Of a stretch of 64,000 nucleotides of DNA, positions 1 to 64,000 are shown in pieces. The notes beneath the pieces were generated by a model, which saw only the letters and a list, made by a program, of their open reading frames with translations, had not been told where the DNA came from and searched no databases. Within the stretch, counting starts at the first letter, position 1, and every line of letters begins with the position of its first letter. The DNA is from Streptomyces sp. TG1A-8 (GTDB taxonomy: Bacteria > Actinomycetota > Actinomycetes > Streptomycetales > Streptomycetaceae). The translations under genes were made by a program, and so were the position numbers. The DNA is taken from assembly GCF_030499535.1 (NCBI RefSeq), contig NZ_JASTLB010000001.1, positions 4,278,001 through 4,342,000 on the forward strand. The letters run 5' to 3'.

Positions 1-486
1 CGCCGGGCGCAGCGGGCCGCGGTGGCCGACGACACCCAGTACCAGCAGGTCCTCGCCTCCACCGGCAGCCTGACCCGCGACACCCTGCACAACATGGTCC
101 TGGACCGGGTGCTGCACCGCGCCGCGCGCGACGAGGGCGTCACGGTCACCCGCAAGGAGGTCCAGCAGATGCGCACCGGTCTGGAGCAGCAGGCCGGCGG
201 CGCCAAGGGGCTGGAGACGGCCTGGCTGCAGAAGTACGGCATCGCACCCGGGCGCCTGGAGGACAACCTGCGCCTCCAGCTGGAGGCGCAGAAGCTCGCC
301 ACGAAGCTCGGCACCGACACCACCCAGCCCGCGTTCTGGAAGGCCCTGTCCAAGGCCTCCGGCGAACTCCACGTCGACCTGAACCCGCGCTACGGCTCCT
401 GGGACGTGCAGAAGAGCAGCCGCGTGGACGCGAAGACACCGTGGGTGCGGGAGGTCACGGCGACGGGAGCGCAGCAGCCGGCGTAG
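1..486 (+). CDS. SurA N-terminal-domain lipoprotein, 3' part (5' end outside window)
   Basis: The open frame runs in from the left edge and ends at TAG 484-486, giving 161 visible residues. The visible part is helical and charged, with no membrane segment, and resembles the SurA N-terminal fold found in secreted chaperone/prolyl-isomerase-like proteins; the PpiC catalytic domain is not visible. Any lipoprotein signal would lie upstream and cannot be checked here. It sits 121 bases upstream of mazG in the same direction, and the SurA-like lipoprotein/mazG/eno order is common in Actinobacteria (recall). The role as an extracytoplasmic chaperone is inferred from family and neighbours. A GTG at 22 lies inside the frame and is not needed as a start, because codons continue before it. 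Confidence 0.65.
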   Translation, partial: RRAQRAAVADDTQYQQVLASTGSLTRDTLHNMVLDRVLHRAARDEGVTVTRKEVQQMRTGLEQQAGGAKGLETAWLQKYGIAPGRLEDNLRLQLEAQKLATKLGTDTTQPAFWKALSKASGELHVDLNPRYGSWDVQKSSRVDAKTPWVREVTATGAQQPA

Positions 487-607
487 CGGACGGGCCGCGG
501 GCAGGGCGGGGGCAGGCTGGCACGGTGCCGGTCATACGGTCATACGGCATCCCCGCCCCTGTGGACAACCGATCCCGTCCGTCCGCGCCGTGGGTTACGT
601 TCGGACG

Positions 608-1621
608 GTGAACGCAACCAGCCCCGAAGCCGCCGTCCCCGAGGCCGGTCCCGGCCGCATCGTCCTGCTCACCACCAGCCACCGCGTCGCACCCGGCCTG
701 CTGTCCTGGCCCGCCTGGCAGGCGCTGCGCGCGGCCGACGCCGTGCTGTGCGCGGACGGCGCGCATCCGCAGCTGCCGTATCTGCGGGAGGCCGGGGCCG
801 CCGTCCGCGAGGCGTCGCCCACCGCGCGGGAGCTGGTCGACGCCTGCGCGGGCGGGCGCACGGTGGTGGTCGTGGCCACGGGTGAGGGCGAGCCCGCCCT
901 CACCGACGGCCTGGCCCGCCTGGCCGGCTCCGGCCGCGTGCGGATGCCGGATCTGGAACTGCTGCCGGCCTCCTACGACCTGCCCGGCGCCCGCCTCCTG
1001 GACCTGGTCCAGGTCATGGACCGCATCCGTGCCGAGTGCCCCTGGTCATCCCGGCAGACCCACCGGGGACTGGCGAAGTACGGCATCGAGGAGGCGTACG
1101 AACTCGTCGAGGCGATCGAGGCCGGCGACCGCGACGAACTGCGGGAGGAGCTGGGCGACGTCCTGCTCCAGGTCGTCTTCCACTCCCGCATCGCCGAGGA
1201 GGACCCTGAGGCGCCGTTCTCCGTCGACGACGTGGCCGGCGGCATCGTCGCCAAGCTGGTCCACCGCCACCCGCACGTCTTCGGCGACGAGAGGGCCGAG
1301 ACGCCGGAGGACGTCAAGGAGCACTGGCTGCGGACCAAGGCCGAGGAGAAGCGGCGCGGCTCGGTCACCGAAGGCGTCCCCCTCGGCCAGCCCGGACTCG
1401 CCCTCACCGCCAAGCTCGCCTTCCGCGCCCGCACGGCCGGCCTGGACGTCCCGCTCCCGCGGGGCGAGGGCATCGGCTACGAACTGCTGGCCCTGGCGGC
1501 GCGGGCCGAGGCGGAGGGTGTGGACCCGGAGGCGGCCCTGCGGGCGGCGGCCCGGGTCTACCGGGACGCGATACGGGCGGTGGAGGCGGAAGGAAAGGAC
1601 GGCACGGCGGCCGCGCAGTAG
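608..1621 (+). CDS. mazG: Nucleoside triphosphate pyrophosphohydrolase MazG
   Basis: A 337-residue protein with two parts. Residues 1-120 look like a degenerate tetrapyrrole-methylase-type domain (hydrophobic strands such as RIVLLTTSHRV and TVVVVATGEGEPALTDG), an arrangement also known from Bacillus YabN. The MazG core follows: CPWSSRQT, then EEAYELVEAI (the EExxE metal site) and EELGDVLLQVVFH (ExxD). MazG hydrolyses NTPs, including non-canonical ones, to NMP and pyrophosphate in the cytosol. I chose GTG 608 (MNATSPEAAVPE); an in-frame GTG at 590 would add six residues and cannot be excluded. The gene lies between a SurA-like lipoprotein and a P450 gene, with no obvious operon link. Confidence 0.9.
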   Translation: MNATSPEAAVPEAGPGRIVLLTTSHRVAPGLLSWPAWQALRAADAVLCADGAHPQLPYLREAGAAVREASPTARELVDACAGGRTVVVVATGEGEPALTDGLARLAGSGRVRMPDLELLPASYDLPGARLLDLVQVMDRIRAECPWSSRQTHRGLAKYGIEEAYELVEAIEAGDRDELREELGDVLLQVVFHSRIAEEDPEAPFSVDDVAGGIVAKLVHRHPHVFGDERAETPEDVKEHWLRTKAEEKRRGSVTEGVPLGQPGLALTAKLAFRARTAGLDVPLPRGEGIGYELLALAARAEAEGVDPEAALRAAARVYRDAIRAVEAEGKDGTAAAQ

Positions 1622-1825
1622 TTAAGGAGGGGCACCGCGGCGGAGCGGCGGGAGCGGCACCGCGACACGGAGCCGGCCGACTCCTCGAAGGGCGCGGCGG
1701 ACCGCAACGGAACGCGGGGCGTCCCGCACAGCCACGGTGCGGGACGCCCCGGAGCGCCGGAGCGCGGTGTCCGCCGGCCCCGGTCCCCGTGAGGCGCGCC
1801 GCGGCGGGCCCGATACCGTCGGGGG

Positions 1826-3106
1826 GTGACCGACCAGCCCCACCCCCCGACGGCCGACGACTCCGCCCCCGCCCTGTTCACCTGGGAGTTCGCCGCCAAC
1901 CCCTACCCCGCCTACGCCTGGCTGAGGGAGCACGCCCCGGTGCACCGGACGCGGCTGCCCAGCGGGGTCGAGGCATGGCTGGTCACCCGGTACGGCGACG
2001 CCCGGCAGGCCCTCGCCGACCAGCGGCTGAGCAAGGACCCCGCGCACCACGACGAGCCCGCGCACGCCAGGGGCAGGACCGGCATCCCCGGCGAGCGCAA
2101 GGCCGAGCTGATGACGCACCTGCTGAACATCGACCCGCCGGACCACACCCGCCTGCGCCGGCTGGTGAGCAAGGCGTTCACGCCCCGCCGGGTCGCCGAG
2201 TTCGCGCCCCGCGTGCAGGAGCTGACCGATCTGCTCATCGACCGGTTCGCGCGGACCGGCTCCGCCGACCTCATCCACGAGTTCGCCTTCCCGCTCCCCA
2301 TCCACGCCGTCTGCGACCTGCTCGGCGTCCCGCGCGAGGACCAGGACGACTTCCGGGACTGGGCGGGCATGATGATCCGGCACGGGGGAGGACCGCGCGG
2401 CGGGGTCGCGCGGTCGGTCAAGAGGATGCGGGGCTACCTCGCCGACCTCATCCACCGCAAGCGGGCGGCGCTGCCCGCCGAGCCCACCCCGGGCGAGGAC
2501 CTGATCTCCGGCCTCATCCGCGCCTCCGACCACGGCGAGCACCTCACCGAGAACGAGGCCGCCGCCATGGCCTTCATCCTCCTCTTCGCCGGTTTCGAGA
2601 CCACCGTCAACCTCATCGGCAACGGCACCTACGCCCTGCTCACCCACCCCGGGCAGCGCCACCGGCTGCAGCGGTCCCTGGCCGCGGGCGACCGGGACCT
2701 GCTGGAGACCGGCGTGGAGGAACTGCTCCGCTACGACGGCCCGGTGGAGCTGGCCACCTGGCGGTTCGCCACCCGGCCGCTCACCCTCGGCGGACAGGAC
2801 ATCGCCGCCGGGGACCCGGTGCTCGTCGTCCTCGCCGCCGCCGACCGGGACCCGGAGCGGTTCGCGGACCCGGACGTGCTGGACCTCGCCCGGCGCGACA
2901 ACCAGCACCTCGGCTACGGCCACGGCATCCACTACTGCCTCGGCGCCCCGCTCGCCCGGCTGGAGGGCCAGACCGCGCTCGCCACCCTCCTGACCCGCCT
3001 GCCCGACCTGCGGCTCGCGGCGGACCCGGCCGAACTGCGCTGGCGCGGCGGACTCATCATGCGCGGCCTGCGCACACTCCCCGTGGAGTTCACGCCGAGC
3101 ACCTGA
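1826..3106 (+). CDS. Cytochrome P450
   Basis: A 426-residue soluble bacterial P450. The I-helix oxygen-activation motif AGFETT is near residue 255, the K-helix ExxR is VEELLRYDG, and the haem-binding stretch is GYGHGIHYCLGAPLARLEG with proximal Cys371. The N terminus (FTWEFAANPYPAYAWLREH) is typical of actinobacterial class I P450s of the CYP107 kind. It needs ferredoxin and ferredoxin reductase, and neither is encoded beside it, so partners must act in trans. The substrate cannot be read from sequence. The start is GTG 1826 after a G-rich stretch. It stands alone between mazG and the rpf genes, so a housekeeping or orphan tailoring role is equally possible. Confidence 0.93.
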   Translation: MTDQPHPPTADDSAPALFTWEFAANPYPAYAWLREHAPVHRTRLPSGVEAWLVTRYGDARQALADQRLSKDPAHHDEPAHARGRTGIPGERKAELMTHLLNIDPPDHTRLRRLVSKAFTPRRVAEFAPRVQELTDLLIDRFARTGSADLIHEFAFPLPIHAVCDLLGVPREDQDDFRDWAGMMIRHGGGPRGGVARSVKRMRGYLADLIHRKRAALPAEPTPGEDLISGLIRASDHGEHLTENEAAAMAFILLFAGFETTVNLIGNGTYALLTHPGQRHRLQRSLAAGDRDLLETGVEELLRYDGPVELATWRFATRPLTLGGQDIAAGDPVLVVLAAADRDPERFADPDVLDLARRDNQHLGYGHGIHYCLGAPLARLEGQTALATLLTRLPDLRLAADPAELRWRGGLIMRGLRTLPVEFTPST

Positions 3107-3353
3107 GCCCACCGCCTGAGCCCACCGCCACCGAGCCCGCCCGACCCGTGAACGCACCGTCCCCCACCTGCACGGCAGACCCGAACCTCACGTCCCCCGC
3201 GCGAAGGTGACAGGTATTCAACTTCGTGATCTTCATGTGATCTGTGCGGCATGAACTTGTGACAAGTGATCGCCTGCCGATACGTTCACCCCTCAGCGCG
3301 GCGCCGAGCCCCATCCGCCGCGCGGACCCCGCTGTCGCACGAAAGGCTTCCGC

Positions 3354-4433
3354 ATGCTCTCCGGGAACGGCCGTCACCGTCGCCCCCGCCAGGCTCCGGC
3401 CCTCCTCGTCGCGGCCGGAGTGACCGGCTCGGCCATCGCCATCCCGCTCCTCGGCGCCGCGAGCGCCAGCGCGGCCGACGGCACCACGTGGGACAAGGTC
3501 GCCGAGTGCGAAAGCGGCGGCTCCTGGAGCGCCGACACGGGCAACGGCTACTACGGCGGCCTGCAGATCTCCCAGGAGGACTGGGAGGCCCACGGCGGCA
3601 CCCGGTACGCCTCCAGCGCCGACCAGGCCAGCCGCTCGCAGCAGATCGCCGTCGCCGAGAAGATCCTGGCCGACCGGGGCACCACGCCCTGGGCGACCTG
3701 CGCCCTGCTCTCCGGGCTGACCTCCGACTCGGGCTCCGTGGACGTCGACACCGGCGTCGACGGCTCCGGCGCGGCGGACCCGGGCACGGACGACGCGCCC
3801 GGGTCCGGCGACTCCGCCGGGCCCACCGACTCCCCGGGCCCCGCCGGCGGATCGGACCCGTCCGGCCCACCGGACGCGACGCCCTCGGCCGGCTCCGGCC
3901 CCTCCTCGGGCGCGGCCGACACCCCGGCCCCGGCCCCGGGTTCGCGTTCGGGGACGGACGGCCACGAGACCGGCAAGGCAGGCAAAGCGGACGGGGCCGG
4001 CGATGCCGCCAAGTCGGACACGTCCGCATCCGCCGGACCGGAGGGCGGGGGGAGCGGTGGCCCCACCACCACCGGCTCCGCGACCGGCGATCCGGACGAT
4101 TCCTGGCAGAGCGGCGGTTCCTGGAGCCTGGTCGACACCGGCTCCCTCGACACCGGCTCCCTCGACAATGGCGGACGCCACCGCGGCGGCAGTGCGGACG
4201 AAAAAGTGACAAACGGTCAAAGTGCCGCGCCCTCCGGCCGTCACGCCTCCCGGGGTGCGGACACCTACACGGTCCGGCGGGGTGACACCCTCGCCTCCAT
4301 CGCCGACTCCCTCGGCCTCGACGGCGGATGGCACGCGCTCTACGCCGCGAACGAGAAGGCCGTCGGCGCCGACCCGAACCACATCTCCGCCGGTCAGACC
4401 CTGGAAGTAAGGGCGGAAACAGGCGGAAAGTAG
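3354..4433 (+). CDS. Secreted Rpf-like muralytic enzyme with LysM domain (long linker)
   Basis: A 359-residue exported protein. A signal peptide covers about residues 1-40 (basic start, then a hydrophobic core ending in SASA). It is followed by the resuscitation-promoting-factor lysozyme-like domain ([25 protein letters not shown]), with the presumed catalytic Glu in CESGG. A long Gly/Ser/Pro/Asp-rich linker spans about 125-300 and includes a short TGSLD repeat. A C-terminal LysM (YTVRRGDTLASIADSLGL) should bind peptidoglycan. Rpf proteins cleave the glycan backbone and help spores germinate. The start is ATG 3354 after GAAAGG. It lies 354 bases upstream of a shorter Rpf/LysM paralogue and, unlike that one, has no riboswitch. 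In S. coelicolor this position is called rpfC, from memory. Confidence 0.92.
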   Translation: MLSGNGRHRRPRQAPALLVAAGVTGSAIAIPLLGAASASAADGTTWDKVAECESGGSWSADTGNGYYGGLQISQEDWEAHGGTRYASSADQASRSQQIAVAEKILADRGTTPWATCALLSGLTSDSGSVDVDTGVDGSGAADPGTDDAPGSGDSAGPTDSPGPAGGSDPSGPPDATPSAGSGPSSGAADTPAPAPGSRSGTDGHETGKAGKADGAGDAAKSDTSASAGPEGGGSGGPTTTGSATGDPDDSWQSGGSWSLVDTGSLDTGSLDNGGRHRGGSADEKVTNGQSAAPSGRHASRGADTYTVRRGDTLASIADSLGLDGGWHALYAANEKAVGADPNHISAGQTLEVRAETGGK

Positions 4434-4512
4434 CGGGAGTTGACGTCCCGTTTCGCGACCCATGTCCGTTTTGGCGAAAGTGTGGGATGAGTCTCAGAAG
4501 CCCTGATCGTCT

Positions 4513-4542
4513 TTGAAATTTCGCCGGTCCCGTGTCTACGGT
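4513..4542 (+). promoter_or_regulatory. Putative promoter of rpfA
   Basis: TTGAAA (4513-4518) and TACGGT (4537-4542) are separated by 18 bases, a reasonable vegetative-type -35/-10 pair. It lies just before the riboswitch aptamer, so transcription would start near 4549 and include the whole leader. Read by eye only. Confidence 0.5.
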
Positions 4543-4555
4543 CGTGATCGCTCGT

Positions 4556-7180
<2,625 letters not shown>

Positions 7181-7213
7181 TCCCGACCCGGGAGCGGGCC
7201 GAGCCAGTCGTCC

Positions 7214-7256
7214 GTACGTCCCCGCACCCGGTCCCGTACCGTGTGCGGGGACGTAC
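7214..7256 (+). terminator. Hairpin terminator after eno
   Basis: A 14-bp perfect stem (7214-7227 with 7243-7256) in the 101-base space between eno and divIC, with no T run. It ends 25 bases before the divIC start, so it could also attenuate divIC. Confidence 0.6.
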
Positions 7257-7281
7257 GTGCGTGTGAACGGGAGGCGGGGAC

Positions 7282-7767
7282 ATGGCAGTGAAGGGCCGCA
7301 ACGACCGGGACCGGTTCTCCACCGCGACACGGCTGCGGGCCCTCGGCGAGCAGACGGCGGCCCGGGTCTACCGCTCGCAGACCAAACGGCAGGCCCGCCG
7401 CTCCCGGCTCACCGGCCGCGCCGCGCTGCTCGCGCTCGTCCTGTGCTCGCTGATCGTCGCCCTGGCCTACCCGATGCGCCAGTACGTCTCCCAGCGCGCC
7501 GAGATCGCCGACCTCCAGCACCGGCAGGAGCAGGCGCGCCGGCGCGTCGAGCAACTGCGGGACCTCAAGGCGCGCTGGCAGGACGACGCCTACGCCGAGC
7601 AGCAGATCCGGCGCCGGCTGCACTACGTGATGCCCGGGGAGACCGGGTACGTCGTGATCGACCCCGGCGCGGCCGAGCAGTCCCGCGCCGACCTCGGGGC
7701 CGCCCAGCGGCCCTGGTACGCGAACGTCTGGGACGGGGTCGACAAGTCCGACGCCTCCGACCAGTGA
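7282..7767 (+). CDS. divIC: Divisome protein DivIC/FtsB (septum formation initiator)
   Basis: A 161-residue bitopic membrane protein of the DivIC/FtsB family. A basic cytoplasmic start (to about residue 48) is followed by one membrane segment (about 49-68, AALLALVLCSLIVALAYPM). An extracellular coiled coil follows (RAEIADLQHRQEQARRRVEQL), then the family block DDAYAEQQIRRRLHYVMPGE. It should pair with FtsL and FtsQ at sporulation septa; DivIC is known in S. coelicolor at this map position (recall). ATG 7282 follows GGGAGG. It is about 46 bases upstream of the DUF501 gene in the same direction, a common actinobacterial pairing with eno upstream and ppx downstream. Confidence 0.93.
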   Translation: MAVKGRNDRDRFSTATRLRALGEQTAARVYRSQTKRQARRSRLTGRAALLALVLCSLIVALAYPMRQYVSQRAEIADLQHRQEQARRRVEQLRDLKARWQDDAYAEQQIRRRLHYVMPGETGYVVIDPGAAEQSRADLGAAQRPWYANVWDGVDKSDASDQ

Positions 7768-7813
7768 CCGGCCGCCGGCCGGTGACCGACAGAAAGCCAT
7801 CCTGAAAGCAGTC

Positions 7814-8419
7814 ATGCACACGCCTCCGCCGCCCACTCCGCGCACCGAGCCCACCGACGCGGACGTGCAGGCCTTCCAGCAGCAGCTCGGCCGTCCCCCG
7901 CGGGGCCTGCGGGCCATCGCGCACCGCTGCCCGTGCGGACAGCCGGACGTCGTGGAGACGGCGCCCCGCCTGCCCGACGGCACACCGTTCCCGACGACGT
8001 ACTACCTGACGTGCCCGCGCGCCGCCTCGGCGATCGGCACGCTGGAGGCGAACGGCGTCATGAAGGAGATGACGGAGCGCCTGGGGAGCGATCCCGAGCT
8101 GGCCGCCGCCTACCGGGAGGCCCACGAGGACTACCTGCGGCGCCGCGACGAGATCGAGGTCCTGGCGGGCTTCCCGAGCGCCGGCGGCATGCCGGACCGG
8201 GTCAAGTGCCTGCACGTCCTGGTCGCCCACTCGCTGGCCGCGGGCCCGGGGGTGAACCCGCTCGGCGACGAGGCGCTCGCCATGCTGCCCGAGTGGTGGA
8301 GCAAGGGCCCGTGCGTGGTGCCCGCCCAGGGGCCGCCGGGCGACGGGTGGCGGACGGAGGCGGCGGAGGACGGCTCGGGACACTTCGCCTCCAAGCCCGT
8401 CGAGGAGGGCGGCCGGTGA
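7814..8419 (+). CDS. DUF501-family protein
   Basis: A 201-residue soluble protein of the DUF501 family. Visible hallmarks are RPPRGLRAIAHRCPCGQPDVVETAPRL near the N terminus (with a C-x-C pair) and PFPTTYYLTCPRAASAIGTLE, then RVKCLHVLVAHSLAAGPGVNPLGDE. The spaced Cys and His residues suggest a metal site, but no reaction is established. It stands between divIC and ppx, and its stop overlaps the ppx start (GTGA at 8416-8419), so the two are translationally coupled. The conserved eno-divIC-DUF501-ppx order in Actinobacteria suggests a shared housekeeping role. No catalytic function is claimed. Confidence 0.9.
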   Translation: MHTPPPPTPRTEPTDADVQAFQQQLGRPPRGLRAIAHRCPCGQPDVVETAPRLPDGTPFPTTYYLTCPRAASAIGTLEANGVMKEMTERLGSDPELAAAYREAHEDYLRRRDEIEVLAGFPSAGGMPDRVKCLHVLVAHSLAAGPGVNPLGDEALAMLPEWWSKGPCVVPAQGPPGDGWRTEAAEDGSGHFASKPVEEGGR

Positions 8420-9369
8420 CGCGCGTCGCCGCCATCGACTGCGGTACGAACTCCATCCGGCTCCTCGTCGCCGACGTCGACCCGCGCACCGGCGAGCTGA
8501 CCGACCTGGACCGGCGCATGACGATCGTGCGGCTCGGCCAGGGCGTCGACCGCACCGGCCGGCTCGCGCCCGAGGCGCTGGAGCGCACCTTCGCCGCCTG
8601 CCGCGACTACGCCGGGATCATCGCGGAGCACGGCGCCGACAAGCTCCGCTTCGTCGCCACCTCCGCCTCCCGGGACGCCGAGAACCGGGACGAGTTCGTG
8701 CGGGGCGTCGTCGGTATCCTCGGTGTCGAGCCCGAGGTCATCACCGGCGACCAGGAGGCCGAGTTCTCCTTCACCGGCGCCACCGGGGGGCTGGCGGGCC
8801 GCGACGACCTCGGCCGGCCCTACCTCGTCGTGGACATCGGCGGCGGCTCCACCGAGTTCGTCGTCGGCGACGACCGCGTGCGGGCCGCGCGGTCCGTGGA
8901 CGTGGGCTGCGTGCGGATGACCGAACGGCACCTGGTGCGGGACGGCGAGGTCGCCGACCCACCCGCCGAGGAGCAGATCGCCGCCATGCGGGCGGACATC
9001 GAGGCCGCCCTGGACCTCGCCGAGCGGACGGTCCCGCTGCGTGAGGCGCGCACCCTCGTCGGCCTGGCCGGCTCGGTCACCACCGTCTCGGCCATCGCCC
9101 AGGACCTGCCCGAGTACGACTCCGCGCGCATCCACCACTCCCGGATCCCCTACGACCGCGTCCGCGCGATCACGGGAGAGCTGCTGCGCTCCACGCACGC
9201 CGAGCGCGCGGCGATCCCCTCCATGCACCCGGGCCGCGTCGACGTGATCGGTGCGGGCGCCCTGGTACTGCTGGCGATCATGGAGCGGATCGGTGCCGGG
9301 GAGGTCGTCGTCAGCGAGCACGACATCCTCGACGGCATCGCCCACTCCACGGCGAGCGAGGTGCGCTGA
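8416..9369 (+). CDS. ppx: Exopolyphosphatase / Ppx-GppA family phosphatase
   Basis: A 317-residue member of the actin-like ATPase-fold Ppx/GppA family. The first phosphate loop is AAIDCGTNSIRLLVADV near the N terminus and the second is VVDIGGGSTEFVVG near residue 137. Other marks are TSASRDAENRDEF, LAGSVTTVSAIAQ and the C-terminal SEHDILDGIA. It has the short two-domain form typical of Actinobacteria, which degrades polyphosphate or pppGpp. I chose GTG 8416 because it overlaps the DUF501 stop. A toxin-antitoxin pair in the opposite direction lies directly downstream. Confidence 0.93.
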   Translation: MTRVAAIDCGTNSIRLLVADVDPRTGELTDLDRRMTIVRLGQGVDRTGRLAPEALERTFAACRDYAGIIAEHGADKLRFVATSASRDAENRDEFVRGVVGILGVEPEVITGDQEAEFSFTGATGGLAGRDDLGRPYLVVDIGGGSTEFVVGDDRVRAARSVDVGCVRMTERHLVRDGEVADPPAEEQIAAMRADIEAALDLAERTVPLREARTLVGLAGSVTTVSAIAQDLPEYDSARIHHSRIPYDRVRAITGELLRSTHAERAAIPSMHPGRVDVIGAGALVLLAIMERIGAGEVVVSEHDILDGIAHSTASEVR

Positions 9370-9405
9370 GGGGCGGTGCCCGGCGGTCTCGGTGTCGGTG
9401 GGGCG

Positions 9406-9675
9406 TCACAGGTTGCGGTAGACGTCCCGCCGGTCGCCCACCTTGACTACGAGGACGACGAGTTCACCATCGTTGATCTGATAGGCGACCCGGTAGCTTC
9501 CGACCTGGAGGCGGTAGAGGCCCGACGGGCCGGTGAGCTTCTTGACGTCGGCGTCTTGGCGGTACGGGTCGTCACCGAGTGCGGTCAGTGCGGTCAGGAT
9601 GCGCATGGCGTCGGGCCTGGAGATGGCCCGGAGCTGCCGCTGCGCCGCCGTGGTGAACCGGAAGGCGTACTTCAC
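9406..9675 (-). CDS. RelE/ParE-superfamily toxin
   Basis: An 89-residue basic protein with the RelE fold pattern: MKYAFRFTTAAQRQLRAI, ILTALTALGDDPYRQDADVKKLTG, then the strands LYRLQVGSYRVAYQI and LVVLVVKVGDRRDVY. RelE toxins cut mRNA in the ribosome. Its start (complement of 9673-9675) overlaps the stop of the antitoxin gene in ATGA form, so the pair is translationally coupled with the antitoxin first, the usual relBE/yefM order. The pair sits between ppx and ndh, two unrelated conserved genes, which suggests a later insertion. Confidence 0.9.
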   Translation of the reverse strand: MKYAFRFTTAAQRQLRAISRPDAMRILTALTALGDDPYRQDADVKKLTGPSGLYRLQVGSYRVAYQINDGELVVLVVKVGDRRDVYRNL

Positions 9676-9944
9676 GCCGCCTCGCCGTCCTGCTCGCTGA
9701 ACAGGTCCGCCAGCAGTTCCGCCATGGTCACGGTGGTGCCGCCCTCGGCCAGCACCGTTTCGGCCTCGCGCGCCAGCATCACGTCGGCCGCTTCCTCCAA
9801 CGCCTCGAAGTCCGAGATCGGCACCACGGCTGCCACCGGGGCGCCGTTGCGGGTGATGACAGTCGGGACGCCTTCCTCAGCCCGGTTGATGTGGTCGGCG
9901 AGGTGTGCGCGGGCTTCCCGTACGGTCACGGTGTTCTCAGTCAT
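9672..9944 (-). CDS. Phd/YefM-family antitoxin
   Basis: A 90-residue antitoxin starting MTENTVTVREARAHLADHI, the Phd/YefM DNA-binding half (ITRNGAPVAAVVPISDFEAL), with an acidic C-terminal tail that would wrap the RelE toxin encoded just downstream. I chose the ATG at 9942-9944; a longer in-frame extension upstream is rich in Arg and Pro and does not look coding. An inverted repeat, GTGTAC-N10-GTACAC, at 9952-9973 starts eight bases upstream of the start. It overlaps a TACACT -10-like element on this strand, which fits autoregulation by the toxin-antitoxin complex. Confidence 0.9.
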   Translation of the reverse strand: MTENTVTVREARAHLADHINRAEEGVPTVITRNGAPVAAVVPISDFEALEEAADVMLAREAETVLAEGGTTVTMAELLADLFSEQDGEAA

Positions 9945-9951
9945 GAGGCCA

Positions 9952-9973
9952 GTGTACGCAAGTGTGTGTACAC
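9952..9973 (-). promoter_or_regulatory. Inverted repeat operator of the toxin-antitoxin pair
   Basis: GTGTAC-N10-GTACAC, perfect half-sites. The proximal half overlaps TACACT (complement of 9951-9956), a good -10 for the antitoxin gene. Autoregulation by Phd/YefM-RelE complexes at such repeats is established for the family; its use here is inferred. Confidence 0.6.
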
Positions 9974-10168
9974 GTGGGTGTCTGGAGGGAGTCGCGTCCG
10001 TGCGCGATCCTCGACGGCATCGCCCGGTCGACCGCACAGGAGCCGGTCGGGCGGCGCGGGGAGGCCCTTTCCGGCCTCTTTCCTGCTCGGCGGCAGCCTC
10101 GCCTGAGCAGGTGGGACATCGTGTGAGCGACCCCCGCGCCCACTCCGGCGGCACCCCGCCGGGAAAGT

Positions 10169-10186
10169 TCGTGAAGTTCTTCACAA
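10169..10186 (+). promoter_or_regulatory. Rex (redox regulator) operator upstream of ndh
   Basis: TCGTGAAGTTCTTCACAA matches the Streptomyces Rex operator TTGTGAA-N4-TTCACAA in 13 of 14 fixed positions. It lies 320 bases before the ndh start. Rex senses the NADH/NAD+ ratio and represses respiratory genes; ndh has been named as a Rex target in S. coelicolor (recall). Confidence 0.8.
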
Positions 10187-10506
10187 GAGATTCGGGTCCG
10201 GCGGACGATCAAAGAGCCCCCCGGGGGCCGTTCGGGGGCCCGGCGGGCTCCGGAGGGTGCTCGCGAGGGCGACGGGCGGGGCTCGTGGGCGGCCCCAGGG
10301 AGGGGGGTTTCCGGAGCGCCTCACGGGACTCGAAAAGACCCGGAAAAGCAGCTCACGCGCCCTTGACAACGGGGCGAAGCGGTCTTTGGTTCCACCGCGC
10401 CGACGCGACCTGCGCCGCACGGGTCGCGGAGTTTAACACAGGCTCTGTCGGACCTTGTGAAGGGGCGCACGAACCCCCCTCCCGCGGCGGGTGGATACTC
10501 GATGCC

Positions 10507-11883
10507 ATGAGCACCACGGAGCGTCCCAGGATCCTCGTAGTAGGCGGTGGGTACGTAGGCCTGTACGCAGCTCGGCGCATCCTCAAGAAGATGCGCTACG
10601 GCGAGGCGACCGTCACGGTCGTCGACCCCCGGTCGTACATGACCTACCAGCCCTTCCTCCCCGAAGCCGCCGCCGGCAGCATCTCCCCCCGGCACGTCGT
10701 CGTCCCGCTGCGACGCGTGCTGCCGAAGGCGGAGGTCCTTACCGGTCGGGTCACCACCATCGACCAGGACCGCAAGGTCGCCACGATCGCCCCGCTGGTG
10801 GGCGAGGCGTACGAGCTGCCCTTCGACTACCTGGTCATCGCGATGGGCGCGGTATCCCGCACCTTCCCGATCCCCGGCCTCGCCGAGCAGGGCATCGGCA
10901 TGAAGGGCATCGAGGAGTCCATCGGCCTGCGCAACCACGTCCTCGAACAGCTCGACAAGGCCGACTCCACCCACGACGAGGAGATCCGCCGCAAGGCGCT
11001 CACCTTCGTCTTCATCGGCGGTGGCTTCGCGGGTGCGGAGACCATCGGCGAGGTCGAGGACATGGCCCGGGACGCGGCCAAGTACTACAAGAACGTGTCC
11101 CGCGAGGACATGCGCTTCATCCTGGTCGACGCCGCCGACAAGATCCTCCCCGAGGTCGGCCCCAAGCTCGGCCAGTACGGCAAGGAGCACCTGGAGAGCC
11201 GGGGCGTGGAGATCTACCTCTCCACCTCCATGGACTCCTGCGTCGACGGCCACGTGGTGCTGAAGAACGGCCTGGAGGTCGACTCCCACACGATCGTGTG
11301 GACCGCGGGCGTCAAGCCCAACCCGGCGCTGACCCGCTTCGGCCTGCCGCTCGGCCCGCGCGGCCACGTCGACTGCGAGCCCACGCTCCAGGTCAAGGGC
11401 ACGGACTACATCTGGGCCGCCGGCGACAACGCACAGGTCCCGGACCTCGTCGGCCGCAAGGCGGGCAACGAGAACGCCTGGTGCCCGCCGAACGCCCAGC
11501 ACGCGCTGCGCCAGGCCAAGGTCCTCGGCGACAACGTGGTCTCCGGCATGCGGGGCTTCCCGCAGAAGGAGTACAGCCACGCCAACAAGGGCGCGGTCGC
11601 GGGCCTCGGCGTGCACAAGGGCGTCGCGATGATCGTCATGGGCAAGATGAAGATCAAGCTCAAGGGCCGTCTCGCCTGGTACATGCACCGCGGCTACCAC
11701 GGTCTGGCGATGCCGACCTGGAACCGCAAGATCCGCATCTTCGCCGACTGGACCCTCGGCATGTTCCTCAAGCGCGAGGTCGTCTCCCTCGGCGCCGTGG
11801 AGAACCCGCGCGAGGAGTTCTACGAGGCCGCCAAGCCGGCGCCGGTCGCCGCGAAGACCGAGGAGAGGGCCAAGGCCTCCTGA
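10507..11883 (+). CDS. ndh: Type II NADH dehydrogenase
   Basis: A 458-residue flavoprotein that passes electrons from NADH to menaquinone without pumping protons. The FAD loop is ILVVGGGYVGLYAARR at the N terminus and the NADH loop is FVFIGGGFAGAETIGE near residue 175. TVVDPRSYMTYQPFLPEAAAG, VWTAGVKPNP and DYIWAAGDNAQVPD are typical of NDH-2. The C-terminal amphipathic region (LGMFLKREVVSLG) would hold it at the inner face of the membrane. The start is ATG 10507; longer in-frame starts upstream run through non-coding-looking sequence. The Rex operator upstream ties expression to the NADH/NAD+ ratio. A strong hairpin follows at 11907-11946. Confidence 0.96.
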   Translation: MSTTERPRILVVGGGYVGLYAARRILKKMRYGEATVTVVDPRSYMTYQPFLPEAAAGSISPRHVVVPLRRVLPKAEVLTGRVTTIDQDRKVATIAPLVGEAYELPFDYLVIAMGAVSRTFPIPGLAEQGIGMKGIEESIGLRNHVLEQLDKADSTHDEEIRRKALTFVFIGGGFAGAETIGEVEDMARDAAKYYKNVSREDMRFILVDAADKILPEVGPKLGQYGKEHLESRGVEIYLSTSMDSCVDGHVVLKNGLEVDSHTIVWTAGVKPNPALTRFGLPLGPRGHVDCEPTLQVKGTDYIWAAGDNAQVPDLVGRKAGNENAWCPPNAQHALRQAKVLGDNVVSGMRGFPQKEYSHANKGAVAGLGVHKGVAMIVMGKMKIKLKGRLAWYMHRGYHGLAMPTWNRKIRIFADWTLGMFLKREVVSLGAVENPREEFYEAAKPAPVAAKTEERAKAS

Positions 11884-11906
11884 CCTCACACGGTCGCCGG
11901 ACCACC

Positions 11907-11946
11907 CGAGGGACCTCCCGCCATCCGTGGTGCGGGAGGTCCCTCG
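11907..11946 (+). terminator. Hairpin terminator after ndh
   Basis: Perfect 14-bp stem (11907-11920 with 11933-11946) with a 12-base loop and no T run, as is common in Streptomyces. Confidence 0.7.
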
Positions 11947-12086
11947 GCGTTCCGGGAGCCGGCCAGCTGCATGCTCTGTACAGCTATTTTGCTGAGTCGT
12001 AACTCCTTCGCGGGACTGCGCCGAGCACTCCGCGATGTTTACGTGGTGAACGACATCCGGGATCCGCTGTTTTGGAGGTGTGCGCC

Positions 12087-13379
12087 ATGGCCGACGCCGC
12101 GTCGCGGCTGAGGAGTCTTGCCGAACAGGCGCTGGGAGCACCGCTCCCGGTGCGGCTGCGGGCGTGGGACGGATCGCAGGCGGGGCCGGCCGACGCGCCG
12201 GCGCTCGTCCTGCGCAACCGCCGCGCCCTGCGCCGCATGCTGTTCAAACCCGGCGAACTGGGCCTGGCCCGCGCCTGGGTCGCCGGCGACCTGGACGTCG
12301 AGGGCGACCTGTACACGGCCCTCGACGCCGTGGCCGGGCTGGTCTGGGAACGCGACGAGGACGCCCGCGGCCTCGTCCAGGCGCTGCGCGACCCGGACGT
12401 GCGGGCCGCCGGGCGGGAGCTGTTGAAGCTCGCCGGGCCGCCCGTCCCGCCCGCCCCGCCCCGCGAGGAGGTCCGCAGGCCCCGCCGCGGGCTGCACACG
12501 CGCCGCACCGACAAGCGGGCCATCAGCCACCACTACGACGTCGGCAACGACTTCTACGAGATCGTCCTCGGCTCGTCCATGGTGTACTCCTGCGCCTACT
12601 GGGAGCCGGACGCGACGCTGGAGTCGGCCCAGCGCGACAAGCTCGAACTGGTCTGCCGCAAGCTCGGCCTGACACCGGGGCAGCGACTGCTGGACGTCGG
12701 CTGCGGCTGGGGCTCGATGGCCGTCCACGCGGCCCGGGAGCACGGCGTGAGCGTCGTCGGCGTCACCCTCTCGCAGGAACAGGCGGCCTACGCCCGCAAG
12801 CGCGTGGCCGACGAGGGCCTGACCGACCGCGTGGAGATCAGGGTCCAGGACTACCGGGACGTCGTGGACGGCCCCTACGACGCGATCTCCTCCATCGGCA
12901 TGGCCGAGCACGTCGGCGCCGAACGCTACCTGGAGTACGCCAGGAACCTGTACGCCCTGCTCAAGCCCGGCGGCCGGCTGCTCAACCACCAGATCGCCCG
13001 CCGGCCCCGGCGCGACGAAACGGCCTACGAGGTCGACCCGTTCATCGACTCCTACGTCTTCCCGGACGGCGAACTCGCCCCCGTCGGCACCACCGTGACC
13101 CAGTTGGAGCGCGCCGGCTTCGAGGTCCGGGACGTGGAGTCGATCCGCGAGCACTACGCCCTCACCCTGCGCCGCTGGGTGACCAACCTCGAGGCCGACT
13201 GGGACCGCGCGGTCCGCCTCACCACCCCGGGCCGCGCCCGCGTCTGGCGCCTGTACATGGCGGCCTCCGCGCTCGCCTTCGAGCGCAACCGCATCGGCGT
13301 CAACCAGGTCCTCGCGGTCCGCACCCCGGAGTCCGGCCGGTCCGGCCTGCCGCTGCGCACCCGCACCTGGAACGCCTGA
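12087..13379 (+). CDS. cfa: Cyclopropane-fatty-acyl-phospholipid synthase
   Basis: A 430-residue SAM-dependent enzyme of the CFA/mycolic-acid cyclopropane synthase family. The N-terminal third resembles the lipid-binding part (RRALRRMLFKPGELGLARAWVAGDL). The catalytic domain begins AISHHYDVGNDFYEIVLG and has the SAM loop LLDVGCGWG near residue 202, followed by VGVTLSQEQAAYA and SIGMAEHVG. It adds a methylene group across double bonds of membrane lipid chains. The start is ATG 12087, eight bases after GGAGG; a TTG at 12072 is too close to that site. It is followed by a near-perfect hairpin at 13385-13427 and then a broken ABC transporter locus on the other strand. Confidence 0.93.
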   Translation: MADAASRLRSLAEQALGAPLPVRLRAWDGSQAGPADAPALVLRNRRALRRMLFKPGELGLARAWVAGDLDVEGDLYTALDAVAGLVWERDEDARGLVQALRDPDVRAAGRELLKLAGPPVPPAPPREEVRRPRRGLHTRRTDKRAISHHYDVGNDFYEIVLGSSMVYSCAYWEPDATLESAQRDKLELVCRKLGLTPGQRLLDVGCGWGSMAVHAAREHGVSVVGVTLSQEQAAYARKRVADEGLTDRVEIRVQDYRDVVDGPYDAISSIGMAEHVGAERYLEYARNLYALLKPGGRLLNHQIARRPRRDETAYEVDPFIDSYVFPDGELAPVGTTVTQLERAGFEVRDVESIREHYALTLRRWVTNLEADWDRAVRLTTPGRARVWRLYMAASALAFERNRIGVNQVLAVRTPESGRSGLPLRTRTWNA

Positions 13380-13384
13380 CACAC

Positions 13385-13427
13385 CCCGAGGGGGCCGCGC
13401 TCCGTCACGGAGCGCGGCCCCCTCGGG
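13385..13427. terminator. Hairpin terminator between cfa and the ABC pseudogene
   Basis: About 20 paired bases with a 3-base loop, between convergent genes; it can serve both strands. The stem is unusually long and GC-rich. Confidence 0.75.
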
Positions 13428-13437
13428 CCGCGCGCGG

Positions 13438-14235
13438 CTATTCGGCCCTGATCGCCGCGAGCATGTCCAGACCGGCCGCCCGCCGGGCCGGCCACAGCGC
13501 GGCCGGTACGCCGACCACCGCCGCCAGCAGCAGGAGGAGCGCCATCCGGCCCAGGGCGGGACCAGTTCGCACGTCGGCATCCTCGCGCCCAGCAGTTCAC
13601 CGGCCGCCCAGCCGAAGAACACCCCCAGCGCGAGGCCCAGCACCCCGCCGAACAGGGAGATCACCAGGGACTCCAGGCGGACCATGCGCCGGACCGCCCT
13701 GCGCTCCAGGCCGACCGCGCGGAGCACGCCGATCTCCTGGGAGCGCTCGAAGACCGACATGGCCAGGGTGTCGACGACCCCGAGGACGGCGACGACCACC
13801 GCCATGCCGAGCAGGCCGTAGACCATGTACGGTGTCCAGCCACTGCCGGTCCGGCTTGCGGCCCGCGATGTCCATCGGGAGGGTGACGTTCTCCAGGGCG
13901 GTCAGCGTCGGCAGCAGGTTGAACGCCTGGAAGATGAAGCCGATCCTGTCCCGGCGCAACCTGGTGAGCTGCTTGTCCTTCAGGGAGCCCGGTTCGGTCC
14001 CGCCGATCCGCACGAACCCCGAGGAGAAGGTGTCCGGACCGGCCACCCAGTGCATCAACGTGGACCTGCCGGAACCCGACGGCCCCATGATCGCGGCGAA
14101 CTCGGCCTGCCGGGAGTCGACGGAGGCCCGGTCCAGCGCGACCACCCGGGTCTCGCCCTGGCCGTAGGTCTTCGACGGCTCCGTGGCGCGCGCGGCCACG
14201 GCGGTGTTCCGGTCGGCTGTGCGTGTGGTGGTCAC
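13438..14235 (-). pseudogene. Collapsed ABC transporter locus: ATPase front half joined to FtsX permease tail
   Basis: Read on the minus strand from GTG 14233-14235 (after AGGAG), the sequence encodes the first half of a LolD/MacB-type ATPase: VVALDRASV, GPSGSGRSTLMH (Walker A), DRIGFIFQAFNLLPTLTALENVTLPMD. Near 13833, just after RKPDRQWLDTV, it passes directly into the C-terminal segment of an FtsX-type permease in another frame (MVYGLLGMAVVVAVLGVV, FERSQEIGVLRAVG). The Q-loop-to-signature part, Walker B and most of the permease are missing. The Walker A lysine is Arg. A second frameshift near 13570 separates the permease tail (MALLLLLAAVVGV) ending at 13438. I read this as a deletion fusing two adjacent genes. 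It is very unlikely to be functional. Confidence 0.85.
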
Positions 14236-14712
14236 GGGGCGGCGCTCCTGCCGGGACGGCGTTCGCGGGGACCGGTTCATCGTCCCGGCCGCCGGCGCCC
14301 GTGCAGTCAGTCGCTGTTCCGGTTCCGGGGGCGACTCGGGTCGCGCGGAGCGGCTCCGGGTCATACCTGGGGAGGAGGGACGACCCCGGGAGCCGCCGGC
14401 CCGCCCGCCCGTCCGCCGGCCCGCCCGTCCGTCCGTCCGTCTGCCCACCTGTGCCGCCTCTGCCGGAGAACGGCGCCTTGTACCCGTCCGGTCGAGAACA
14501 GGTGGAGCGCCCTCGTTCGGTAGGTGAAATTCCGTCATTCCGCGTACGCGCGCGGACGCGCCCCGTCACGCTTTTGGCAAGTGTGGATGGCCGTACCAGG
14601 GTCTGATGCACCCTCAGACATCAATAAAATAAGACAACATCGGCCGGTCCCGTCCGCTGTGCGAGGGACGCCGCCCGATAGGCTCTGGATCTCCAAGCGG
14701 ACCCCAAGGCCT
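14236..14712. other. Intergenic region upstream of bldA
   Basis: 477 bases without a believable gene. Positions 14390-14450 are a low-complexity run of CCCG and CCGT units. An AT-rich patch (AATAAAATAAGACAACAT) at 14624-14641 is striking in this GC-rich DNA and may belong to the promoter region of bldA, but I cannot fix a -35/-10 pair. Confidence 0.5.
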
Positions 14713-14795
14713 GCCCGGATGGTGGAATGCAGACACGGCGAGCTTAAACCTCGCTGCCCCTCGCGGGCGTACCGGTTCAAGTCCGGTTCCGGGCA
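14713..14795 (+). tRNA. bldA: tRNA-Leu(UAA), bldA
   Basis: An 83-base class II tRNA. The acceptor stem is GCCCGGA (14713-14719) with TCCGGGC (14788-14794) and discriminator A. The anticodon stem GCGAG/CTCGC closes the loop CTTAAAC, giving anticodon TAA. A long variable arm follows, then the T arm ACCGG-TTCAAGT-CCGGT. CCA is not encoded. In Streptomyces this is the only tRNA reading the rare UUA codon, and its loss (bldA mutants) blocks aerial growth and antibiotic production. By eye I noticed no in-frame TTA in the genes of this window, consistent with their housekeeping nature; that scan was not exhaustive. Confidence 0.96.
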
Positions 14796-15287
14796 CTACC
14801 GCCTTCACCGCGAGTGATCAATGGGAACGGTGTGTGCCCGTTTCCGGCTCCGCCTCCGGCCCCGGTCGTGCGCCCCGGCTCGTCCCGCCTCGCGCACCCT
14901 GTTCCCCCGGCGGCGCTGCTTGCACCGCGGCCGGCCTCCCGATCACCCCGGTCCGAACGCAGCCGGGACCATCGCCGCCGTTCCCGTCCGCCCGTCGACG
15001 GCGGATGCGCCCCGCCCGGACCCCATCCCCTTCGGCGCCCGCCTCCGGCCGGCCCGGCCGGAACGGTCCGCCTCCCCGCGCGCCGCCGGGCGGCCCCGCC
15101 GGGGCCCGCACGGGGTTCCCGCTGGACCGGGGCGGGAATGAGAGCTTCCGTGGCCGGGCATCAGGCTTCCACGCGGCGTGGTGCGCGGGCCGGCAGGGGA
15201 AGGATCACCCTCAAGTAGGACGAGCCGTCTTTTGCCAATCCATTACTCTGGAGCCAAGGCCGTGTCGTGCGGCCATGGAGGAGTGAA
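14796..15287. other. Intergenic region bldA to Bax-inhibitor gene
   Basis: 492 bases. Several open frames cross it, but all are Arg/Pro/Ala-rich and lack ribosome-binding sites. The last 60 bases have lower GC (TTTTGCCAATCCATTACTCTG) and probably contain the promoter of the gene at 15288. No other structure was found. Confidence 0.5.
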
Positions 15288-16148
15288 ATGAGGAGCAGCA
15301 ACCCGGTCTTCTCGCGACGGGGGTTCAGCCGCGACAACGGCTACGCCGGCTTCAACACCGCAGCGCAGGCCGGGTACGCGCAGGGCAACCCGTACGCGCA
15401 GAACCCCTACGCCCAGAACCCCTACGCCCAGCAGGGCGCGCAGTACGGCGCGCCGCCGCAGGCCCCGGCCGCCACCGGCCGGATGACGATGGACGACGTC
15501 GTCCTGCGCTCGGCCCTCACGCTCGGCACGGTCGCCGTCGGCGCCGTCCTCGCGTGGGCGCTGCTGCCGGTCTCGGGGACCAGCTACGGCCTGGCCTTCG
15601 GCGCCGCCATCATCGCGATGGTCCTGGCGCTCGTGCAGAGCTTCAAGCGGACCCCGTCGCCCGCGCTGATCCTGGGGTACGCCGCCTTCGAGGGCGTCTT
15701 CCTCGGTGTCATCAGCGAGATGTACAACAGCCGCTGGAGCGGCGCCCCCTTCCAGGCGGTGCTGGGCACCATGGCGGTCTCGGCCGCGACCCTGCTCGTC
15801 TACAAGGCGGGCTGGATCCGCGTCACCGCCCGCTACGCCCGGATCGGCATGGCCATCGCCGTCGCGTTCGTGCTGGTCATGGCGGTCAACCTGCTGCTGG
15901 TCGCGTTCGGCGTCGCCGAAGGCGGCGGCCTGCGCAGCTTCGGCCCGCTCGGTGTGGCCGTCGGCGTCATCGCGATCCTGCTCGGCGCGTTCTTCCTGAC
16001 CCTCGACTTCAAGCAGATCGAGGACGGCATCGCCTACGGCGCTCCGCGCGACGAGTCCTGGCTCGCCGCGTTCGGCCTCACCCTGACCCTGGTGTGGATC
16101 TACGTGGAGATGTTGCGACTGGTGGCGATCTTCAACAACAACGACTAG
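15288..16148 (+). CDS. Bax inhibitor-1 / YccA-like multipass membrane protein
   Basis: A 286-residue membrane protein. The first 75 residues are hydrophilic with a small NPYAQ tandem repeat rich in Tyr, Gln and Asn. About seven membrane segments follow (for example LTLGTVAVGAVLAWALLPV, GLAFGAAIIAMVLALVQSF, LILGYAAFEGVFLGVISEMY, AIAVAFVLVMAVNLLLVAFG). The motifs AFEGVFLG and DFKQIEDGI are typical of the Bax-inhibitor-1-like family, whose bacterial members are thought to be ion-leak channels or regulators of membrane proteases. The start is ATG 15288 behind GGAGGA. It is single and ends in a strong bidirectional hairpin. Confidence 0.9.
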   Translation: MRSSNPVFSRRGFSRDNGYAGFNTAAQAGYAQGNPYAQNPYAQNPYAQQGAQYGAPPQAPAATGRMTMDDVVLRSALTLGTVAVGAVLAWALLPVSGTSYGLAFGAAIIAMVLALVQSFKRTPSPALILGYAAFEGVFLGVISEMYNSRWSGAPFQAVLGTMAVSAATLLVYKAGWIRVTARYARIGMAIAVAFVLVMAVNLLLVAFGVAEGGGLRSFGPLGVAVGVIAILLGAFFLTLDFKQIEDGIAYGAPRDESWLAAFGLTLTLVWIYVEMLRLVAIFNNND

Positions 16149-16168
16149 CCGGTCCCACCTGCCGTGTG

Positions 16169-16200
16169 CGGAGGGCCCCGGGTGACCCCGGGGCCCTCCG
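16169..16200. terminator. Bidirectional hairpin between convergent genes
   Basis: A perfect 14-bp stem (16169-16182 with 16187-16200) with a 4-base loop, between the stops at 16148 (+) and 16206 (-). Confidence 0.75.
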
Positions 16201-16205
16201 GCGTC

Positions 16206-16436
16206 CTAGAGCAGCTTCCGCGCCGCCCTCCTGAGGTCGTACTCGTGGACGATCGCCTTGGCGTGGCCGTACGCCAGGTCGTGTTCGGCCCGCAGCCAGC
16301 TGACCTTCTCCTCGAAGCGGAAGAGGGCTGGACCTTCCTCGACGGTGCGCAGCCAGTCGGTGACTTCACGACCGGTGCAGTGCGGGATGCGGGCGAGCAG
16401 GTTGCGGTGGGTCTCCTCGGAGAAGAGTTGGGACAT
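16206..16436 (-). CDS. Small DUF4287-type protein
   Basis: A 76-residue protein beginning MSQLFSEETHRNLLARIP, with GREVTDWLRTVEEGPA and a C-terminal LRAEHDLAYGHAKAIVHEYD. The last stretch (LAYGHAKAIVHEYDLRRAARK) is characteristic of the DUF4287 family, small cytosolic proteins of unknown role found widely in Actinobacteria. The start ATG at 16434-16436 leaves about 100 bases to the divergent gene at 16536. No catalytic residues are evident. Length and composition are those of a real gene rather than an antisense shadow. Confidence 0.8.
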   Translation of the reverse strand: MSQLFSEETHRNLLARIPHCTGREVTDWLRTVEEGPALFRFEEKVSWLRAEHDLAYGHAKAIVHEYDLRRAARKLL

Positions 16437-16535
16437 CGGCGCCTCCGAACGCAAAGGGGATGTAAGCCGGTCCTTGACGCCACCGTGCCCGAGCGTCCGC
16501 CTCTTGGCAACAGTGCGGCGCGTTACGCTCGGCGC

Positions 16536-16847
16536 GTGGTTGATACGACGCCCCTGAGCCGAGCCGTGGATCATTTCGCCGACCGGTTGCGGGCGGCCCC
16601 GCAGAGCCGGCTGCAACGCAGCGCCGCCGCGGAGGCGCTGGCGCTGGCCAGGGAGTTGGCCCGGTGGGCGCAACGCGTCGAGGAGCCGTCCGCTGAACCC
16701 CGGGAGATGCCGGACGCGGGGATGTTCGCGGCGGCCGACCAGATCCTGGTGGCCGCGCACGACCTGGCCCTGGTGCTGGAGAGCGAGGAGCAGGTCGGCG
16801 AGGCGGTCCGGCTGGTGGAGGAGGCGCGCAAGAGGGCGGGCGTCTGA
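16536..16847 (+). CDS. Conserved small helical protein of unknown function
   Basis: A 103-residue protein starting VVDTTPLSRAVDHFADRLRAAPQSRLQRSAAAEAL. It is almost entirely helical, Ala/Leu/Glu-rich and without Cys or membrane segments, and could form a small helical bundle. I do not recognise a named family. GTG 16536 is the likely start because the sequence before it looks non-coding and contains a low-GC promoter-like stretch. It is divergent from the DUF4287 gene and ends 65 bases before the convergent gene at 16912. Confidence 0.65.
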   Translation: MVDTTPLSRAVDHFADRLRAAPQSRLQRSAAAEALALARELARWAQRVEEPSAEPREMPDAGMFAAADQILVAAHDLALVLESEEQVGEAVRLVEEARKRAGV

Positions 16848-16911
16848 GGCGCGCGGGCGCCGGCGCACCCGCCCCGTCCGCTCGCACCGCCGCCCCGGAA
16901 GGACGCGTCCG

Positions 16912-17712
16912 TCAGAACGACGCGATGACCCTGTCCGCCAGGATGTAGACCGTGTCCTCGCCGCAGGTGAAGGTCAGGGTGTAGGCGCCGGAGATGCCGG
17001 AACCGCCGAGCAGGTACGGCGTCCCGCCCTCCCGCAGGGCCGCCGCCAGGCGCTCGGCCGTCTCGCGGTGGCCCGGGGTCATGCACAGGGTGGTGCCGTC
17101 CGTGAAGACGTACACGTCGAGTGTGCCCAGGGGGCCGGGGCGCACGTCGGAGAGTTCGGTGCGGTCGGCGGCCAGGCGCTCCAGGGTGTCCACCGTGCGC
17201 TCGTGGTCGTTGGCGACCGGCGACTGCACCGGGACGAAGTCGGGGTGCGAGGGGTGGCGGCGGCGGGCCGCGGCCAGCTCCGGGGACTCGCTCCCCGCGG
17301 GGGCACCGCCGGCGAGGTCCTCGGACTCGGCGGTCGGTTCCGACACCGGCTCCAGGCCGGCGAAATCGGCCTGCCGGGGCAGGAACAGGTCCGCGTCGGC
17401 CAGGCCCAGCAGCGAGGGCGCGTCGGAGGCGTCGCGCGCCTCCTGGGCCGCCCAGAACGCGCGCGCCTCCGCCAGCTCCCGCTCCCGCTCCTCGGCCAGC
17501 GCCTCGGCCACGGCCGCGCGTATCTGCTCGGCGTCGGCGGTGGTGCGGGCGGCGGGCAGCAGCGCGCGCAGGGCGGCCGCCTGGTTCTCGGCGAGCTGCG
17601 CCTGCAGCTCGCCGAGCTGGCGGCGCAGTCTCAGCACGGTGCGCAGGACGGCGACGCCCACGGCGCCCGTGGCGGCCGTGGTGAGCAGCAGGGCGATCGG
17701 CATGGCGCTCAC
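16912..17712 (-). CDS. Membrane-anchored coiled-coil protein, unknown function
   Basis: A 266-residue protein with one N-terminal membrane segment (about residues 4-24, PIALLLTTAATGAVGVAVL). A coiled coil follows (RLRRQLGELQAQLAENQAAAL; later EALAEERERELAEARAFWAAQEA), then an acidic/Pro linker and a folded C-terminal domain of about 100 residues (LDVYVFTDGTTLCMTPGHRETAERLAAAL; YTLTFTCGEDTVYILADR). Two Cys in the C-terminal domain could pair. GTG 17712 follows GGGAG; ATG 17703 is an alternative. I cannot name a family. The layout suggests a membrane-tethered scaffold or sensor. Confidence 0.75.
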   Translation of the reverse strand: MSAMPIALLLTTAATGAVGVAVLRTVLRLRRQLGELQAQLAENQAAALRALLPAARTTADAEQIRAAVAEALAEERERELAEARAFWAAQEARDASDAPSLLGLADADLFLPRQADFAGLEPVSEPTAESEDLAGGAPAGSESPELAAARRRHPSHPDFVPVQSPVANDHERTVDTLERLAADRTELSDVRPGPLGTLDVYVFTDGTTLCMTPGHRETAERLAAALREGGTPYLLGGSGISGAYTLTFTCGEDTVYILADRVIASF

Positions 17713-17985
17713 TGACGTACTCCCAGGTTCAAAGTCGACCCCGACTTCCTACATCAGCTTGAAGGGCGGACTGACCGCCTGTCAGTGCGTAACGTCACGA
17801 AATGGGCGGGATTTTGATCGCGCCGTTTCCGGGTTCGCGGCACTGACCTGCGAAGACGCCCCCGGCGAGGGAGATAGGTCACATCCTGGGGGAGATTGGA
17901 TCACAAAACGGCCCGGAAATCGGGCGTTGTCCGGTTTCCGGGCCGCTTCCTGACGTACGGTGGCCGGTTGGCTACCGAAGGTGGG

Positions 17986-19206
17986 TCAGCTGAGGCGCTC
18001 GATGACCATCGCCATGCCCTGGCCGCCGCCGACGCACATCGTCTCCAGGCCGAACTGCTTGTCGTGGAACTGGAGCGAGTTGATGAGCGTGCCGGTGATG
18101 CGGGCGCCGGTCATGCCGAAGGGATGACCGACGGCGATGGCGCCGCCGTTGACGTTGAGCTTGTCCAGGTCGATGCCCAGGTCCTGGTAGGAGGGGATGA
18201 CCTGGGCGGCGAAGGCCTCGTTGATCTCGACCAGGTCGATGTCGCCGACGGTCAGGCCGGCCCGGCCCAGCGCCTGCTTGCTGGCCTCGACCGGGCCGAG
18301 GCCCATGATCTCCGGGGACAGGCCGGAGACGCCGGTCGACACGATGCGGGCGAGCGCGGTGAGGCCCAGCTCGCGGGCCTTGGTGTCGGACATGATGACG
18401 AGCGCGGCGGCGCCGTCGTTGAGCGGGCAGCAGTTGCCGGCGGTGACCAGTCCGTCCGGGCGGAAGACCGGCTTGAGGCCCTGGACGCCCTCCAGGGTGA
18501 CGCCGGGGCGCGGGCCGTCGTCCTTGCCGACCACCGTGCCGTCGGGCAGGGTCACCGGGGTGATCTCACGGGCCCAGAAGCCGTTCTTGATGGCTTCCTC
18601 GGCGAGGTTCTGCGAGCGGACGCCGAACTCGTCCATCTCCTGCCGGCTGACGCCCTTCCAGCGGGCGAGGTTCTCGGCGGTCTGGCCCATCGCGATGTAG
18701 GCGTCCGGGACGAGGCCGTCCTCGCGCGGGTCGTGCCAGGTCGTGCCCTCCTGCTGGGCGACGGCGGCGGTGCGGGCCTCGGCCTCGGCGAAGAGCGGGT
18801 TGTGCGTGTCGGGGAGGCTGTCGGAGTTGCCCTTGGTGAACCGGGAGACCATCTCGACGCCGGCCGAGATGAAGACGTCGCCCTCGCCGGCCTTGATGGC
18901 GTGCAGCGCCATGCGGGAGGTCTGCAGCGAGGAGGAGCAGTAGCGGGTGATCGTGCAGCCGGGCAGGTGGTCCATGCCCATCTGCACGGCGACGATGCGG
19001 CCGAGGTTGTTGCCCTGCTCGCCGCCCGGCAGGCCGCAGCCCAGCATCAGGTCGTCGATGTCCCGGGGGTCCAGCTCGGGGATCTTGGCGAGCGCGGCCT
19101 GGATGACGGTCGCGGTCAGGTCGTCCGGGCGCAGGTCCTTGAGGGAGCCCTTGAAGGCGCGGCCGATGGGGGAGCGGGCGGTCGAGACGATGACGGCTTC
19201 GGGCAT
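17986..19206 (-). CDS. Acetyl-CoA acyltransferase (thiolase)
   Basis: A 406-residue thiolase. The nucleophile Cys lies in ITRYCSSSLQTSRMALHAI near residue 90. Other signatures are NEAFAAQVIPSYQDLGI, NVNGGAIAVGHPFGMTGARI (catalytic His) and ETMCVGGGQGMAMVIE (second Cys). It could work in beta-oxidation (3-ketoacyl-CoA cleavage) or as an acetoacetyl-CoA synthase; the sequence alone does not separate the two. The start ATG 19204-19206 is at a proper distance from GGAG; a GTG at 19209 is too close. About 105 bases upstream is an AAGCGCTT palindrome that may be a TetR-type operator. It stands alone. Confidence 0.93.
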   Translation of the reverse strand: MPEAVIVSTARSPIGRAFKGSLKDLRPDDLTATVIQAALAKIPELDPRDIDDLMLGCGLPGGEQGNNLGRIVAVQMGMDHLPGCTITRYCSSSLQTSRMALHAIKAGEGDVFISAGVEMVSRFTKGNSDSLPDTHNPLFAEAEARTAAVAQQEGTTWHDPREDGLVPDAYIAMGQTAENLARWKGVSRQEMDEFGVRSQNLAEEAIKNGFWAREITPVTLPDGTVVGKDDGPRPGVTLEGVQGLKPVFRPDGLVTAGNCCPLNDGAAALVIMSDTKARELGLTALARIVSTGVSGLSPEIMGLGPVEASKQALGRAGLTVGDIDLVEINEAFAAQVIPSYQDLGIDLDKLNVNGGAIAVGHPFGMTGARITGTLINSLQFHDKQFGLETMCVGGGQGMAMVIERLS

Positions 19207-19304
19207 CACGGCTCCAGTGGCGTGCGAGGTGTGGGCGGACCGGTTGGGAAGTTACCCGGCCGTAGGCTTCCGGTCACCGGTGTTGCGGTGTGACACTCAC
19301 CGCA

Positions 19305-19326
19305 TCTTACTAAGCGCTTGCTTTTT
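19305..19326 (-). promoter_or_regulatory. Possible TetR-type operator upstream of the thiolase
   Basis: AAGCGCTT (19312-19319) is a perfect palindrome within an AT-richer patch (CTTACTAAGCGCTTGCTTTT). Similar AGCGCT-centred sites are bound by TetR regulators of lipid genes in Actinobacteria; the assignment here is by resemblance only. Confidence 0.4.
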
Positions 19327-19402
19327 CGTGTCGGTCCGGGGGCCCCGCCGCAGGAGCGCCGCCGCACCCTCCGGCCGGCCGGGCCGGAGGGGCGGGTGCC
19401 GG

Positions 19403-20419
19403 TCACGCCGGCCGGGTCGCCGGCTCGGCCTCCGGCACCCGGCGCCGGCGCCTGCGCTTCAGCAGGGCCCACGGACCCCGCGGCCCCGTCGGCATCGCCG
19501 CCGTCACCTCCGTGCCCGCCTCCGAGGCGGCCTCCGCCGCGGCGCGGGCGACGGGCAGGAACCCCTCGCGGCGGGACGCGTCCGGCCGCTCCTCCTCCGC
19601 CGGCCACAGCCCCAGCGCCGCGCACACCGTCGGCAGCACCGCCATCGCCGCCGTGGCGTACCCCTCCGCCGAGGGGTGGTAGCTGTCCGGCCCGAACAGC
19701 TCCCGCGGGTTCGCCGCGAACTCCGGGCCCAGCAGGTCGCCCAGCGACACGGTCCGCCCGCCCTGCCCGACCACGCCGATCGTCTGCGCCGCCGCCAGCT
19801 GCCGCGAGGCCCGCCGGGCCAGCCAGCGCAGCGGCTGCCGCACCGGCTCGATGGTGCCGAGGTCGGGGCAGGTGCCCACCACCACCTCGGCACCGGCCGT
19901 GCGCAGCCGCCGTACCGCCGCCGACAGGTGCCGTACCGAGCGCGTCGGCGGCATCCGCTGCGTCACGTCGTTCGCCCCGATCATGATCACGCAGACGTCC
20001 GGGGCGGGCGCGGGGGAGGACAGGACCAGCGCCACCTGGCGGTCCAGGTCGTCCGACCGGGCCCCCGGCAGGGCGACGTTGCGCAGTTCCACCGGGCGTT
20101 CGGCCACCGCCGCCAGTCCCGACGCGAGCAGCGCGCCCGGTGTCTGCCCGGCCCGGTGCACGCCCTGCCCGGCGGCGGTGGAGTCGCCGAGCATGGTCAG
20201 CCTCAGGGGCGGTTCGCCGGGGGTGTCGTACCCGTGCCCGTAGACGCCGTCGGCCGCCGGTACCCGGCCGCCGCCGTTGCCCACACGGCGCCGGGCCTGC
20301 CTCAGTTCGGCCAGCAGCAGGCCCACCGCGGCCGCGCCGGCCAGCCCGGCCCCGCCGCCCCCGTAAGCCGCTCCGGCTGCGATGCGCCGGGCCACCCGCG
20401 CCCTCGACGTGCTCGTCAT
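19403..20419 (-). CDS. SGNH/GDSL-family hydrolase with N-terminal membrane segment
   Basis: A 338-residue protein. A basic start and one hydrophobic segment (about residues 13-36) suggest membrane anchoring or export. The SGNH hydrolase domain follows: block I LTMLGDSTAAGQGVH (Ser nucleophile in GDST), block III VIMIGANDVTQ (Gly and Asn of the oxyanion hole) and block V PDSYHPSAEGY (catalytic Asp and His). The C-terminal 60 residues are basic and probably disordered. It is likely an esterase acting on cell-surface or lipid esters; the substrate is unknown. The start is ATG 20417-20419. It is divergent from the cystathionine beta-synthase gene, sharing a 160-base promoter region. Confidence 0.88.
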   Translation of the reverse strand: MTSTSRARVARRIAAGAAYGGGGAGLAGAAAVGLLLAELRQARRRVGNGGGRVPAADGVYGHGYDTPGEPPLRLTMLGDSTAAGQGVHRAGQTPGALLASGLAAVAERPVELRNVALPGARSDDLDRQVALVLSSPAPAPDVCVIMIGANDVTQRMPPTRSVRHLSAAVRRLRTAGAEVVVGTCPDLGTIEPVRQPLRWLARRASRQLAAAQTIGVVGQGGRTVSLGDLLGPEFAANPRELFGPDSYHPSAEGYATAAMAVLPTVCAALGLWPAEEERPDASRREGFLPVARAAAEAASEAGTEVTAAMPTGPRGPWALLKRRRRRRVPEAEPATRPA

Positions 20420-20579
20420 GCCTGCCCGCCACCTCCTCGTAGCCGTACACCCACTCCTTGCCCCGTACCGACCGTGCGTCAATCCCAACGGGGAGTGAAC
20501 GCCCGTCCCGCGCCGTGCGGGGGCCTTAGGCTGGCGGGACCACCACGACCACATTTTTTGCAAGCAACCGGAGACAACG

Positions 20580-21971
20580 GTGCGATTCCACGACTCGATG
20601 ATCAGCCTCGTCGGCGACACCCCGCTGGTGCGGCTCAACAACGTGACCAAGGGCATCCAGGCGACCGTCCTGGCCAAGGTGGAGTACTTCAACCCGGGCG
20701 GTTCCGTGAAGGACCGCATCGCCCTGCGCATGATCGAGGCCGCCGAGCAGAGCGGGGAACTGAAGCCGGGCGGCACCATCGTCGAGCCGACCAGCGGGAA
20801 CACCGGTGTGGGCCTGGCCATCGTGGCTCAGCAGAAGGGCTACCGGTGCATCTTCGTCTGCCCCGACAAGGTGAGCACCGACAAGATCAACGTGCTGCGC
20901 GCGTACGGCGCCGAGGTCGTCGTCTGCCCGACCGCCGTGGCGCCCGAGCACCCGGACTCCTACTACAACGTCTCCGACCGCCTGGTCCGCGAGACCCCCG
21001 GCGCGTGGAAGCCCGACCAGTACTCCAACCCCAACAACCCGCTCTCCCACTACCACTCGACCGGTCCCGAGCTGTGGGAGCAGACGGAGGGGCGGATCAC
21101 CCACTTCGTGGCGGGCGTCGGTACCGGCGGCACCATCTCCGGCACCGGCCGCTACCTGAAGGACGCCAGCGACGGCCGGGTCCAGGTGGTCGGCGCCGAC
21201 CCCGAGGGCTCCGTCTACTCCGGCGGCTCCGGCCGGCCCTACCTCGTCGAGGGCGTCGGCGAGGACTTCTGGCCCAGCGCCTACGACCGGGCCGTCGCCG
21301 ACGAGATCGTCGCGGTCTCCGACAAGGACTCCTTCCAGATGACCCGCCGGCTCGCCAAGGAGGAGGGCCTGCTCGTCGGCGGTTCCTGCGGCATGGCCGT
21401 CGTGGCCGCGCTGCGCGTCGCCGAGCGGCTCGGCCCGGACGACGTCGTGGTCGTCCTGCTCCCGGACAGCGGGCGCGGCTACCTCAGCAAGATCTTCAAC
21501 GACGAGTGGATGGCGGACTACGGCTTCCTGGAGGACGAGGGCCCCAGCGCCCGCGTCGCCGACGTCCTGAGCGACAAGGCCCACGGCGCCATCCCCTCCC
21601 TGGTGCACATGCACCCGGAGGAGACCGTCGGCCAGGCCATCGAGGTGCTGCGCGAGTACGGCGTCTCGCAGATGCCGGTCGTCAAGCCGGGCGCCGGCCA
21701 CCCGGACGTGATGGCCGCCGAGGTCGTCGGGTCGGTCGTGGAACGGGAGCTGCTGGACGCCCTGTTCTCCCAGCGGGCCTCCCTGGAGGACCCGCTGGAG
21801 AAGCACATGTCGGAGCCGCTGCCCCAGGTCGGTTCCGGCGAGCCGGTCGGCGACCTGATGTCGGTGCTCGGCTCGGCCGACGCGGCGATCGTCCTGGTCG
21901 AGGGCAAGCCCACCGGGGTGGTCAGCCGACAGGACCTGCTGGCCTTCCTGGCCAAGGGCGGCAACAGGTAG
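20580..21971 (+). CDS. cbs: Cystathionine beta-synthase (PLP + twin CBS domains)
   Basis: A 463-residue enzyme. The beta-family PLP domain covers residues 1 to about 320: internal-aldimine Lys44 in NPGGSVKDR, the substrate loop TSGNTGVGLA, and the PLP phosphate loop GVGTGGTISGTGRYLK. Two C-terminal CBS repeats follow (HPEETVGQAIEVLREYGVSQMPV; VGDLMSVLGSADAAIVLVEGKPTGVVSR). It condenses serine and homocysteine to cystathionine in reverse transsulfuration; a cysteine synthase activity is the main alternative. Unlike the animal enzyme there is no N-terminal haem domain. The start is GTG 20580 after CCGGAG. It appears to be transcribed alone. Confidence 0.93.
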   Translation: MRFHDSMISLVGDTPLVRLNNVTKGIQATVLAKVEYFNPGGSVKDRIALRMIEAAEQSGELKPGGTIVEPTSGNTGVGLAIVAQQKGYRCIFVCPDKVSTDKINVLRAYGAEVVVCPTAVAPEHPDSYYNVSDRLVRETPGAWKPDQYSNPNNPLSHYHSTGPELWEQTEGRITHFVAGVGTGGTISGTGRYLKDASDGRVQVVGADPEGSVYSGGSGRPYLVEGVGEDFWPSAYDRAVADEIVAVSDKDSFQMTRRLAKEEGLLVGGSCGMAVVAALRVAERLGPDDVVVVLLPDSGRGYLSKIFNDEWMADYGFLEDEGPSARVADVLSDKAHGAIPSLVHMHPEETVGQAIEVLREYGVSQMPVVKPGAGHPDVMAAEVVGSVVERELLDALFSQRASLEDPLEKHMSEPLPQVGSGEPVGDLMSVLGSADAAIVLVEGKPTGVVSRQDLLAFLAKGGNR

Positions 21972-22620
21972 CGGACCCGCGGCGAACACGCGGTGACCTC
22001 GGCCGATCGGGCCGTGTCGGAAGTGGTACGAGCGCGTCACGCGCGCGCAGCACCCGCTTAACACGGGCCCGGCACAGTAGTGGGTGCCGGCAGGGCGGGA
22101 GCGGCTCCCCGCCCGGGCCGGCGCCGAACGGCGCCAAGGACCTCCGGAGCGGCTCCCGGACCTCCACGGACGCCAAGGACGCGCAAGCCCGGTCCTGACC
22201 CGGCCCGCGTCCCCCGCGGGGACCGCCGTCGTCCCGCCCCCCGGAAACGGGGGTGCGGCGGTCCCCGCGCAACTCCTCCCCGCCGCCCGCGACCGCCGTC
22301 CGGTCCGCTCCCCTGCGGCCGGTCCGCCGTCTCGCCGGGTTCCCCGCGGGCCCGCACGGCGGCGACCGGCTCCTTCGTGAGGTCGGCGTCCCCCGACTCC
22401 AGCGGGCTCATGCGGCCACCCCAGGAAGCGCGCCCGGCCGCCGCACCGGGGTGAACCCCCTTTCCCGCGGGGTGGTTCCCGGCCGGACCGCTGCGGTGCC
22501 GCCGCTCTCGCTGTATAAAGGTATGCAGATCCGTCACGTGTGAATAGTTGGGTGGTGTCCGCCCGTGTCCCGGCGCCGTACCCTCCCGGACGTCGAGGAC
22601 ACCGGGAGGGGGAGTACGTC
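21972..22620. other. Intergenic region between cystathionine beta-synthase and rpiR-type gene
   Basis: 649 bases. Open frames cross it, but they are Arg/Pro/Ala-rich and unsupported. The last 110 bases are the promoter region of the rpiR-type gene, with the inverted repeat at 22511-22528 and a low-GC patch (TGTGAATAGTTG). Nothing else recognised. Confidence 0.55.
22511..22528 (+). promoter_or_regulatory. Inverted repeat upstream of the rpiR-type regulator
   Basis: CTGTATA-AAGG-TATGCAG, a palindrome with one mismatched pair, 93 bases before the regulator start and in an AT-rich patch. Its half-site CTGNATA recurs in the hutU promoter at 27920-27942. It is a good candidate for autoregulation. 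Confidence 0.5.
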
Positions 22621-23463
22621 ATGAGCGCGACCGACAGTGCCGCGACCCGGCTGCAGGCGCTCTTCGAGGGCCACCGGCTCACGCCGACCCAGCGCCGCAT
22701 CGCCCACAGCATGGTGCGGCGTGCCGCCGACGTGCCCTTCCTGTCCAGCGTGGAGCTGGCGGAGCTGGCCGGGGTCAGCCAGCCGTCGGTGACCCGGTTC
22801 GCGGTCGCCCTCGGCTTCGACGGCTATCCGGCCCTGCGCAGGCACCTGCGCGAGGTGGTGCCCGCCGAACCCGCCCCCGAGGCGGGTTCCCACAACGAGT
22901 ACCAGCAGGCCGTCGAGGCCGAGATCGAGAATCTCAGGCACCTCGCGGAACTGCTCGCCGACCCCCGCCCGGTGCGGGAGGCCGGCCGGGTCCTGGCCGC
23001 CTCCCGGCCGCTGCCGGTGCTCGGGCTGCGCGCCGCCGCCTCGCAGGCGTACGGCTTCGCGTACTTCGCCGCCAAGGTCCACCCGGACGTCCGGCTGCTC
23101 AACGAGGGCGGCACGATGATCCAGGACCGTCTGGACGCGGCCGTCCGCGCGGGCGCCACCGCGCTGCTGTGCTTCGCGCTGCCCCGGCACCCGCGCGAGG
23201 TCGTGGACACCCTCGCCTACGCCAGGGGGGCGGGCCTGACCGTCGTCACGGTCGCCGACTCCGCGTTCGCGCCCGTCGCCGGACACTCCGACCTGCTGCT
23301 GCCCGCCGCCGTCGGCACCGGGCTCGCCTTCGACACCGCGTGCGCGCCGATGCTGCTCGGGCGGGTGCTGCTGGAGGCGGTCTGCGACGGCCTGCCGGAC
23401 GCCCAGGCCCGCCTGGAGGAGTTCGACGCCCACGCGGCGGCCCGCGGACTGTTCGTGGAGTGA
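22621..23463 (+). CDS. MurR/RpiR-family transcriptional regulator (HTH + SIS)
   Basis: A 280-residue regulator. The N-terminal HTH_6 domain spans about residues 10-85 (LTPTQRRIAHSMVRRAADVPF; ELAELAGVSQPSVTRFAVALG, the recognition helix). The C-terminal SIS sugar-isomerase fold covers about 125-260 (LGLRAAASQAYGFAYFAAKVHP; LLCFALPRHPREVVDTLAYARGAG). SIS domains bind phosphosugars or related small ligands. The start is ATG 22621 after GGGAGGGGGAG. The upstream inverted repeat shares its half-site with the hut promoter 5 kb downstream, so control of hut genes is possible. This family does regulate amino-acid and sugar catabolism in other bacteria. Confidence 0.92.
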   Translation: MSATDSAATRLQALFEGHRLTPTQRRIAHSMVRRAADVPFLSSVELAELAGVSQPSVTRFAVALGFDGYPALRRHLREVVPAEPAPEAGSHNEYQQAVEAEIENLRHLAELLADPRPVREAGRVLAASRPLPVLGLRAAASQAYGFAYFAAKVHPDVRLLNEGGTMIQDRLDAAVRAGATALLCFALPRHPREVVDTLAYARGAGLTVVTVADSAFAPVAGHSDLLLPAAVGTGLAFDTACAPMLLGRVLLEAVCDGLPDAQARLEEFDAHAAARGLFVE

Positions 23464-23573
23464 CCTCCGGGAGGCGGCGGGCCGCCCCTCTCAGACTCGT
23501 CTCACGTTCTGCCGTTAACTTGCTGCGCGCAGACACAGGTACCGGATGGAACTCGTGACACGGGGAGGCCGAC

Positions 23574-24158
23574 GTGGCGCGTGGAGGACAGGGGCTGGCC
23601 CGGGTGGCCGTCGTCGTACGGGCCGGAGCCGCACCGCTGTGGTGGACCGGGGCGTGCGCCGCGGGGATCGGGGTGCTCCCGCCCGGGCTGACCGGGCGGC
23701 GGACCGGGGTCGCGGCGGGGGCGGTGCTGTTCCTGCTCGCCGCGGCCGTCGTGGCGCTGGCGCGGCGCAAGCGGTACGCCCTCCTCGCCCGCGGGGCGGT
23801 CCGCGCGGGCAAGTACGACGTCCTGCAGGACCGTGCGGTGACCGTGCGCACCTGGCGCCGGGGGCACCGCTGGTGGCTGCTGCTGGCCTTCGCCGTCGCG
23901 CTCGCCGGCTCCTTCGCCGTCCCCGCGGCCGGCGGGATGCTGCTCGCCGGGGCCGGTACCGGGCTGCGGCTGAAGGCCGCCTGGCTCGGCCGGCGGGAAC
24001 GGGCCGGGGACACGCTGCTGTGGGTGCGCGTCGACTGGCTCGACGAGCGCGGCGGGCGCCCGGCGGGCAGGTCCGTCAAGGGCCTGCGCGGTACGGGCAT
24101 CGCGGCCGGCGACGCGGCCCCGGGCGGGGCGCGCCGCCGTACCGCCGCGCTCGTGTGA
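23574..24158 (+). CDS. Integral membrane protein of unknown function
   Basis: A 194-residue protein with three or four hydrophobic segments: about residues 18-36 (PLWWTGACAAGIGVLPPG), 43-61 (VAAGAVLFLLAAAVVALA) and a long one at about 99-127 (WWLLLAFAVALAGSFAVP, then GGMLLAGAGTGL). Arg/Lys-rich loops lie between them and in the C-terminal 60 residues, which would be cytosolic. No catalytic motif or named family is recognised. The start GTG 23574 has GGGGAGG upstream. It follows the rpiR-type gene by 110 bases and converges on the Roadblock operon with a 13-base gap. Confidence 0.7.
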   Translation: MARGGQGLARVAVVVRAGAAPLWWTGACAAGIGVLPPGLTGRRTGVAAGAVLFLLAAAVVALARRKRYALLARGAVRAGKYDVLQDRAVTVRTWRRGHRWWLLLAFAVALAGSFAVPAAGGMLLAGAGTGLRLKAAWLGRRERAGDTLLWVRVDWLDERGGRPAGRSVKGLRGTGIAAGDAAPGGARRRTAALV

Positions 24159-24171
24159 CCCGGCGGGCCGG

Positions 24172-24546
24172 TCAGACCTCCAGCTCCTCCTCGATCCGCT
24201 TCAGCCGGTGCCGGGCCATCGCCAGGTTGGCCCGGCCGGAGTCCAGCACCAGGTAGAGGAACAGGCCGTTGCCGCCGCGGCCCTTGAGCAGGCGGATCAG
24301 GTGGTACTGGTCGGACAGGGTGATCAGGATGTCCTCGATCTCGGTCTTGAGGCCCAGGTGTTCCATCGTGCGCATCTTGGCGCGGATGACGTCCGTGTTG
24401 CCGGCGGCCGCCACGTTCAGGTCGAAGTTCTTGCTGCCGCCCATCGTGCCCAGCGCCATTCCGCTGGTGTAGTCGACGAGCGCGACGCCGGTGGCGCCCT
24501 CGATGGAGGTGAGCGCTTCCTCCAGTGCGGCCTCGGTGTTGGCCAT
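24172..24546 (-). CDS. Roadblock/LC7-type protein (fourth gene of operon)
   Basis: A 124-residue protein starting MANTEAALEEALTSIEGATGVALVDYTSGMALGTMG, then VIRAKMRTMEHLGLKTEIEDILITLSDQYHLIRLL and a final strand GNGLFLYLVLDSGRANLAMARH. The pattern of an N-terminal helix, VALVDYTSGMALG, and the strand pair around ILITLSDQYHLIRLL fits the Roadblock/LC7 fold, small regulators that usually bind Ras-like GTPases. It is a clear paralogue of the protein at 25906-26295, which shares VDWTSGLALGT and DVIISNRDSYHLLRF. It is the last gene of a four-gene minus-strand operon. Confidence 0.8.
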   Translation of the reverse strand: MANTEAALEEALTSIEGATGVALVDYTSGMALGTMGGSKNFDLNVAAAGNTDVIRAKMRTMEHLGLKTEIEDILITLSDQYHLIRLLKGRGGNGLFLYLVLDSGRANLAMARHRLKRIEEELEV

Positions 24547-24555
24547 GGTGTCCTC

Positions 24556-25056
24556 TCAGCTGTCGGTTGCGGCGCGCGCGTCGGCGGCCGTGGCGCGCGG
24601 CGCGCGCGGGGTGCGGGTGCGGGCCGGCGGGGTCCTGGCGGCGGGTGCGGCCGGGCCGGCGGTCCGGGCCGCGGCCTCGGCGGCGTCCAGCAGCTCTCCC
24701 AGGCGGGTCGCGGAGCGGCGGCCCTCCAGGTGCAGCCGGCCCACGTTGACCCGGTCCTGGGCGAGCAGGGTCAGCACGGCGGTGCGGCCGGCCGCGTAGG
24801 TGGCGACGTAGCCGTGCTCGCCGCGCACCAGCAGTTCGCGGAAGTCGCCGTTGCCGGTGGCGTCGGCGACCCGGACGGCCACGCCGAGCGAGGCCGCGGT
24901 GAGCGCCGCCAGGCCCTCCGGGTCGACACCGGGGGTGTCGTGGGCGACGACGAGTCCGTCGACGCCGGCCGTGAGGGCGCCGGTGAGCTGCGGCACGCGG
25001 GCGCGCAGCCGGCGCAGTTCCTCCAGCACGGCCTCCAGGTCCACTCCGGCCACCAT
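24556..25056 (-). CDS. Roadblock/LC7-type protein with Ala/Pro/Arg tail (third gene of operon)
   Basis: A 166-residue protein. Residues 1-125 have the Roadblock pattern (LEEVLEELRRLRARVPQLTGALTAGVDGLVVAHDTPGVDPEGLA is split here as helix, then ALTAGVDGLVVAHD, AALTAASLGVAVRVA, LLVRGEHGYVATYAAG and TAVLTLLAQDRVNVGRLHLE). The C-terminal 40 residues are Ala/Pro/Arg/Thr-rich and likely disordered. ATG 25054-25056 follows GAGGAGAGAG. It lies 9 bases before the fourth gene and 31 bases after the DUF4388 gene, so all are probably on one transcript. It is closer to CvnB/MglB-like GTPase regulators than to its neighbours. Confidence 0.75.
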   Translation of the reverse strand: MVAGVDLEAVLEELRRLRARVPQLTGALTAGVDGLVVAHDTPGVDPEGLAALTAASLGVAVRVADATGNGDFRELLVRGEHGYVATYAAGRTAVLTLLAQDRVNVGRLHLEGRRSATRLGELLDAAEAAARTAGPAAPAARTPPARTRTPRAPRATAADARAATDS

Positions 25057-25087
25057 CAGCTCTCTCCTCTCGGCGGGGCGGTACCGC

Positions 25088-25909
25088 TCACAGCGCCTCC
25101 AGCGCATCCCTGAGCCTCTTCAGCAGCGTGACGTCGGGGTCGGTGACCGTGAGCGGGGGAGCCGGGACGGCCGGGGGCGGCGGGCCGGACGCCGCGGGAA
25201 CCGGGGCGAGCAGCCCGGCCGCCGCCAGCCGCCGTACGTCCACCAGCGTGTGGAACGCCTGCCGGCCCAGGTCCCGGGCGATCTCCGGGGCCGTGCGGAC
25301 CCCGTCCACCCGGTCCAGGACCGCCCGCCGGCGCGGGGGGACCGGCACCGGCGCGGCCGGGTCGGCCCGGACCAGCGGGGCGCTGTCGGTCGCCGGGTCG
25401 GGCCACAGCCGGTGCAGCAGCAGGCGGCGGCGCAGCGTCTCGCGTTCCAGCGCGACGACCGGGACCGGGGGCAGCGGGCCGGGGTCGGGCACGCCGTCGT
25501 AGTGGAAGCGGCCCGGGACGCCGCTCGGCGCCAGCGCGAAGAACCCGGCGTCGTACAGCGCGTCCAGGTGGCACAGTTCCAGCGCGCCCGCGGGCAGCAG
25601 GCCGGCGTCGAGCAGCAGGCGGACGGTTCCGGGGACGTCGGAGGCCCGCCGCGCCGCCCGCTGCCAGGCGGTGGCGGCGAGGGTGCCGTGGGCCGTGAGG
25701 AGCACGTCGAGGCCCGGGGCGTGGGGGCTCTCGGCGTGCACCACGCGGCCCCGGGCCAGGTACAGGGTGCCGTGCTCGCGGACGAGGACGCCGGTGGCCC
25801 GCTCCTCGGCGAGCCGGCCGAGCATCGGCGACAGGGCGCCGGCGGTCCGGTCGCCCGCGGTGGCCTTGTCCCGCACGGGCAGCGGGGGAGGGGTGGCCAC
25901 CGTGATCAT
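25088..25909 (-). CDS. DUF4388/PATAN-like protein with C-terminal winged-helix-like domain
   Basis: A 273-residue protein. Residues 25-90 look like a DUF4388 (PATAN-like) module: LGRLAEERATGVLVREHGTLYLARGRVVHAES, the short hairpin pattern of that family. Residues 190-240 look like a winged helix (RRAVLDRVDGVRTAPEIARDLG; TLVDVRRLAAAGLLAPV). A Pro-rich spacer leads to a final short helix. In other bacteria DUF4388 proteins occur with Roadblock proteins and two-component or gliding systems; the biochemical role is unknown. Its ATG (25907-25909) overlaps the stop of the first Roadblock gene, so it is translationally coupled to it. Confidence 0.7.
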   Translation of the reverse strand: MITVATPPPLPVRDKATAGDRTAGALSPMLGRLAEERATGVLVREHGTLYLARGRVVHAESPHAPGLDVLLTAHGTLAATAWQRAARRASDVPGTVRLLLDAGLLPAGALELCHLDALYDAGFFALAPSGVPGRFHYDGVPDPGPLPPVPVVALERETLRRRLLLHRLWPDPATDSAPLVRADPAAPVPVPPRRRAVLDRVDGVRTAPEIARDLGRQAFHTLVDVRRLAAAGLLAPVPAASGPPPPAVPAPPLTVTDPDVTLLKRLRDALEAL

Positions 25910-26295
25910 CCCAGCACCAGCCGGGCGGCCACCTCGCCGAGCCGGATCCGGGCGAGCGCGAGGTTGCCGTCCTCGCGGCCGACCCACAGGTGCAGGAAGA
26001 CGCTGCTGTCGAAGGACGTGTCCACGAAGCGCAGCAGGTGGTAGCTGTCGCGGTTGCTGATGATGACGTCCTCCACCGGGGGGCGCCCGTCCCCGTCCGC
26101 GCCGGCGGTGAAGGCGCCGTGCTCGGCGGCCATCCGGGCCAGTTCGGCGGCCTCGGCGGCGGTGGTCTCGTGATCACCGCCGGGGGCCTCCCCGACCGTG
26201 CCGAGGGCGAGTCCGCTCGTCCAGTCCACCAGTGCGGCCCCCCGGGCACCGGGCAGTCGCATCGCTTCCAGCAGGCACGCGTCGATTCCGGGCAC
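25906..26295 (-). CDS. Roadblock/LC7-type protein (first gene of operon)
   Basis: A 129-residue protein with the Roadblock pattern: MPGIDACLLEAMRLPGARGAALVDWTSG is read as an N-terminal helix and first strand, then GLALGTVGEAPGG, LARMAAEHGAFTA, VEDVIISNRDSYHLLRFV and VFLHLWVGREDGNLALARIRL. It is a close relative of the last gene of the operon (24172). The start GTG 26293-26295 follows GGGAGGGG; longer frames upstream would include a promoter-like low-GC stretch. The upstream 135 bases separate it from the PLP decarboxylase gene on the same strand. Confidence 0.78.
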   Translation of the reverse strand: MPGIDACLLEAMRLPGARGAALVDWTSGLALGTVGEAPGGDHETTAAEAAELARMAAEHGAFTAGADGDGRPPVEDVIISNRDSYHLLRFVDTSFDSSVFLHLWVGREDGNLALARIRLGEVAARLVLG

Positions 26296-26430
26296 CGTGG
26301 TTCCCCTCCCGCCTGGGCTCCGGCCGAGTGACCACGACACTACGCATCGTGTGTGCGGCGGGTGAGGTGTTTGGCAATTTCCGGTGGAACATGCGTCCGA
26401 TCCACCGGGATGGATCAACTGGCTTGCCAC

Positions 26431-27846
26431 TCAACCGAGTTGTCCCGTACGCCGGACACGCCGGGAGGACGGGTCAGCGCCTCCCGGGGCCCGCGGGGCG
26501 ATGAGCGCGGACGCCTGCGCCCCGCCGGACTCGGCCACCACCTGCGCCACCGTCTGCGGCTCCCGCACGGTCGCGAAGGCCACGGACCCGGGCCCGTCCA
26601 CCGTGAAGCCGTGGACGCCGGGCCGCGCCAGGGAGTTGTAGGCGTAGTGGTGGGCGAAGTAGTACGCGCCCGTGTCCAGCGCCGCCGCGTAGTCCCCCTG
26701 CTCCAGCAGGGGCAGCGTGCGCCCCTCGGCGAGCAGGTCGCCGGAGAAGCAGGCCGGCCCCGCCACGTCCTGGACGGTCCCGGGGCACGTCTTGGGCCGC
26801 CCCCCGGCGTCGTACGCGGCGATCCTGAGCGGCCACGCCCCCGGCGCGTACACCGTCCGGGCGGCGACCTGCACGCCCGCGTGCGTCACCGCTATCCGCC
26901 GCCCGCCGGCGCTCTTGGTGTACTCCACCCGGGCCACCACCGTGCCGTTCTTGGCCAGCAGCGAGCGCCCGAACTCGGTCACCAGCCCGTACCGCCCGTC
27001 GAACAGCCCCGGCACCTCCCCGGCCAGCAGGCGCGCGTACTGGGCGTACGTCGGCGTCGTCGCCTCCGACGCGAAGTTCACCGGCAGTCCGCCGCCGAGG
27101 TCGAGCGTGTCGATCTGCCGCCGCCCGGCGCGCGCGTTGACCTCCTCCGCGAGCGCGTACGTCCGCGCCACGCCCCGCGCCATCAGCGACAGCGGGACGC
27201 CCTGCGAACCGGTGTGCGTGTGCAGCCGGGTCAGCCACGGCCGGTCCAGGAAGGCCCGGACGACCCACTCCCGGGCGCCCTCGTCCCGCAGCGCCACCCC
27301 GAACTTGGAGGTCCGCGTGGCCGTCGAGGTCGCCCCGATGGTGCCGCCGCCGACCTGCGGGTTGACCCTGAGGCCCAGCGGCGAGCCGGTGGGTGCCGCC
27401 CGTACGAGGGCGTCGAGGCGGTCCAGCTCCTGGGGGTTGTCGGCGTTGACGGCGATCCCCAGCGCCAGCGCCTCGCGCAGCTCGGCCGGGGTCTTGGCCG
27501 GGGAGTCCAGCACCGTGCGGGCCGGTGGCACCCCGGCCGCCCGCGCCAGCGCGAGCTCCCCCGCGCTCGCCACCTCAGCGCCGATGCCCTCCGCGTGCAG
27601 CAGCCCCAGCACCGGCACCAGCGGGGCCGCCTTCACCGCGAAGGCGTGCAGCACCGGCGTCCCCGGCGCCACGACCGCGTCGAACGCCTCCTTCAGGGCC
27701 GCCGCCGACCCGCGGATGCCGGTGACGTCGAGGAGTCCCACCACGGCCGTGTCCGGCCCCAGCAACCCCTGCTCCACCGCCGCCCGCACCGCCTCGTCGC
27801 GCCGTGCGGCGCGCCCCCGGGCCTCCTGCTCGACGTCCCGTTCCAC
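26431..27846 (-). CDS. Fold-type III PLP enzyme, diaminopimelate-decarboxylase-like
   Basis: A 471-residue protein with an alanine-racemase-like TIM barrel (PLP Lys in HAFAVKAAPLVPVLG near residue 66; EVASAGELALARAAGV; SKFGVAL; LHTHTGSQ; DLGGGLPVNF) and a C-terminal beta domain with GPACFSGDLL, the partner Cys region of decarboxylases. It resembles diaminopimelate/ornithine decarboxylases but diverges in the substrate specificity loop, so lysA function should not be assumed. The start is GTG 27844-27846 behind GGGGGAG. It is divergent from hutU across a 140-base region that holds the hut operator, so the two may be co-regulated and the enzyme may act on an amino acid linked to histidine catabolism. 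That link is inferred. Confidence 0.8.
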   Translation of the reverse strand: MERDVEQEARGRAARRDEAVRAAVEQGLLGPDTAVVGLLDVTGIRGSAAALKEAFDAVVAPGTPVLHAFAVKAAPLVPVLGLLHAEGIGAEVASAGELALARAAGVPPARTVLDSPAKTPAELREALALGIAVNADNPQELDRLDALVRAAPTGSPLGLRVNPQVGGGTIGATSTATRTSKFGVALRDEGAREWVVRAFLDRPWLTRLHTHTGSQGVPLSLMARGVARTYALAEEVNARAGRRQIDTLDLGGGLPVNFASEATTPTYAQYARLLAGEVPGLFDGRYGLVTEFGRSLLAKNGTVVARVEYTKSAGGRRIAVTHAGVQVAARTVYAPGAWPLRIAAYDAGGRPKTCPGTVQDVAGPACFSGDLLAEGRTLPLLEQGDYAAALDTGAYYFAHHYAYNSLARPGVHGFTVDGPGSVAFATVREPQTVAQVVAESGGAQASALIAPRAPGGADPSSRRVRRTGQLG

Positions 27847-27919
27847 GGCTCCCCCGTCCTGTCGGGTCCTTCCGGTGCCTCCAGCCAAACATCCCCCGGG
27901 CGCGGGCGCGGGCACCTCC

Positions 27920-27942
27920 CTGTATTGACTAGGTCTATTCAG
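27920..27942 (+). promoter_or_regulatory. Imperfect inverted repeat overlapping the hutU -35
   Basis: CTGTATTGAC-N3-GTCTATTCAG: 8 of 10 pairs match (second half-site read on the other strand is CTGAATAGAC). It covers the TTGACT -35 element at 27925-27930, a typical place for a repressor. Its half-site CTGNATW resembles the repeat before the rpiR-type gene. Confidence 0.55.
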
Positions 27943-27953
27943 GCAGACAGGAT
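27925..27953 (+). promoter_or_regulatory. Putative promoter of the hut operon
   Basis: TTGACT (27925-27930), 17-base spacer, CAGGAT (27948-27953): a good vegetative promoter placing the start of transcription near 27960, 27 bases before hutU. Confidence 0.6.
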
Positions 27954-27986
27954 GTGAATATACGCAGTAACAGGAGGAGGCAGACG

Positions 27987-29647
<1,661 letters not shown>

Positions 29648-29651
<4 letters not shown>

Positions 29652-31003
29652 ACCGCGAAGAGGACGCGCACGGCGGCGCGCCGGCTCCCGCCGGCGCGCC
29701 GCCGGCGGCCGCGGCCGTGCCGGACGCCCGTTCCGCCGTGCCGGACGCCCGCCCGCGGCCCGCACGGCCCGCTGCCGGGGACGTGCCCTCCTTCCAGGAG
29801 ATGTGGCGCGAACTGCTCCCCGTCGGACGGCACCGCGACTCCGGCGGCTACCGCCGCTACGCCTGGACCGGCGCCGACGCCGAGTGCCGGGACTGGTTCC
29901 GGGAACAGGCCGAGGCGCGCGCCCTGGCCTACGAGGTGGACCGGAACGGCAACCAGTGGGCCTGGCTGGGTGACCCGGCCGCCGGGGGCGCCGTCGTCAC
30001 CGGGTCGCACCTGGACTCCGTACCCGACGGCGGCGCCTTCGACGGGCCCCTGGGGGTGGTGTCCTCCTTCGCCGCCCTCGACGAACTGCGCGCCAGGAAC
30101 ACCCGGCTCGCCAGGCCCCTGGCCGTCGTCAACTTCGGCGACGAGGAGGGCGCCCGGTTCGGGCTCGCCTGCGTCGGCTCCCGGCTCACCGCCGGGCAGC
30201 TCACCGCCGAGCAGGCGCACCGGCTCACCGACGGGGACGGCGTCACGCTGCCGCGCGCCATGGAGGCCGCCGGGTACGACCCCGACGCCATCGGGGCCGA
30301 CCCCGAACGGCTCGCCCGCATCGGCGCCTTCGTGGAACTGCACGTCGAGCAGGGCCGCGCGCTGGACCTGTCCGGCGACCGGGTCGGCGTCGCCAGTGCC
30401 ATCTGGCCGCACGGCCGCTGGCGGTTCGACTTCCGCGGCCAGGCCAACCACGCCGGCACCACCCGGCTGGCCGACCGCCGCGACCCGATGCTGCCGTACG
30501 CCGAGACGGTGCTCGCCGCCCGCCGCGAGGCCCGCCTCGCCGGTGCCGTCGCCACCTTCGGCAAGGTCTCCGTCGAGCCGAACGGCGTCAACGCCGTCCC
30601 CTCCCTGGTGCGCGGCTGGCTCGACTCCCGCGCCGCCGGCCAGGAGGCCCTGGACGCGGTCGTCGGCGGCGTCGAGAGGGCCGCGCGGGAGTACGCCGAC
30701 GCCCACGGGGTCGACCTCGACGTCGTCCGGGAGTCCTTCACCCCCGTGGTCGAGTTCGACCACGCCCTGCGCGACGAGCTCGGCCGCATCCTCGGCAAGG
30801 ACACCGGCCTGACCGTGCCCGTCCTCGGGACCGGCGCCGGACACGACGCCGGGATCCTGTCCGCGAGCGTCCCCACCGCCATGCTGTTCGTGCGCAACCC
30901 CACCGGCGTCTCGCACTCCCCGGCCGAGTCCGCGGCCGAGGACGACTGCGTGGCCGGGGTGCGCGCGCTGGCCGACGTACTGGAAGGACTGGCCCGCACG
31001 TGA
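29648..31003 (+). CDS. M20-family amidohydrolase (allantoate/carbamoyl-amidase type) in hut operon
   Basis: A 451-residue zinc metallo-amidohydrolase of the hydantoinase/carbamoylase branch of M20. The metal and catalytic residues are in [20 protein letters not shown] (His, Asp), [19 protein letters not shown] (Glu-Glu pair), [10 protein letters not shown] (His, Glu) and [12 protein letters not shown] (C-terminal His). The first 45 residues are Ala/Pro-rich. It is usually labelled allantoate amidohydrolase. Placed between hutU and hutF, and with no HutG here, it most likely hydrolyses N-formyl-L-glutamate (or formiminoglutamate), the last step to glutamate; this is inferred from context. GTG 29648 overlaps the hutU stop; its own stop overlaps the hutF start. 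Confidence 0.85.
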
Positions 31004-32379
31004 CGACACGCTCGTACTGGCTGGAACACGCCTGGCTCGGCACCCGCGTCGAACCGGGCGTCCTGGTCGAGGCCGCGGACGGCCGGATCACCGCCGTCCG
31101 CACCGCCGTACCCGCCCCGCCGCCCGGCGCCGAGGTGCTGCGCGGGCTCACCCTGCCCGGACTGGCCAACGCCCACTCGCACGCCTTCCACCGGGCGCTG
31201 CGCGGCACCGTCCAGGTCGGCAGCGGCACCTTCTGGACCTGGCGCGAGGTGATGTACTGCGTCGCCGAACGGCTGACCCCGGACACCTACCACGCGCTCG
31301 CCCGCGCGGTGTACGCCGAGATGGCCCTGGCCGGCATCACCTGCGTCGGCGAGTTCCACTACGTGCACCACGCCCCCGGCGGCACCCGCTACGCCGACCC
31401 CAACGCCATGGGCGAGGCGCTGATCGCGGCCGCCGCCGAAGCGGGCATCCGCATCACCCTCCTGGACACCGCCTACCTCTCCGCCGGCTTCGGCGAGCCG
31501 CCCACCGCCCACCAGCTGCGCTTCTCCGACGGCAGCGCGGAGGCCTGGGCCGAACGCTGCGCGGCCCTCCAGGAGCGCGAGCACGCACGGATCGGAGCGG
31601 CCGTCCACTCCGTGCGGGCCGTGCCCGCCGACCAGCTGGCGACCGTCGCGCGGTGGGCCGGGGAGCGGCGGGCCCCGCTGCACGTGCACCTGTCCGAGCA
31701 GACCGCCGAGAACGACGCCTGCCGGGCGGTGCACGGCCGCACCCCCACCCAACTGCTCGCCGACCACGGCGTCCTCGGCCCGCGCACCACCGGGGTGCAC
31801 AACACCCACCTCACCGAGGAGGACGTCGCGCTGATCGGCGGCTCCGGCACCGGCACCTGCGTGTGCCCGACCACCGAGCGCGACCTGGCCGACGGCATCG
31901 GCCCCGCCCCCGCCCTGCAGCGGGCCGGTTCCCCGCTCTGCCTCGGCTCCGACAGCCACGCCGTCATCGACATCCTCGAAGAGGCGCGCGCCATGGAGCT
32001 GGACGAGCGGCTGCGCACCCGCACCCGGGGCCACTGGAGCGCCGGGGAGCTGCTGCGGGCCGCCACCGCCGACGGCCACGCCGCACTCGGCTGGGACGAG
32101 GCCGGCACCATCGAGCCCGGCGCGCTCGCCGACCTGACGACGATCGCGCTCGACTCGGTCAGGACGGCCGGGCCGCCGCCCGCACTGGGCGCCGAGACGG
32201 CCGTGTTCGCGGCGGGCGCGGCGGACGTGCGGCACACGGTCGTGGGCGGCCGGCAGATCGTGCGGGACGGCGCGCACACCCTCGTGCCCGACGTGCCGTC
32301 GGCGCTGGCGGACGCGATCGCGGCCCTGCACGACCACCGCCCGCCGACCCCCGCCCGGCCATCCCCGAGGACGCCATGA
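31000..32379 (+). CDS. hutF: Formimidoylglutamate deiminase
   Basis: A 459-residue amidohydrolase-superfamily enzyme that turns N-formimino-L-glutamate into N-formyl-L-glutamate and ammonia. Visible metal-site motifs are [13 protein letters not shown] (HxH), [14 protein letters not shown] (His, Glu) and [15 protein letters not shown] (Asp). VGEFHYVHH and [14 protein letters not shown] are typical of HutF. GTG 31000 overlaps the stop of the preceding gene and the stop overlaps hutI, so the operon is translated as one coupled unit. With HutF present, the route is the five-step one ending in formylglutamate, which needs a deformylase, probably the M20 enzyme upstream. Confidence 0.95.
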
Positions 32380-33548
32380 GCAGCACCGTCATCACCAACG
32401 TCGCCACGCTGGTCACCAACGACCCCTCCCGCGGTGACGGATCCCCCCTCGGACTGATCCGCGACGCGGCCGTCGTCCTCGACGGCGACCGCGTCGCGTG
32501 GACCGGTGGGTCCGGCAGGGCGCCCGCCGCCGACAACCGGGTCGACGCGGCCGGCCGGACGGTGCTGCCCGGCTTCGTGGACTCCCACTCCCACCTGGTC
32601 TTCGCCGGTGACCGCACGCAGGAGTTCAACGCCCGCATGTCCGGCCGCCCCTACACGGCGGGCGGCATCCGCACCACGGTCGCGGCCACCCGTGCCGCGA
32701 GCGACGCGGACCTGGAGGCCAACCTCACCCGCTACCTGGCCGAGGCCCTCCGCCAGGGCACCACCACCCTCGAGACGAAGTCCGGCTACGGCCTGACCGT
32801 CGCGGACGAGTCCCGCGCCCTGCGCATCGCGGCGCGCCACACCGACGAGGTGACCTACCTCGGTGCCCACGTCGTCCCCCCGGAGCACGCCGGTGACCCG
32901 GCCGGCTACGTCGACCTGGTCACCGGCGCGATGCTGGACGCCTGCGCCCCGCACGCCCGCTGGATCGACGTCTTCTGCGAGCGGGGCGCCTTCGACGGCG
33001 ACCAGGCCCGCGCCGTCCTCACCGCGGGCCGCGCCAAGGGCCTGCTCCCGCGCGTCCACGCCAACCAGCTCTCCCACGGCCCCGGCGTCCAGCTGGCCGT
33101 GGAGCTCGGCGCGGCCAGCGCCGACCACTGCACCCACCTGACGGACGCGGACGTCGACGCCCTCGCCCACGGCGACACGGTGGCCACCCTGCTGCCCGGC
33201 GCCGAGTTCTCCACCCGGGCCGAGTGGCCGGACGCCCGCCGCCTCCTGGACGCGGGCGCGACGGTCGCCCTGTCCACGGACTGCAACCCGGGCTCGTCCT
33301 TCACCTCGTCCGTGCCCTTCTGCATCGCCCTGGCCGTACGGGACATGCGCATGACCCCGGACGAGGCGGTCTGGTCGGCCACGGCGGGCGGTGCGGCGGC
33401 CCTGCGCCGGACCGACATCGGCCGGCTCGGTCCCGGCACCCGCGCCGACCTGGTCCTGCTGGACGCCCCCAGCCACGTGCACCTGGCCTACCGGCCGGGC
33501 GTGCCGCTGGTCGGCGGGGTGTGGCGCGGGGGCGTGCGGGTGGTGTGA
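32376..33548 (+). CDS. hutI: Imidazolonepropionase
   Basis: A 390-residue amidohydrolase-superfamily enzyme that opens 4-imidazolone-5-propionate to N-formimino-L-glutamate. Motifs: [20 protein letters not shown] (HxH metal site), [48 protein letters not shown] and [17 protein letters not shown] (metal Asp). The length is normal for HutI. ATG 32376 overlaps the hutF stop in ATGA form. It is the last gene of the operon and converges on the sigma-factor gene across a perfect hairpin at 33659-33678. Confidence 0.96.
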
Positions 33549-33658
33549 GCACCGGTGCCGCCGGGGCCGGCGGCACCGCGCCGGCCCCGGCCGGCCCGGT
33601 GGGCGGCGAGGCGGCCGGACACACGGCGAGGCGGCCCCGGCACCGCGTGCCCGGCCGC

Positions 33659-33678
33659 CTCCCGCACGTGTGCGGGAG
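33659..33678. terminator. Bidirectional hairpin between hutI and the sigma-factor gene
   Basis: A perfect 9-bp stem (33659-33667 with 33670-33678) with a 2-base apex, five bases from the sigma-factor stop; probably the stem is trimmed by two pairs to make a loop. It lies within a larger GC-rich repeat-like stretch. Confidence 0.6.
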
Positions 33679-33682
33679 CCGG

Positions 33683-34579
33683 TCACTCCTCCACGGTCAG
33701 CCCCTTGCGCAGCCGCACCAGCGTCCGCGACAGCAGCCGCGAGACGTGCATCTGGGAGATGCCGAGTTCCTCGCCGATCTCCGACTGGGTCATGCCCGCC
33801 ACGAAGCGCAGGGACAGGATCCTGCGGTCCCGCGGCGCGAGCCCGGCGATCAGCGGCTTGAGCGACTCGACGTACTCGATGCCCTCCAGCCCGTGGTCCT
33901 CGTACCCGATGCGGTCCGCGAGCGCGCCCTCGCCGTCGTCCTCGTCGGGCTGGGCGTCCAGTGAGGAGGCGGTGTAGGCGTTCGAGGCGGCCATGCCCTC
34001 GACGACCTCCTCGCCGGAGATGCCGAGGCGCTCGGCGAGTTCCGCCACGGTGGGGGCGCGGTCCAGCCGCTGGGCCAGCTCGTCGCCGGCCTTGGCCAGG
34101 TCCAGGCGCAGCTCCTGCAGCCGGCGCGGTACGCGCACGGACCACGAGGTGTCACGGAAGAAGCGTTTGATCTCGCCGATGATGGTCGGCATCGCGAACG
34201 TGGGGAACTCCACACCGCGGGAGGTCTCGAAGCGGTCGATCGCCTTGATCAGGCCGATGGTGCCGACCTGGATGATGTCCTCCATCGGCTCGCTGCGGGA
34301 GCGGAAGCGGGAGGCGGCGAACCTGACCAGGGCGAGGTTGAGCTCGACGAGCGTGTTGCGGACGTACGCGAACTCGTGGGTGCCTTCCTCCAGCGACTCC
34401 AGCCGCTCGAAGAGGGTCTTGGACAGGGCCCGCGCGTCGACCGGGCCCACCTCCTCGTAAGGGGGGATCTCCGGGAGGCCTTCGAACGGGTCGAGGGGAT
34501 CGATGGGATGATCCGATTGTTCCGGTGGGGGTGTCGACGTCGCGAGCCGGGTATGCGATGCGTCGAGCCGGGGTGACAT
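33683..34579 (-). CDS. RNA polymerase sigma factor, SigB/SigF/SigG subfamily
   Basis: A 298-residue group 3 sigma factor with no region 1.1. Region 2 is VELNLALVRFAASRFRSRSEPMEDIIQVGTIG in outline (residues about 85-150; RFETSRGVEFPTFAMPTIIG is region 2.3-2.4). Region 3 follows (WSVRVPRRLQELRLDLAKA, LAERLGISGEEV), and region 4 ends in LSLRFVAGMTQSEIGEELG and QMHVSRLLSRTLVRLRKG. ATG 34577-34579 follows GGAGGACACCC. It is divergent from a STAS antagonist and an anti-sigma kinase, its expected partner-switch regulators. In S. coelicolor this map position corresponds, from memory, to sigI, so I leave the symbol blank. Confidence 0.93.
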   Translation of the reverse strand: MSPRLDASHTRLATSTPPPEQSDHPIDPLDPFEGLPEIPPYEEVGPVDARALSKTLFERLESLEEGTHEFAYVRNTLVELNLALVRFAASRFRSRSEPMEDIIQVGTIGLIKAIDRFETSRGVEFPTFAMPTIIGEIKRFFRDTSWSVRVPRRLQELRLDLAKAGDELAQRLDRAPTVAELAERLGISGEEVVEGMAASNAYTASSLDAQPDEDDGEGALADRIGYEDHGLEGIEYVESLKPLIAGLAPRDRRILSLRFVAGMTQSEIGEELGISQMHVSRLLSRTLVRLRKGLTVEE

Positions 34580-34735
34580 GGGTGTCCTCCATCGTTCTCG
34601 GCATATGGCTGCCGAAGCCGTAACGTGCACTGCGGTGTGCGGCGCCTCCGAAGCCGGCGTGTAGGGGCAGGTGTCTTTACTAGCCCTACCCGCTCCGGCA
34701 AGCCGGTCGCAAGTGCGGTCTGTAGTCATATGTCC

Positions 34736-34759
34736 GTTTGTGTGAGGTTGTTCGGGTGT
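34736..34759 (+). promoter_or_regulatory. SigB-type promoter upstream of the STAS gene
   Basis: GTTT (34736-34739), 14 bases, GGGTGT (34754-34759) fits the Streptomyces SigB-family consensus GNNT-N14-16-GGGTAY except for one -10 base. It would start the transcript about 60 bases before the STAS gene and suggests control by the divergent sigma factor or a relative. Confidence 0.55.
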
Positions 34760-34827
34760 CGGAGTGCGGTTGGAAGGCGTAATGTTCGAGGGCATCAGCA
34801 GCCACGACCTCGGGAGAGAGAGACGGC

Positions 34828-35205
34828 ATGGACCACGGGACGGTCGGCAGCGCACAGTCGGGCCGGCTTCTGGTGGAGGTGCGGGAAGAAGGCTCCACCG
34901 CCGTAGTGACACCGGCGGGTGAGCTGGATCACCACACCGCCGATCTTTTGCGCGAGCCGCTCGACGACCTCCTGGGCAAGGGGTTCTCACGGCTCGTGGT
35001 GGACTGCTCACGACTGGAGTTCTGCGACTCCACGGGGCTGAACGTCCTGCTGGGGGCCCGGCTGCGCGCCGAGGAGGCCGGCGGCGGGGTGCACCTGGCG
35101 GGCATGCTCCCGGTGGTCGCTCGCGTGTTCGAGATCACCGGTGCGGAGGCGGTCTTCACCGTCCACGAGTCCGTGGAGGCGGCCTTGGCCGACGAGACCG
35201 GCTGA
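34828..35205 (+). CDS. Anti-sigma factor antagonist (STAS domain)
   Basis: A 125-residue SpoIIAA/RsbV-type protein. Strands LLVEVREEGSTAVVTPAGELDHHTAD and SRLVVDCSRLEFCDSTGLNVLL frame the phospho-acceptor Ser68 in CDSTGLN. It ends with VARVFEITGAEAVF, the usual C-terminal helix. When unphosphorylated it should bind the anti-sigma kinase encoded next to it and free the sigma factor. The start is ATG 34828 after GGGAGAGAGAG, within a region that also carries a SigB-type promoter. The anti-sigma gene follows after 297 bases, an unusually wide gap for such a pair. Confidence 0.93.
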   Translation: MDHGTVGSAQSGRLLVEVREEGSTAVVTPAGELDHHTADLLREPLDDLLGKGFSRLVVDCSRLEFCDSTGLNVLLGARLRAEEAGGGVHLAGMLPVVARVFEITGAEAVFTVHESVEAALADETG

Positions 35206-35502
35206 CCTCCCGCCCGGCCGTCCCGCGCCGTCGGTGAATGCACGACGCACCGGCCGGGCTCGGCCCGGGGGGTGTTCCACCGCCCCGGTAGGGCAGGAGA
35301 CTCCCTGGAGCCCGACGGCCGCCCGGCCGTCGACCGCCCGGTGGGCGGCGAACGGCCCGGGTGTGGCGCAGCGCGCGGGTGGACGACGAACGGACGACGG
35401 AGGCACCACGTGCGGACTGCGGGCGGACGGTGTACGGACCGGCCGGCATCGCGTGCCGGAAATTTCCATCATGAACTGGTGAATCGGTGAGGTGAAGCGC
35501 TG

Positions 35503-36063
35503 ATGAGCACCACCCGGCCTTACTCGCCGGGCGACCGCGGCCCGGAGCCGAGCGGCGCTTCCGGGGCGTCCGAGGAGGGTGCGCCCGCGGCGGGCGCGTC
35601 CACGGGGGCAGCCGCGCCGTCCGCGCCTACCGAGGGTGCGCAGGGGGGCCGGGCACGGCAGGTCCGCAGACTGCGGCTGGACGGCGAGAGCGGGGTCGTC
35701 CCGCTCGCCCGCGACTTCACCCGCCAGGCGCTGTACGCGTGGGGATGGCTGCCCGCCGACGCCGCGGACCGGCGGGCCGCCGCCGAGGACGTGCTGCTCG
35801 TCGTCTCCGAGCTGGTCACCAACGCCTGCCTGCACGCCGAGGGCCCGGACGAACTCGTCCTCGCCTGCGACAACAAGGTGATCAGACTGGAGGTCACCGA
35901 CCGTGGCAGCGGCCAGCCGACCCCGCGCACCCCGCACCGCGCCGGCCGTCCCGGCGGCCACGGCATGTTCATCGTGCAGCGCCTGTGCCTGGACTGGGGC
36001 GTCGTCCGCGCGCCGGACCACCCGGGCAAGACCGTCTGGGCCGAGCTGGGCGCCCCGGCCTGA
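35503..36063 (+). CDS. Anti-sigma factor serine kinase (HATPase_c, RsbW-like)
   Basis: A 186-residue protein. A 55-residue Ala/Pro/Gly-rich N terminus precedes a GHKL ATPase domain: the N box VVSELVTNACLHAEG (with the Glu and Asn of SELVTNA), the G1 box LEVTDRGSGQPTPR and the G2-like GHGMFIVQRLCLDWGV. It should bind the sigma factor or phosphorylate the STAS protein. The G1 Asp is present (TDRGSG). ATG 35503 follows GGTGAAG. Whether the target is the sigma factor at 33683 is inferred from adjacency. Two strong hairpins follow at 36084-36115 and 36196-36240. Confidence 0.88.
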   Translation: MSTTRPYSPGDRGPEPSGASGASEEGAPAAGASTGAAAPSAPTEGAQGGRARQVRRLRLDGESGVVPLARDFTRQALYAWGWLPADAADRRAAAEDVLLVVSELVTNACLHAEGPDELVLACDNKVIRLEVTDRGSGQPTPRTPHRAGRPGGHGMFIVQRLCLDWGVVRAPDHPGKTVWAELGAPA

Positions 36064-36083
36064 GCGGCCCCGGCCGACCGCAC

Positions 36084-36115
36084 CGAGGACCCCTGCCCCC
36101 CGGCAGGGGTCCTCG
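36084..36115. terminator. Hairpin after the anti-sigma gene
   Basis: A perfect 14-bp stem (36084-36097 with 36102-36115) with a 4-base loop, 20 bases after the stop at 36063. Confidence 0.75.
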
Positions 36116-36195
36116 TGCTCCGGCGGCAGGCCGCGTCCCGCCGCCCGGCCCCCGCGGTCCGCCTCCACGGCCGGGCCCGGCGCCGTGCCGCCGTA

Positions 36196-36240
36196 CGCCG
36201 GAGGGCCACCGCACCCCTGGGGTGCGGTGGCCCTCCGGCG
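36196..36240. terminator. Long hairpin between convergent genes
   Basis: About 20 paired bases (36196-36217 with 36219-36240), 17 bases before the stop of the POT transporter gene on the minus strand. A bidirectional terminator together with the hairpin at 36084. Confidence 0.75.
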
Positions 36241-36257
36241 GCCCGTCGCGGCGGCGC

Positions 36258-37763
36258 CTAGCGCACGTCGCCCATCAGCCGCTTGACCTTGTTGCGGTAC
36301 ATCCACACCGCGAGACCGGCGACGACGGCCAGGACGGCCTCCAGGGCGACGAAGCCCGTCCGGTCGAGGTTGACCCCGCCGACGGCCGGGTTGGACAGCA
36401 GCGCGGTGACCGAGTCGCCCGCGGTGACCGCGAGGAACCACACGCCCATCATCTGGGAGGCGTACTTCGCCGGCGCCATCTTCGTCGTCACGGACAGGCC
36501 CACCGGCGACAGCGTCAGCTCGCCGACGGTCTGGACGAAGTAGATCGCCACCAGCCACATCGCCGCGGCCTTGTGACCGTCCCCGGCGATCGACAGCGGG
36601 GCGAGGAAGAGGAAGAAGGACGCGCCGACCAGGACGAGGCCGGAGGAGAACTTCACGATCGTGCTCGGCTCCTTGCCCCGCCGGTTCAGCCACAGCCACA
36701 GCCAGGCGAGCACCGGCGCCAGGACCATGATCATGACCGGGTTGACCGACTGGTACCAGGAGACCGGGAAACCCCAGCCGAAGACCGTGTTCTCGGCCTT
36801 GCCGTCGGCGAACAGCGACAGGGTCGAACCGCCCTGGTCGTAGATCATCCAGAACACGGCGGCGGCGACGAAGAACCAGATGTACGCCGACACCTTCGAG
36901 CGCTCGGCCGCGTCCAGGCCCTTGTCCCGGTGGATCCGGGCGATGACCAGGATCGGCACGACCAGGCCGATCAGCGTGAGCGGGATCAGCGCCCAGTTCA
37001 GCGTGAAGTGGCCGGAGAAGCCGACGGCCGCGTAGAAGACGGCGGCGACGGCCAGCCAGGCCAGGCCCTTGCGGAGCACGGCGGCCTTCTCCGGGGCCGA
37101 CAGCGGCATGGGGACGACGTCGCTGCGCGGGCTCAGGTGACGGCTGCCGAGCAGGTACTGGGCCAGTCCCAGCGCCATGCCGAGGGCGGCCAGCGCGAAG
37201 CCGAAGTGCCAGTTCACGTTCTCGCCGATGGTGCCGATGACCAGCGGCGCGGCGAAGGCGCCCAGGTTGATGCCGACGTAGAAGAGCGTGAAGCCGCCGT
37301 CGCGGCGCGGGTCGTCCGGGCCCTTGTAGAGGTGGCCGACCATCGTGGAGATGTTGGCCTTCAGCAGGCCCGAACCGATGGCGACCAGGACGAGGCCCAC
37401 GAAGAAGCTCGCGGCCACCGGCAGCGCCAGGCACAGGTGACCCAGCATGATGATCAGGCCGGCGACGGCAACCGTCCTGCGGGGGCCGAGGAAGCGGTCC
37501 GCGACCCAGCCGCCCGGAAGGGTGAGCAGGTAGACGAGCGAGACGTACACCGAGTAGATCGCGGTGGCCGTGCCCGCGCTCAGGTGCAGGCCGCCGGGGG
37601 CCACCAGGTACAGCGGGAGCAGGGCCCTCATGCCGTAGTGCGAGAAGCGCTCCCACATCTCGGTCAGGAAGAGGGTGGCCAGTCCGCGGGGGTGGCCGAG
37701 GAAGGCATTCTCGGAACCGGGGGTGCCCGGACGGACCGAGTCCTTCGTCAGGCTGGACGCCAT
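36258..37763 (-). CDS. POT-family proton-dependent oligopeptide transporter
   Basis: A 501-residue MFS transporter with about 14 membrane segments. The proton-coupling motif ExxER is TEMWERFSHYGMRALLPLYL near residue 35. VSLVYLLTLPGGWVADRFLG and the GLLKANISTMVG block are typical of the POT/PTR family of di- and tripeptide symporters, as is IGINLGAF-like YVGINLGAFAAP. The start is ATG 37761-37763. A late GGVNLDRTGFVALEAVLAVV segment ends in MYRNKVKRL. It is transcribed alone and is divergent from a two-component system across 523 bases. Nothing shows that the two-component system controls it. Confidence 0.93.
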   Translation of the reverse strand: MASSLTKDSVRPGTPGSENAFLGHPRGLATLFLTEMWERFSHYGMRALLPLYLVAPGGLHLSAGTATAIYSVYVSLVYLLTLPGGWVADRFLGPRRTVAVAGLIIMLGHLCLALPVAASFFVGLVLVAIGSGLLKANISTMVGHLYKGPDDPRRDGGFTLFYVGINLGAFAAPLVIGTIGENVNWHFGFALAALGMALGLAQYLLGSRHLSPRSDVVPMPLSAPEKAAVLRKGLAWLAVAAVFYAAVGFSGHFTLNWALIPLTLIGLVVPILVIARIHRDKGLDAAERSKVSAYIWFFVAAAVFWMIYDQGGSTLSLFADGKAENTVFGWGFPVSWYQSVNPVMIMVLAPVLAWLWLWLNRRGKEPSTIVKFSSGLVLVGASFFLFLAPLSIAGDGHKAAAMWLVAIYFVQTVGELTLSPVGLSVTTKMAPAKYASQMMGVWFLAVTAGDSVTALLSNPAVGGVNLDRTGFVALEAVLAVVAGLAVWMYRNKVKRLMGDVR

Positions 37764-38286
37764 GGTCGTTCCTTGCTGTCGGGGCGCGCCGGTGGGGGTC
37801 CCCGGCCCGGGCGGAGCCGTGGGCCGAAGGGGGGCGGTGCGCCCGTGGAGGTGCGGCCGGCGCCGGCGGGCCGGCCGCCCGCCCCCACGCCCAGGGGGAG
37901 TCCGCTCCGGATCGCGCAGCGGTGGACGGCGACCACCGGGATCCACGCCCCGCGACGCGTCGGTGCGTCCGGGGCCCGGCCAGGGGTCATTCCTTTCGGG
38001 GCCGGCCCGGGCCGGCCCGCACACAAAAGAGACCTTCGGCGTCTGTGCTCGCCAAAGGTCACCTGTGCACTACAGGCGTTCTGTTCACCATACGTCAGCA
38101 CAGTGCCGGATATGGAAGGACTTGAGACGCGGATCACAGGTTTCAAAGGAACCGGAGTACCACTTTCGAAGATCATCTCTATGATCGCACCCCACAGGTG
38201 ATGGTTCGTACCACCGGCATCCCAAGGTAAGAATCCGGGCGCCGATCCCACCGCAGCACCTCACGCGGGCGGTCTACCATCACTCC
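37764..38286. other. Divergent intergenic region, POT transporter / response regulator
   Basis: 523 bases. The half nearer the response regulator (38000-38280) is clearly AT-richer and contains the inverted repeat at 38171-38186; the other half (37764-37990) is GC-rich with no recognised signal. Open frames here look non-coding. Confidence 0.5.
38171..38186. promoter_or_regulatory. Perfect inverted repeat upstream of the two-component system
   Basis: GATCAT-CTCT-ATGATC, perfect, 100 bases before the response regulator start, in an AT-rich patch. A candidate operator for autoregulation or for the divergent transporter. Confidence 0.4.
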
Positions 38287-38964
38287 ATGACTCGTGTACT
38301 GCTCGCCGAGGACGACGCGTCCATCTCGGAGCCGCTGGCCCGCGCCCTGCGCCGGGAAGGTTACGAGGTCGAGGTGCGCGAGGACGGCCCCACCGCGCTC
38401 GACGCCGGCATCCAGGGCGGTGTCGACCTGGTCGTGCTGGACCTGGGCCTGCCCGGCATGGACGGCCTGGAAGTCGCCCGCCGGCTGCGTGCCGACGGCC
38501 ACGCCGTGCCGATCCTCATCCTGACCGCGCGGGCCGACGAGGTGGACACCGTCGTCGGCCTGGACGCGGGCGCCGACGACTACGTCACCAAGCCGTTCCG
38601 CCTCGCCGAACTGCTCGCCCGCGTGCGGGCCCTGCTGCGGCGCGGTGCCGCCGAGCCCCAGCAGCCGCCGGCGACGCACGGGGTGCGGATCGACGTCGAG
38701 TCGCACCGGGCGTGGATGGGCGACGAGGAACTGCAGCTCACGGCGAAGGAGTTCGACCTGCTGCGGGTCCTGGTGCGGGACGCCGGCCGCGTGGTCACCC
38801 GCGACCAGCTGATGCGCGAGGTCTGGGACACCACGTGGTGGTCGTCCACCAAGACGCTGGACATGCACATCTCCTGGCTGCGCAAGAAGCTGGGCGACGA
38901 CGCGGCGAACCCCCGGTACATCGCCACGGTGCGGGGAGTGGGCTTCCGTTTCGAGAAGAGCTAG
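38287..38964 (+). CDS. OmpR/PhoB-family response regulator
   Basis: A 225-residue regulator. The receiver domain covers residues 1-118: LAEDD acidic pair, phospho-acceptor Asp52 in VVLDLGLPGMDG, LTARADEVD and the Lys in VTKPFRLAELLARV. The winged-helix effector domain covers about 130-225 (LTAKEFDLLRVLVRDAG; VVTRDQLMREVW; TLDMHISWLRKKLGDDA; TVRGVGFRFE). The start is ATG 38287. Its cognate kinase starts 113 bases later in the same direction. Signals sensed and target genes are unknown. Confidence 0.96.
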   Translation: MTRVLLAEDDASISEPLARALRREGYEVEVREDGPTALDAGIQGGVDLVVLDLGLPGMDGLEVARRLRADGHAVPILILTARADEVDTVVGLDAGADDYVTKPFRLAELLARVRALLRRGAAEPQQPPATHGVRIDVESHRAWMGDEELQLTAKEFDLLRVLVRDAGRVVTRDQLMREVWDTTWWSSTKTLDMHISWLRKKLGDDAANPRYIATVRGVGFRFEKS

Positions 38965-39077
38965 GCGCGCTGTCCGGGGCCGGTGCCCGCGCCGCCGCGG
39001 GAGAGCGCCGGCACGGCCCCGCGCCGCCCGGGGTGTTGCCACACTGGGGGTCGTAGAGCCAACCCCGGAGGGCCCCT

Positions 39078-40355
39078 GTGCGTCGCCGTCTCATCCAGTC
39101 CACCCTCGCCGTCGTCCTCGTGGTGATCGCCGTCTTCGGCGTCTCCCTGGTCATCGTCGAGTCGCGGACCATCAGCAACAGTGCGCAGGAGCGGGTCGAC
39201 TCCGAGGCCGTGCGGCTGGCCAGCATCGTCGACAGCCGGATCCTCGCGGCGGAGAACGTCAACGCCGACGTGCTGCGCAACCCGGTCAGCAAGGAGCAGT
39301 ACGCGGTGATCCGCGTCCCGGGCCGGGAGCCGATCGAGATCGGCGACGAACCCACCGGTGACGTCATCCACTCCACGCAGCACGGCGAGGAGGGCGAGAC
39401 GGTCACCGTGCAGGAGCCCCGCTCCGCCGTGACCCGCGAGGTCGGCCGCACCCTGCTGATCATCGGCCTGGTCGCGCTGCTCGCGGTCGTCGCCGCCGTG
39501 CTCCTCGCGGTGCGCCAGGCCAACCGCCTCGCCTCCCCGCTGACCGACCTCGCCGAGACCGCCGAGCGCCTCGGCTCGGGCGACCCGCGCCCCCGGCACA
39601 AGCGCTACGGCGTTCCCGAGCTGGACCGGGTCGCCGACGTGCTGGACTCCTCCGCCGAGCGCATCGCGCGCATGCTGACCGCCGAACGGCGCCTGGCCGC
39701 CGACGCCTCCCACCAGCTGCGCACCCCCCTGACGGCCCTGTCCATGCGGCTGGAGGAGATCACCCTCACCGACGACCCGGACACCGTGAAGGAGGAGGCG
39801 ACCATCGCGCTGACGCAGGTGGAACGCCTGACGGACGTGGTCGAGCGGCTGCTGACCAACTCCCGCGACCCGCGCACCGGCTCCGCCGTCACCTTCGACC
39901 TGGACGAGGTCATCCAGCAGCAGCTCGCCGAGTGGCGGCCCGCCTACCGCAGCGCCGGGCGGGCCGTCGTCAGCTCCGGCAAACGGCACCTGCAGGCGGT
40001 GGGCACGCCGGGCGCGGTCGCCCAGGTGCTCGCGGCGCTGATCGAGAACTCCCTCATGCACGGCGGGGGCACGGTCGCCCTGCGCACCCGCGTCACCGGC
40101 AACCAGGCCGTGGTCGAGGTCACCGACGAGGGGCCGGGCGTCCCGGCCGACCTGGGCGCGCGGATCTTCGAGCGGACCATCAGCGGACGGAACTCGACCG
40201 GCATCGGCCTGGCCGTGGCCCGGGACCTCGCCGAGGCCGACGGGGGCCGCCTGGAACTGCTCCAGTCCCAGCCGCCGGTGTTCGGCCTGTTCCTGTCCCG
40301 CACGCCCCCGGCCCGCAAGCCCGACGAGGAGGGGGAACGGCCGACGGTGCGCTAG
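39078..40355 (+). CDS. Two-component sensor histidine kinase
   Basis: A 425-residue membrane kinase. The first membrane segment is about residues 6-27 (IQSTLAVVLVVIAVFGVSLVI), with an extracytoplasmic sensor loop to about 120. The second segment is LLIIGLVALLAVVAAVLLAV (about 129-148), followed by a HAMP region (RQANRLASPLTDLAETAERL). The phospho-acceptor is His212 in DASHQLRTPLTAL. The catalytic domain has the N box ALIENSLMHGGG, G1 DEGPGVP and G2 STGIGLAVARDLAEADGG. GTG 39078 has AGGGCCCC upstream. It pairs with the response regulator immediately upstream. Confidence 0.95.
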   Translation: MRRRLIQSTLAVVLVVIAVFGVSLVIVESRTISNSAQERVDSEAVRLASIVDSRILAAENVNADVLRNPVSKEQYAVIRVPGREPIEIGDEPTGDVIHSTQHGEEGETVTVQEPRSAVTREVGRTLLIIGLVALLAVVAAVLLAVRQANRLASPLTDLAETAERLGSGDPRPRHKRYGVPELDRVADVLDSSAERIARMLTAERRLAADASHQLRTPLTALSMRLEEITLTDDPDTVKEEATIALTQVERLTDVVERLLTNSRDPRTGSAVTFDLDEVIQQQLAEWRPAYRSAGRAVVSSGKRHLQAVGTPGAVAQVLAALIENSLMHGGGTVALRTRVTGNQAVVEVTDEGPGVPADLGARIFERTISGRNSTGIGLAVARDLAEADGGRLELLQSQPPVFGLFLSRTPPARKPDEEGERPTVR

Positions 40356-40867
40356 GGCACGCTCTGCCTGGGCGCGGGCTTCCCCGCCGCCCGCGACGAC
40401 GCCGGCACGACGGCCGGCTCCGCGTGGGCGGAGCCCTCCCGCGCGGGCAGCGCCCGGAACACCCAGCTGCGGTAGGACCAGAACCGGAACAGGGTCGCCA
40501 CACCGATGCCGACGAACTTGAAGACGTTGCTCTGCAGCGGGCTGTCCCAGCCGAAACCGTAGGTCGCGAGGTACAGCACGCCGTTCTCGATGACCAGGCC
40601 GATGGCGCTGAACAGCAGGAACAGCGTGAGTTCCCTGGTGCGCCCGCCCTTGTCGCGGTCCCGGTACGTCCAGTACCGGAAGCCGACGTAGTTGAAGACG
40701 ATCGCGACGACCGTCGCGATGACGCTGGCGCGCACCACCGGCAGGTCCGAGACGTGCCGGACCAGGTTGAACACGCCGAGATTGACAAGGACGCCGACCG
40801 CGCCGACGACGCCGAACTTGGCCACCTCGCGCACGAGCCGTTGCAGCCCCGAGGAACGACGTTCCAT
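40352..40867 (-). CDS. GtrA-family membrane protein
   Basis: A 171-residue protein with four membrane segments: VAKFGVVGAVGVLVNLGVFNLV, VIATVVAIVFNYVGFRYW, ELTLFLLFSAIGLVIENGVLYL and FKFVGIGVATLFRFWSYRSWVF (each given in part). The NYVGFRYW and FRFWSYRSWVF pairs are the GtrA family marks. GtrA proteins are thought to flip lipid-linked sugars or support surface polysaccharide glycosylation. The C-terminal 35 residues are hydrophilic and Ala/Pro-rich. ATG 40865-40867. Its stop end overlaps the stop of the histidine kinase by four bases (convergent), and it is divergent from purK. Confidence 0.9.
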   Translation of the reverse strand: MERRSSGLQRLVREVAKFGVVGAVGVLVNLGVFNLVRHVSDLPVVRASVIATVVAIVFNYVGFRYWTYRDRDKGGRTRELTLFLLFSAIGLVIENGVLYLATYGFGWDSPLQSNVFKFVGIGVATLFRFWSYRSWVFRALPAREGSAHAEPAVVPASSRAAGKPAPRQSVP

Positions 40868-41050
40868 GGCTGTGCAGCCCCCGTCCGTAGGTTTTGTGAC
40901 CCAGCCATGCTAACCAGCGGGCCCCCGCGCCGCCCGCGCACCGCGGCCCACGGCTCGGGAAGGGGCCGGAAAGCGCCGGGAGAGCCCCGGCGGGAGGGGC
41001 CGGGGAGGGATGCTGCCGGGACCGCTCGGCGCGGCCGATACGCTAGGGGT

Positions 41051-42189
41051 GTGACGTTCCCGGTAGTCGGCATGGTCGGCGGGGGCAGCTCGCGCGTATG
41101 ACGCACGAGGCGGGCATCCCGTTGGGCATCAGGTTCAAGCTCCTCAGTGACACTCCTCAGGATTCCGCGGCGCAGGTGGTGAACGACGTCGTCATCGGCG
41201 ACTATCGCGACCTGGACACGCTGCGTGCGTTCGCGCGCGGGTGCGACGTGATCACCTTCGATCACGAACACGTGCCCACCGAGCACCTCAGGGCCCTGGA
41301 GGCGGACGGCATCGCCGTGCGCCCCGGCCCCGACGCGCTCGTGCACGCCCAGGACAAGGGCGTCATGCGCGCGAGGCTCACGCGGATCGGCGTGCCGTGC
41401 CCGCGCCACCGGATCGTGAGCGATCCGCAGGACGTCGCGGCCTTCGCCGCCGAGGGGGACGGCTTCCCGGTCGTCCTCAAGACCGTCCGCGGCGGCTACG
41501 ACGGCAAGGGCGTGTGGGTCGTCGACTCCGCCGAGGAGGCCGCCGACCCGTTCCGGGCGGGCGTCCCGGTCCTCGCCGAGGAGAAGGTCGACTACGTCCG
41601 CGAGCTGGCCGCCAACGTCGTGCGCTCCCCGCACGGCCAGGCCGTCGCCTATCCGGTGGTCGAGTCGCAGCAGGTGAACGGCGTCTGCGACACCGTGATC
41701 GCGCCCGCGCCCGGCCTGGAGGCGGACCTCGCGCTGCGGGCCGAGGAGATGGCCCTGACCATAGCCAAGGAGCTGGGCGTCGTCGGCCACCTCGCCGTCG
41801 AGCTGTTCCAGACCCGCGACGGACGCATCCTCGTCAACGAACTGGCGATGCGCCCGCACAACTCCGGCCACTGGTCGATGGACGGCGCGGTCACCTCCCA
41901 GTTCGCCAACCACGTCCGCGCGGTCCTCGACCTCCCGCTCGGCGACCCGCGCCCGCGCGCCCGCTGGACGGTCATGGTCAACGTCCTGGGCGGCGACTAC
42001 CCGGACATGTACTCCGCGTACCTGCACTGCATGGCGCGCGACCCCCAGCTCAAGATCCACATGTACGGCAAGGACGTGAAGCCCGGCCGCAAGGTCGGAC
42101 ACGTCAACACCTACGGCGACGACCTGGACGACGTACTGGAGCGCGCCCGTCACGCAGCCGGCTACCTGAGAGGCACGATCACCGAATGA
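41051..42189 (+). CDS. purK: N5-carboxyaminoimidazole ribonucleotide synthase, with apparent 1-base frameshift near the start
   Basis: PurK (ATP-grasp) makes N5-CAIR from AIR, ATP and bicarbonate in purine synthesis. GTG 41051 opens [12 protein letters not shown], the start of the family's nucleotide-fold loop, but the frame then reads SSRV and stops at 41099-41101. One extra G in the run 41081-41085 would give [13 protein letters not shown] and join the remaining 364 residues (ATG 41098 onward: [48 protein letters not shown]). The restored length would be 379, normal for PurK. It is either a sequencing/assembly error in a G run or a real frameshift; without it the protein lacks its N-terminal loop. 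purE overlaps its stop. Confidence 0.88.
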
Positions 42190-42707
42190 GCCCCGTTGTA
42201 GGCATCGTCATGGGGTCGGACTCCGACTGGCCCGTCATGGAGGCCGCCGCCAAGGCACTCGACGAGTTCGAGATCGCCTACGAGGTCGACGTCGTCTCCG
42301 CGCACCGCATGCCGCGCGAGATGATCGCGTACGGCGAGCGGGCCGCCGACCGGGGCCTGAAGGCGGTCATCGCCGGTGCCGGGGGCGCCGCCCACCTGCC
42401 GGGCATGCTCGCCTCCGTCACCCCGCTGCCGGTGATCGGCGTACCGGTGCCGCTGAAGCACCTGGACGGCATGGACTCGCTGCTGTCGATCGTGCAGATG
42501 CCGGCCGGCGTGCCCGTCGCCACCGTCTCCGTCGCCGGCGCCCGCAACGCCGGCCTGCTCGCCGTCCGGATGCTCGCCGCGCACGACGAGGACCTGCTGC
42601 AGCGGATGCGCGAGTTCCAGCAGGAGCTGAACGACCAGGCCACCGAGAAGGGCAAGCGGCTGCGCTCCAAGGTCGAGGGCGCCGGCGGCTTCGGCTTCGG
42701 GAAGTGA
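42186..42707 (+). CDS. purE: N5-CAIR mutase (AIR carboxylase catalytic subunit)
   Basis: A 173-residue PurE that converts N5-CAIR to CAIR right after PurK. Motifs: [18 protein letters not shown], the conserved SAHRMPREM (active-site His), [24 protein letters not shown] and [26 protein letters not shown] 42186 overlaps the purK stop, so the two are translationally coupled, consistent with a real purKE operon whatever the status of the purK frameshift. The next gene starts at GTG 42704 and overlaps the purE stop. Length and residues are complete. Confidence 0.97.
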
Positions 42708-43891
42708 CCGCCGTGACCGCGCTGGAGGAGGCCCGCGCGCTGCTGCGGGAGTTCCCCGTCGCCGACGGGCACAACGACCTCCCCTGGGCCCTGCGCGAAC
42801 AGGTCCGCTACGACCTCGACGCCCGCGACGTCGCCGTCTCCCAGACCGCCCACCTGCACACCGACCTGCCCCGCCTGCGCGCGGGCGGGGTCGGCGCGCA
42901 GTTCTGGTCGGTGTACGTGCGCTCGGACCGGCCGGACGCGGTGCCGGCCACCCTGGAGCAGATCGACTGCGTGCGGCAGCTGATCGACCGGTACCCGCGC
43001 GAGCTGCGCGCCGCGCTGAGCGCCGCCGACATGGAGGCGGCCCGCGCCGAGGGCCGGATCGCCTCCCTGATGGGCGCCGAGGGCGGCCACTCGATCGCCG
43101 ACTCGCTCGGCACCCTGCGCGGCCTGTACGCGCTCGGCGTGCGCTACCTGACGCTGACCCACAACGACAACGTCGCCTGGGCGGACTCGGCGACCGACGA
43201 GCCGCGCGTCGGCGGTCTGTCGGCCTTCGGCCGCGAGGTCGTGCGGGAGATGAACCGGCTCGGCATGCTGGTCGACCTCTCCCACGTGGCGGCGACGACC
43301 ATGCGGGACGCGCTGGACGCCACCGACGCCCCGGTGATCTTCTCGCACTCCTCCTCCCGGGCCGTGTGCGACCACCCCCGCAACATCCCCGACGACGTCC
43401 TCGAACGCCTCCCCGCCAACGGCGGCGTGGCGATGGTGACGTTCGTGCCGAAGTTCGTGCTCCAGGCGGCCGTCGACTGGACGGCGGCGGCGGACGAGAA
43501 CATGCGCGCCCACGGCTTCCACCACCTCGACACCACGCCCGGGGCGATGGAGGTGCACCGCGAGTTCGAGGAGCGCAATCCGCGCCCGGTCGCCACGGCG
43601 GCCACCGTGGCGGACCACCTCGACCACATGCGCGAGGTGGCCGGCGTCGACCACCTCGGCATAGGCGGCGACTACGACGGCACCGCCTTCACCCCGCACG
43701 GCCTGGACGACGTCTCCGGCTACCCGAACCTGATCGCCGAGCTCCTCGGCCGGGGCTGGTCCAAGACCGACCTGGCCAAGCTGACCTGGCGCAACGCGGT
43801 CCGGGTCCTGTCGGCGGCGGAGGACGTCGCGCGTGACCTCCAGGCCACGCGCGCGCCGTCCAACGCCACGATCGAGTCGCTGGACGGCTGA
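42704..43891 (+). CDS. Membrane dipeptidase (renal dipeptidase family, M19)
   Basis: A 395-residue zinc peptidase of family M19. Metal ligands are in [13 protein letters not shown] (HxD), GAEGGHSI (Glu), and two later His in [15 protein letters not shown] and [16 protein letters not shown]. The C-terminal signature is [10 protein letters not shown]. Despite the family name there is no signal peptide or membrane segment, so it is probably cytosolic in bacteria. It cleaves dipeptides, including some with D-amino acids. GTG 42704 overlaps the purE stop; a second GTG at 42713 is possible. Its link to purKE is probably positional only. Confidence 0.93.
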
Positions 43892-43953
43892 GGGACCCCT
43901 CGGCGCGGCGGAGGCGCCGTCCCGGCAGCCGTCCCGTGCGCGGGACCGGGCCC

Positions 43954-44346
43954 CTACGGGTGCTCGATGCGGCACAGGCAGAACGGGTGCCCGGCCGGGT
44001 CGGCGTACACCTGGAAGTCCTTCTTCTCCCGGTCCTCCGTCTCCAGCGGACGGGCGCCCAGTTCGAGCACCCGCTCATGGGCCGCGTCGACCTCGGCCCA
44101 GGTCGAGCCCGCGTCGAAGTCCAGGTGGAACTGCTGGCCGTTGCGGTCGGCGCGCGGCCACTCGGGCGGGGTGTGGCCCTCCGCCCGCTGGAACGCGAGC
44201 CGTGGCCCGTCCGGAACCGCCAGGACGACCCAGTCGTCGTCCTCGGCCCGGGGGGTGCCGCCGGCGACCGCCGCGTAGAACGCGGCCAGCGCGCGCGGGT
44301 CGGGGCAGTCGAGCACTACGGAACGCAGACGGGCGACGGGCGCCAT
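43954..44346 (-). CDS. VOC (glyoxalase-like) family protein
   Basis: A 130-residue protein with the two beta-alpha-beta-beta-beta units of the vicinal-oxygen-chelate superfamily: VARLRSVVLDCPDPRALAAFY and WVVLAVPDGPRLAFQRAEGH, then GQQFHLDFDA and FQVYADPAGHPFCLCRI. The C-terminal ADPAGHPFCLC is the mark of the glyoxalase-like branch common in Actinobacteria. Possible metal ligands (His, Glu/Asp) are present, but no substrate is known. ATG 44344-44346 follows AAGGAGGAAACG. It is the downstream half of a tandem pair with a close paralogue 66 bases upstream. Confidence 0.88.
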   Translation of the reverse strand: MAPVARLRSVVLDCPDPRALAAFYAAVAGGTPRAEDDDWVVLAVPDGPRLAFQRAEGHTPPEWPRADRNGQQFHLDFDAGSTWAEVDAAHERVLELGARPLETEDREKKDFQVYADPAGHPFCLCRIEHP

Positions 44347-44411
44347 CGTTTCCTCCTTGATGCGAAGCCTTATGGATCGTGCGCGGGGCGCACCCCGGTG
44401 CCGCGCCCGGA

Positions 44412-44771
44412 TCAGCAGGCGCAGAGACAGAAGGGGTGCCCCGCCGGGTCGGCGTACACACGCCAGCCGCGGGAGCGGTCCCCGGTGTCCAGGGGCCTGG
44501 CGCCCAGCTCCAGCACCCCCCGCTCCGCCGCGTCCAGGTCCGCCACCTCCAGGTCCAGGTGGAACTGCTGGGAGTCCTCCGGGGCCGGCCACTTCGGCGG
44601 GACGAACCCGGGCGCCCGCTGGAAGGCGAGCGTCCGCCCGCCGGGCAGCCTCAGGTCCACCCAGTCGTCCTCGCCCTCCACCGCGCCGCCCAGCACACCG
44701 GCGTAGAAGCCGGCCAGGGCGCGCGGGTCGGGACAGTCCAGGACGACCGCATCGAGCACGGCGAGGGCCAT
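44412..44771 (-). CDS. VOC (glyoxalase-like) family protein, tandem paralogue
   Basis: A 119-residue paralogue of the preceding gene, sharing VVLDCPDPRALAGFYAGV, WVDLRLPGGRTLAFQRAPGF, SQQFHLDLEVADLDAAE, VLELGARPLDTGDRS and ADPAGHPFCLCAC. It differs by a shorter second half and an extra C-terminal Cys. ATG 44769-44771. The pair is probably one transcript, starting in the region that holds the GGTAACC repeats. Tandem duplication is evident from the shared blocks and order. Confidence 0.85.
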   Translation of the reverse strand: MALAVLDAVVLDCPDPRALAGFYAGVLGGAVEGEDDWVDLRLPGGRTLAFQRAPGFVPPKWPAPEDSQQFHLDLEVADLDAAERGVLELGARPLDTGDRSRGWRVYADPAGHPFCLCAC

Positions 44772-44791
44772 GACGTCCTCCTCGAAGCCGG

Positions 44792-44828
44792 GGTTACCGC
44801 TAGATCCGGGTAACCGGTAACCGTTACC
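44792..44828. promoter_or_regulatory. Cluster of GGTAACC/GGTTACC repeats between VOC and CGNR genes
   Basis: GGTTACC (44792-44798), GGTAACC (44809-44815), GGTAACC (44816-44822) and GTTACC (44823-44828); another GGTAAC lies near 44873 by the CGNR gene's ribosome-binding site. These form overlapping inverted and direct repeats in the shared promoter region of divergent genes, as expected of an operator array. Confidence 0.55.
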
Positions 44829-44886
44829 GCATGCTCCCGCCAAGCGGGTGACTCCGCAACCGGATTCCGGGAGGTAACTTGCAGGC

Positions 44887-45393
44887 ATGAGTGACCGATC
44901 GCCCGCGCCGGGAGGTCTGGCCCTGGTCCAGTCGCTGGTCAACACGCTGGACATCGAGACGGGCGCCGACTCACTGGACACCCCCGAGGGCCGCGACCGC
45001 CTGGCGCTCACCGAGGACCGGCTCGCCGAGGCCCGGGAGCTGCGCGAGTCGCTGCGGGCCGCGCTGCTCGCCCACGCCGGGCACCCGCCGCACCGGACCG
45101 TCACCCCGCTCGGCGACCTCCTGGCCCGCGCCCCCCTGTACGTGTCCGTCGACCCCCGCGACGGCTCCGCCCGCCTCGCCCCGGCCGACCCCGGCCCGCT
45201 GCCGGCCCGGGTCGCCGCCGCCGTCGCCGAGGCACTGGCCGCCGGCACCTGGAACCGCCTGAAGGCCTGCGAGGCCGACACCTGCCACTGGGCGTACTAC
45301 GACCGCAGCCCCGCCGGCCGCGGCCGCTGGTGCTCGATGCGGGTGTGCGGGGCGCGGGCGAAGATGCGCCGCTACCGGGCCAAGGAACGGTAA
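44887..45393 (+). CDS. CGNR zinc-finger protein (ABATE domain), putative regulator
   Basis: A 168-residue protein. The N-terminal ABATE region opens LALVQSLVNTLDIETG and contains the helical stretch RLAEARELRESLRAALLAHAG. The C-terminal CGNR zinc finger is CEADTCHWAYYDRSPAGRG, then RWCSMRVCGARAKMRRYR. The four Cys (two pairs) bind zinc; the usual CGNR is CGAR here. These proteins are thought to be stress-response transcription regulators. ATG 44887 follows GGGAGG. It is divergent from the VOC pair, sharing the GGTAACC repeat array, so it may control them and itself. Confidence 0.88.
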   Translation: MSDRSPAPGGLALVQSLVNTLDIETGADSLDTPEGRDRLALTEDRLAEARELRESLRAALLAHAGHPPHRTVTPLGDLLARAPLYVSVDPRDGSARLAPADPGPLPARVAAAVAEALAAGTWNRLKACEADTCHWAYYDRSPAGRGRWCSMRVCGARAKMRRYRAKER

Positions 45394-45501
45394 GGCCCGG
45401 GAGGTCCACCGGCCGCTCCGCCGCCCGCTGGTGCAGAATGCGGGCAGACGCCGGTTCGGCCGACTGAGCCTCGGCCGAACCGGCGTCGCCCGGCCCGGCG
45501 C

Positions 45502-46845
45502 CTACGCGGTCGGGCGGCCCATCGCCCGGTACGTCCACCCGGCCCGCCGCCACAGCTCCGGGTCCAGGGCGTTGCGCCCGTCCAGCACCACCCGGGCCGC
45601 CGCCGCCTCGCCCAGCGCCTGCGGGTCCAGCTCGCGGAACTCGCGCCACTCGGTCAGGTGCAGCACGACGTCGGCCGCCCGCACCGCCTCCAGCGCCGAA
45701 CCGGCGTAGCCGAGCGTCGGGAAGATCCTGCGGGCGTTGTCCATGCCCTTCGGGTCGTACACGGTGACCTGACCGCCCTGGAGGTGGATCTGGCCGGCCA
45801 CGTTCAGCGCCGGCGAGTCCCGCACGTCGTCCGAGTCGGGCTTGAAGGTGGCGCCGAGCACCGCGACCCGCCTGCCCAGGAACGAGCCCCCGCCGAGGGC
45901 CTCCCGGGCCATCTCCACCATCTGGCCGCGCCGGCGCATGTTGATCGAGTCGATCTCCCGCAGGAACGTCAGCGCCTGGTCCGCGCCCAGCTCGCCCGCC
46001 CGCGCCATGAACGCCCGGATGTCCTTGGGCAGGCAGCCGCCGCCGAACCCGATCCCGGCCCGCAGGAACTTCCTGCCGATCCGGTCGTCGTGCCCGATGG
46101 CCTCGGCCAGCTTCGCCACGTCACCGCCGGCGGCCTCGCACACCTCCGCCATCGCGTTGATGAACGAGATCTTCGTCGCCAGGAACGAGTTCGCGGCCGT
46201 CTTCACCAGCTCGGCGGTCGGGAAGTCGGTCACCACGAACGGCGTGCCCTCCCCGACCGGCGTCGCGTACACCTCGCGCAGCAGCTTCTCGGCCCGCTCG
46301 CCGCGCACCCCGACCACGATCCGGTCCGGGTGCAGCGTGTCCTGCACCGCGAAGCCCTCCCGCAGGAACTCCGGGTTCCACGCCAGCTCGGCGTCCGCGC
46401 CGGCCGGCGCGTGCTCGGCCAGGTAGGCGGCCAGCCGCTCGGCCGAACCGACCGGCACGGTCGACTTGCCGACCACCAGCGCCGGACCGTGCAGGTGCGG
46501 GGCGAGGGAGGCGACGGCGGCGTCGACGTACGACATGTCCGCCGCGTAGTCGCCGTGCCGCTGGGGCGTGTTGACGCACACGAAGTGCACGTCGCCGAAG
46601 GCGCCGACCTCCGCCCAGTCCCGCGTGAACCGGAGCCGCCCCGAGGAGCCCTCCAGGCCCGCGACGTGCCTGCGCAGCAGCTCCTCCAGCCCCGGCTCGT
46701 ACATCGGGGTCTCACCGCGCTCCAGCATCGCGATCTTCTCGGGCACCACGTCCAGGCCGAGCACCTCGAAGCCCAGTTCGGCCATGGCCGCGGCGTGCGT
46801 GGCGCCGAGATAGCCGGTGCCGATCACGGTGATCTTCAGGCTCAT
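45502..46845 (-). CDS. UDP-glucose/GDP-mannose dehydrogenase family protein
   Basis: A 447-residue NAD-dependent nucleotide-sugar dehydrogenase. The Rossmann loop is ITVIGTGYLGATHAAAMAEL at the N terminus. Other marks are FVCVNTPQ, VGKSTVPVGSAERLA, NPEFLREG (catalytic Glu region), FLRAGIGFGGGCLPKDIRAF (catalytic Cys) and the C-terminal VLGATFKPDSDDVRDSPALN. It oxidises a sugar C6 alcohol to the acid, most likely UDP-glucose to UDP-glucuronate. It fits the envelope-polymer theme of the LCP cluster 2 kb away, though it is not in an operon with it. ATG 46843-46845. Confidence 0.93.
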   Translation of the reverse strand: MSLKITVIGTGYLGATHAAAMAELGFEVLGLDVVPEKIAMLERGETPMYEPGLEELLRRHVAGLEGSSGRLRFTRDWAEVGAFGDVHFVCVNTPQRHGDYAADMSYVDAAVASLAPHLHGPALVVGKSTVPVGSAERLAAYLAEHAPAGADAELAWNPEFLREGFAVQDTLHPDRIVVGVRGERAEKLLREVYATPVGEGTPFVVTDFPTAELVKTAANSFLATKISFINAMAEVCEAAGGDVAKLAEAIGHDDRIGRKFLRAGIGFGGGCLPKDIRAFMARAGELGADQALTFLREIDSINMRRRGQMVEMAREALGGGSFLGRRVAVLGATFKPDSDDVRDSPALNVAGQIHLQGGQVTVYDPKGMDNARRIFPTLGYAGSALEAVRAADVVLHLTEWREFRELDPQALGEAAAARVVLDGRNALDPELWRRAGWTYRAMGRPTA

Positions 46846-46989
46846 GGATGCTCCAGCCGGGGTCTGTCGGTCGTACGCGGTGATGCGCTGATGCGGAGCC
46901 CGAGCATAGTCGGGCCGCGCGCCGGGCAATTTCCCCGCTGTCACCAAACTCACGTAGGCGGGCCCGCGGACGGGCCTCTAGAATTCGAG

Positions 46990-47003
46990 TTACTTAACGG
47001 TAA
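46990..47003. promoter_or_regulatory. TTAC-N6-GTAA inverted repeat upstream of the acyl-CoA dehydrogenase
   Basis: A perfect inverted repeat in an AT-rich patch (TTACTTAACGGTAATTAGC), 34 bases before the start at 47038. Position and form suggest a TetR-type operator controlling this gene; no regulator gene is adjacent. Confidence 0.45.
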
Positions 47004-47037
47004 TTAGCGTCGCTGCGTCTTTGGAGCGTGAGAGACC

Positions 47038-48195
47038 TTGGCCGGATCGGCTGACTTCGACCTGTACCGCCCGTCCGAGGAGCACGACATGCTCCGTGAC
47101 GCCGTCCGCTCGCTGGTCGAGGCGAAGATCGCGCCGCACGCGGCGGCGGTGGACGAGGAGGCCCGCTTCCCGCAGGAGGCGCTGGACGCGCTCGTGGCCA
47201 ACGACCTGCACGCCGTGCACGTCCCCGAGGAGTACGGCGGCGCCGGCGCGGACGCGCTCGCCACGGTCATCGTGATCGAGGAGGTGGCCCGCGCCTGCGT
47301 GTCGTCCTCCCTCATCCCGGCCGTGAACAAGCTGGGCTCCCTGCCGGTGATCCTCTCCGGCGGCGAGGACCTGAAGAAGAAGTACCTCGCCCCGCTCGCC
47401 AAGGGCGACGCGATGTTCTCCTACTGCCTGTCCGAGCCGGAGGCGGGCTCGGACGCGGCCGGCATGAAGACCCGGGCGGTCCGCGACGGCGACCACTGGG
47501 TCCTCAACGGCGTCAAGCGCTGGATCACCAACGCGGGCGTCTCCGAGTTCTACACGGTCATGGCGGTCACCGATCCCGCCAAGCGCTCCAGGGGCATCTC
47601 CGCCTTCGTCGTGGAGAAGTCGGACCCGGGGGTCTCCTTCGGCGCCCCCGAGAAGAAGCTGGGCATCAAGGGCTCCCCGACCCGCGAGGTCTACTTCGAC
47701 GACGTCCGCATCCCCGCCGACCGCATGATCGGCGAGGAGGGCACCGGCTTCGCCACCGCCATGAAGACCCTGGACCACACCCGCATCACCATCGCCGCCC
47801 AGGCCCTCGGCGTCGCCCAGGGCGCCTTCGACTACGCCAGGGGCTACGTCGCCGAGCGCAAGCAGTTCGGCAGGCCGATCGCCGACTTCCAGGGCATCCA
47901 GTTCATGCTCGCCGACATGGCCATGAAGATCGAGGCCGCCCGCCAGCTGACCTACGCGGCGGCGGCGAAGTCCGAACGCGGCGACCGCGACCTCACCTTC
48001 CAGGGCGCGGCCGCCAAGTGCTTCGCCTCCGACGTGGCCATGGAGGTCACCACCGACGCGGTCCAGCTCCTCGGCGGCTACGGCTACACCCGGGACTACC
48101 CGGTGGAGCGGATGATGCGCGACGCCAAGATCACCCAGATCTACGAGGGCACCAACCAGGTCCAGCGCATCGTCATGGCACGCAACCTGCCGTAA
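47038..48195 (+). CDS. Acyl-CoA dehydrogenase
   Basis: A 385-residue FAD enzyme that oxidises acyl-CoA to enoyl-CoA. Signature 1 is YCLSEPEAGSDAAGMKTRA and signature 2 QLLGGYGYTRDYPVERMMRD. The catalytic Glu is in IYEGTNQVQRIVMARNL near the C terminus, the short/medium-chain position. WITNAGVSEFYTVMA and RKQFGRPIADFQGIQFMLADM are also typical. The start is TTG 47038, which follows GGAG with suitable spacing; no ATG or GTG fits. The upstream TTAC-N6-GTAA repeat suggests transcriptional control. A perfect hairpin at 48223-48242 follows. It is single. Confidence 0.95.
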   Translation: MAGSADFDLYRPSEEHDMLRDAVRSLVEAKIAPHAAAVDEEARFPQEALDALVANDLHAVHVPEEYGGAGADALATVIVIEEVARACVSSSLIPAVNKLGSLPVILSGGEDLKKKYLAPLAKGDAMFSYCLSEPEAGSDAAGMKTRAVRDGDHWVLNGVKRWITNAGVSEFYTVMAVTDPAKRSRGISAFVVEKSDPGVSFGAPEKKLGIKGSPTREVYFDDVRIPADRMIGEEGTGFATAMKTLDHTRITIAAQALGVAQGAFDYARGYVAERKQFGRPIADFQGIQFMLADMAMKIEAARQLTYAAAAKSERGDRDLTFQGAAAKCFASDVAMEVTTDAVQLLGGYGYTRDYPVERMMRDAKITQIYEGTNQVQRIVMARNLP

Positions 48196-48222
48196 CGGCC
48201 CCGGGCCCCCGCCCGCCCCGGG

Positions 48223-48242
48223 AGGCGCCCCGCGGGGCGCCT
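48223..48242 (+). terminator. Hairpin after the acyl-CoA dehydrogenase
   Basis: An almost fully palindromic 20-base GC-rich stretch (a 10+10 fold with no free loop, realistically 8 pairs). No T run. Confidence 0.5.
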
Positions 48243-48370
48243 TCCCGCTGTCCGGGCCCGCCGGTCCGGACGCGCCTTACGACTGGTCGGTCACATGCGG
48301 GCCGGGCCGGGTGGGCGTAGGACGGAAGCACACGGGGCCCGCCCCGGGTCCCTGCCTCCGAGGAGGAGCC

Positions 48371-48733
48371 ATGACCCAGTCAGGGATGATGCCCGCGATG
48401 ACCCGGCAGATGCAGGAGTGCGTCGAGGCCTGCATGAACTGCCACAGCATGTGCGAGCAGACCGTCTGTTCCTGCATGCAGCAGGGCGGCCAGGAGCAGA
48501 TGCAGGTCATGAGGGCGCTCATGGACTGCTCCGAGATGACGCGCATGTGCGCCGACATGATGATGCGCCGCTCGCCACTGGCGGCCGAGATGTGCGCACT
48601 GTGCGCCAGGGCCTGTGACATGTGCGCCGAGGCGTGCATGTCCATGCCGGACGACGAGCAGATGATGCGCTGTGCCGAGGCGTGTCGCCGCTGCGCCGAC
48701 ACGTGCCGCACGATGGCGGGCGCCTCCATGTGA
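48371..48733 (+). CDS. Cys/Met-rich four-helix copper-storage-like protein (DUF326/Csp type)
   Basis: A 120-residue protein with 17 Cys and about two dozen Met, arranged as repeated C-x3-C-x2-C units on helices (MQECVEACMNCHSMC; MDCSEMTRMC; MCALCARACDMC; RCAEACRRCADTC). This is the DUF326/Csp3 pattern: four-helix bundles that load many Cu(I) ions into their core. There is no signal peptide, so it should be a cytosolic copper store. The start is ATG 48371 after AGGAGGAG. It stands alone; no CsoR or copper ATPase lies nearby. Confidence 0.92.
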   Translation: MTQSGMMPAMTRQMQECVEACMNCHSMCEQTVCSCMQQGGQEQMQVMRALMDCSEMTRMCADMMMRRSPLAAEMCALCARACDMCAEACMSMPDDEQMMRCAEACRRCADTCRTMAGASM

Positions 48734-48745
48734 CACGGCCGCGAC

Positions 48746-48782
48746 GGCCTCCGGGGGCGCCTCAGGGCCGCCCCCGGAGGCC
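48746..48782. terminator. Bidirectional hairpin between DUF326 gene and LCP gene
   Basis: A perfect 14-bp stem (48746-48759 with 48769-48782) with a 9-base loop between stops at 48733 (+) and 48794 (-). Confidence 0.75.
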
Positions 48783-48793
48783 GGACCGGGGCG

Positions 48794-50419
48794 CTACCAG
48801 GTGAAGCCCTGCTGGACCTCCATGCAGGCGTCCTTCTTGTCGCCGTTCAGCACGGCGGCGGTCTCGGGGGCCCTCGTCGGCTCCGCGGACGCCGGGTAGG
48901 CGTCCCCGGTGCGCCAGTCCGCGCCCACGGTCAGGACGATCCCGGAGACGTCGGTCGACCTGCGCACCGAGTCCAGCGGCAGCCCGATCGCCTTGGCCAC
49001 CGCCTGGGCATCGCCCTCCAGGTCGGCGCTGGGGAAGAGGAGCGCGGTCCGCGCCTCGGGGGTGAGCCGGGCGTCGACCTCCGTCCGGGCGAACCCCTTG
49101 CCCCGCAGGACCCGCGCCACCGCCGAGGCCCGTTGGGACGCGGGCACCCGGCCGTCGACGCCGGTGCCGTTGCGGACCTGCACGGCGATCTCGCCGTCCG
49201 GTGCCGCCGGATCCCGCGAGGCCTTCTCGGTCCGGTGCTTCGCACCGCGGCCGTCGAGCGGGGCGTCCCGGCGGACCATGGAGATGAGCTGGTCGGCGTC
49301 CCCGGGCATGGGCACCACCCGGTCGTGGTCCTGCGACCACTGCTGCGTGGGCAGCGTCGTCATGGTGATGCGCCCGGTGGGCACCTTCTTGAACTCCTCG
49401 GACAGGTCGTACAGCTCCTTGATCGTGCCGAGGCCCTCGTCGACCTTGAGCGCCTTCGTCGCGGTCTCCGCCAGCCTGCGCATCTCGTCGGGGTTGCTCA
49501 GGGTCGCGTTCTCGCGCAGCTGGCGCACCATCGCGTTCATGTACATGTGCTGGGCGTGGGTGCGGCCGAGGTCGGTGCCGTCCTCGAAGCCGTAGCGGGT
49601 GCGCAGCCACTGCAGGGCCTGCTTGCCCTGGACGGAGGTGGTGCCCGCCTTCAGCTTCAGGCCCGAGCCGTGGCCGTCCGGGGTGTGGGAGTAGATGTTC
49701 TGCTTCACGCAGACCGGGACGCCGCCGATGGCGTCCGCCATCGACACCACCCCGGAGAAGTCGACCATCATGAAGTGGTCGACGTGCACGCCGGTCAGCT
49801 TCTGCCAGGTGGCGACGGTGCAGCCCGGGCCGCCGCGGCCCAGGGACTCGTTCGCCATGGCGAGGGGGAGCGCCTGGTACACCTTGTGGGTGTGCGGGTC
49901 GGTGCACCTGGGTATGGGGATCATGGTGTCGCGCGGGAGGCTCACCACGGACATGTTGCTGCGGTCGGCCGAGACGTGCACCAGCATCTGCACGTCCGCG
50001 AGCGCCGGACGGCCCACGTCGGCCCTGGACCCGCCGAGCTTGAGGTCCTCCGCCGTGTTGCGGCTGTCGGAGCCGATCAGCAGGACGTTCAGCGGCGTCT
50101 GCCCCGCGGCGTTGGGAGTCGCCTTGGGCACGTCGGAGTCGCCGAGGTTCAGCTTCTCCTTCCTGATGTTGCCGTTCAGGTGCCGGTAGTAGAGGCAGCC
50201 CGCGCCGGCGGCGCCGAGTATCACCACCGACAGGGTCAGCGCCGACCAGCGCAGTATCCGCCGGCTCCGGTGGGGCGGTCTCGGCCCGCCGTCGCCCCGG
50301 CCGCCGGACGGCGCGGGCCCGCCGTCCGGCCCGGCCTCCGCGTCCCGCGCCCGGTCCGCCCCGCCGGGCTGCCGGGTGCGCGGCACAGCCCCTTCTCCGC
50401 GCACGCTGCCTCGCGTCAT
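48794..50419 (-). CDS. LytR-CpsA-Psr (LCP) family protein with LytR_C domain, divergent active site
   Basis: A 541-residue membrane protein. A 55-residue Pro/Arg/Asp-rich cytosolic start precedes one membrane segment (about 56-76, ALTLSVVILGAAGAGCLYY). The LCP domain follows (LNVLLIGSDSR; VVSLPRDTMIP; HFMMVDFSGVVSMADAIGG; ALQWLRTRYGFEDGTDLGR), and then a LytR_C domain near 395-500 (IAVQVRNGTGVDGRVP). LCP enzymes transfer glycopolymers from lipid carrier to peptidoglycan. The region after the catalytic Arg reads DLGRTHAQHMYM where relatives have R-x-x-R-Q-Q, so it may be altered in activity. ATG 50417-50419, behind GGGAGGGG. It is the first of five LCP genes here. Confidence 0.9.
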   Translation of the reverse strand: MTRGSVRGEGAVPRTRQPGGADRARDAEAGPDGGPAPSGGRGDGGPRPPHRSRRILRWSALTLSVVILGAAGAGCLYYRHLNGNIRKEKLNLGDSDVPKATPNAAGQTPLNVLLIGSDSRNTAEDLKLGGSRADVGRPALADVQMLVHVSADRSNMSVVSLPRDTMIPIPRCTDPHTHKVYQALPLAMANESLGRGGPGCTVATWQKLTGVHVDHFMMVDFSGVVSMADAIGGVPVCVKQNIYSHTPDGHGSGLKLKAGTTSVQGKQALQWLRTRYGFEDGTDLGRTHAQHMYMNAMVRQLRENATLSNPDEMRRLAETATKALKVDEGLGTIKELYDLSEEFKKVPTGRITMTTLPTQQWSQDHDRVVPMPGDADQLISMVRRDAPLDGRGAKHRTEKASRDPAAPDGEIAVQVRNGTGVDGRVPASQRASAVARVLRGKGFARTEVDARLTPEARTALLFPSADLEGDAQAVAKAIGLPLDSVRRSTDVSGIVLTVGADWRTGDAYPASAEPTRAPETAAVLNGDKKDACMEVQQGFTW

Positions 50420-50943
50420 CTCCTGCCCCTCCCGCGCCCGGCATCCCTACCGCGGCTTCGTTCCGCGCCCCGGCTGCGCGTACGTCCTCGTACGGCCGGG
50501 GCCACCAAGTCGGCTGTGTCAGCCGTGCACCGGGGAAGGCCGGGCACGGGCCGTACCGCGCTCATGCGCTGAGTGGGACGCGAAACCGCACACCGGGGTC
50601 ACGGGCCCCGCGTGCCGCCGTGAGACGGGGCGCGTCCGTTCCTCCGCCCTCGCCGGGCGTCAGGGCCGCAGCCGGAGATCCGGTGGGGCCGGGGGGCGCG
50701 CGCACCGGAGCGGGCCGGCGGCGCGGACGTGGGCGGTCACCCGCTCGGCCCGGCCGCGGCGCCGCGCGCCCGCGGCCGTGGTGTCCTTCGTCGGGACCAC
50801 GCGGCGTCCACCCCCCAAAGACCTCGGTCGGTCTCGAACAGTGCGCGACCCGACGGCCGGGTGCCCTGGACCGCTCACCTTATCGGCCGGGCCCCGGGCC
50901 GGACGACGGCGGTGAGATAGTCCACTTCCGTACAACCTTTGGG
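50420..50943. other. Empty gap with a duplicated LCP promoter/leader
   Basis: 524 bases between two LCP genes. 50775-50935 resembles the region just upstream of the LCP gene at 55723-57471 (57480-57650), including the low-GC ends, but no coding start follows it. The open frames here are Arg/Gly/Pro-rich and look non-coding. It may be the distant promoter of the LCP gene at 48794 or a relic of a lost paralogue. Confidence 0.55.
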
Positions 50944-52260
50944 CTAGGTGCCGGAAACGGTGACCTTCTCGTCGTTGTTCAACTCGTCGACCAGGGTCTT
51001 CACCTTCGCCTTGTCCCACAGGAGGTTGCCGCCGACGGAGCCGGAGACCGGCATGTTCATCGACGTGCCCTCACCGCCGCTGACGCCCTTCATCGCCCAG
51101 AACATCGACGCCAGGTCCCACAGGCTCATGTCCTTGTCGACGGTCAGCGAGTCCAGGCCCGCGCCCATGGCCGGGTAGAACGCGAACGGGTTCAGCACCG
51201 TCGACGGGGTGGCCACCTGGTGGGCCAGCGCCGACAGGAACTTCTGCTGGTTCTTCGTGCGCTGCAGGTCGCTGGCCGCGAACGCGTGCCGGGTGCGGAC
51301 GAAGGCGAGGGCCTCCTCGCCGTTCAGCTTCTGCTTGCCGGCCTTGAAGTCCGCGCCGGAGTACTTGTCCTTGAAGCCCTTGTCGATGGTGATCTCGACC
51401 CCGCCGACCGCGTCCACGATGCTCGCGAAGCCGGCGAAGCCGATCTCCACGTAGTGGTTGATGCGCAGGCCGGTGTTGTACTCGACCGTGCGGACCAGCA
51501 GCGTCGGGCCGTCCTCGGCGTAGGCCGCGTTCAGCTTCGTGTGCCGGCCGGTGCCCTGGTAGACCTTCCCGGACCCCGATCCCTTGTACGTCGGTATCTC
51601 CACGTCCGAGTCGCGCGGCAGCGAGACCAGCGTGTCGCCGTTGCCGCCGACGTGCAGGATCATCATCGAGTCGGTGCGCTGGCCGTCGGCGGAGCCGGTG
51701 TGCAGCTTCTTCTTCTCCTCGGTGGACATGCCCTTGCGGCTGTCGGAGCCGACGATCAGGTAGTTGGTGCCGTCGCCGCCCTCGGGACGGTCGATGACCT
51801 TCGACAGGTCGACGTCCCGGTGCAGCTTGGAGTCGGCCCAGAAGTACGTCGCCACCGAGGTGACGACCAGCACGCCCGCCACCGCGATCGCGGTGAGCTT
51901 GATGCGCCGCCGCCAGTCGGGCGCGGGCCGGGCCCCGCGGCCGGACCCGCCGCCCGGGCCGCCCGGCCCGTGGCCGCCGGGGGTGCCGTAGACCTGGCCG
52001 GTGTTGTAGCCGCTGTCGTAGCCGTCGTCCGCCCCGTGTCCCCGGCCGTCGACGTACGACGACTGCTGCGGGACCCCGGCGCCGTGCGGCGGCGCGGACG
52101 GCCCGGGGGTGCCGTACGAGCGCTGCCCGGGCGGTACCGCCCGGCCGCCGCGCCGCACCTGACGCATCACGCGAGCGCTCTCCGGCTGCTCGCCGCCGCT
52201 GCCGCGTCCGTAGCGCGGGCCGCGGTTGTCGTCGGACCATCCCTCGGGCCAGTCATTCAT
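50944..52260 (-). CDS. LytR-CpsA-Psr (LCP) family protein
   Basis: A 438-residue membrane protein. A long Gly/Arg/Pro-rich cytosolic N terminus (to about residue 112) precedes a membrane segment (LTAIAVAGVLVVTSVATYFW). The LCP domain follows (TNYLIVGSDSRKG; VSLPRDSDVEIPT; KLNAAYAEDGPTLLVRTVE; HYVEIGFAGFASIVDAVGGV; FVRTRHAFAASDLQRTKNQQ). There is no LytR_C domain. It should attach a wall glycopolymer to peptidoglycan. ATG 52258-52260 has no clear ribosome-binding site and the transcript may be nearly leaderless. It is divergent from the thioesterase gene with a 119-base spacer. Confidence 0.92.
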   Translation of the reverse strand: MNDWPEGWSDDNRGPRYGRGSGGEQPESARVMRQVRRGGRAVPPGQRSYGTPGPSAPPHGAGVPQQSSYVDGRGHGADDGYDSGYNTGQVYGTPGGHGPGGPGGGSGRGARPAPDWRRRIKLTAIAVAGVLVVTSVATYFWADSKLHRDVDLSKVIDRPEGGDGTNYLIVGSDSRKGMSTEEKKKLHTGSADGQRTDSMMILHVGGNGDTLVSLPRDSDVEIPTYKGSGSGKVYQGTGRHTKLNAAYAEDGPTLLVRTVEYNTGLRINHYVEIGFAGFASIVDAVGGVEITIDKGFKDKYSGADFKAGKQKLNGEEALAFVRTRHAFAASDLQRTKNQQKFLSALAHQVATPSTVLNPFAFYPAMGAGLDSLTVDKDMSLWDLASMFWAMKGVSGGEGTSMNMPVSGSVGGNLLWDKAKVKTLVDELNNDEKVTVSGT

Positions 52261-52379
52261 GCGCCCAGTGTGCAGGGCCGGGCGGTGTGCCCCACAAGTG
52301 ATGTCGGAAAATCAGAGCGTCGCTGTAGCGAAGCTGACACAAAATTCCGTGAATGTCGCTTCGGCATAAGGTGGAGGGC

Positions 52380-52928
52380 ATGACAGACCAGGTCCCGGCC
52401 GTGGATCCGGACATCCCGGGCAAGCCCACCTCCGCCTCCCGCACCACCCTCAGCCACATCATGACCCACAACGACACCAACCTGCTGGGGACGGTGCACG
52501 GCGGGGTGATCATGAAACTGGTCGACGACGCGGCGGGCGCGGTCGCGGGCCGGCACTCCGGAGGCCCCGCCGTCACCGCGTCGATGGACGAGATGGTCTT
52601 CCTGGAGCCGGTCCGCGTCGGTGACCTGGTCCACGTGAAGGCCCAGGTCAACTGGACCGGCCGGACCTCGATGGAGATAGGCGTCCGGGTCCTGGCCGAA
52701 CGCTGGAACGAGTCGGCCCCGGCCACCCGGGTCGGCTCGGCCTACCTCGTCTTCGCGGCCGTGGACGCCGACGGCAGGCCGCGCCGGGTGCCCCCGGTCG
52801 TCCCGGAGACCGACCGCGACCGCCGCCGCTACCAGGAGGCCCAGATCCGCCGCACCCACCGCCTGGCCCGCCGCCGCGCCATCCGCGAACTGCGCGAGAA
52901 GCGGGCGGCGGAAGGCTTCGAGGACTGA
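52380..52928 (+). CDS. Acyl-CoA thioesterase, hot-dog fold (ACOT/YciA type)
   Basis: A 182-residue hot-dog-fold thioesterase: SHIMTHNDTNLLGTVHGGVIMKLVDDAA is read in two pieces as the catalytic Asp/Asn region (MTHNDTNLLGTVHGG) and the central helix (VIMKLVDDAAG). MDEMVFLEPVRVGDLVHVKAQV and MEIGVRVLAERW continue the sheet. The C-terminal 45 residues are basic and helical. It hydrolyses acyl-CoA, typically in lipid turnover. I chose ATG 52380; ATG 52353 is in frame but lacks a better site. It is transcribed away from the LCP gene. Confidence 0.9.
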   Translation: MTDQVPAVDPDIPGKPTSASRTTLSHIMTHNDTNLLGTVHGGVIMKLVDDAAGAVAGRHSGGPAVTASMDEMVFLEPVRVGDLVHVKAQVNWTGRTSMEIGVRVLAERWNESAPATRVGSAYLVFAAVDADGRPRRVPPVVPETDRDRRRYQEAQIRRTHRLARRRAIRELREKRAAEGFED

Positions 52929-52968
52929 GCCCCCGGGCTCCCGGGGCCCGGGACCGGCCGGGGCGCGC

Positions 52969-54465
52969 TCAGGCCGTGTTCGAGCACACCACCTCGCTGC
53001 CGCGCACCACGCCCTGCCCCGGCTGGGCCGGGTCGTCCGCCCGGACCGCGCGCACGGCCCGGAAGTCGCTCCCGGCGGTCACCTTCAGCAGCGGCCCCTG
53101 GCCCGCCACCGGGCGCAGCGCGCTGCCCGGCAGGGCCGCCGCCAGGGACCTGGCCGAGCGGTCCCAGCGCGGGTCGTAGGAGATCACCGTGCGCCGCACG
53201 TCGTGGGCGGCGGCGCTCACGGGCCGGCGGGTGGTGGCGAAGCCGGCCGCCGCGAGCGCCGCGTCGACCCGCTTGGCCAGCCCCGCGGTGCCGGTGCCGT
53301 TCTCCACCTGGACGCGGATCCGCTGCGGGGCGACCTCCACCGGCGCCGGCCGGGGCCCGCGCGGCGGGCGGCCGGTGCTGAGCGGCTTGTCGTCGCGCAG
53401 TGACCGGAAGAGCCTGCCGGACGCCGCCGGGTCCCACTTCAGGGTCGAGCCGATCCCCTTGACCCGGAAGTCCAGCTGTCCGACGGGCACGGTGGCGAAC
53501 TCGGAGGAGGAGGGGGAGAAGTTCCGCATCGCCCGGCCGAGGTCGAGCAGTTCGTCGGTGCCGAAGCCCTCGTCCGCCCGTACCGAGCCGAGCACGGCCC
53601 GGGTCACGTCCCGGAACCGCATCGGGTTCAGCAGCACCCCGGAGGAGGTGGCCCGCTCGATGAGCGAGGCCAGGAACCGCTGCTGCCGCCTCATCCGGCC
53701 CAGGTCGCTCGCCCCGTCCAGGTGCCGGGCGCGCACGTACTGCAGTGCCTGCCCGCCGCCGAGCGTGTGGGTGCCGGCCGCGAGGTCGAGCCCGGTGTAG
53801 GGGTCCTTCAGCGGCGCCGGCGTGCAGATCCGCACCCCGCCGAGGACGTCCACGGTCCGCATGAAGCTGGTGAAGTCGACCTCCAGGTAGTGGTTGATCT
53901 TCACGTGGGTCATGTCCTCGACCGTGCGCACGGTCAACTGGGGGCCGCCCTCGGCGTAGGCCGCGTTCAGCCTGACCGGGTGCGGGCCGTGGCGCTGCCC
54001 GGACTTCCCGTCGACGTGCGCGGGCACCTCGGCGTAGGAGTCGCGGGGCAGGCCGACCACGCTCGCCCGCTCCCGGTCCTCCGAGATGTGCACGATCATG
54101 ATCGTGTCGGTGCAGTGGCAGGGCTCGCCGCCCAACCGGTAGGCGCGCCGCTCGGCGGCGCCGATCCCGTCGCGCCCGTCGGTGCCGACCAGCAGGACGT
54201 TCGTGCCGTGCCCGGCGCGGGGCCGGTTCTTCATGTCCTTGAAGGCGTCGACCCGGGCGATGCCGGCGTCCAGGCTGGTGACGACCGCGTGGCCGATGCC
54301 GGCGGAGGCGAGCACCACCACCGACAGCGTGGTCACCGCCCGCACGGCCCAGCGCGGCCGCCTGGGCCGCGGGGGCTTCGCCACCCGTTCGGGCGCTCTG
54401 GGCACACGGTGGGGCGGCTGCGGGCGGCGCTGGGGCCGGGTGGGGGACCGTGGCGGGCTGGACAA
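52969..54465 (-). CDS. LytR-CpsA-Psr (LCP) family protein with LytR_C domain
   Basis: A 498-residue protein. A Pro/Arg-rich cytosolic start leads to a membrane segment (about 43-65, VTTLSVVVLASAGIGHAVV). The LCP domain follows: TNVLLVGTDGRDG; CHCTDTIMIVHISED; VVGLPRDSYAEVPAH; LNAAYAEGGPQLTVRTVE; HYLEVDFTSFMRTVDVLGG; YVRARHLDGASDLGRMRRQQ, the complete canonical catalytic stretch. A LytR_C domain (IRVQVENGTGTAGLAKRV) ends the protein. The start is TTG 54463-54465, seven bases after GGAGG; no other start fits. It is divergent from the GT2 glycosyltransferase gene. Confidence 0.92.
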   Translation of the reverse strand: MSSPPRSPTRPQRRPQPPHRVPRAPERVAKPPRPRRPRWAVRAVTTLSVVVLASAGIGHAVVTSLDAGIARVDAFKDMKNRPRAGHGTNVLLVGTDGRDGIGAAERRAYRLGGEPCHCTDTIMIVHISEDRERASVVGLPRDSYAEVPAHVDGKSGQRHGPHPVRLNAAYAEGGPQLTVRTVEDMTHVKINHYLEVDFTSFMRTVDVLGGVRICTPAPLKDPYTGLDLAAGTHTLGGGQALQYVRARHLDGASDLGRMRRQQRFLASLIERATSSGVLLNPMRFRDVTRAVLGSVRADEGFGTDELLDLGRAMRNFSPSSSEFATVPVGQLDFRVKGIGSTLKWDPAASGRLFRSLRDDKPLSTGRPPRGPRPAPVEVAPQRIRVQVENGTGTAGLAKRVDAALAAAGFATTRRPVSAAAHDVRRTVISYDPRWDRSARSLAAALPGSALRPVAGQGPLLKVTAGSDFRAVRAVRADDPAQPGQGVVRGSEVVCSNTA

Positions 54466-54593
54466 GGGGACACCTCCGGACGACGGCCGTACGTGGGATC
54501 CGTGAGCACGGTAGGCCGGTACGATCCTCAGCCCGGCTCTTGGCCCCGGCGGCGCGCACCGGTGTCCCCCGTTCGCGGTAACGTGAGCGTCCT

Positions 54594-55637
54594 ATGAACG
54601 CCAAGCCCGACGTGCGGTTCCCCGCCGTGTCCGTGATCATGCCCGTCCTCAACGAGGAACGGCATCTGCGCGGAGCCGTCCAAGCGATCCTCGCGCAGGA
54701 GTACGCCGGCGACATGGAGGTCGTGATCGCCCTCGGTCCGTCCACGGACCGCACGGACGAGATCGCCGCCGAGCTGGTCCGGGAGACCGCGTCCCACGAC
54801 ACCAAGCGCGTGCACACCGTCCCGAACCCGACCGGCCGCACGCCCGCGGCGCTGAACGCGGCCATCAAGGCCTCCCGGCACCCGATCGTGGTCCGCGTCG
54901 ACGGCCACGGCATGCTCTCGCCGGACTACATCGCCACCGCGGTGCGGCTCCTGGAGGAGACCGGCGCGCAGAACGTCGGCGGCATCATGCACGCCGAGGG
55001 CGAGAACGACTGGGAGCACGCGGTCGCCGCCGCCATGACCTCGAAGATCGGCGTCGGCAACGCGGCCTTCCACACCGGTGGCGAGGCCGGTCCCGCCGAG
55101 ACCGTCTACCTCGGCGTCTTCCGCCGCGAGGCCCTGGAGCGGCAGGGCGGCTACAACGAGGAGTTCATCCGCGCCCAGGACTGGGAGCTGAACTTCCGCA
55201 TCCGTGAGGCGGGCGGCCTGATCTGGTTCTCGCCCGAACTGAAGGTGTCGTACCGGCCCCGGCCGAGCGTGCGGGCGCTGGCCAAGCAGTACAAGGACTA
55301 CGGCCGCTGGCGCCACGTGGTCGCCCGCTACCACGAGGGCTCCATCAACCTGCGCTACCTCGCCCCGCCGACGGCGGTGTGCGCGATGGCGGCGGGCCTG
55401 GTGGTGGGCGCGGCGCTGACCCCGTGGGGCTTCGTCGTCCCCGGGGGGTACCTGGCGGCGATCGTCGTGGGCTCGGTGCCCGCGGGCAGGGGCCTGCCGC
55501 TGAAGGCGCGCCTGCAGATCCCGGTGGCCCTGGCGACCATGCACATGTCCTGGGGCTGGGGCTTTCTGACCAGCCCGAAGTCCCTGGCCAAGAAGGTCAT
55601 CGCCTCGCGCCGGCCGGCGGTCCCCGCCACCGGCTGA
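54594..55637 (+). CDS. Family 2 glycosyltransferase with C-terminal membrane segments
   Basis: A 347-residue GT-A fold enzyme. It opens FPAVSVIMPVLNEERHLRGA, with NPTGRTPAALNAAI and the metal-site region VVRVDGHGMLSPDYI. The catalytic/acceptor motif is FIRAQDWELNFRIREAGG (an ED pair). Membrane segments follow at about 265-312 (TAVCAMAAGLVVGAALTPWG; AAIVVGSVPAG). It resembles ExoA-type polysaccharide glycosyltransferases. The sugar donor is unknown. ATG 54594. It lies between LCP genes and converges on the next one across a terminator hairpin at 55671-55703; it may build the polymer those LCP proteins attach. Confidence 0.9.
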   Translation: MNAKPDVRFPAVSVIMPVLNEERHLRGAVQAILAQEYAGDMEVVIALGPSTDRTDEIAAELVRETASHDTKRVHTVPNPTGRTPAALNAAIKASRHPIVVRVDGHGMLSPDYIATAVRLLEETGAQNVGGIMHAEGENDWEHAVAAAMTSKIGVGNAAFHTGGEAGPAETVYLGVFRREALERQGGYNEEFIRAQDWELNFRIREAGGLIWFSPELKVSYRPRPSVRALAKQYKDYGRWRHVVARYHEGSINLRYLAPPTAVCAMAAGLVVGAALTPWGFVVPGGYLAAIVVGSVPAGRGLPLKARLQIPVALATMHMSWGWGFLTSPKSLAKKVIASRRPAVPATG

Positions 55638-55670
55638 CCGCACCGCCGCGGGGACACCGCACGCACGCGC

Positions 55671-55703
55671 AGGGGGCCCGCCGCGGTGGACGGCGGGCCC
55701 CCT
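55671..55703. terminator. Bidirectional hairpin between glycosyltransferase and LCP gene
   Basis: A perfect 13-bp stem (55671-55683 with 55691-55703) with a 7-base loop between convergent stops at 55637 and 55723. Confidence 0.8.
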
Positions 55704-55722
55704 CGTCACGTCCGGCGCCGCC

Positions 55723-57471
55723 TCAGCCGGCGCACTGCACCTTGTCCGCCGTGGACTTGTTCACCTTCGGCGCCGGCGCCGTCCCGGTGAGGGAGACGCC
55801 CGCGCCCTTGAAGTCCTTGCCCAGGGTCAGCGTCATCGCGGGCAGGCCCTGGGAGTTGGTCACGCTCCTGCCCGGCTTCAGCGCGCTTCCGGACAGCCCC
55901 ATGAGGGAGGCCAGCTCGCGCGCCTGGGCCGCCTGGTCGGGCGCGTACTCCAGCGTGGTCCGGCTCGCCCGCGCCGGGGCGTTGCCCGCGTTCTCGGACT
56001 TGAGCACGCCCTCGTCGGTCTGCAGCCACTGCAGGGTCTCCTGCGCGCTGCCGGCCTCGGCGCCGCCGTTGAGGACCCGCACCCGCACCTCGGAGGGCGC
56101 GGACCTGGTGCCCTTCAGCCGGGCCGCCGCCGCGTCCTTGGCCGCCTTCTGCTTCTTCTTCACGCCGGTGAAGGAGACGTCGTTCCTGATCGCGTCGAAG
56201 ACGGAGGGCGCCGTGGACTGGTTGACGACCACGGTCGCGTGGACGGTCTCGGCCGGGTTGTCCACCACCGGCACGGTGACGAAGCTGATGTTCTTCGGGG
56301 GCACCTTCTTCAGCTGCAGCGCCACGTCCTTGAGCGTGCCGACCGATCCGAGGCCCTGGTCGACGGTCAGCGCCTTCGTGGCGGCCTCCGCCAGCTTGTA
56401 GAGCTTGCTCGGACTGGTCAGGGTGTCGCCGGAGGACATCTTGCGCATGAGGGAGGCCATGAACTGCTGCTGCACCTTGATGCGGTCCAGGTCGCCCTGG
56501 TTGCCCCAGCTGTGCCGGGTGCGCACGAACGCCAGCGCCTGCTCGCCCTCGACCTTGGACTTGCCGGCGGGCAGCTTGAGGTGCGACTCCTTGTCGTCGA
56601 CCGCGTGCGACAGGCAGACGTCCACGCCGCCCACGGCCGTGGTCAGCGTCTTCACCGCGTTGAAGTCGACCATCATGAAGTGGTCGGGCTTGATGCCGGT
56701 GACCGCCTGCACGGTGCGCATGGTGCAGCCCGGGTCGCGGCCGTCCTGGCCCAGGCTGGTGTTGAACCGGACGTCCGTCGAGCCCGGGATGACCTTCTTC
56801 GAGCCGTCGGGCTGGGTGGTCTCGCAGTCCGGCACGTCCACGATCAGGTTGCGCGGGATGCTCAGCGCGGTGGCGTTGGTCCGGTCCTTGGCGACGTGGA
56901 GCAGGATGTTGGTGTCGGCGTGCCCGACGCTGCCCTTGTCCCCGTAGCCCTCGTTGCCCGCGCCGGTGCGCTTGTCCGTGCCGATGATGAGGATGTTGAA
57001 GGCGCCGTCCTTGCTGAAGCCGCTCTTGGCCGCGTCACCGACGTTCGTCGTGGTGACGTTGCCCTCCAGGTGCTTGAGGTAGAGGTAGCCGGCCGTGCCG
57101 ACGGCGACGAGCACGAAGGCCATGCCGCCGCCGGTCCAGGCCACGACCTTCTTCGCCCTGGTCCGCTTCTTCGCCGGCCGCCGGCCGCGCCGCCCCGCCG
57201 GGGGCTCGGCCTCGCCCCGGCGCCTGCGCTGCGGCGGGATCTCCGGCTCCGGCTTCGCCGGCTCCGCCGCCTTCGGCGCCGCAGCCGTCCCCGCGCGCCG
57301 GCCGGCTCCCGCGGCGCGGCCGCCGCGGGGCCCCCCCGCGCGCGGGGACGGCACCGTCGGCTGCGGTGTGGAAGGGGTCAGTCGCAGTTCGTATTCGCCG
57401 GTGCTCGGGTTGAGTACCCACTGGTCTGCGGGGTCGATGTTGTCCGCCCGCCCACGGCCTTGCGCGTCCAC
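55723..57471 (-). CDS. LytR-CpsA-Psr (LCP) family protein with LytR_C domain
   Basis: A 582-residue protein, the longest LCP here. A 110-residue cytosolic start (DPADQWVLNPSTGEYELRL, then Ala/Pro/Arg-rich) precedes a membrane segment (VVAWTGGGMAFVLVAVGTAGYLYL). The LCP domain follows: FNILIIGTDKRTG; ADTNILLHVAKDRTNATALS; SIPRNLIVDVPDC (an Asn replaces the usual Asp after Arg); HFMMVDFNAVKTLTTAVGGV; FVRTRHSWGNQGDLDRIKVQQ. A C-terminal LytR_C domain (VRVRVLNGGAEAGSAQ) ends the protein. The start is GTG 57469-57471. Upstream (57618-57644) is a GGAAC-N17-CGTCG element that looks like an ECF sigma promoter. Confidence 0.92.
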   Translation of the reverse strand: MDAQGRGRADNIDPADQWVLNPSTGEYELRLTPSTPQPTVPSPRAGGPRGGRAAGAGRRAGTAAAPKAAEPAKPEPEIPPQRRRRGEAEPPAGRRGRRPAKKRTRAKKVVAWTGGGMAFVLVAVGTAGYLYLKHLEGNVTTTNVGDAAKSGFSKDGAFNILIIGTDKRTGAGNEGYGDKGSVGHADTNILLHVAKDRTNATALSIPRNLIVDVPDCETTQPDGSKKVIPGSTDVRFNTSLGQDGRDPGCTMRTVQAVTGIKPDHFMMVDFNAVKTLTTAVGGVDVCLSHAVDDKESHLKLPAGKSKVEGEQALAFVRTRHSWGNQGDLDRIKVQQQFMASLMRKMSSGDTLTSPSKLYKLAEAATKALTVDQGLGSVGTLKDVALQLKKVPPKNISFVTVPVVDNPAETVHATVVVNQSTAPSVFDAIRNDVSFTGVKKKQKAAKDAAAARLKGTRSAPSEVRVRVLNGGAEAGSAQETLQWLQTDEGVLKSENAGNAPARASRTTLEYAPDQAAQARELASLMGLSGSALKPGRSVTNSQGLPAMTLTLGKDFKGAGVSLTGTAPAPKVNKSTADKVQCAG

Positions 57472-57617
57472 GGTTGTCCGAATCCTCCGTCGGGGCCACG
57501 CGGCGCCTTCCCCCTCAAAGGCGCTCGGGTCTCGGTGAATCAGTGCACGACCCCAGGACGGACCTCGCGGCCGGGTGCACCGGATCGCTCACACTATCCG
57601 GCCAGTTCAGCGCCGAG

Positions 57618-57644
57618 CGACGCCGGTGACAAATTCCACGTTCC
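57618..57644 (-). promoter_or_regulatory. ECF (SigE-like) promoter upstream of an LCP gene
   Basis: Minus strand: GGAAC (57644-57640), 17 bases, CGTCG (57622-57618), a fit to the GGAAC/CGTC pattern of Streptomyces SigE, the cell-envelope stress sigma factor. A related element sits at 50904-50929 in the gap before the LCP gene at 48794. Confidence 0.5.
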
Positions 57645-57702
57645 GAGAAGCGGGCAATTCCTCCCATACTCTGAACAGAAGTGCGTCACCTTGGTTTGCG
57701 CA

Positions 57703-58869
57703 TTACTCACAGCCGTGTGCGGCGGCGGTGTTCCCGCGGAAGGTGGGCGTGGGGGATGGGTCGCGCGAGGAACCGTTCCGCTGGGCGTTCCGCGGCGGAT
57801 CCGCCGCCACCGCCACCGGCCGGTCCGCCCGCAGCCGCGCGAACAGCCTTTCGGCGTCCGGCTCCACGAGCTGGTCCCGGTCGGCGTCGTAGACGTACGA
57901 CTCCCGCGGCACCGTCAGGAACTGCGCGCGGTCGGCGGGGACCTCGCGCAGCCCCCGCGCCAGTTGGTACAGGCCGCGCAGGCTCGCCAGTTCCGGGTCC
58001 GTGGTGAGCGCGGAGGTGGCCGCGTCCAGCACCGGGTACAGCTTCACCGGATTCAGCAGGACGCCGTCGGCGCGCACCTTGTCGACGAGCGCGCCGAGGA
58101 AGCGCTGCTGACGCTCCATCCGCTCGGTGTCGCTGCCGTCGCCGAGCGACTTGCGGGCCCGCACGTACCCGAGCGCCTGCTCCCCGTCGAGCGTCACCCT
58201 GCCCGCGGGCAGTTCCAGCTTGGCCGCCTCGTCGTCGACGGGCTCCTCCAGGCACACCTGCACCCCGCCGACCGCGTCGACCAGTTCCTTGAACCCGCTG
58301 AAGTCGACGACCACGTGGTGGTCGACGCGGATGTCCGTCAGCTTCTCGACGGTACGGACGGTGCAGGCCGAACCGCCCACCTGGAAGGCGTGGTTGAACA
58401 TCGTGAACACCGGCTCGCTGCGGCTGCCGTCCGCCCGGCGGCAGCTCGGGACGTCCACCATGAGGTCCCGGGGCAGCGAGACGGCGGTGGCGGCGCGCCG
58501 GTCGGCGGCCAGGTGCAGCAGGATCGTCGTGTCGGACCGCTCGCCGCCCAGGTCCCGCCCGTACGCGCCGTTGCCGTCCCCGGCCCGCGTGTCGGACCCG
58601 ATCAGCAGGATGTTCTGCGCCCCCCGCACCAGCGCGGTGGGCCGCTCCCGCTCGTAGCGGGCCAGTTCGGCGGCGGCCGCCCGGTCGGCGGTGATGTTGC
58701 CGCTGAGCCCGGCGTACGCGGCCCACCCGACCCCGCCCGCCGCGGCGACGAACACGACCGCCGCCACCGCCGGGCACCGCAGCCGCCGCCTGCGCCGCCG
58801 CGCGAGCCCGTCCCCGGTGGCGGAGGAGCCGGGACCGGGACCGGGGGGGCCGCCTGCGGTGTCGGTCAC
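57703..58869 (-). CDS. LytR-CpsA-Psr (LCP) family protein, short form
   Basis: A 388-residue protein. A short cytosolic start precedes a membrane segment (about 34-56, VAAVVFVAAAGGVGWAAYAGL). The LCP domain follows: AQNILLIGSDTRAG; RSDTTILLHLAADR; AVSLPRDLMVDVPSC; VFTMFNHAFQVGGSACTVRTVE; HHVVVDFSGFKELVDAVGGV; GYVRARKSLGDGSDTERMERQQ. It has no LytR_C domain. GTG 58867-58869. It is the last of the five LCP genes on this strand, 230 bases upstream of the one at 55723, and probably has its own promoter. Confidence 0.9.
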   Translation of the reverse strand: MTDTAGGPPGPGPGSSATGDGLARRRRRRLRCPAVAAVVFVAAAGGVGWAAYAGLSGNITADRAAAAELARYERERPTALVRGAQNILLIGSDTRAGDGNGAYGRDLGGERSDTTILLHLAADRRAATAVSLPRDLMVDVPSCRRADGSRSEPVFTMFNHAFQVGGSACTVRTVEKLTDIRVDHHVVVDFSGFKELVDAVGGVQVCLEEPVDDEAAKLELPAGRVTLDGEQALGYVRARKSLGDGSDTERMERQQRFLGALVDKVRADGVLLNPVKLYPVLDAATSALTTDPELASLRGLYQLARGLREVPADRAQFLTVPRESYVYDADRDQLVEPDAERLFARLRADRPVAVAADPPRNAQRNGSSRDPSPTPTFRGNTAAAHGCE

Positions 58870-59073
58870 GGTGGGGCCGTCCCCTCATGGCGTACGGGCG
58901 TCGCGTCCTGCTCCTACGACCATGGCCGGGCGGACGCCCGGGAGCCGCCCTTTGCTGCTCCACCCGGGTGAGGGCGGCCGGAGCACGGCGCGGGCGGGGA
59001 ACGGCGCGGGCGGGGAACGGCGCGGGCGGGGAACGGCGAGGGCGGCCCGTGCCCGCCCGCGCCGCCCTGCCGC

Positions 59074-59829
59074 TCAGCGGTGCACCGCGGTCACCCTCTC
59101 GCTCTCCACCCGCTTGGCGAACCCCTCCTCGTCCAGCCGGTCCGCGTTCCGGCACAGCACCACGGAGCCCCCGGCGGCCAGCGGCGCGTACAGCCCCGCG
59201 CTCAGCCCGTCCCACGTGTCGTACGGCAGCCCCGACAGCAACCGCGCCCCGGGCCCGGTCAGCCCCAGCGGCGCCGAGTCGGCCACGGCCCGCCGGACCA
59301 CCTCGTCCCCGCTGTACTCGGCGCCCGCGACGACCAGCGCCGGCTCCTCGGGATCCACGGGCGCGAACGGCACGAACCGGTCGCCCTGTCCCGGCACCTC
59401 CACGGCGTAGTCGGCGAAGCCCTCCGGGGGCCGCGGGAAACGCCCGCCCAGCGGGCGCAGCGCGAGAGCGACCCGCTCCCCGCGGCAGGCCCGCGCGGCC
59501 TCCAGGGAATCGGGCCCGCTGACGACGACGTCCGCCGCCGCCGGGTCCCCGGCCACGTCCGCCACCGCCCCGACCGACGCGCACGCGATCAGCCACACCG
59601 CCGTCTGCCAGTGCGCGGGCAGCAGCAGCGCGACCCGGTCACCCGGGCCGGCGGACAGGTCGCCCTGCAGGAGGTTGGCGGTCTTGGCCACCCAGTTGGC
59701 GAAGGTGGCCACGGACAGTTCGACGCGTTCGCCCGTGGCGTCGTCGTAGAAGGTCACCAGGGGACGGCCGGGATCCGCGACGAGCGCGGAACGCAGCAGG
59801 TCGGCAGGGGTGCGATCGGTGGCGTTCAC
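59074..59829 (-). CDS. TIGR03089-family protein (truncated AMP-binding fold)
   Basis: A 251-residue protein that resembles the N-terminal half of AMP-forming ligases: PLVTFYDDATGERVELSVATFANWVAKTA in outline, then GPGDRVALLLPAHWQTAVWLIA. It lacks the phosphate-binding loop and the C-terminal lid, so it cannot adenylate a substrate by itself. This is the actinobacterial TIGR03089 family of unknown function. It ends YDTWDGLSAGLYAPLAAGGSVVL with no further catalytic motif. GTG 59827-59829. It is divergent from the nucleotidyltransferase gene. It belongs to the conserved gene neighbourhood of envelope genes, which hints at a role there, not established. Confidence 0.8.
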   Translation of the reverse strand: MNATDRTPADLLRSALVADPGRPLVTFYDDATGERVELSVATFANWVAKTANLLQGDLSAGPGDRVALLLPAHWQTAVWLIACASVGAVADVAGDPAAADVVVSGPDSLEAARACRGERVALALRPLGGRFPRPPEGFADYAVEVPGQGDRFVPFAPVDPEEPALVVAGAEYSGDEVVRRAVADSAPLGLTGPGARLLSGLPYDTWDGLSAGLYAPLAAGGSVVLCRNADRLDEEGFAKRVESERVTAVHR

Positions 59830-60072
59830 CCGCGCAAGAGTACGCCGGGAGGGCCGCGCGCACCGAGCGGCGGTCCGGCGGGGCGTTCGCCGGCGGTCCG
59901 CCGGCCCCCGCGGCCCCCCGCGGGCGGCCGCGCCCGGCTTCGCGGCCGGAAGAACCGCGTGCCGATCCCGCGCGACACCGCGCGGCCACCGGGGCGCCGC
60001 CGCCCGCACTGCATACACTGACCGGCCGGAACGAGTAGTCCGGCCGGTCCCGGCAGGAAGCGGAGACGACAG

Positions 60073-61155
60073 GTGACAGAAGCGATCCTCCTGGTCGGCG
60101 GCAAAGGCACCCGGCTGCGACCGCTCACGGTCCACACGCCCAAGCCCATGGTCCCGGCGGCCGGCGTGCCGTTCCTCACCCACCAGCTGGCGAGGGCGGG
60201 AGCGGCCGGCGTGGACCACGTCGTCCTCGCGACGAGCTACCTCGCCGAGGTCTTCGAACCCCACTTCGGCGACGGCTCCGCGCTCGGCCTGCACATCGAG
60301 TACGTCACCGAGGAGGAACCCCTCGGCACCGGCGGCGCGATCCGCAACGTGGCCTCCCGCCTGCACTCCGGCCCCGACGACCCGGTGCTGGTCTTCAACG
60401 GCGACATCCTGACCGGCCTGGACATCGGGGCCCTGGTCGCCACCCACGAGTCGGCCGGCGCCGACGTGTCCCTGCACCTGACGCAGGTCACCGACCCGAG
60501 GGCGTACGGCCTGGTGCCCACGGACGCGACGGGCCGCGTCCTCGCCTTCCTCGAGAAACCGCAGACGCCGGAGGAGATCGTCACCGACCAGATCAACGCG
60601 GGGGCGTACGTCTTCCGCCGCTCGGTCATCGACACGATCCCCCGGGACCGCCCGGTCTCGGTCGAACGCGAGACCTTCCCCGGCCTGCTGTCCGCCGGGG
60701 CCCACCTGCAGGGCATGGTCGACTCCACCTACTGGCTGGACCTCGGCACGCCCGCCGCCTTCGTCCGCGGCTCGGCGGACCTCGTCCTGGGCCGCGCCCC
60801 GTCCCCCGCCGTCCCCGGACGCTGCGGGGACCGCCTGGTGCTGCCGACGGCCACGGTCGCCCCGGACGCCAAGCTGATGGGCGGCACGGTGGTCGGCGAG
60901 GGCGCGTTCGTCGCCGAGGGCGCCCGGGTCTTCGGGTCCGCCATCCTGCCCGGCGCGGTGATCGAACCCGACGCCGTCATCACCGACTCCCTCATCGGCA
61001 CCCGTGCCCGCGTGGGCGAACGCTCGGTCCTCACCGGCACGGTCGTCGGCGACGGCGCGGTCGTCGGCGCCGACAACGAGCTCCGGGACGGCGTGCGGGT
61101 GTGGTGCGACGCGCGCATCCCGGCGGGGGCGGTGCGGTTCTCCTCGGACCAGTAG
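60073..61155 (+). CDS. Sugar-1-phosphate nucleotidyltransferase (GDP-mannose pyrophosphorylase type)
   Basis: A 360-residue enzyme. The nucleotide loop ILLVGGKGTRLRPLTVHTPKP is at the N terminus (first 20 residues quoted as GGKGTRLRPLT), then EEPLGTGGAIRNVASRL, VFNGDILTGLD (metal Asp) and FLEKPQTPEEIVTDQINAGAYVF in part. The C-terminal half is a left-handed beta-helix with hexapeptide repeats (AVIEPDAVITDSLIGTRARV). It activates a sugar phosphate, probably mannose-1-phosphate with GTP, though other nucleotide sugars are possible. GTG 60073. It should supply precursor for wall glycans near the LCP genes. It converges on the DNA glycosylase gene. Confidence 0.9.
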   Translation: MTEAILLVGGKGTRLRPLTVHTPKPMVPAAGVPFLTHQLARAGAAGVDHVVLATSYLAEVFEPHFGDGSALGLHIEYVTEEEPLGTGGAIRNVASRLHSGPDDPVLVFNGDILTGLDIGALVATHESAGADVSLHLTQVTDPRAYGLVPTDATGRVLAFLEKPQTPEEIVTDQINAGAYVFRRSVIDTIPRDRPVSVERETFPGLLSAGAHLQGMVDSTYWLDLGTPAAFVRGSADLVLGRAPSPAVPGRCGDRLVLPTATVAPDAKLMGGTVVGEGAFVAEGARVFGSAILPGAVIEPDAVITDSLIGTRARVGERSVLTGTVVGDGAVVGADNELRDGVRVWCDARIPAGAVRFSSDQ

Positions 61156-61352
61156 TCGTCCACGGGAGACGGGGCGCCGTCCGCGCCGTCCGCCGCGACG
61201 CTCCGGGGTGCCCGGCCCGGTGCCGTCCGCAGGGCGCGCGGTGGGGGTCCGCGCCGTTCCCCGCGTCCCGGGCAGGTGCGGCGCGCCCCCGGGCAGGTGC
61301 GGCCGACGGTGCCCGCACGCGCGCCCCGCCGTGGCACCGGGCGCCCCGGCGC

Positions 61353-62372
61353 CTACAGCAACCCGATGTCCACCCGGGGCATCTTCGGTGCCCTGCGCGC
61401 GGGCGTCCTCCCGCTCAGCAGGATCAGGCGGACCGCCCTGTGCCGCTGCCCGGCGTAGGGTTCGAGCAGCTCCAGCATCACCGAGTCGTCCGCGTGCCGG
61501 TTCCCGGCCAGCGCCCAGCCGACGATCCCCGGCAGGTGCAGGTCCCCGACGGTCACCGCGTCCGCCGCGCCGTGGCTGCGCTGCACCACCTCCGCCGACG
61601 TCCACGGCCCCACCCCCGGCACGAGCTCCAGCCGCGCCCGGGCCTGTGCCGGGGGCATCCCCACCGCCTGCTCCAGCCGCGCGGCGACCCGTACCGCCCG
61701 CAGAACGGTCGACGCCCGCTTGTCGTCCACTCCGGCCCGGTGCCACTCCCAGGAGGGAATCAGCGCCCAGGTCCGCGGCGCGGGCATCACCCACATCGGC
61801 CGCTCGCCCGCTCCCGCGGGCCCCGGCGCCGGCTCCCCGAACCGCCGCACCAGCAGCCGCCACGCCCGGTACGCCTCGTCGGTCGTGACCTTCTGCTCCA
61901 GCACCGACGGGATCAGCGACTCCAGCACCAGCCCGGTCCGCGTCAGCCTGAGCCCCGGCCGCCGGTGCCGCGCCAGTGCCACCACCCGGTGCCGGGGCAC
62001 GAACGCCTCCGGATCGTCGGCGGCACCGAGGAGCTGCGGCAACTGGTCCAGCAGCCACTCGGCCCCCGGCCCCCACGCCTCGCCGCACACCTCACCGCCG
62101 TGGGCCCGCACCCGCAGCGTGCCGGGCCCGGCCGGAGTCCGGAAGGCGCGCCACACGGAGCCGTCCGGCGCCGCGCGGAAGGTCGGATCGCCGGGCCCGC
62201 GCCGCAGCGGGCCGAGCACCAGCCCGAGGTCCAGCGGCCCGTCCGGCACCCAGCGCCGCACCCGCCCCGGCCCCGTGGCCTGCTGCGGCATCCCACCGGG
62301 CACCGCGGGCACGCCGGTTCGGCCCCCGCGCGCGGTCGTGCGTGGGGGCCGCGGAGCGAAGCGTCCTGCCAT
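61353..62372 (-). CDS. AlkA-like DNA glycosylase (HhH-GPD superfamily)
   Basis: A 339-residue base-excision-repair enzyme. A basic, Pro-rich start precedes an AlkA N-like domain (DPTFRAAPDGSVWRAFRTPAGP). The HhH-GPD domain covers about 160-320: LIPSVLEQKVTTDEAYRAW, the helix-hairpin-helix LELVPGVGPWTSAEVVQRS and the catalytic Asp in VGDLHLPGIVGWAL. It removes alkylated purines and leaves an abasic site. ATG 62370-62372. No Cys cluster for an iron-sulfur centre is visible, unlike MutY/Nth. It is transcribed alone, convergent with the nucleotidyltransferase. Confidence 0.9.
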   Translation of the reverse strand: MAGRFAPRPPRTTARGGRTGVPAVPGGMPQQATGPGRVRRWVPDGPLDLGLVLGPLRRGPGDPTFRAAPDGSVWRAFRTPAGPGTLRVRAHGGEVCGEAWGPGAEWLLDQLPQLLGAADDPEAFVPRHRVVALARHRRPGLRLTRTGLVLESLIPSVLEQKVTTDEAYRAWRLLVRRFGEPAPGPAGAGERPMWVMPAPRTWALIPSWEWHRAGVDDKRASTVLRAVRVAARLEQAVGMPPAQARARLELVPGVGPWTSAEVVQRSHGAADAVTVGDLHLPGIVGWALAGNRHADDSVMLELLEPYAGQRHRAVRLILLSGRTPARRAPKMPRVDIGLL

Positions 62373-62503
62373 CGACGAGTCCTGGGGTGCGGGGCCGTCC
62401 CAAGAGAGTAGGCGGTGGGCGCCCCGGTCGTCCCCGGCACCCCGCTCCGGCGCCCGGCGCACACCGGTGCACACTGGCGGCCGGTGCCCACCGGCCGCCG
62501 GGC

Positions 62504-63835
62504 TCAGCGGACTTCGACGAACGCCCCGGCGTCCCGCTCGGCACGCGGAGACGGGTCCCGGGCCGGGTGCCCGACCGCCACCGCCCCCATCGGGTCCCAC
62601 TCCCCGGGCAGGCCCAGCACCTCGCGCACCACGTCACGGCAGAACATCGTCGACGACACCCACGCCGACCCCAGCCGCTCCCCGGCCAGCGCGACCAGGA
62701 GGTTCTGCACGCCCGCGCCCATGGCGACCACGAACATCTCCCGCTCGGCGCCGTCCCGCCGCGCGTCCCCGTAGGTGTGCGAGCCGTCCATGACGAGGCA
62801 CGGCACGACCAGGTAGGGGGCGTTGCGCAGCACGTCCCCGCGGCGGACCCGCTTGGCGATGGACTCCTCGCCCTTGCCGTCCCGGCGCAGGTCGGCGATC
62901 CAGGCGTCCCGCATCGCGTCGAGCAGCCGCGTCCGCGACTCCCGCGACTCCAGCAGCACGAACCGCCACGGCGTGGTGTGGTGCGGGGCGGGTGCGGTCA
63001 CGGCGGCGGCCACCGCGCGGCGGACCGCGCCGGGGTCGACCGGCTCGTCGGTGAACGCCCGTACGGTGCGCCGCAGGGCCACCGCCTCCCGGACCGCCTC
63101 GGAGGTGCCGAGCCGGAACATGTCGTCCCGCGCGCTGCGCACCAGCGCCCGCGCCCCCTCGCCGTGCTCCCGGTCCACCACGTGCGGCAGCCCGCGCACC
63201 ACGGCGACCGGCCGCCCGGCCGCCTTGCCCTTGACCAGGTCGCCCGCGGCGGCCAGTTCGTCCGCCGTGGCGACGACGGTGGCGCTGAGCGGATTGCCGT
63301 ACGCGTCCGTGCCCCCGCGCAGGTCGTCCAGGACGCGCACGCCCGCGGCGCCGATCGCCACGTCCGTGAGCCCCGCGCGCCAGGGTCGCCCGGAGGTGTC
63401 GGTGACCACGACACCCACGTCGACGCCGAGGACGTCACGCAGTCCGCCGCGGATCGCACGTGCGGAGGCGTCCGGGTCCTCGGGCAGCAGCAGCACCGTC
63501 CCGGCGGGGGTGTTGGAGGCGTCGACCCCGGCGGCGGCCATCACCAGGCCCTGCCGGTTCTCGACGATGCGCAGCGCGCCGCGCCGGGCCACCACCCGCA
63601 CGGTCTCGGCGTCGATCGCCGCCTCCCGGTCGGCCGCCCGAACGATCCGGCCCTCCGCCTTGGACACGATCTTGGAGGTGACCAGCAGCACGTCCCCGTC
63701 GGCCAGCGCGGGTTCGGCCGCGGCGATCAGCTTGGCCAGGTCGTCCCCCGGCTGCACCTCGGGGAGCCCGGCCGGCGCCCACACCCGGTACCCGGGCCGC
63801 TCGTCCGGCGCCGCCGGCGAAGTCCCGCCGCTCAC
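62504..63835 (-). CDS. fbiB: F420-0:gamma-glutamyl ligase fused to nitroreductase-like domain
   Basis: A 443-residue bifunctional protein. Residues 1-245 form the CofE-type ligase that adds gamma-linked glutamates to coenzyme F420-0: [52 protein letters not shown] and [15 protein letters not shown]. Residues 250-443 form an FMN-binding nitroreductase-like domain ([52 protein letters not shown]). This fusion is the actinobacterial FbiB, which also reduces dehydro-F420. GTG 63833-63835 overlaps the fbiA stop, so the two are coupled. Confidence 0.95.
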
Positions 63836-64000
63836 GCCGTCCGCACCTCCTCCGCCAGCGCCAGTGCCTCCCGCGCCATCCGCGCGGCCGCGTCCACGTC
63901 GGTCATCATCAGCGGCACGGCCCGGCAGCGGATCCCGTCCGCCTCGACCCGCCCGACCGCGTCCGCGTCCACGGTGTCGACCAGCCAGCCGTCCAGCAGC
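63832..64000 (-). CDS. fbiA: 2-phospho-L-lactate transferase, C-terminal part (gene continues beyond window)
   Basis: The last 55 codons of a minus-strand gene, visible as [18 protein letters not shown], then [21 protein letters not shown] and ending [11 protein letters not shown]. The stop TGA (complement of 63832-63834) overlaps the fbiB GTG. The C-terminal WLVDTVD and VPLMMTDVD stretches match FbiA/CofD, which joins the lactyl- or enolpyruvyl-phosphoryl group to Fo to form F420-0. Its order before fbiB fits the known fbiAB pair. The N-terminal part lies outside the window. Confidence 0.88.

Follow-up and report, generated by a model that had tools for sequence, protein, structure and literature searches.

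The described systems closest to the locus studied here are the conservons (CvnA-D; Cvn8 and Cvn9 of S. coelicolor, Mfp of mycobacteria) and the MglA-MglB polarity module of Myxococcus (with MglC), together with MglAB of Thermus; RomR is a partner in the MglA-MglB polarity system. The Ragulator/EGO platforms for Rag GTPases share with our locus the presence of several roadblocks of similar fold, a likeness that is one of fold only. For the mycobacterial system, the accessible parts of two reports assign the CvnB homologue MfpD as a GAP and the CvnC homologue MfpC as a likely GEF for the GTPase MfpB (PMC13343842, PMC13015309), and the first of these describes the conservon signal path as poorly understood. 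The available portion of Wuichet and Sogaard-Andersen (2014, PMC4316618) reports a small actinobacterial MglB clade of "exclusively orphans" that no conservon genes flank; it also notes PATAN genes in the neighbourhood of some MglA or MglA/MglB genes (there citing Makarova et al. 2006).

We analysed a stretch of 64,000 nucleotides (the window) of a 7.66-Mb Streptomyces genome in 4 contigs; GC content of the window was 71–77% in 4-kb steps. Four minus-strand ORFs span exactly positions 24172–26295, packed on one strand with overlap or short gaps, as a preliminary description of the same DNA had stated. From first gene to last, the features are:

RB3: 26295..25906, minus strand; GTG start, 129 aa; operon's first gene, a divergent roadblock protein
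DUF: 25909..25088, minus strand; ATG start, 273 aa; DUF4388 (PATAN-like) domain, winged helix and C-terminal helix
Putative CvnC/DUF742-like module of DUF: 25091..25399, minus strand; residues 171–273, winged helix and C-terminal helix, matched by hhalign
RB2: 25056..24556, minus strand; ATG start, 166 aa; MglB-type roadblock, Robl_LC7 at 63.1 bits
RB1: 24546..24172, minus strand; ATG start, 124 aa; operon's last gene, a highly conserved predicted roadblock

RB3 and DUF overlap by 4 bases, with gaps of 31 bases between DUF and RB2 and 9 bases between RB2 and RB1. The upstream neighbour is a PLP-dependent decarboxylase gene on the same strand; past the 3′ end lie a protein without a Pfam match and an RpiR-type regulator on the other strand. 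A CvnA sensor kinase gene is absent from the operon, all four ORFs being roadblocks or the DUF4388 protein, and none of the genome's own matches to PF03029 (GTPase) or PF05331 (DUF742) falls inside the window. The preliminary statement that GTPase, kinase and DUF742 are all missing here held for the GTPase and kinase genes but not for DUF742, a divergent version of which appears to be fused to the DUF protein. The operon has in common with conservons an MglB-type roadblock and, putatively, a CvnC/DUF742-like winged helix with C-terminal helix. It differs from them in having neither CvnA kinase nor CvnD, in the putative fusion of its CvnC-like part to DUF4388, in two additional roadblocks, and in an RB2 that lies outside the CvnB set. 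Compared with the MglAB modules, it lacks MglA and has the candidate PATAN-CvnC fusion.

That the operon encodes three Roadblock/LC7-type proteins, two of them paralogues, had been proposed at first reading; this is borne out clearly for RB2 and by prediction for RB1, with RB3 a candidate. RB2 is a clear Robl_LC7 protein (cut-off 23 bits), with PDB sequence matches to 7f8m (a Thorarchaeota roadblock, E 3.1e-12), to cvnB5 (3leq) and to MglB (3t1s, 3t1r, 1j3w). RB3 scored 16.9 bits against Robl_LC7, below the cut-off, and is alignable with RB1 over its length. RB1 matched no Pfam model in the Pfam scan; its structural model, the one made for the roadblocks, predicts the roadblock fold that the preliminary description had proposed to look for. 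RB1 and RB3 share 37% identity by tblastn in their own genome and 35% in the alignment, and separate in the tree; by these comparisons they are paralogues. In the RB2 tree, operon proteins fall outside a CvnB set consisting of 15 CvnB rows and one orphan (99/98), as do the GTPase-linked RB2 proteins of two relatives described below (L076 and L200); deep forks in this tree are weak (79/93) and long branches were flagged. A partner shared with CvnB is therefore not implied. RB2 probably belongs to the orphan actinobacterial MglB clade of PMC4316618.

The window's DUF protein matches DUF4388 (PF14332) at 15.2 bits, below the cut-off of 25. Support for its earlier designation as a DUF4388-winged-helix protein comes instead from its relatives: 26 of 56 match at E ≤ 0.01, and one from Streptosporangium (L116) exceeds the cut-off at 26.5 bits. 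An AlphaFold2 model of the DUF protein had a pLDDT of 87.8. The C-terminal end of the family, "...DPDxxLLxRLRxALxAL", looks like that of CvnC. When a profile of 56 DUF sequences was compared by hhalign with one of 13 CvnC sequences, each of which matches PF05331, the probability was 95.3 and the E-value 2.4e-8; the 96 aligned columns begin at the winged helix and run to the final residue (hhalign E-values here are for single comparisons). The winged helix alone matched the CvnC profile at 9.8e-7 and the tail alone at 3.4e-5, against 0.24 for the N-terminal part. Control profiles compared with the DUF profile gave 0.13 (ArsR), 0.81 (TetR), 0.31 (PadR) and 0.34 (MurR), those for TetR and PadR having 3 rows each; the CvnC profile gave 0.47 when reversed and no better than 0.048 in 30 column shuffles. 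The CvnC profile is itself weakly similar to ArsR (0.0041), so part of the DUF-CvnC signal may be general winged-helix likeness. The match needs profile comparison: a plain Pfam scan misses it, and a CvnC HMM run on 189 DUF-labelled genes found 9 at E ≤ 1e-3 and 25 at E ≤ 0.01. On this profile evidence the DUF protein probably ends in a fused, divergent CvnC/DUF742-like module. With the roles reported for MfpD and MfpC, this match implies that the operon would hold counterparts of CvnB and CvnC, the latter PATAN-fused, plus two extra roadblocks.

The DUF protein was found in 116 of 140 Streptomyces genomes, with 24 giving no match at E ≤ 1e-10, and in 21 of 396 genomes of a phylum-wide sample (E ≤ 0.001, some matches being marginal). 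RB1-type proteins were likewise found in 21 of the 396, 11 of them in the window's genus, its own genome included. We mapped 60 loci drawn from the 116 DUF-bearing Streptomyces genomes; further Streptomyces loci were seen outside these 60. The order RB3-DUF-RB2-RB1 was present in 58, the exceptions being one locus in which the DUF gene was called in two pieces (L256) and one in which RB2 was not called; such recurrence in further loci makes the gene set more than chance. Upstream neighbours vary among the 60, so the four genes stay together while their surroundings change. Median identities to the window proteins were 81% for RB1, 72% for RB2, 69% for RB3 and 57% for DUF. The gap between RB2 and RB1 was at most 60 bases in 23 of 58 operons, with a median of 80 (some starts are misplaced); the other two intergenic gaps were at most 60 bases in 54 and 50 of the 58.

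The full four-gene set was present in 42 of 80 named loci, the best 80 of 403 confirmed, among them loci of Kitasatospora, Actinoplanes, Streptosporangium, Actinomadura and Nocardia. Of these 42, 35 are plain, 5 carry a further DUF-matching protein on the upstream side, one, from Nocardia, has a second RB2-RB1 pair, and one has a GTPase; the non-full sets among the 80 comprise 23 with RB1 alone and 15 other or partial sets. Among the best 120 relatives listed for RB1 and for DUF, those carrying an organism name are from Streptomyces. Gene maps were made with a custom high-GC gene caller and local HMMs, and some genes were missed or shortened (the third gene and one GTPase 5′ end in L200, GTPase 5′ ends in L195 and L201, the RB3 start in L189, all genes in L196). 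No GTPase match was found in the stretch retrieved around any of the 60 mapped Streptomyces loci. With none in these 60 and one in the 42 full operons, linkage leaves the partner unrevealed where the operon is commonest.

Deeper relatives gave a different picture. The 396-genome sample includes 10 genomes from other genera with RB1, and in five of these a Ras-like GTPase gene stands in one run with RB1 and an MglB-type gene. The order is GTPase-X-RB2-RB1 in L076 (genome G231) and L200 (G221), the latter with an additional divergent RB2-DUF4388-GTPase; GTPase-RB2-RB1 in L195 and L201 (G139, G307); and RB1-GTPase-RB2 in L199 (G247). In L195 and L201 the P-loop is readable and the Pfam matches are weak, at 18.0–18.4 bits for the roadblocks (cut-off 23) and 14.6–17.2 bits for the GTPase (cut-off 27), whose N-terminus was cut by the gene caller. 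Four of the remaining genomes show no readable GTPase link: RB3-DUF-RB1 in G050, RB2-RB1 in G204, and RB1 alone in G237 and G005. In the tenth, G130, the RB1 match contains stops, and its locus was left out of the mapping. In L200, and in one genome beyond these ten (L077), the gene immediately preceding a GTPase gene encodes a DUF4388 protein. None of the five GTPase-linked relatives has a recognised RB3, and no DUF protein was found in L195, L199 or L201. In the GTPase tree the deep relatives do not group within the CvnD clade, and L199 and L201 form long branches.

Ties to conservons were of two kinds. First, the operon itself adjoins a CvnD gene in Streptomyces sp. RPT161 (L189), where 69 bases separate the end of this co-directional upstream gene from RB3. 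The gene before this CvnD encodes a CHAD/CYTH protein, and CvnB- or CvnC-like genes beyond the operon's own were not found at the locus. This CvnD is 82% identical to one CvnD of the window's genome and is nested in the CvnD clade, and so looks recruited. Second, RB1 paralogues of two lineages adjoin conservons, and thereby CvnD genes, co-directionally in one (L089, L171, L191, L202) and divergently in the other (L095, L097, L098, L100). Of these loci, L089, L095 and L097 were confirmed to have kinase-type ATPase domains, and L089, L097, L100 and L171 to have DUF742; L098 and L202 lack a called RB2-type gene. The preliminary description had named a GTPase gene next to the set in relatives as telling against its reading, and such neighbourhoods are what we found, with a GTPase beside RB1 in the five deep relatives and CvnD upstream of the whole operon in L189.

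The same finding tells against its view of a stand-alone, undescribed system, as does the putative DUF742-like fusion; part of the background, orphan actinobacterial MglB genes away from conservons and PATAN proteins near some MglA genes, is already in print. The account of the orphan clade in PMC4316618, in its available text, is without the four-gene operon, the RB1/RB3 paralogues, the CvnC-like tail and the GTPase-linked relatives. In a literature search that mostly did not reach subscription papers, we likewise found no description of the four-gene operon, the CvnC-like tail or the GTPase-linked relatives. The term DUF4388 led, within the texts available to that search, to one paper, on a Chloroflexi nitrite reductase, and a word search for "roadblock" in PMC13118837 and PMC4255298 gave no occurrence.

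The window's own genome has 13 Robl_LC7 places, 10 CvnD GTPases and 10 DUF742 places. None of the ten CvnD genes is in the window, and each CvnD match is accompanied by a Robl match no more than 0.9 kb away. Two Robl places have no GTPase nearby: RB2 of the window, and a place near 6.17 Mb that groups with CvnB in the tree. Among 36 examined genomes with the operon or an RB1 relative, 35 have a PF03029 match, over the cut-off in 33; no PF03029 match was found in genome G005, with its lone RB1. Conservon GTPases are present in all own-genus genomes examined, so this co-occurrence is weak evidence.

Together these results suggest that the operon encodes the regulatory parts of a small-GTPase switch without the GTPase, and controls switches encoded elsewhere. 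With confidence a little better than even, we read it as a GTPase-less, kinase-less offshoot of the MglAB/conservon type, whose four proteins form a complex setting the state or location of one or more CvnD proteins encoded elsewhere. This reading starts from the conserved gene set, the fold predicted for RB1, the profile homology of the DUF tail, the GTPase adjacency in relatives and the ten CvnD genes in trans; we hold it slightly less firmly because the Pfam matches in L195 and L201 are weak and few single sequences matched CvnC. Conservation of switch regulators without a switch of their own suggests action in trans, for which the CvnD proteins would be the obvious clients. An earlier suggestion that the set could regulate a GTPase encoded elsewhere is supported.

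As to mechanism, RB2, being an MglB-type roadblock, would take the GAP position. The GEF position would fall to DUF, whose DUF4388/PATAN-like domain is joined to a winged helix and C-terminal helix of CvnC/DUF742-like type. As further roadblocks, RB1 and RB3 could form heterodimers or a platform with RB2. We infer complex formation, a GAP/GEF-type activity, the identity of the GTPase and the nature of the input: the four proteins would most likely make one complex acting on the GTP/GDP state or location of at least one of the ten CvnD proteins, with the PATAN-like domain replacing the CvnA kinase as input. The simplest ancestor would be a module of MglA, MglB and RB1, some lineages also having DUF4388. 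The line leading to Streptomyces and its relatives may have lost the GTPase gene, or never gained it, while keeping the regulators, RB3 being added and the DUF protein coming to carry its CvnC-like tail. In a bolder version, which we think rather unlikely, the three roadblocks and the PATAN-CvnC fusion would be a shared GAP/GEF-type hub that lacks its own GTPase and serves several conservon GTPases simultaneously, tying separate Cvn pathways together. Streptomyces has many parallel conservon G-protein systems, and a widely conserved operon of regulatory parts without a GTPase is a defined candidate for a trans-acting conservon regulator. For the orphan MglB genes of actinobacteria it would also point to a possible descent from GTPase-linked modules, and to partners that can be tested.

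Of the alternatives, a GTPase-free scaffold, in which roadblocks and DUF make a stable hetero-oligomer organising some other client with no GTPase contact, fares best, as a tentative second explanation. Retention of a CvnC-like tail in DUF argues against it, as do the repeated adjacency of RB1 to GTPase genes or conservons and the CvnD gene at the operon in L189. We consider it improbable that the operon is a transcription regulator, with the DUF winged helix binding DNA and the roadblocks serving as sensors or co-factors. Many DUF relatives are named "transcriptional regulator" in public records, MarR_2 matches 3 of 56 DUF relatives at E ≤ 0.01, and ArsR-like genes occur in 24 loci, mostly those with lone RB1 paralogues. 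The winged helix nonetheless matches CvnC, whose homologue MfpC is the reported GEF, and not the ArsR, TetR, PadR or MurR profiles.

Deep relatives might suggest that the PATAN-like domain serves to regulate an ATPase of secretion or pilus type, an explanation that we regard as very doubtful. In L200, two T2SSE/MshEN (PilB-like) ATPase genes come after the GTPase, DUF4388 and MglB-type genes and share their strand, and the accessible text of a study of type IV pili has two M. xanthus PATAN proteins among its candidates (PMC11580455); against this, the arrangement was seen at this one locus. That the operon is a functionless relic of a lost GTPase system, as the Streptomyces genomes without a DUF match and the split DUF gene call in L256 might hint, is hardly credible when 58 of 60 loci have the complete set called in its usual order, and at the median identities given above.

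Some Streptomyces have a second locus (in L080, L081 and L082, at about 7.8–10.9 kb) with genes for three proteins: one is DUF-like (300–707 aa), one is a roadblock of MglB type, and the third has 128–142 aa. The third protein looks like a further roadblock; its L082 copy had no Pfam match, and no GTPase match was found in the 16-kb stretches around this locus. The TG1A-8 genome itself encodes a second orphan roadblock besides RB2, the MglB-type roadblock of the operon, at L108 6175–6588 (about 6.17 Mb). In the tree this protein groups with the conservon roadblocks (CvnB), whereas RB2 does not; the closest gene for a conservon GTPase (CvnD) lies 282 kb off.

Outside Streptomyces, L076 and L200, the latter from a distant actinobacterium, have a GTPase gene beside RB2-RB1, and in both a conserved protein of ∼190–200 aa is encoded between the GTPase and RB2. 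Its copies resemble each other across the two genomes:

L076, 2237–2782: protein between GTPase and RB2; no match in Pfam
L200, about 10330–10960: protein between GTPase and RB2

L200 also contains, at 1052–7683, a run of MglB, DUF4388 and GTPase genes; after these come two genes for PilB-like (T2SSE/MshEN) ATPases, which share their strand.

Within the operon family, five of the best 80 of 403 confirmed loci (L123, L131, L132, L143 and L170, of Micromonosporaceae type: Actinoplanes, Paractinoplanes and Nucisporomicrobium) encode an additional protein of 130–174 aa just upstream of the roadblock gene RB3 that matches the DUF profile. In one Streptomyces operon (L256) the DUF gene was called as two pieces, and the genome search placed a stop within the match.

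Loci with a paralogue of the roadblock RB1 outside the operon often have a gene of ∼120 codons for an ArsR-like regulator (L117, L135, L165, L169, L175, L177–L179, L183, L187 and others). There were 25 ArsR-like genes, spread over 24 loci, with PF01022 confirmed for one:

L089, 8182–8577: ArsR-like gene

RB1 directly adjoins the ArsR-like gene in several locus maps, and the two possibly form one unit.
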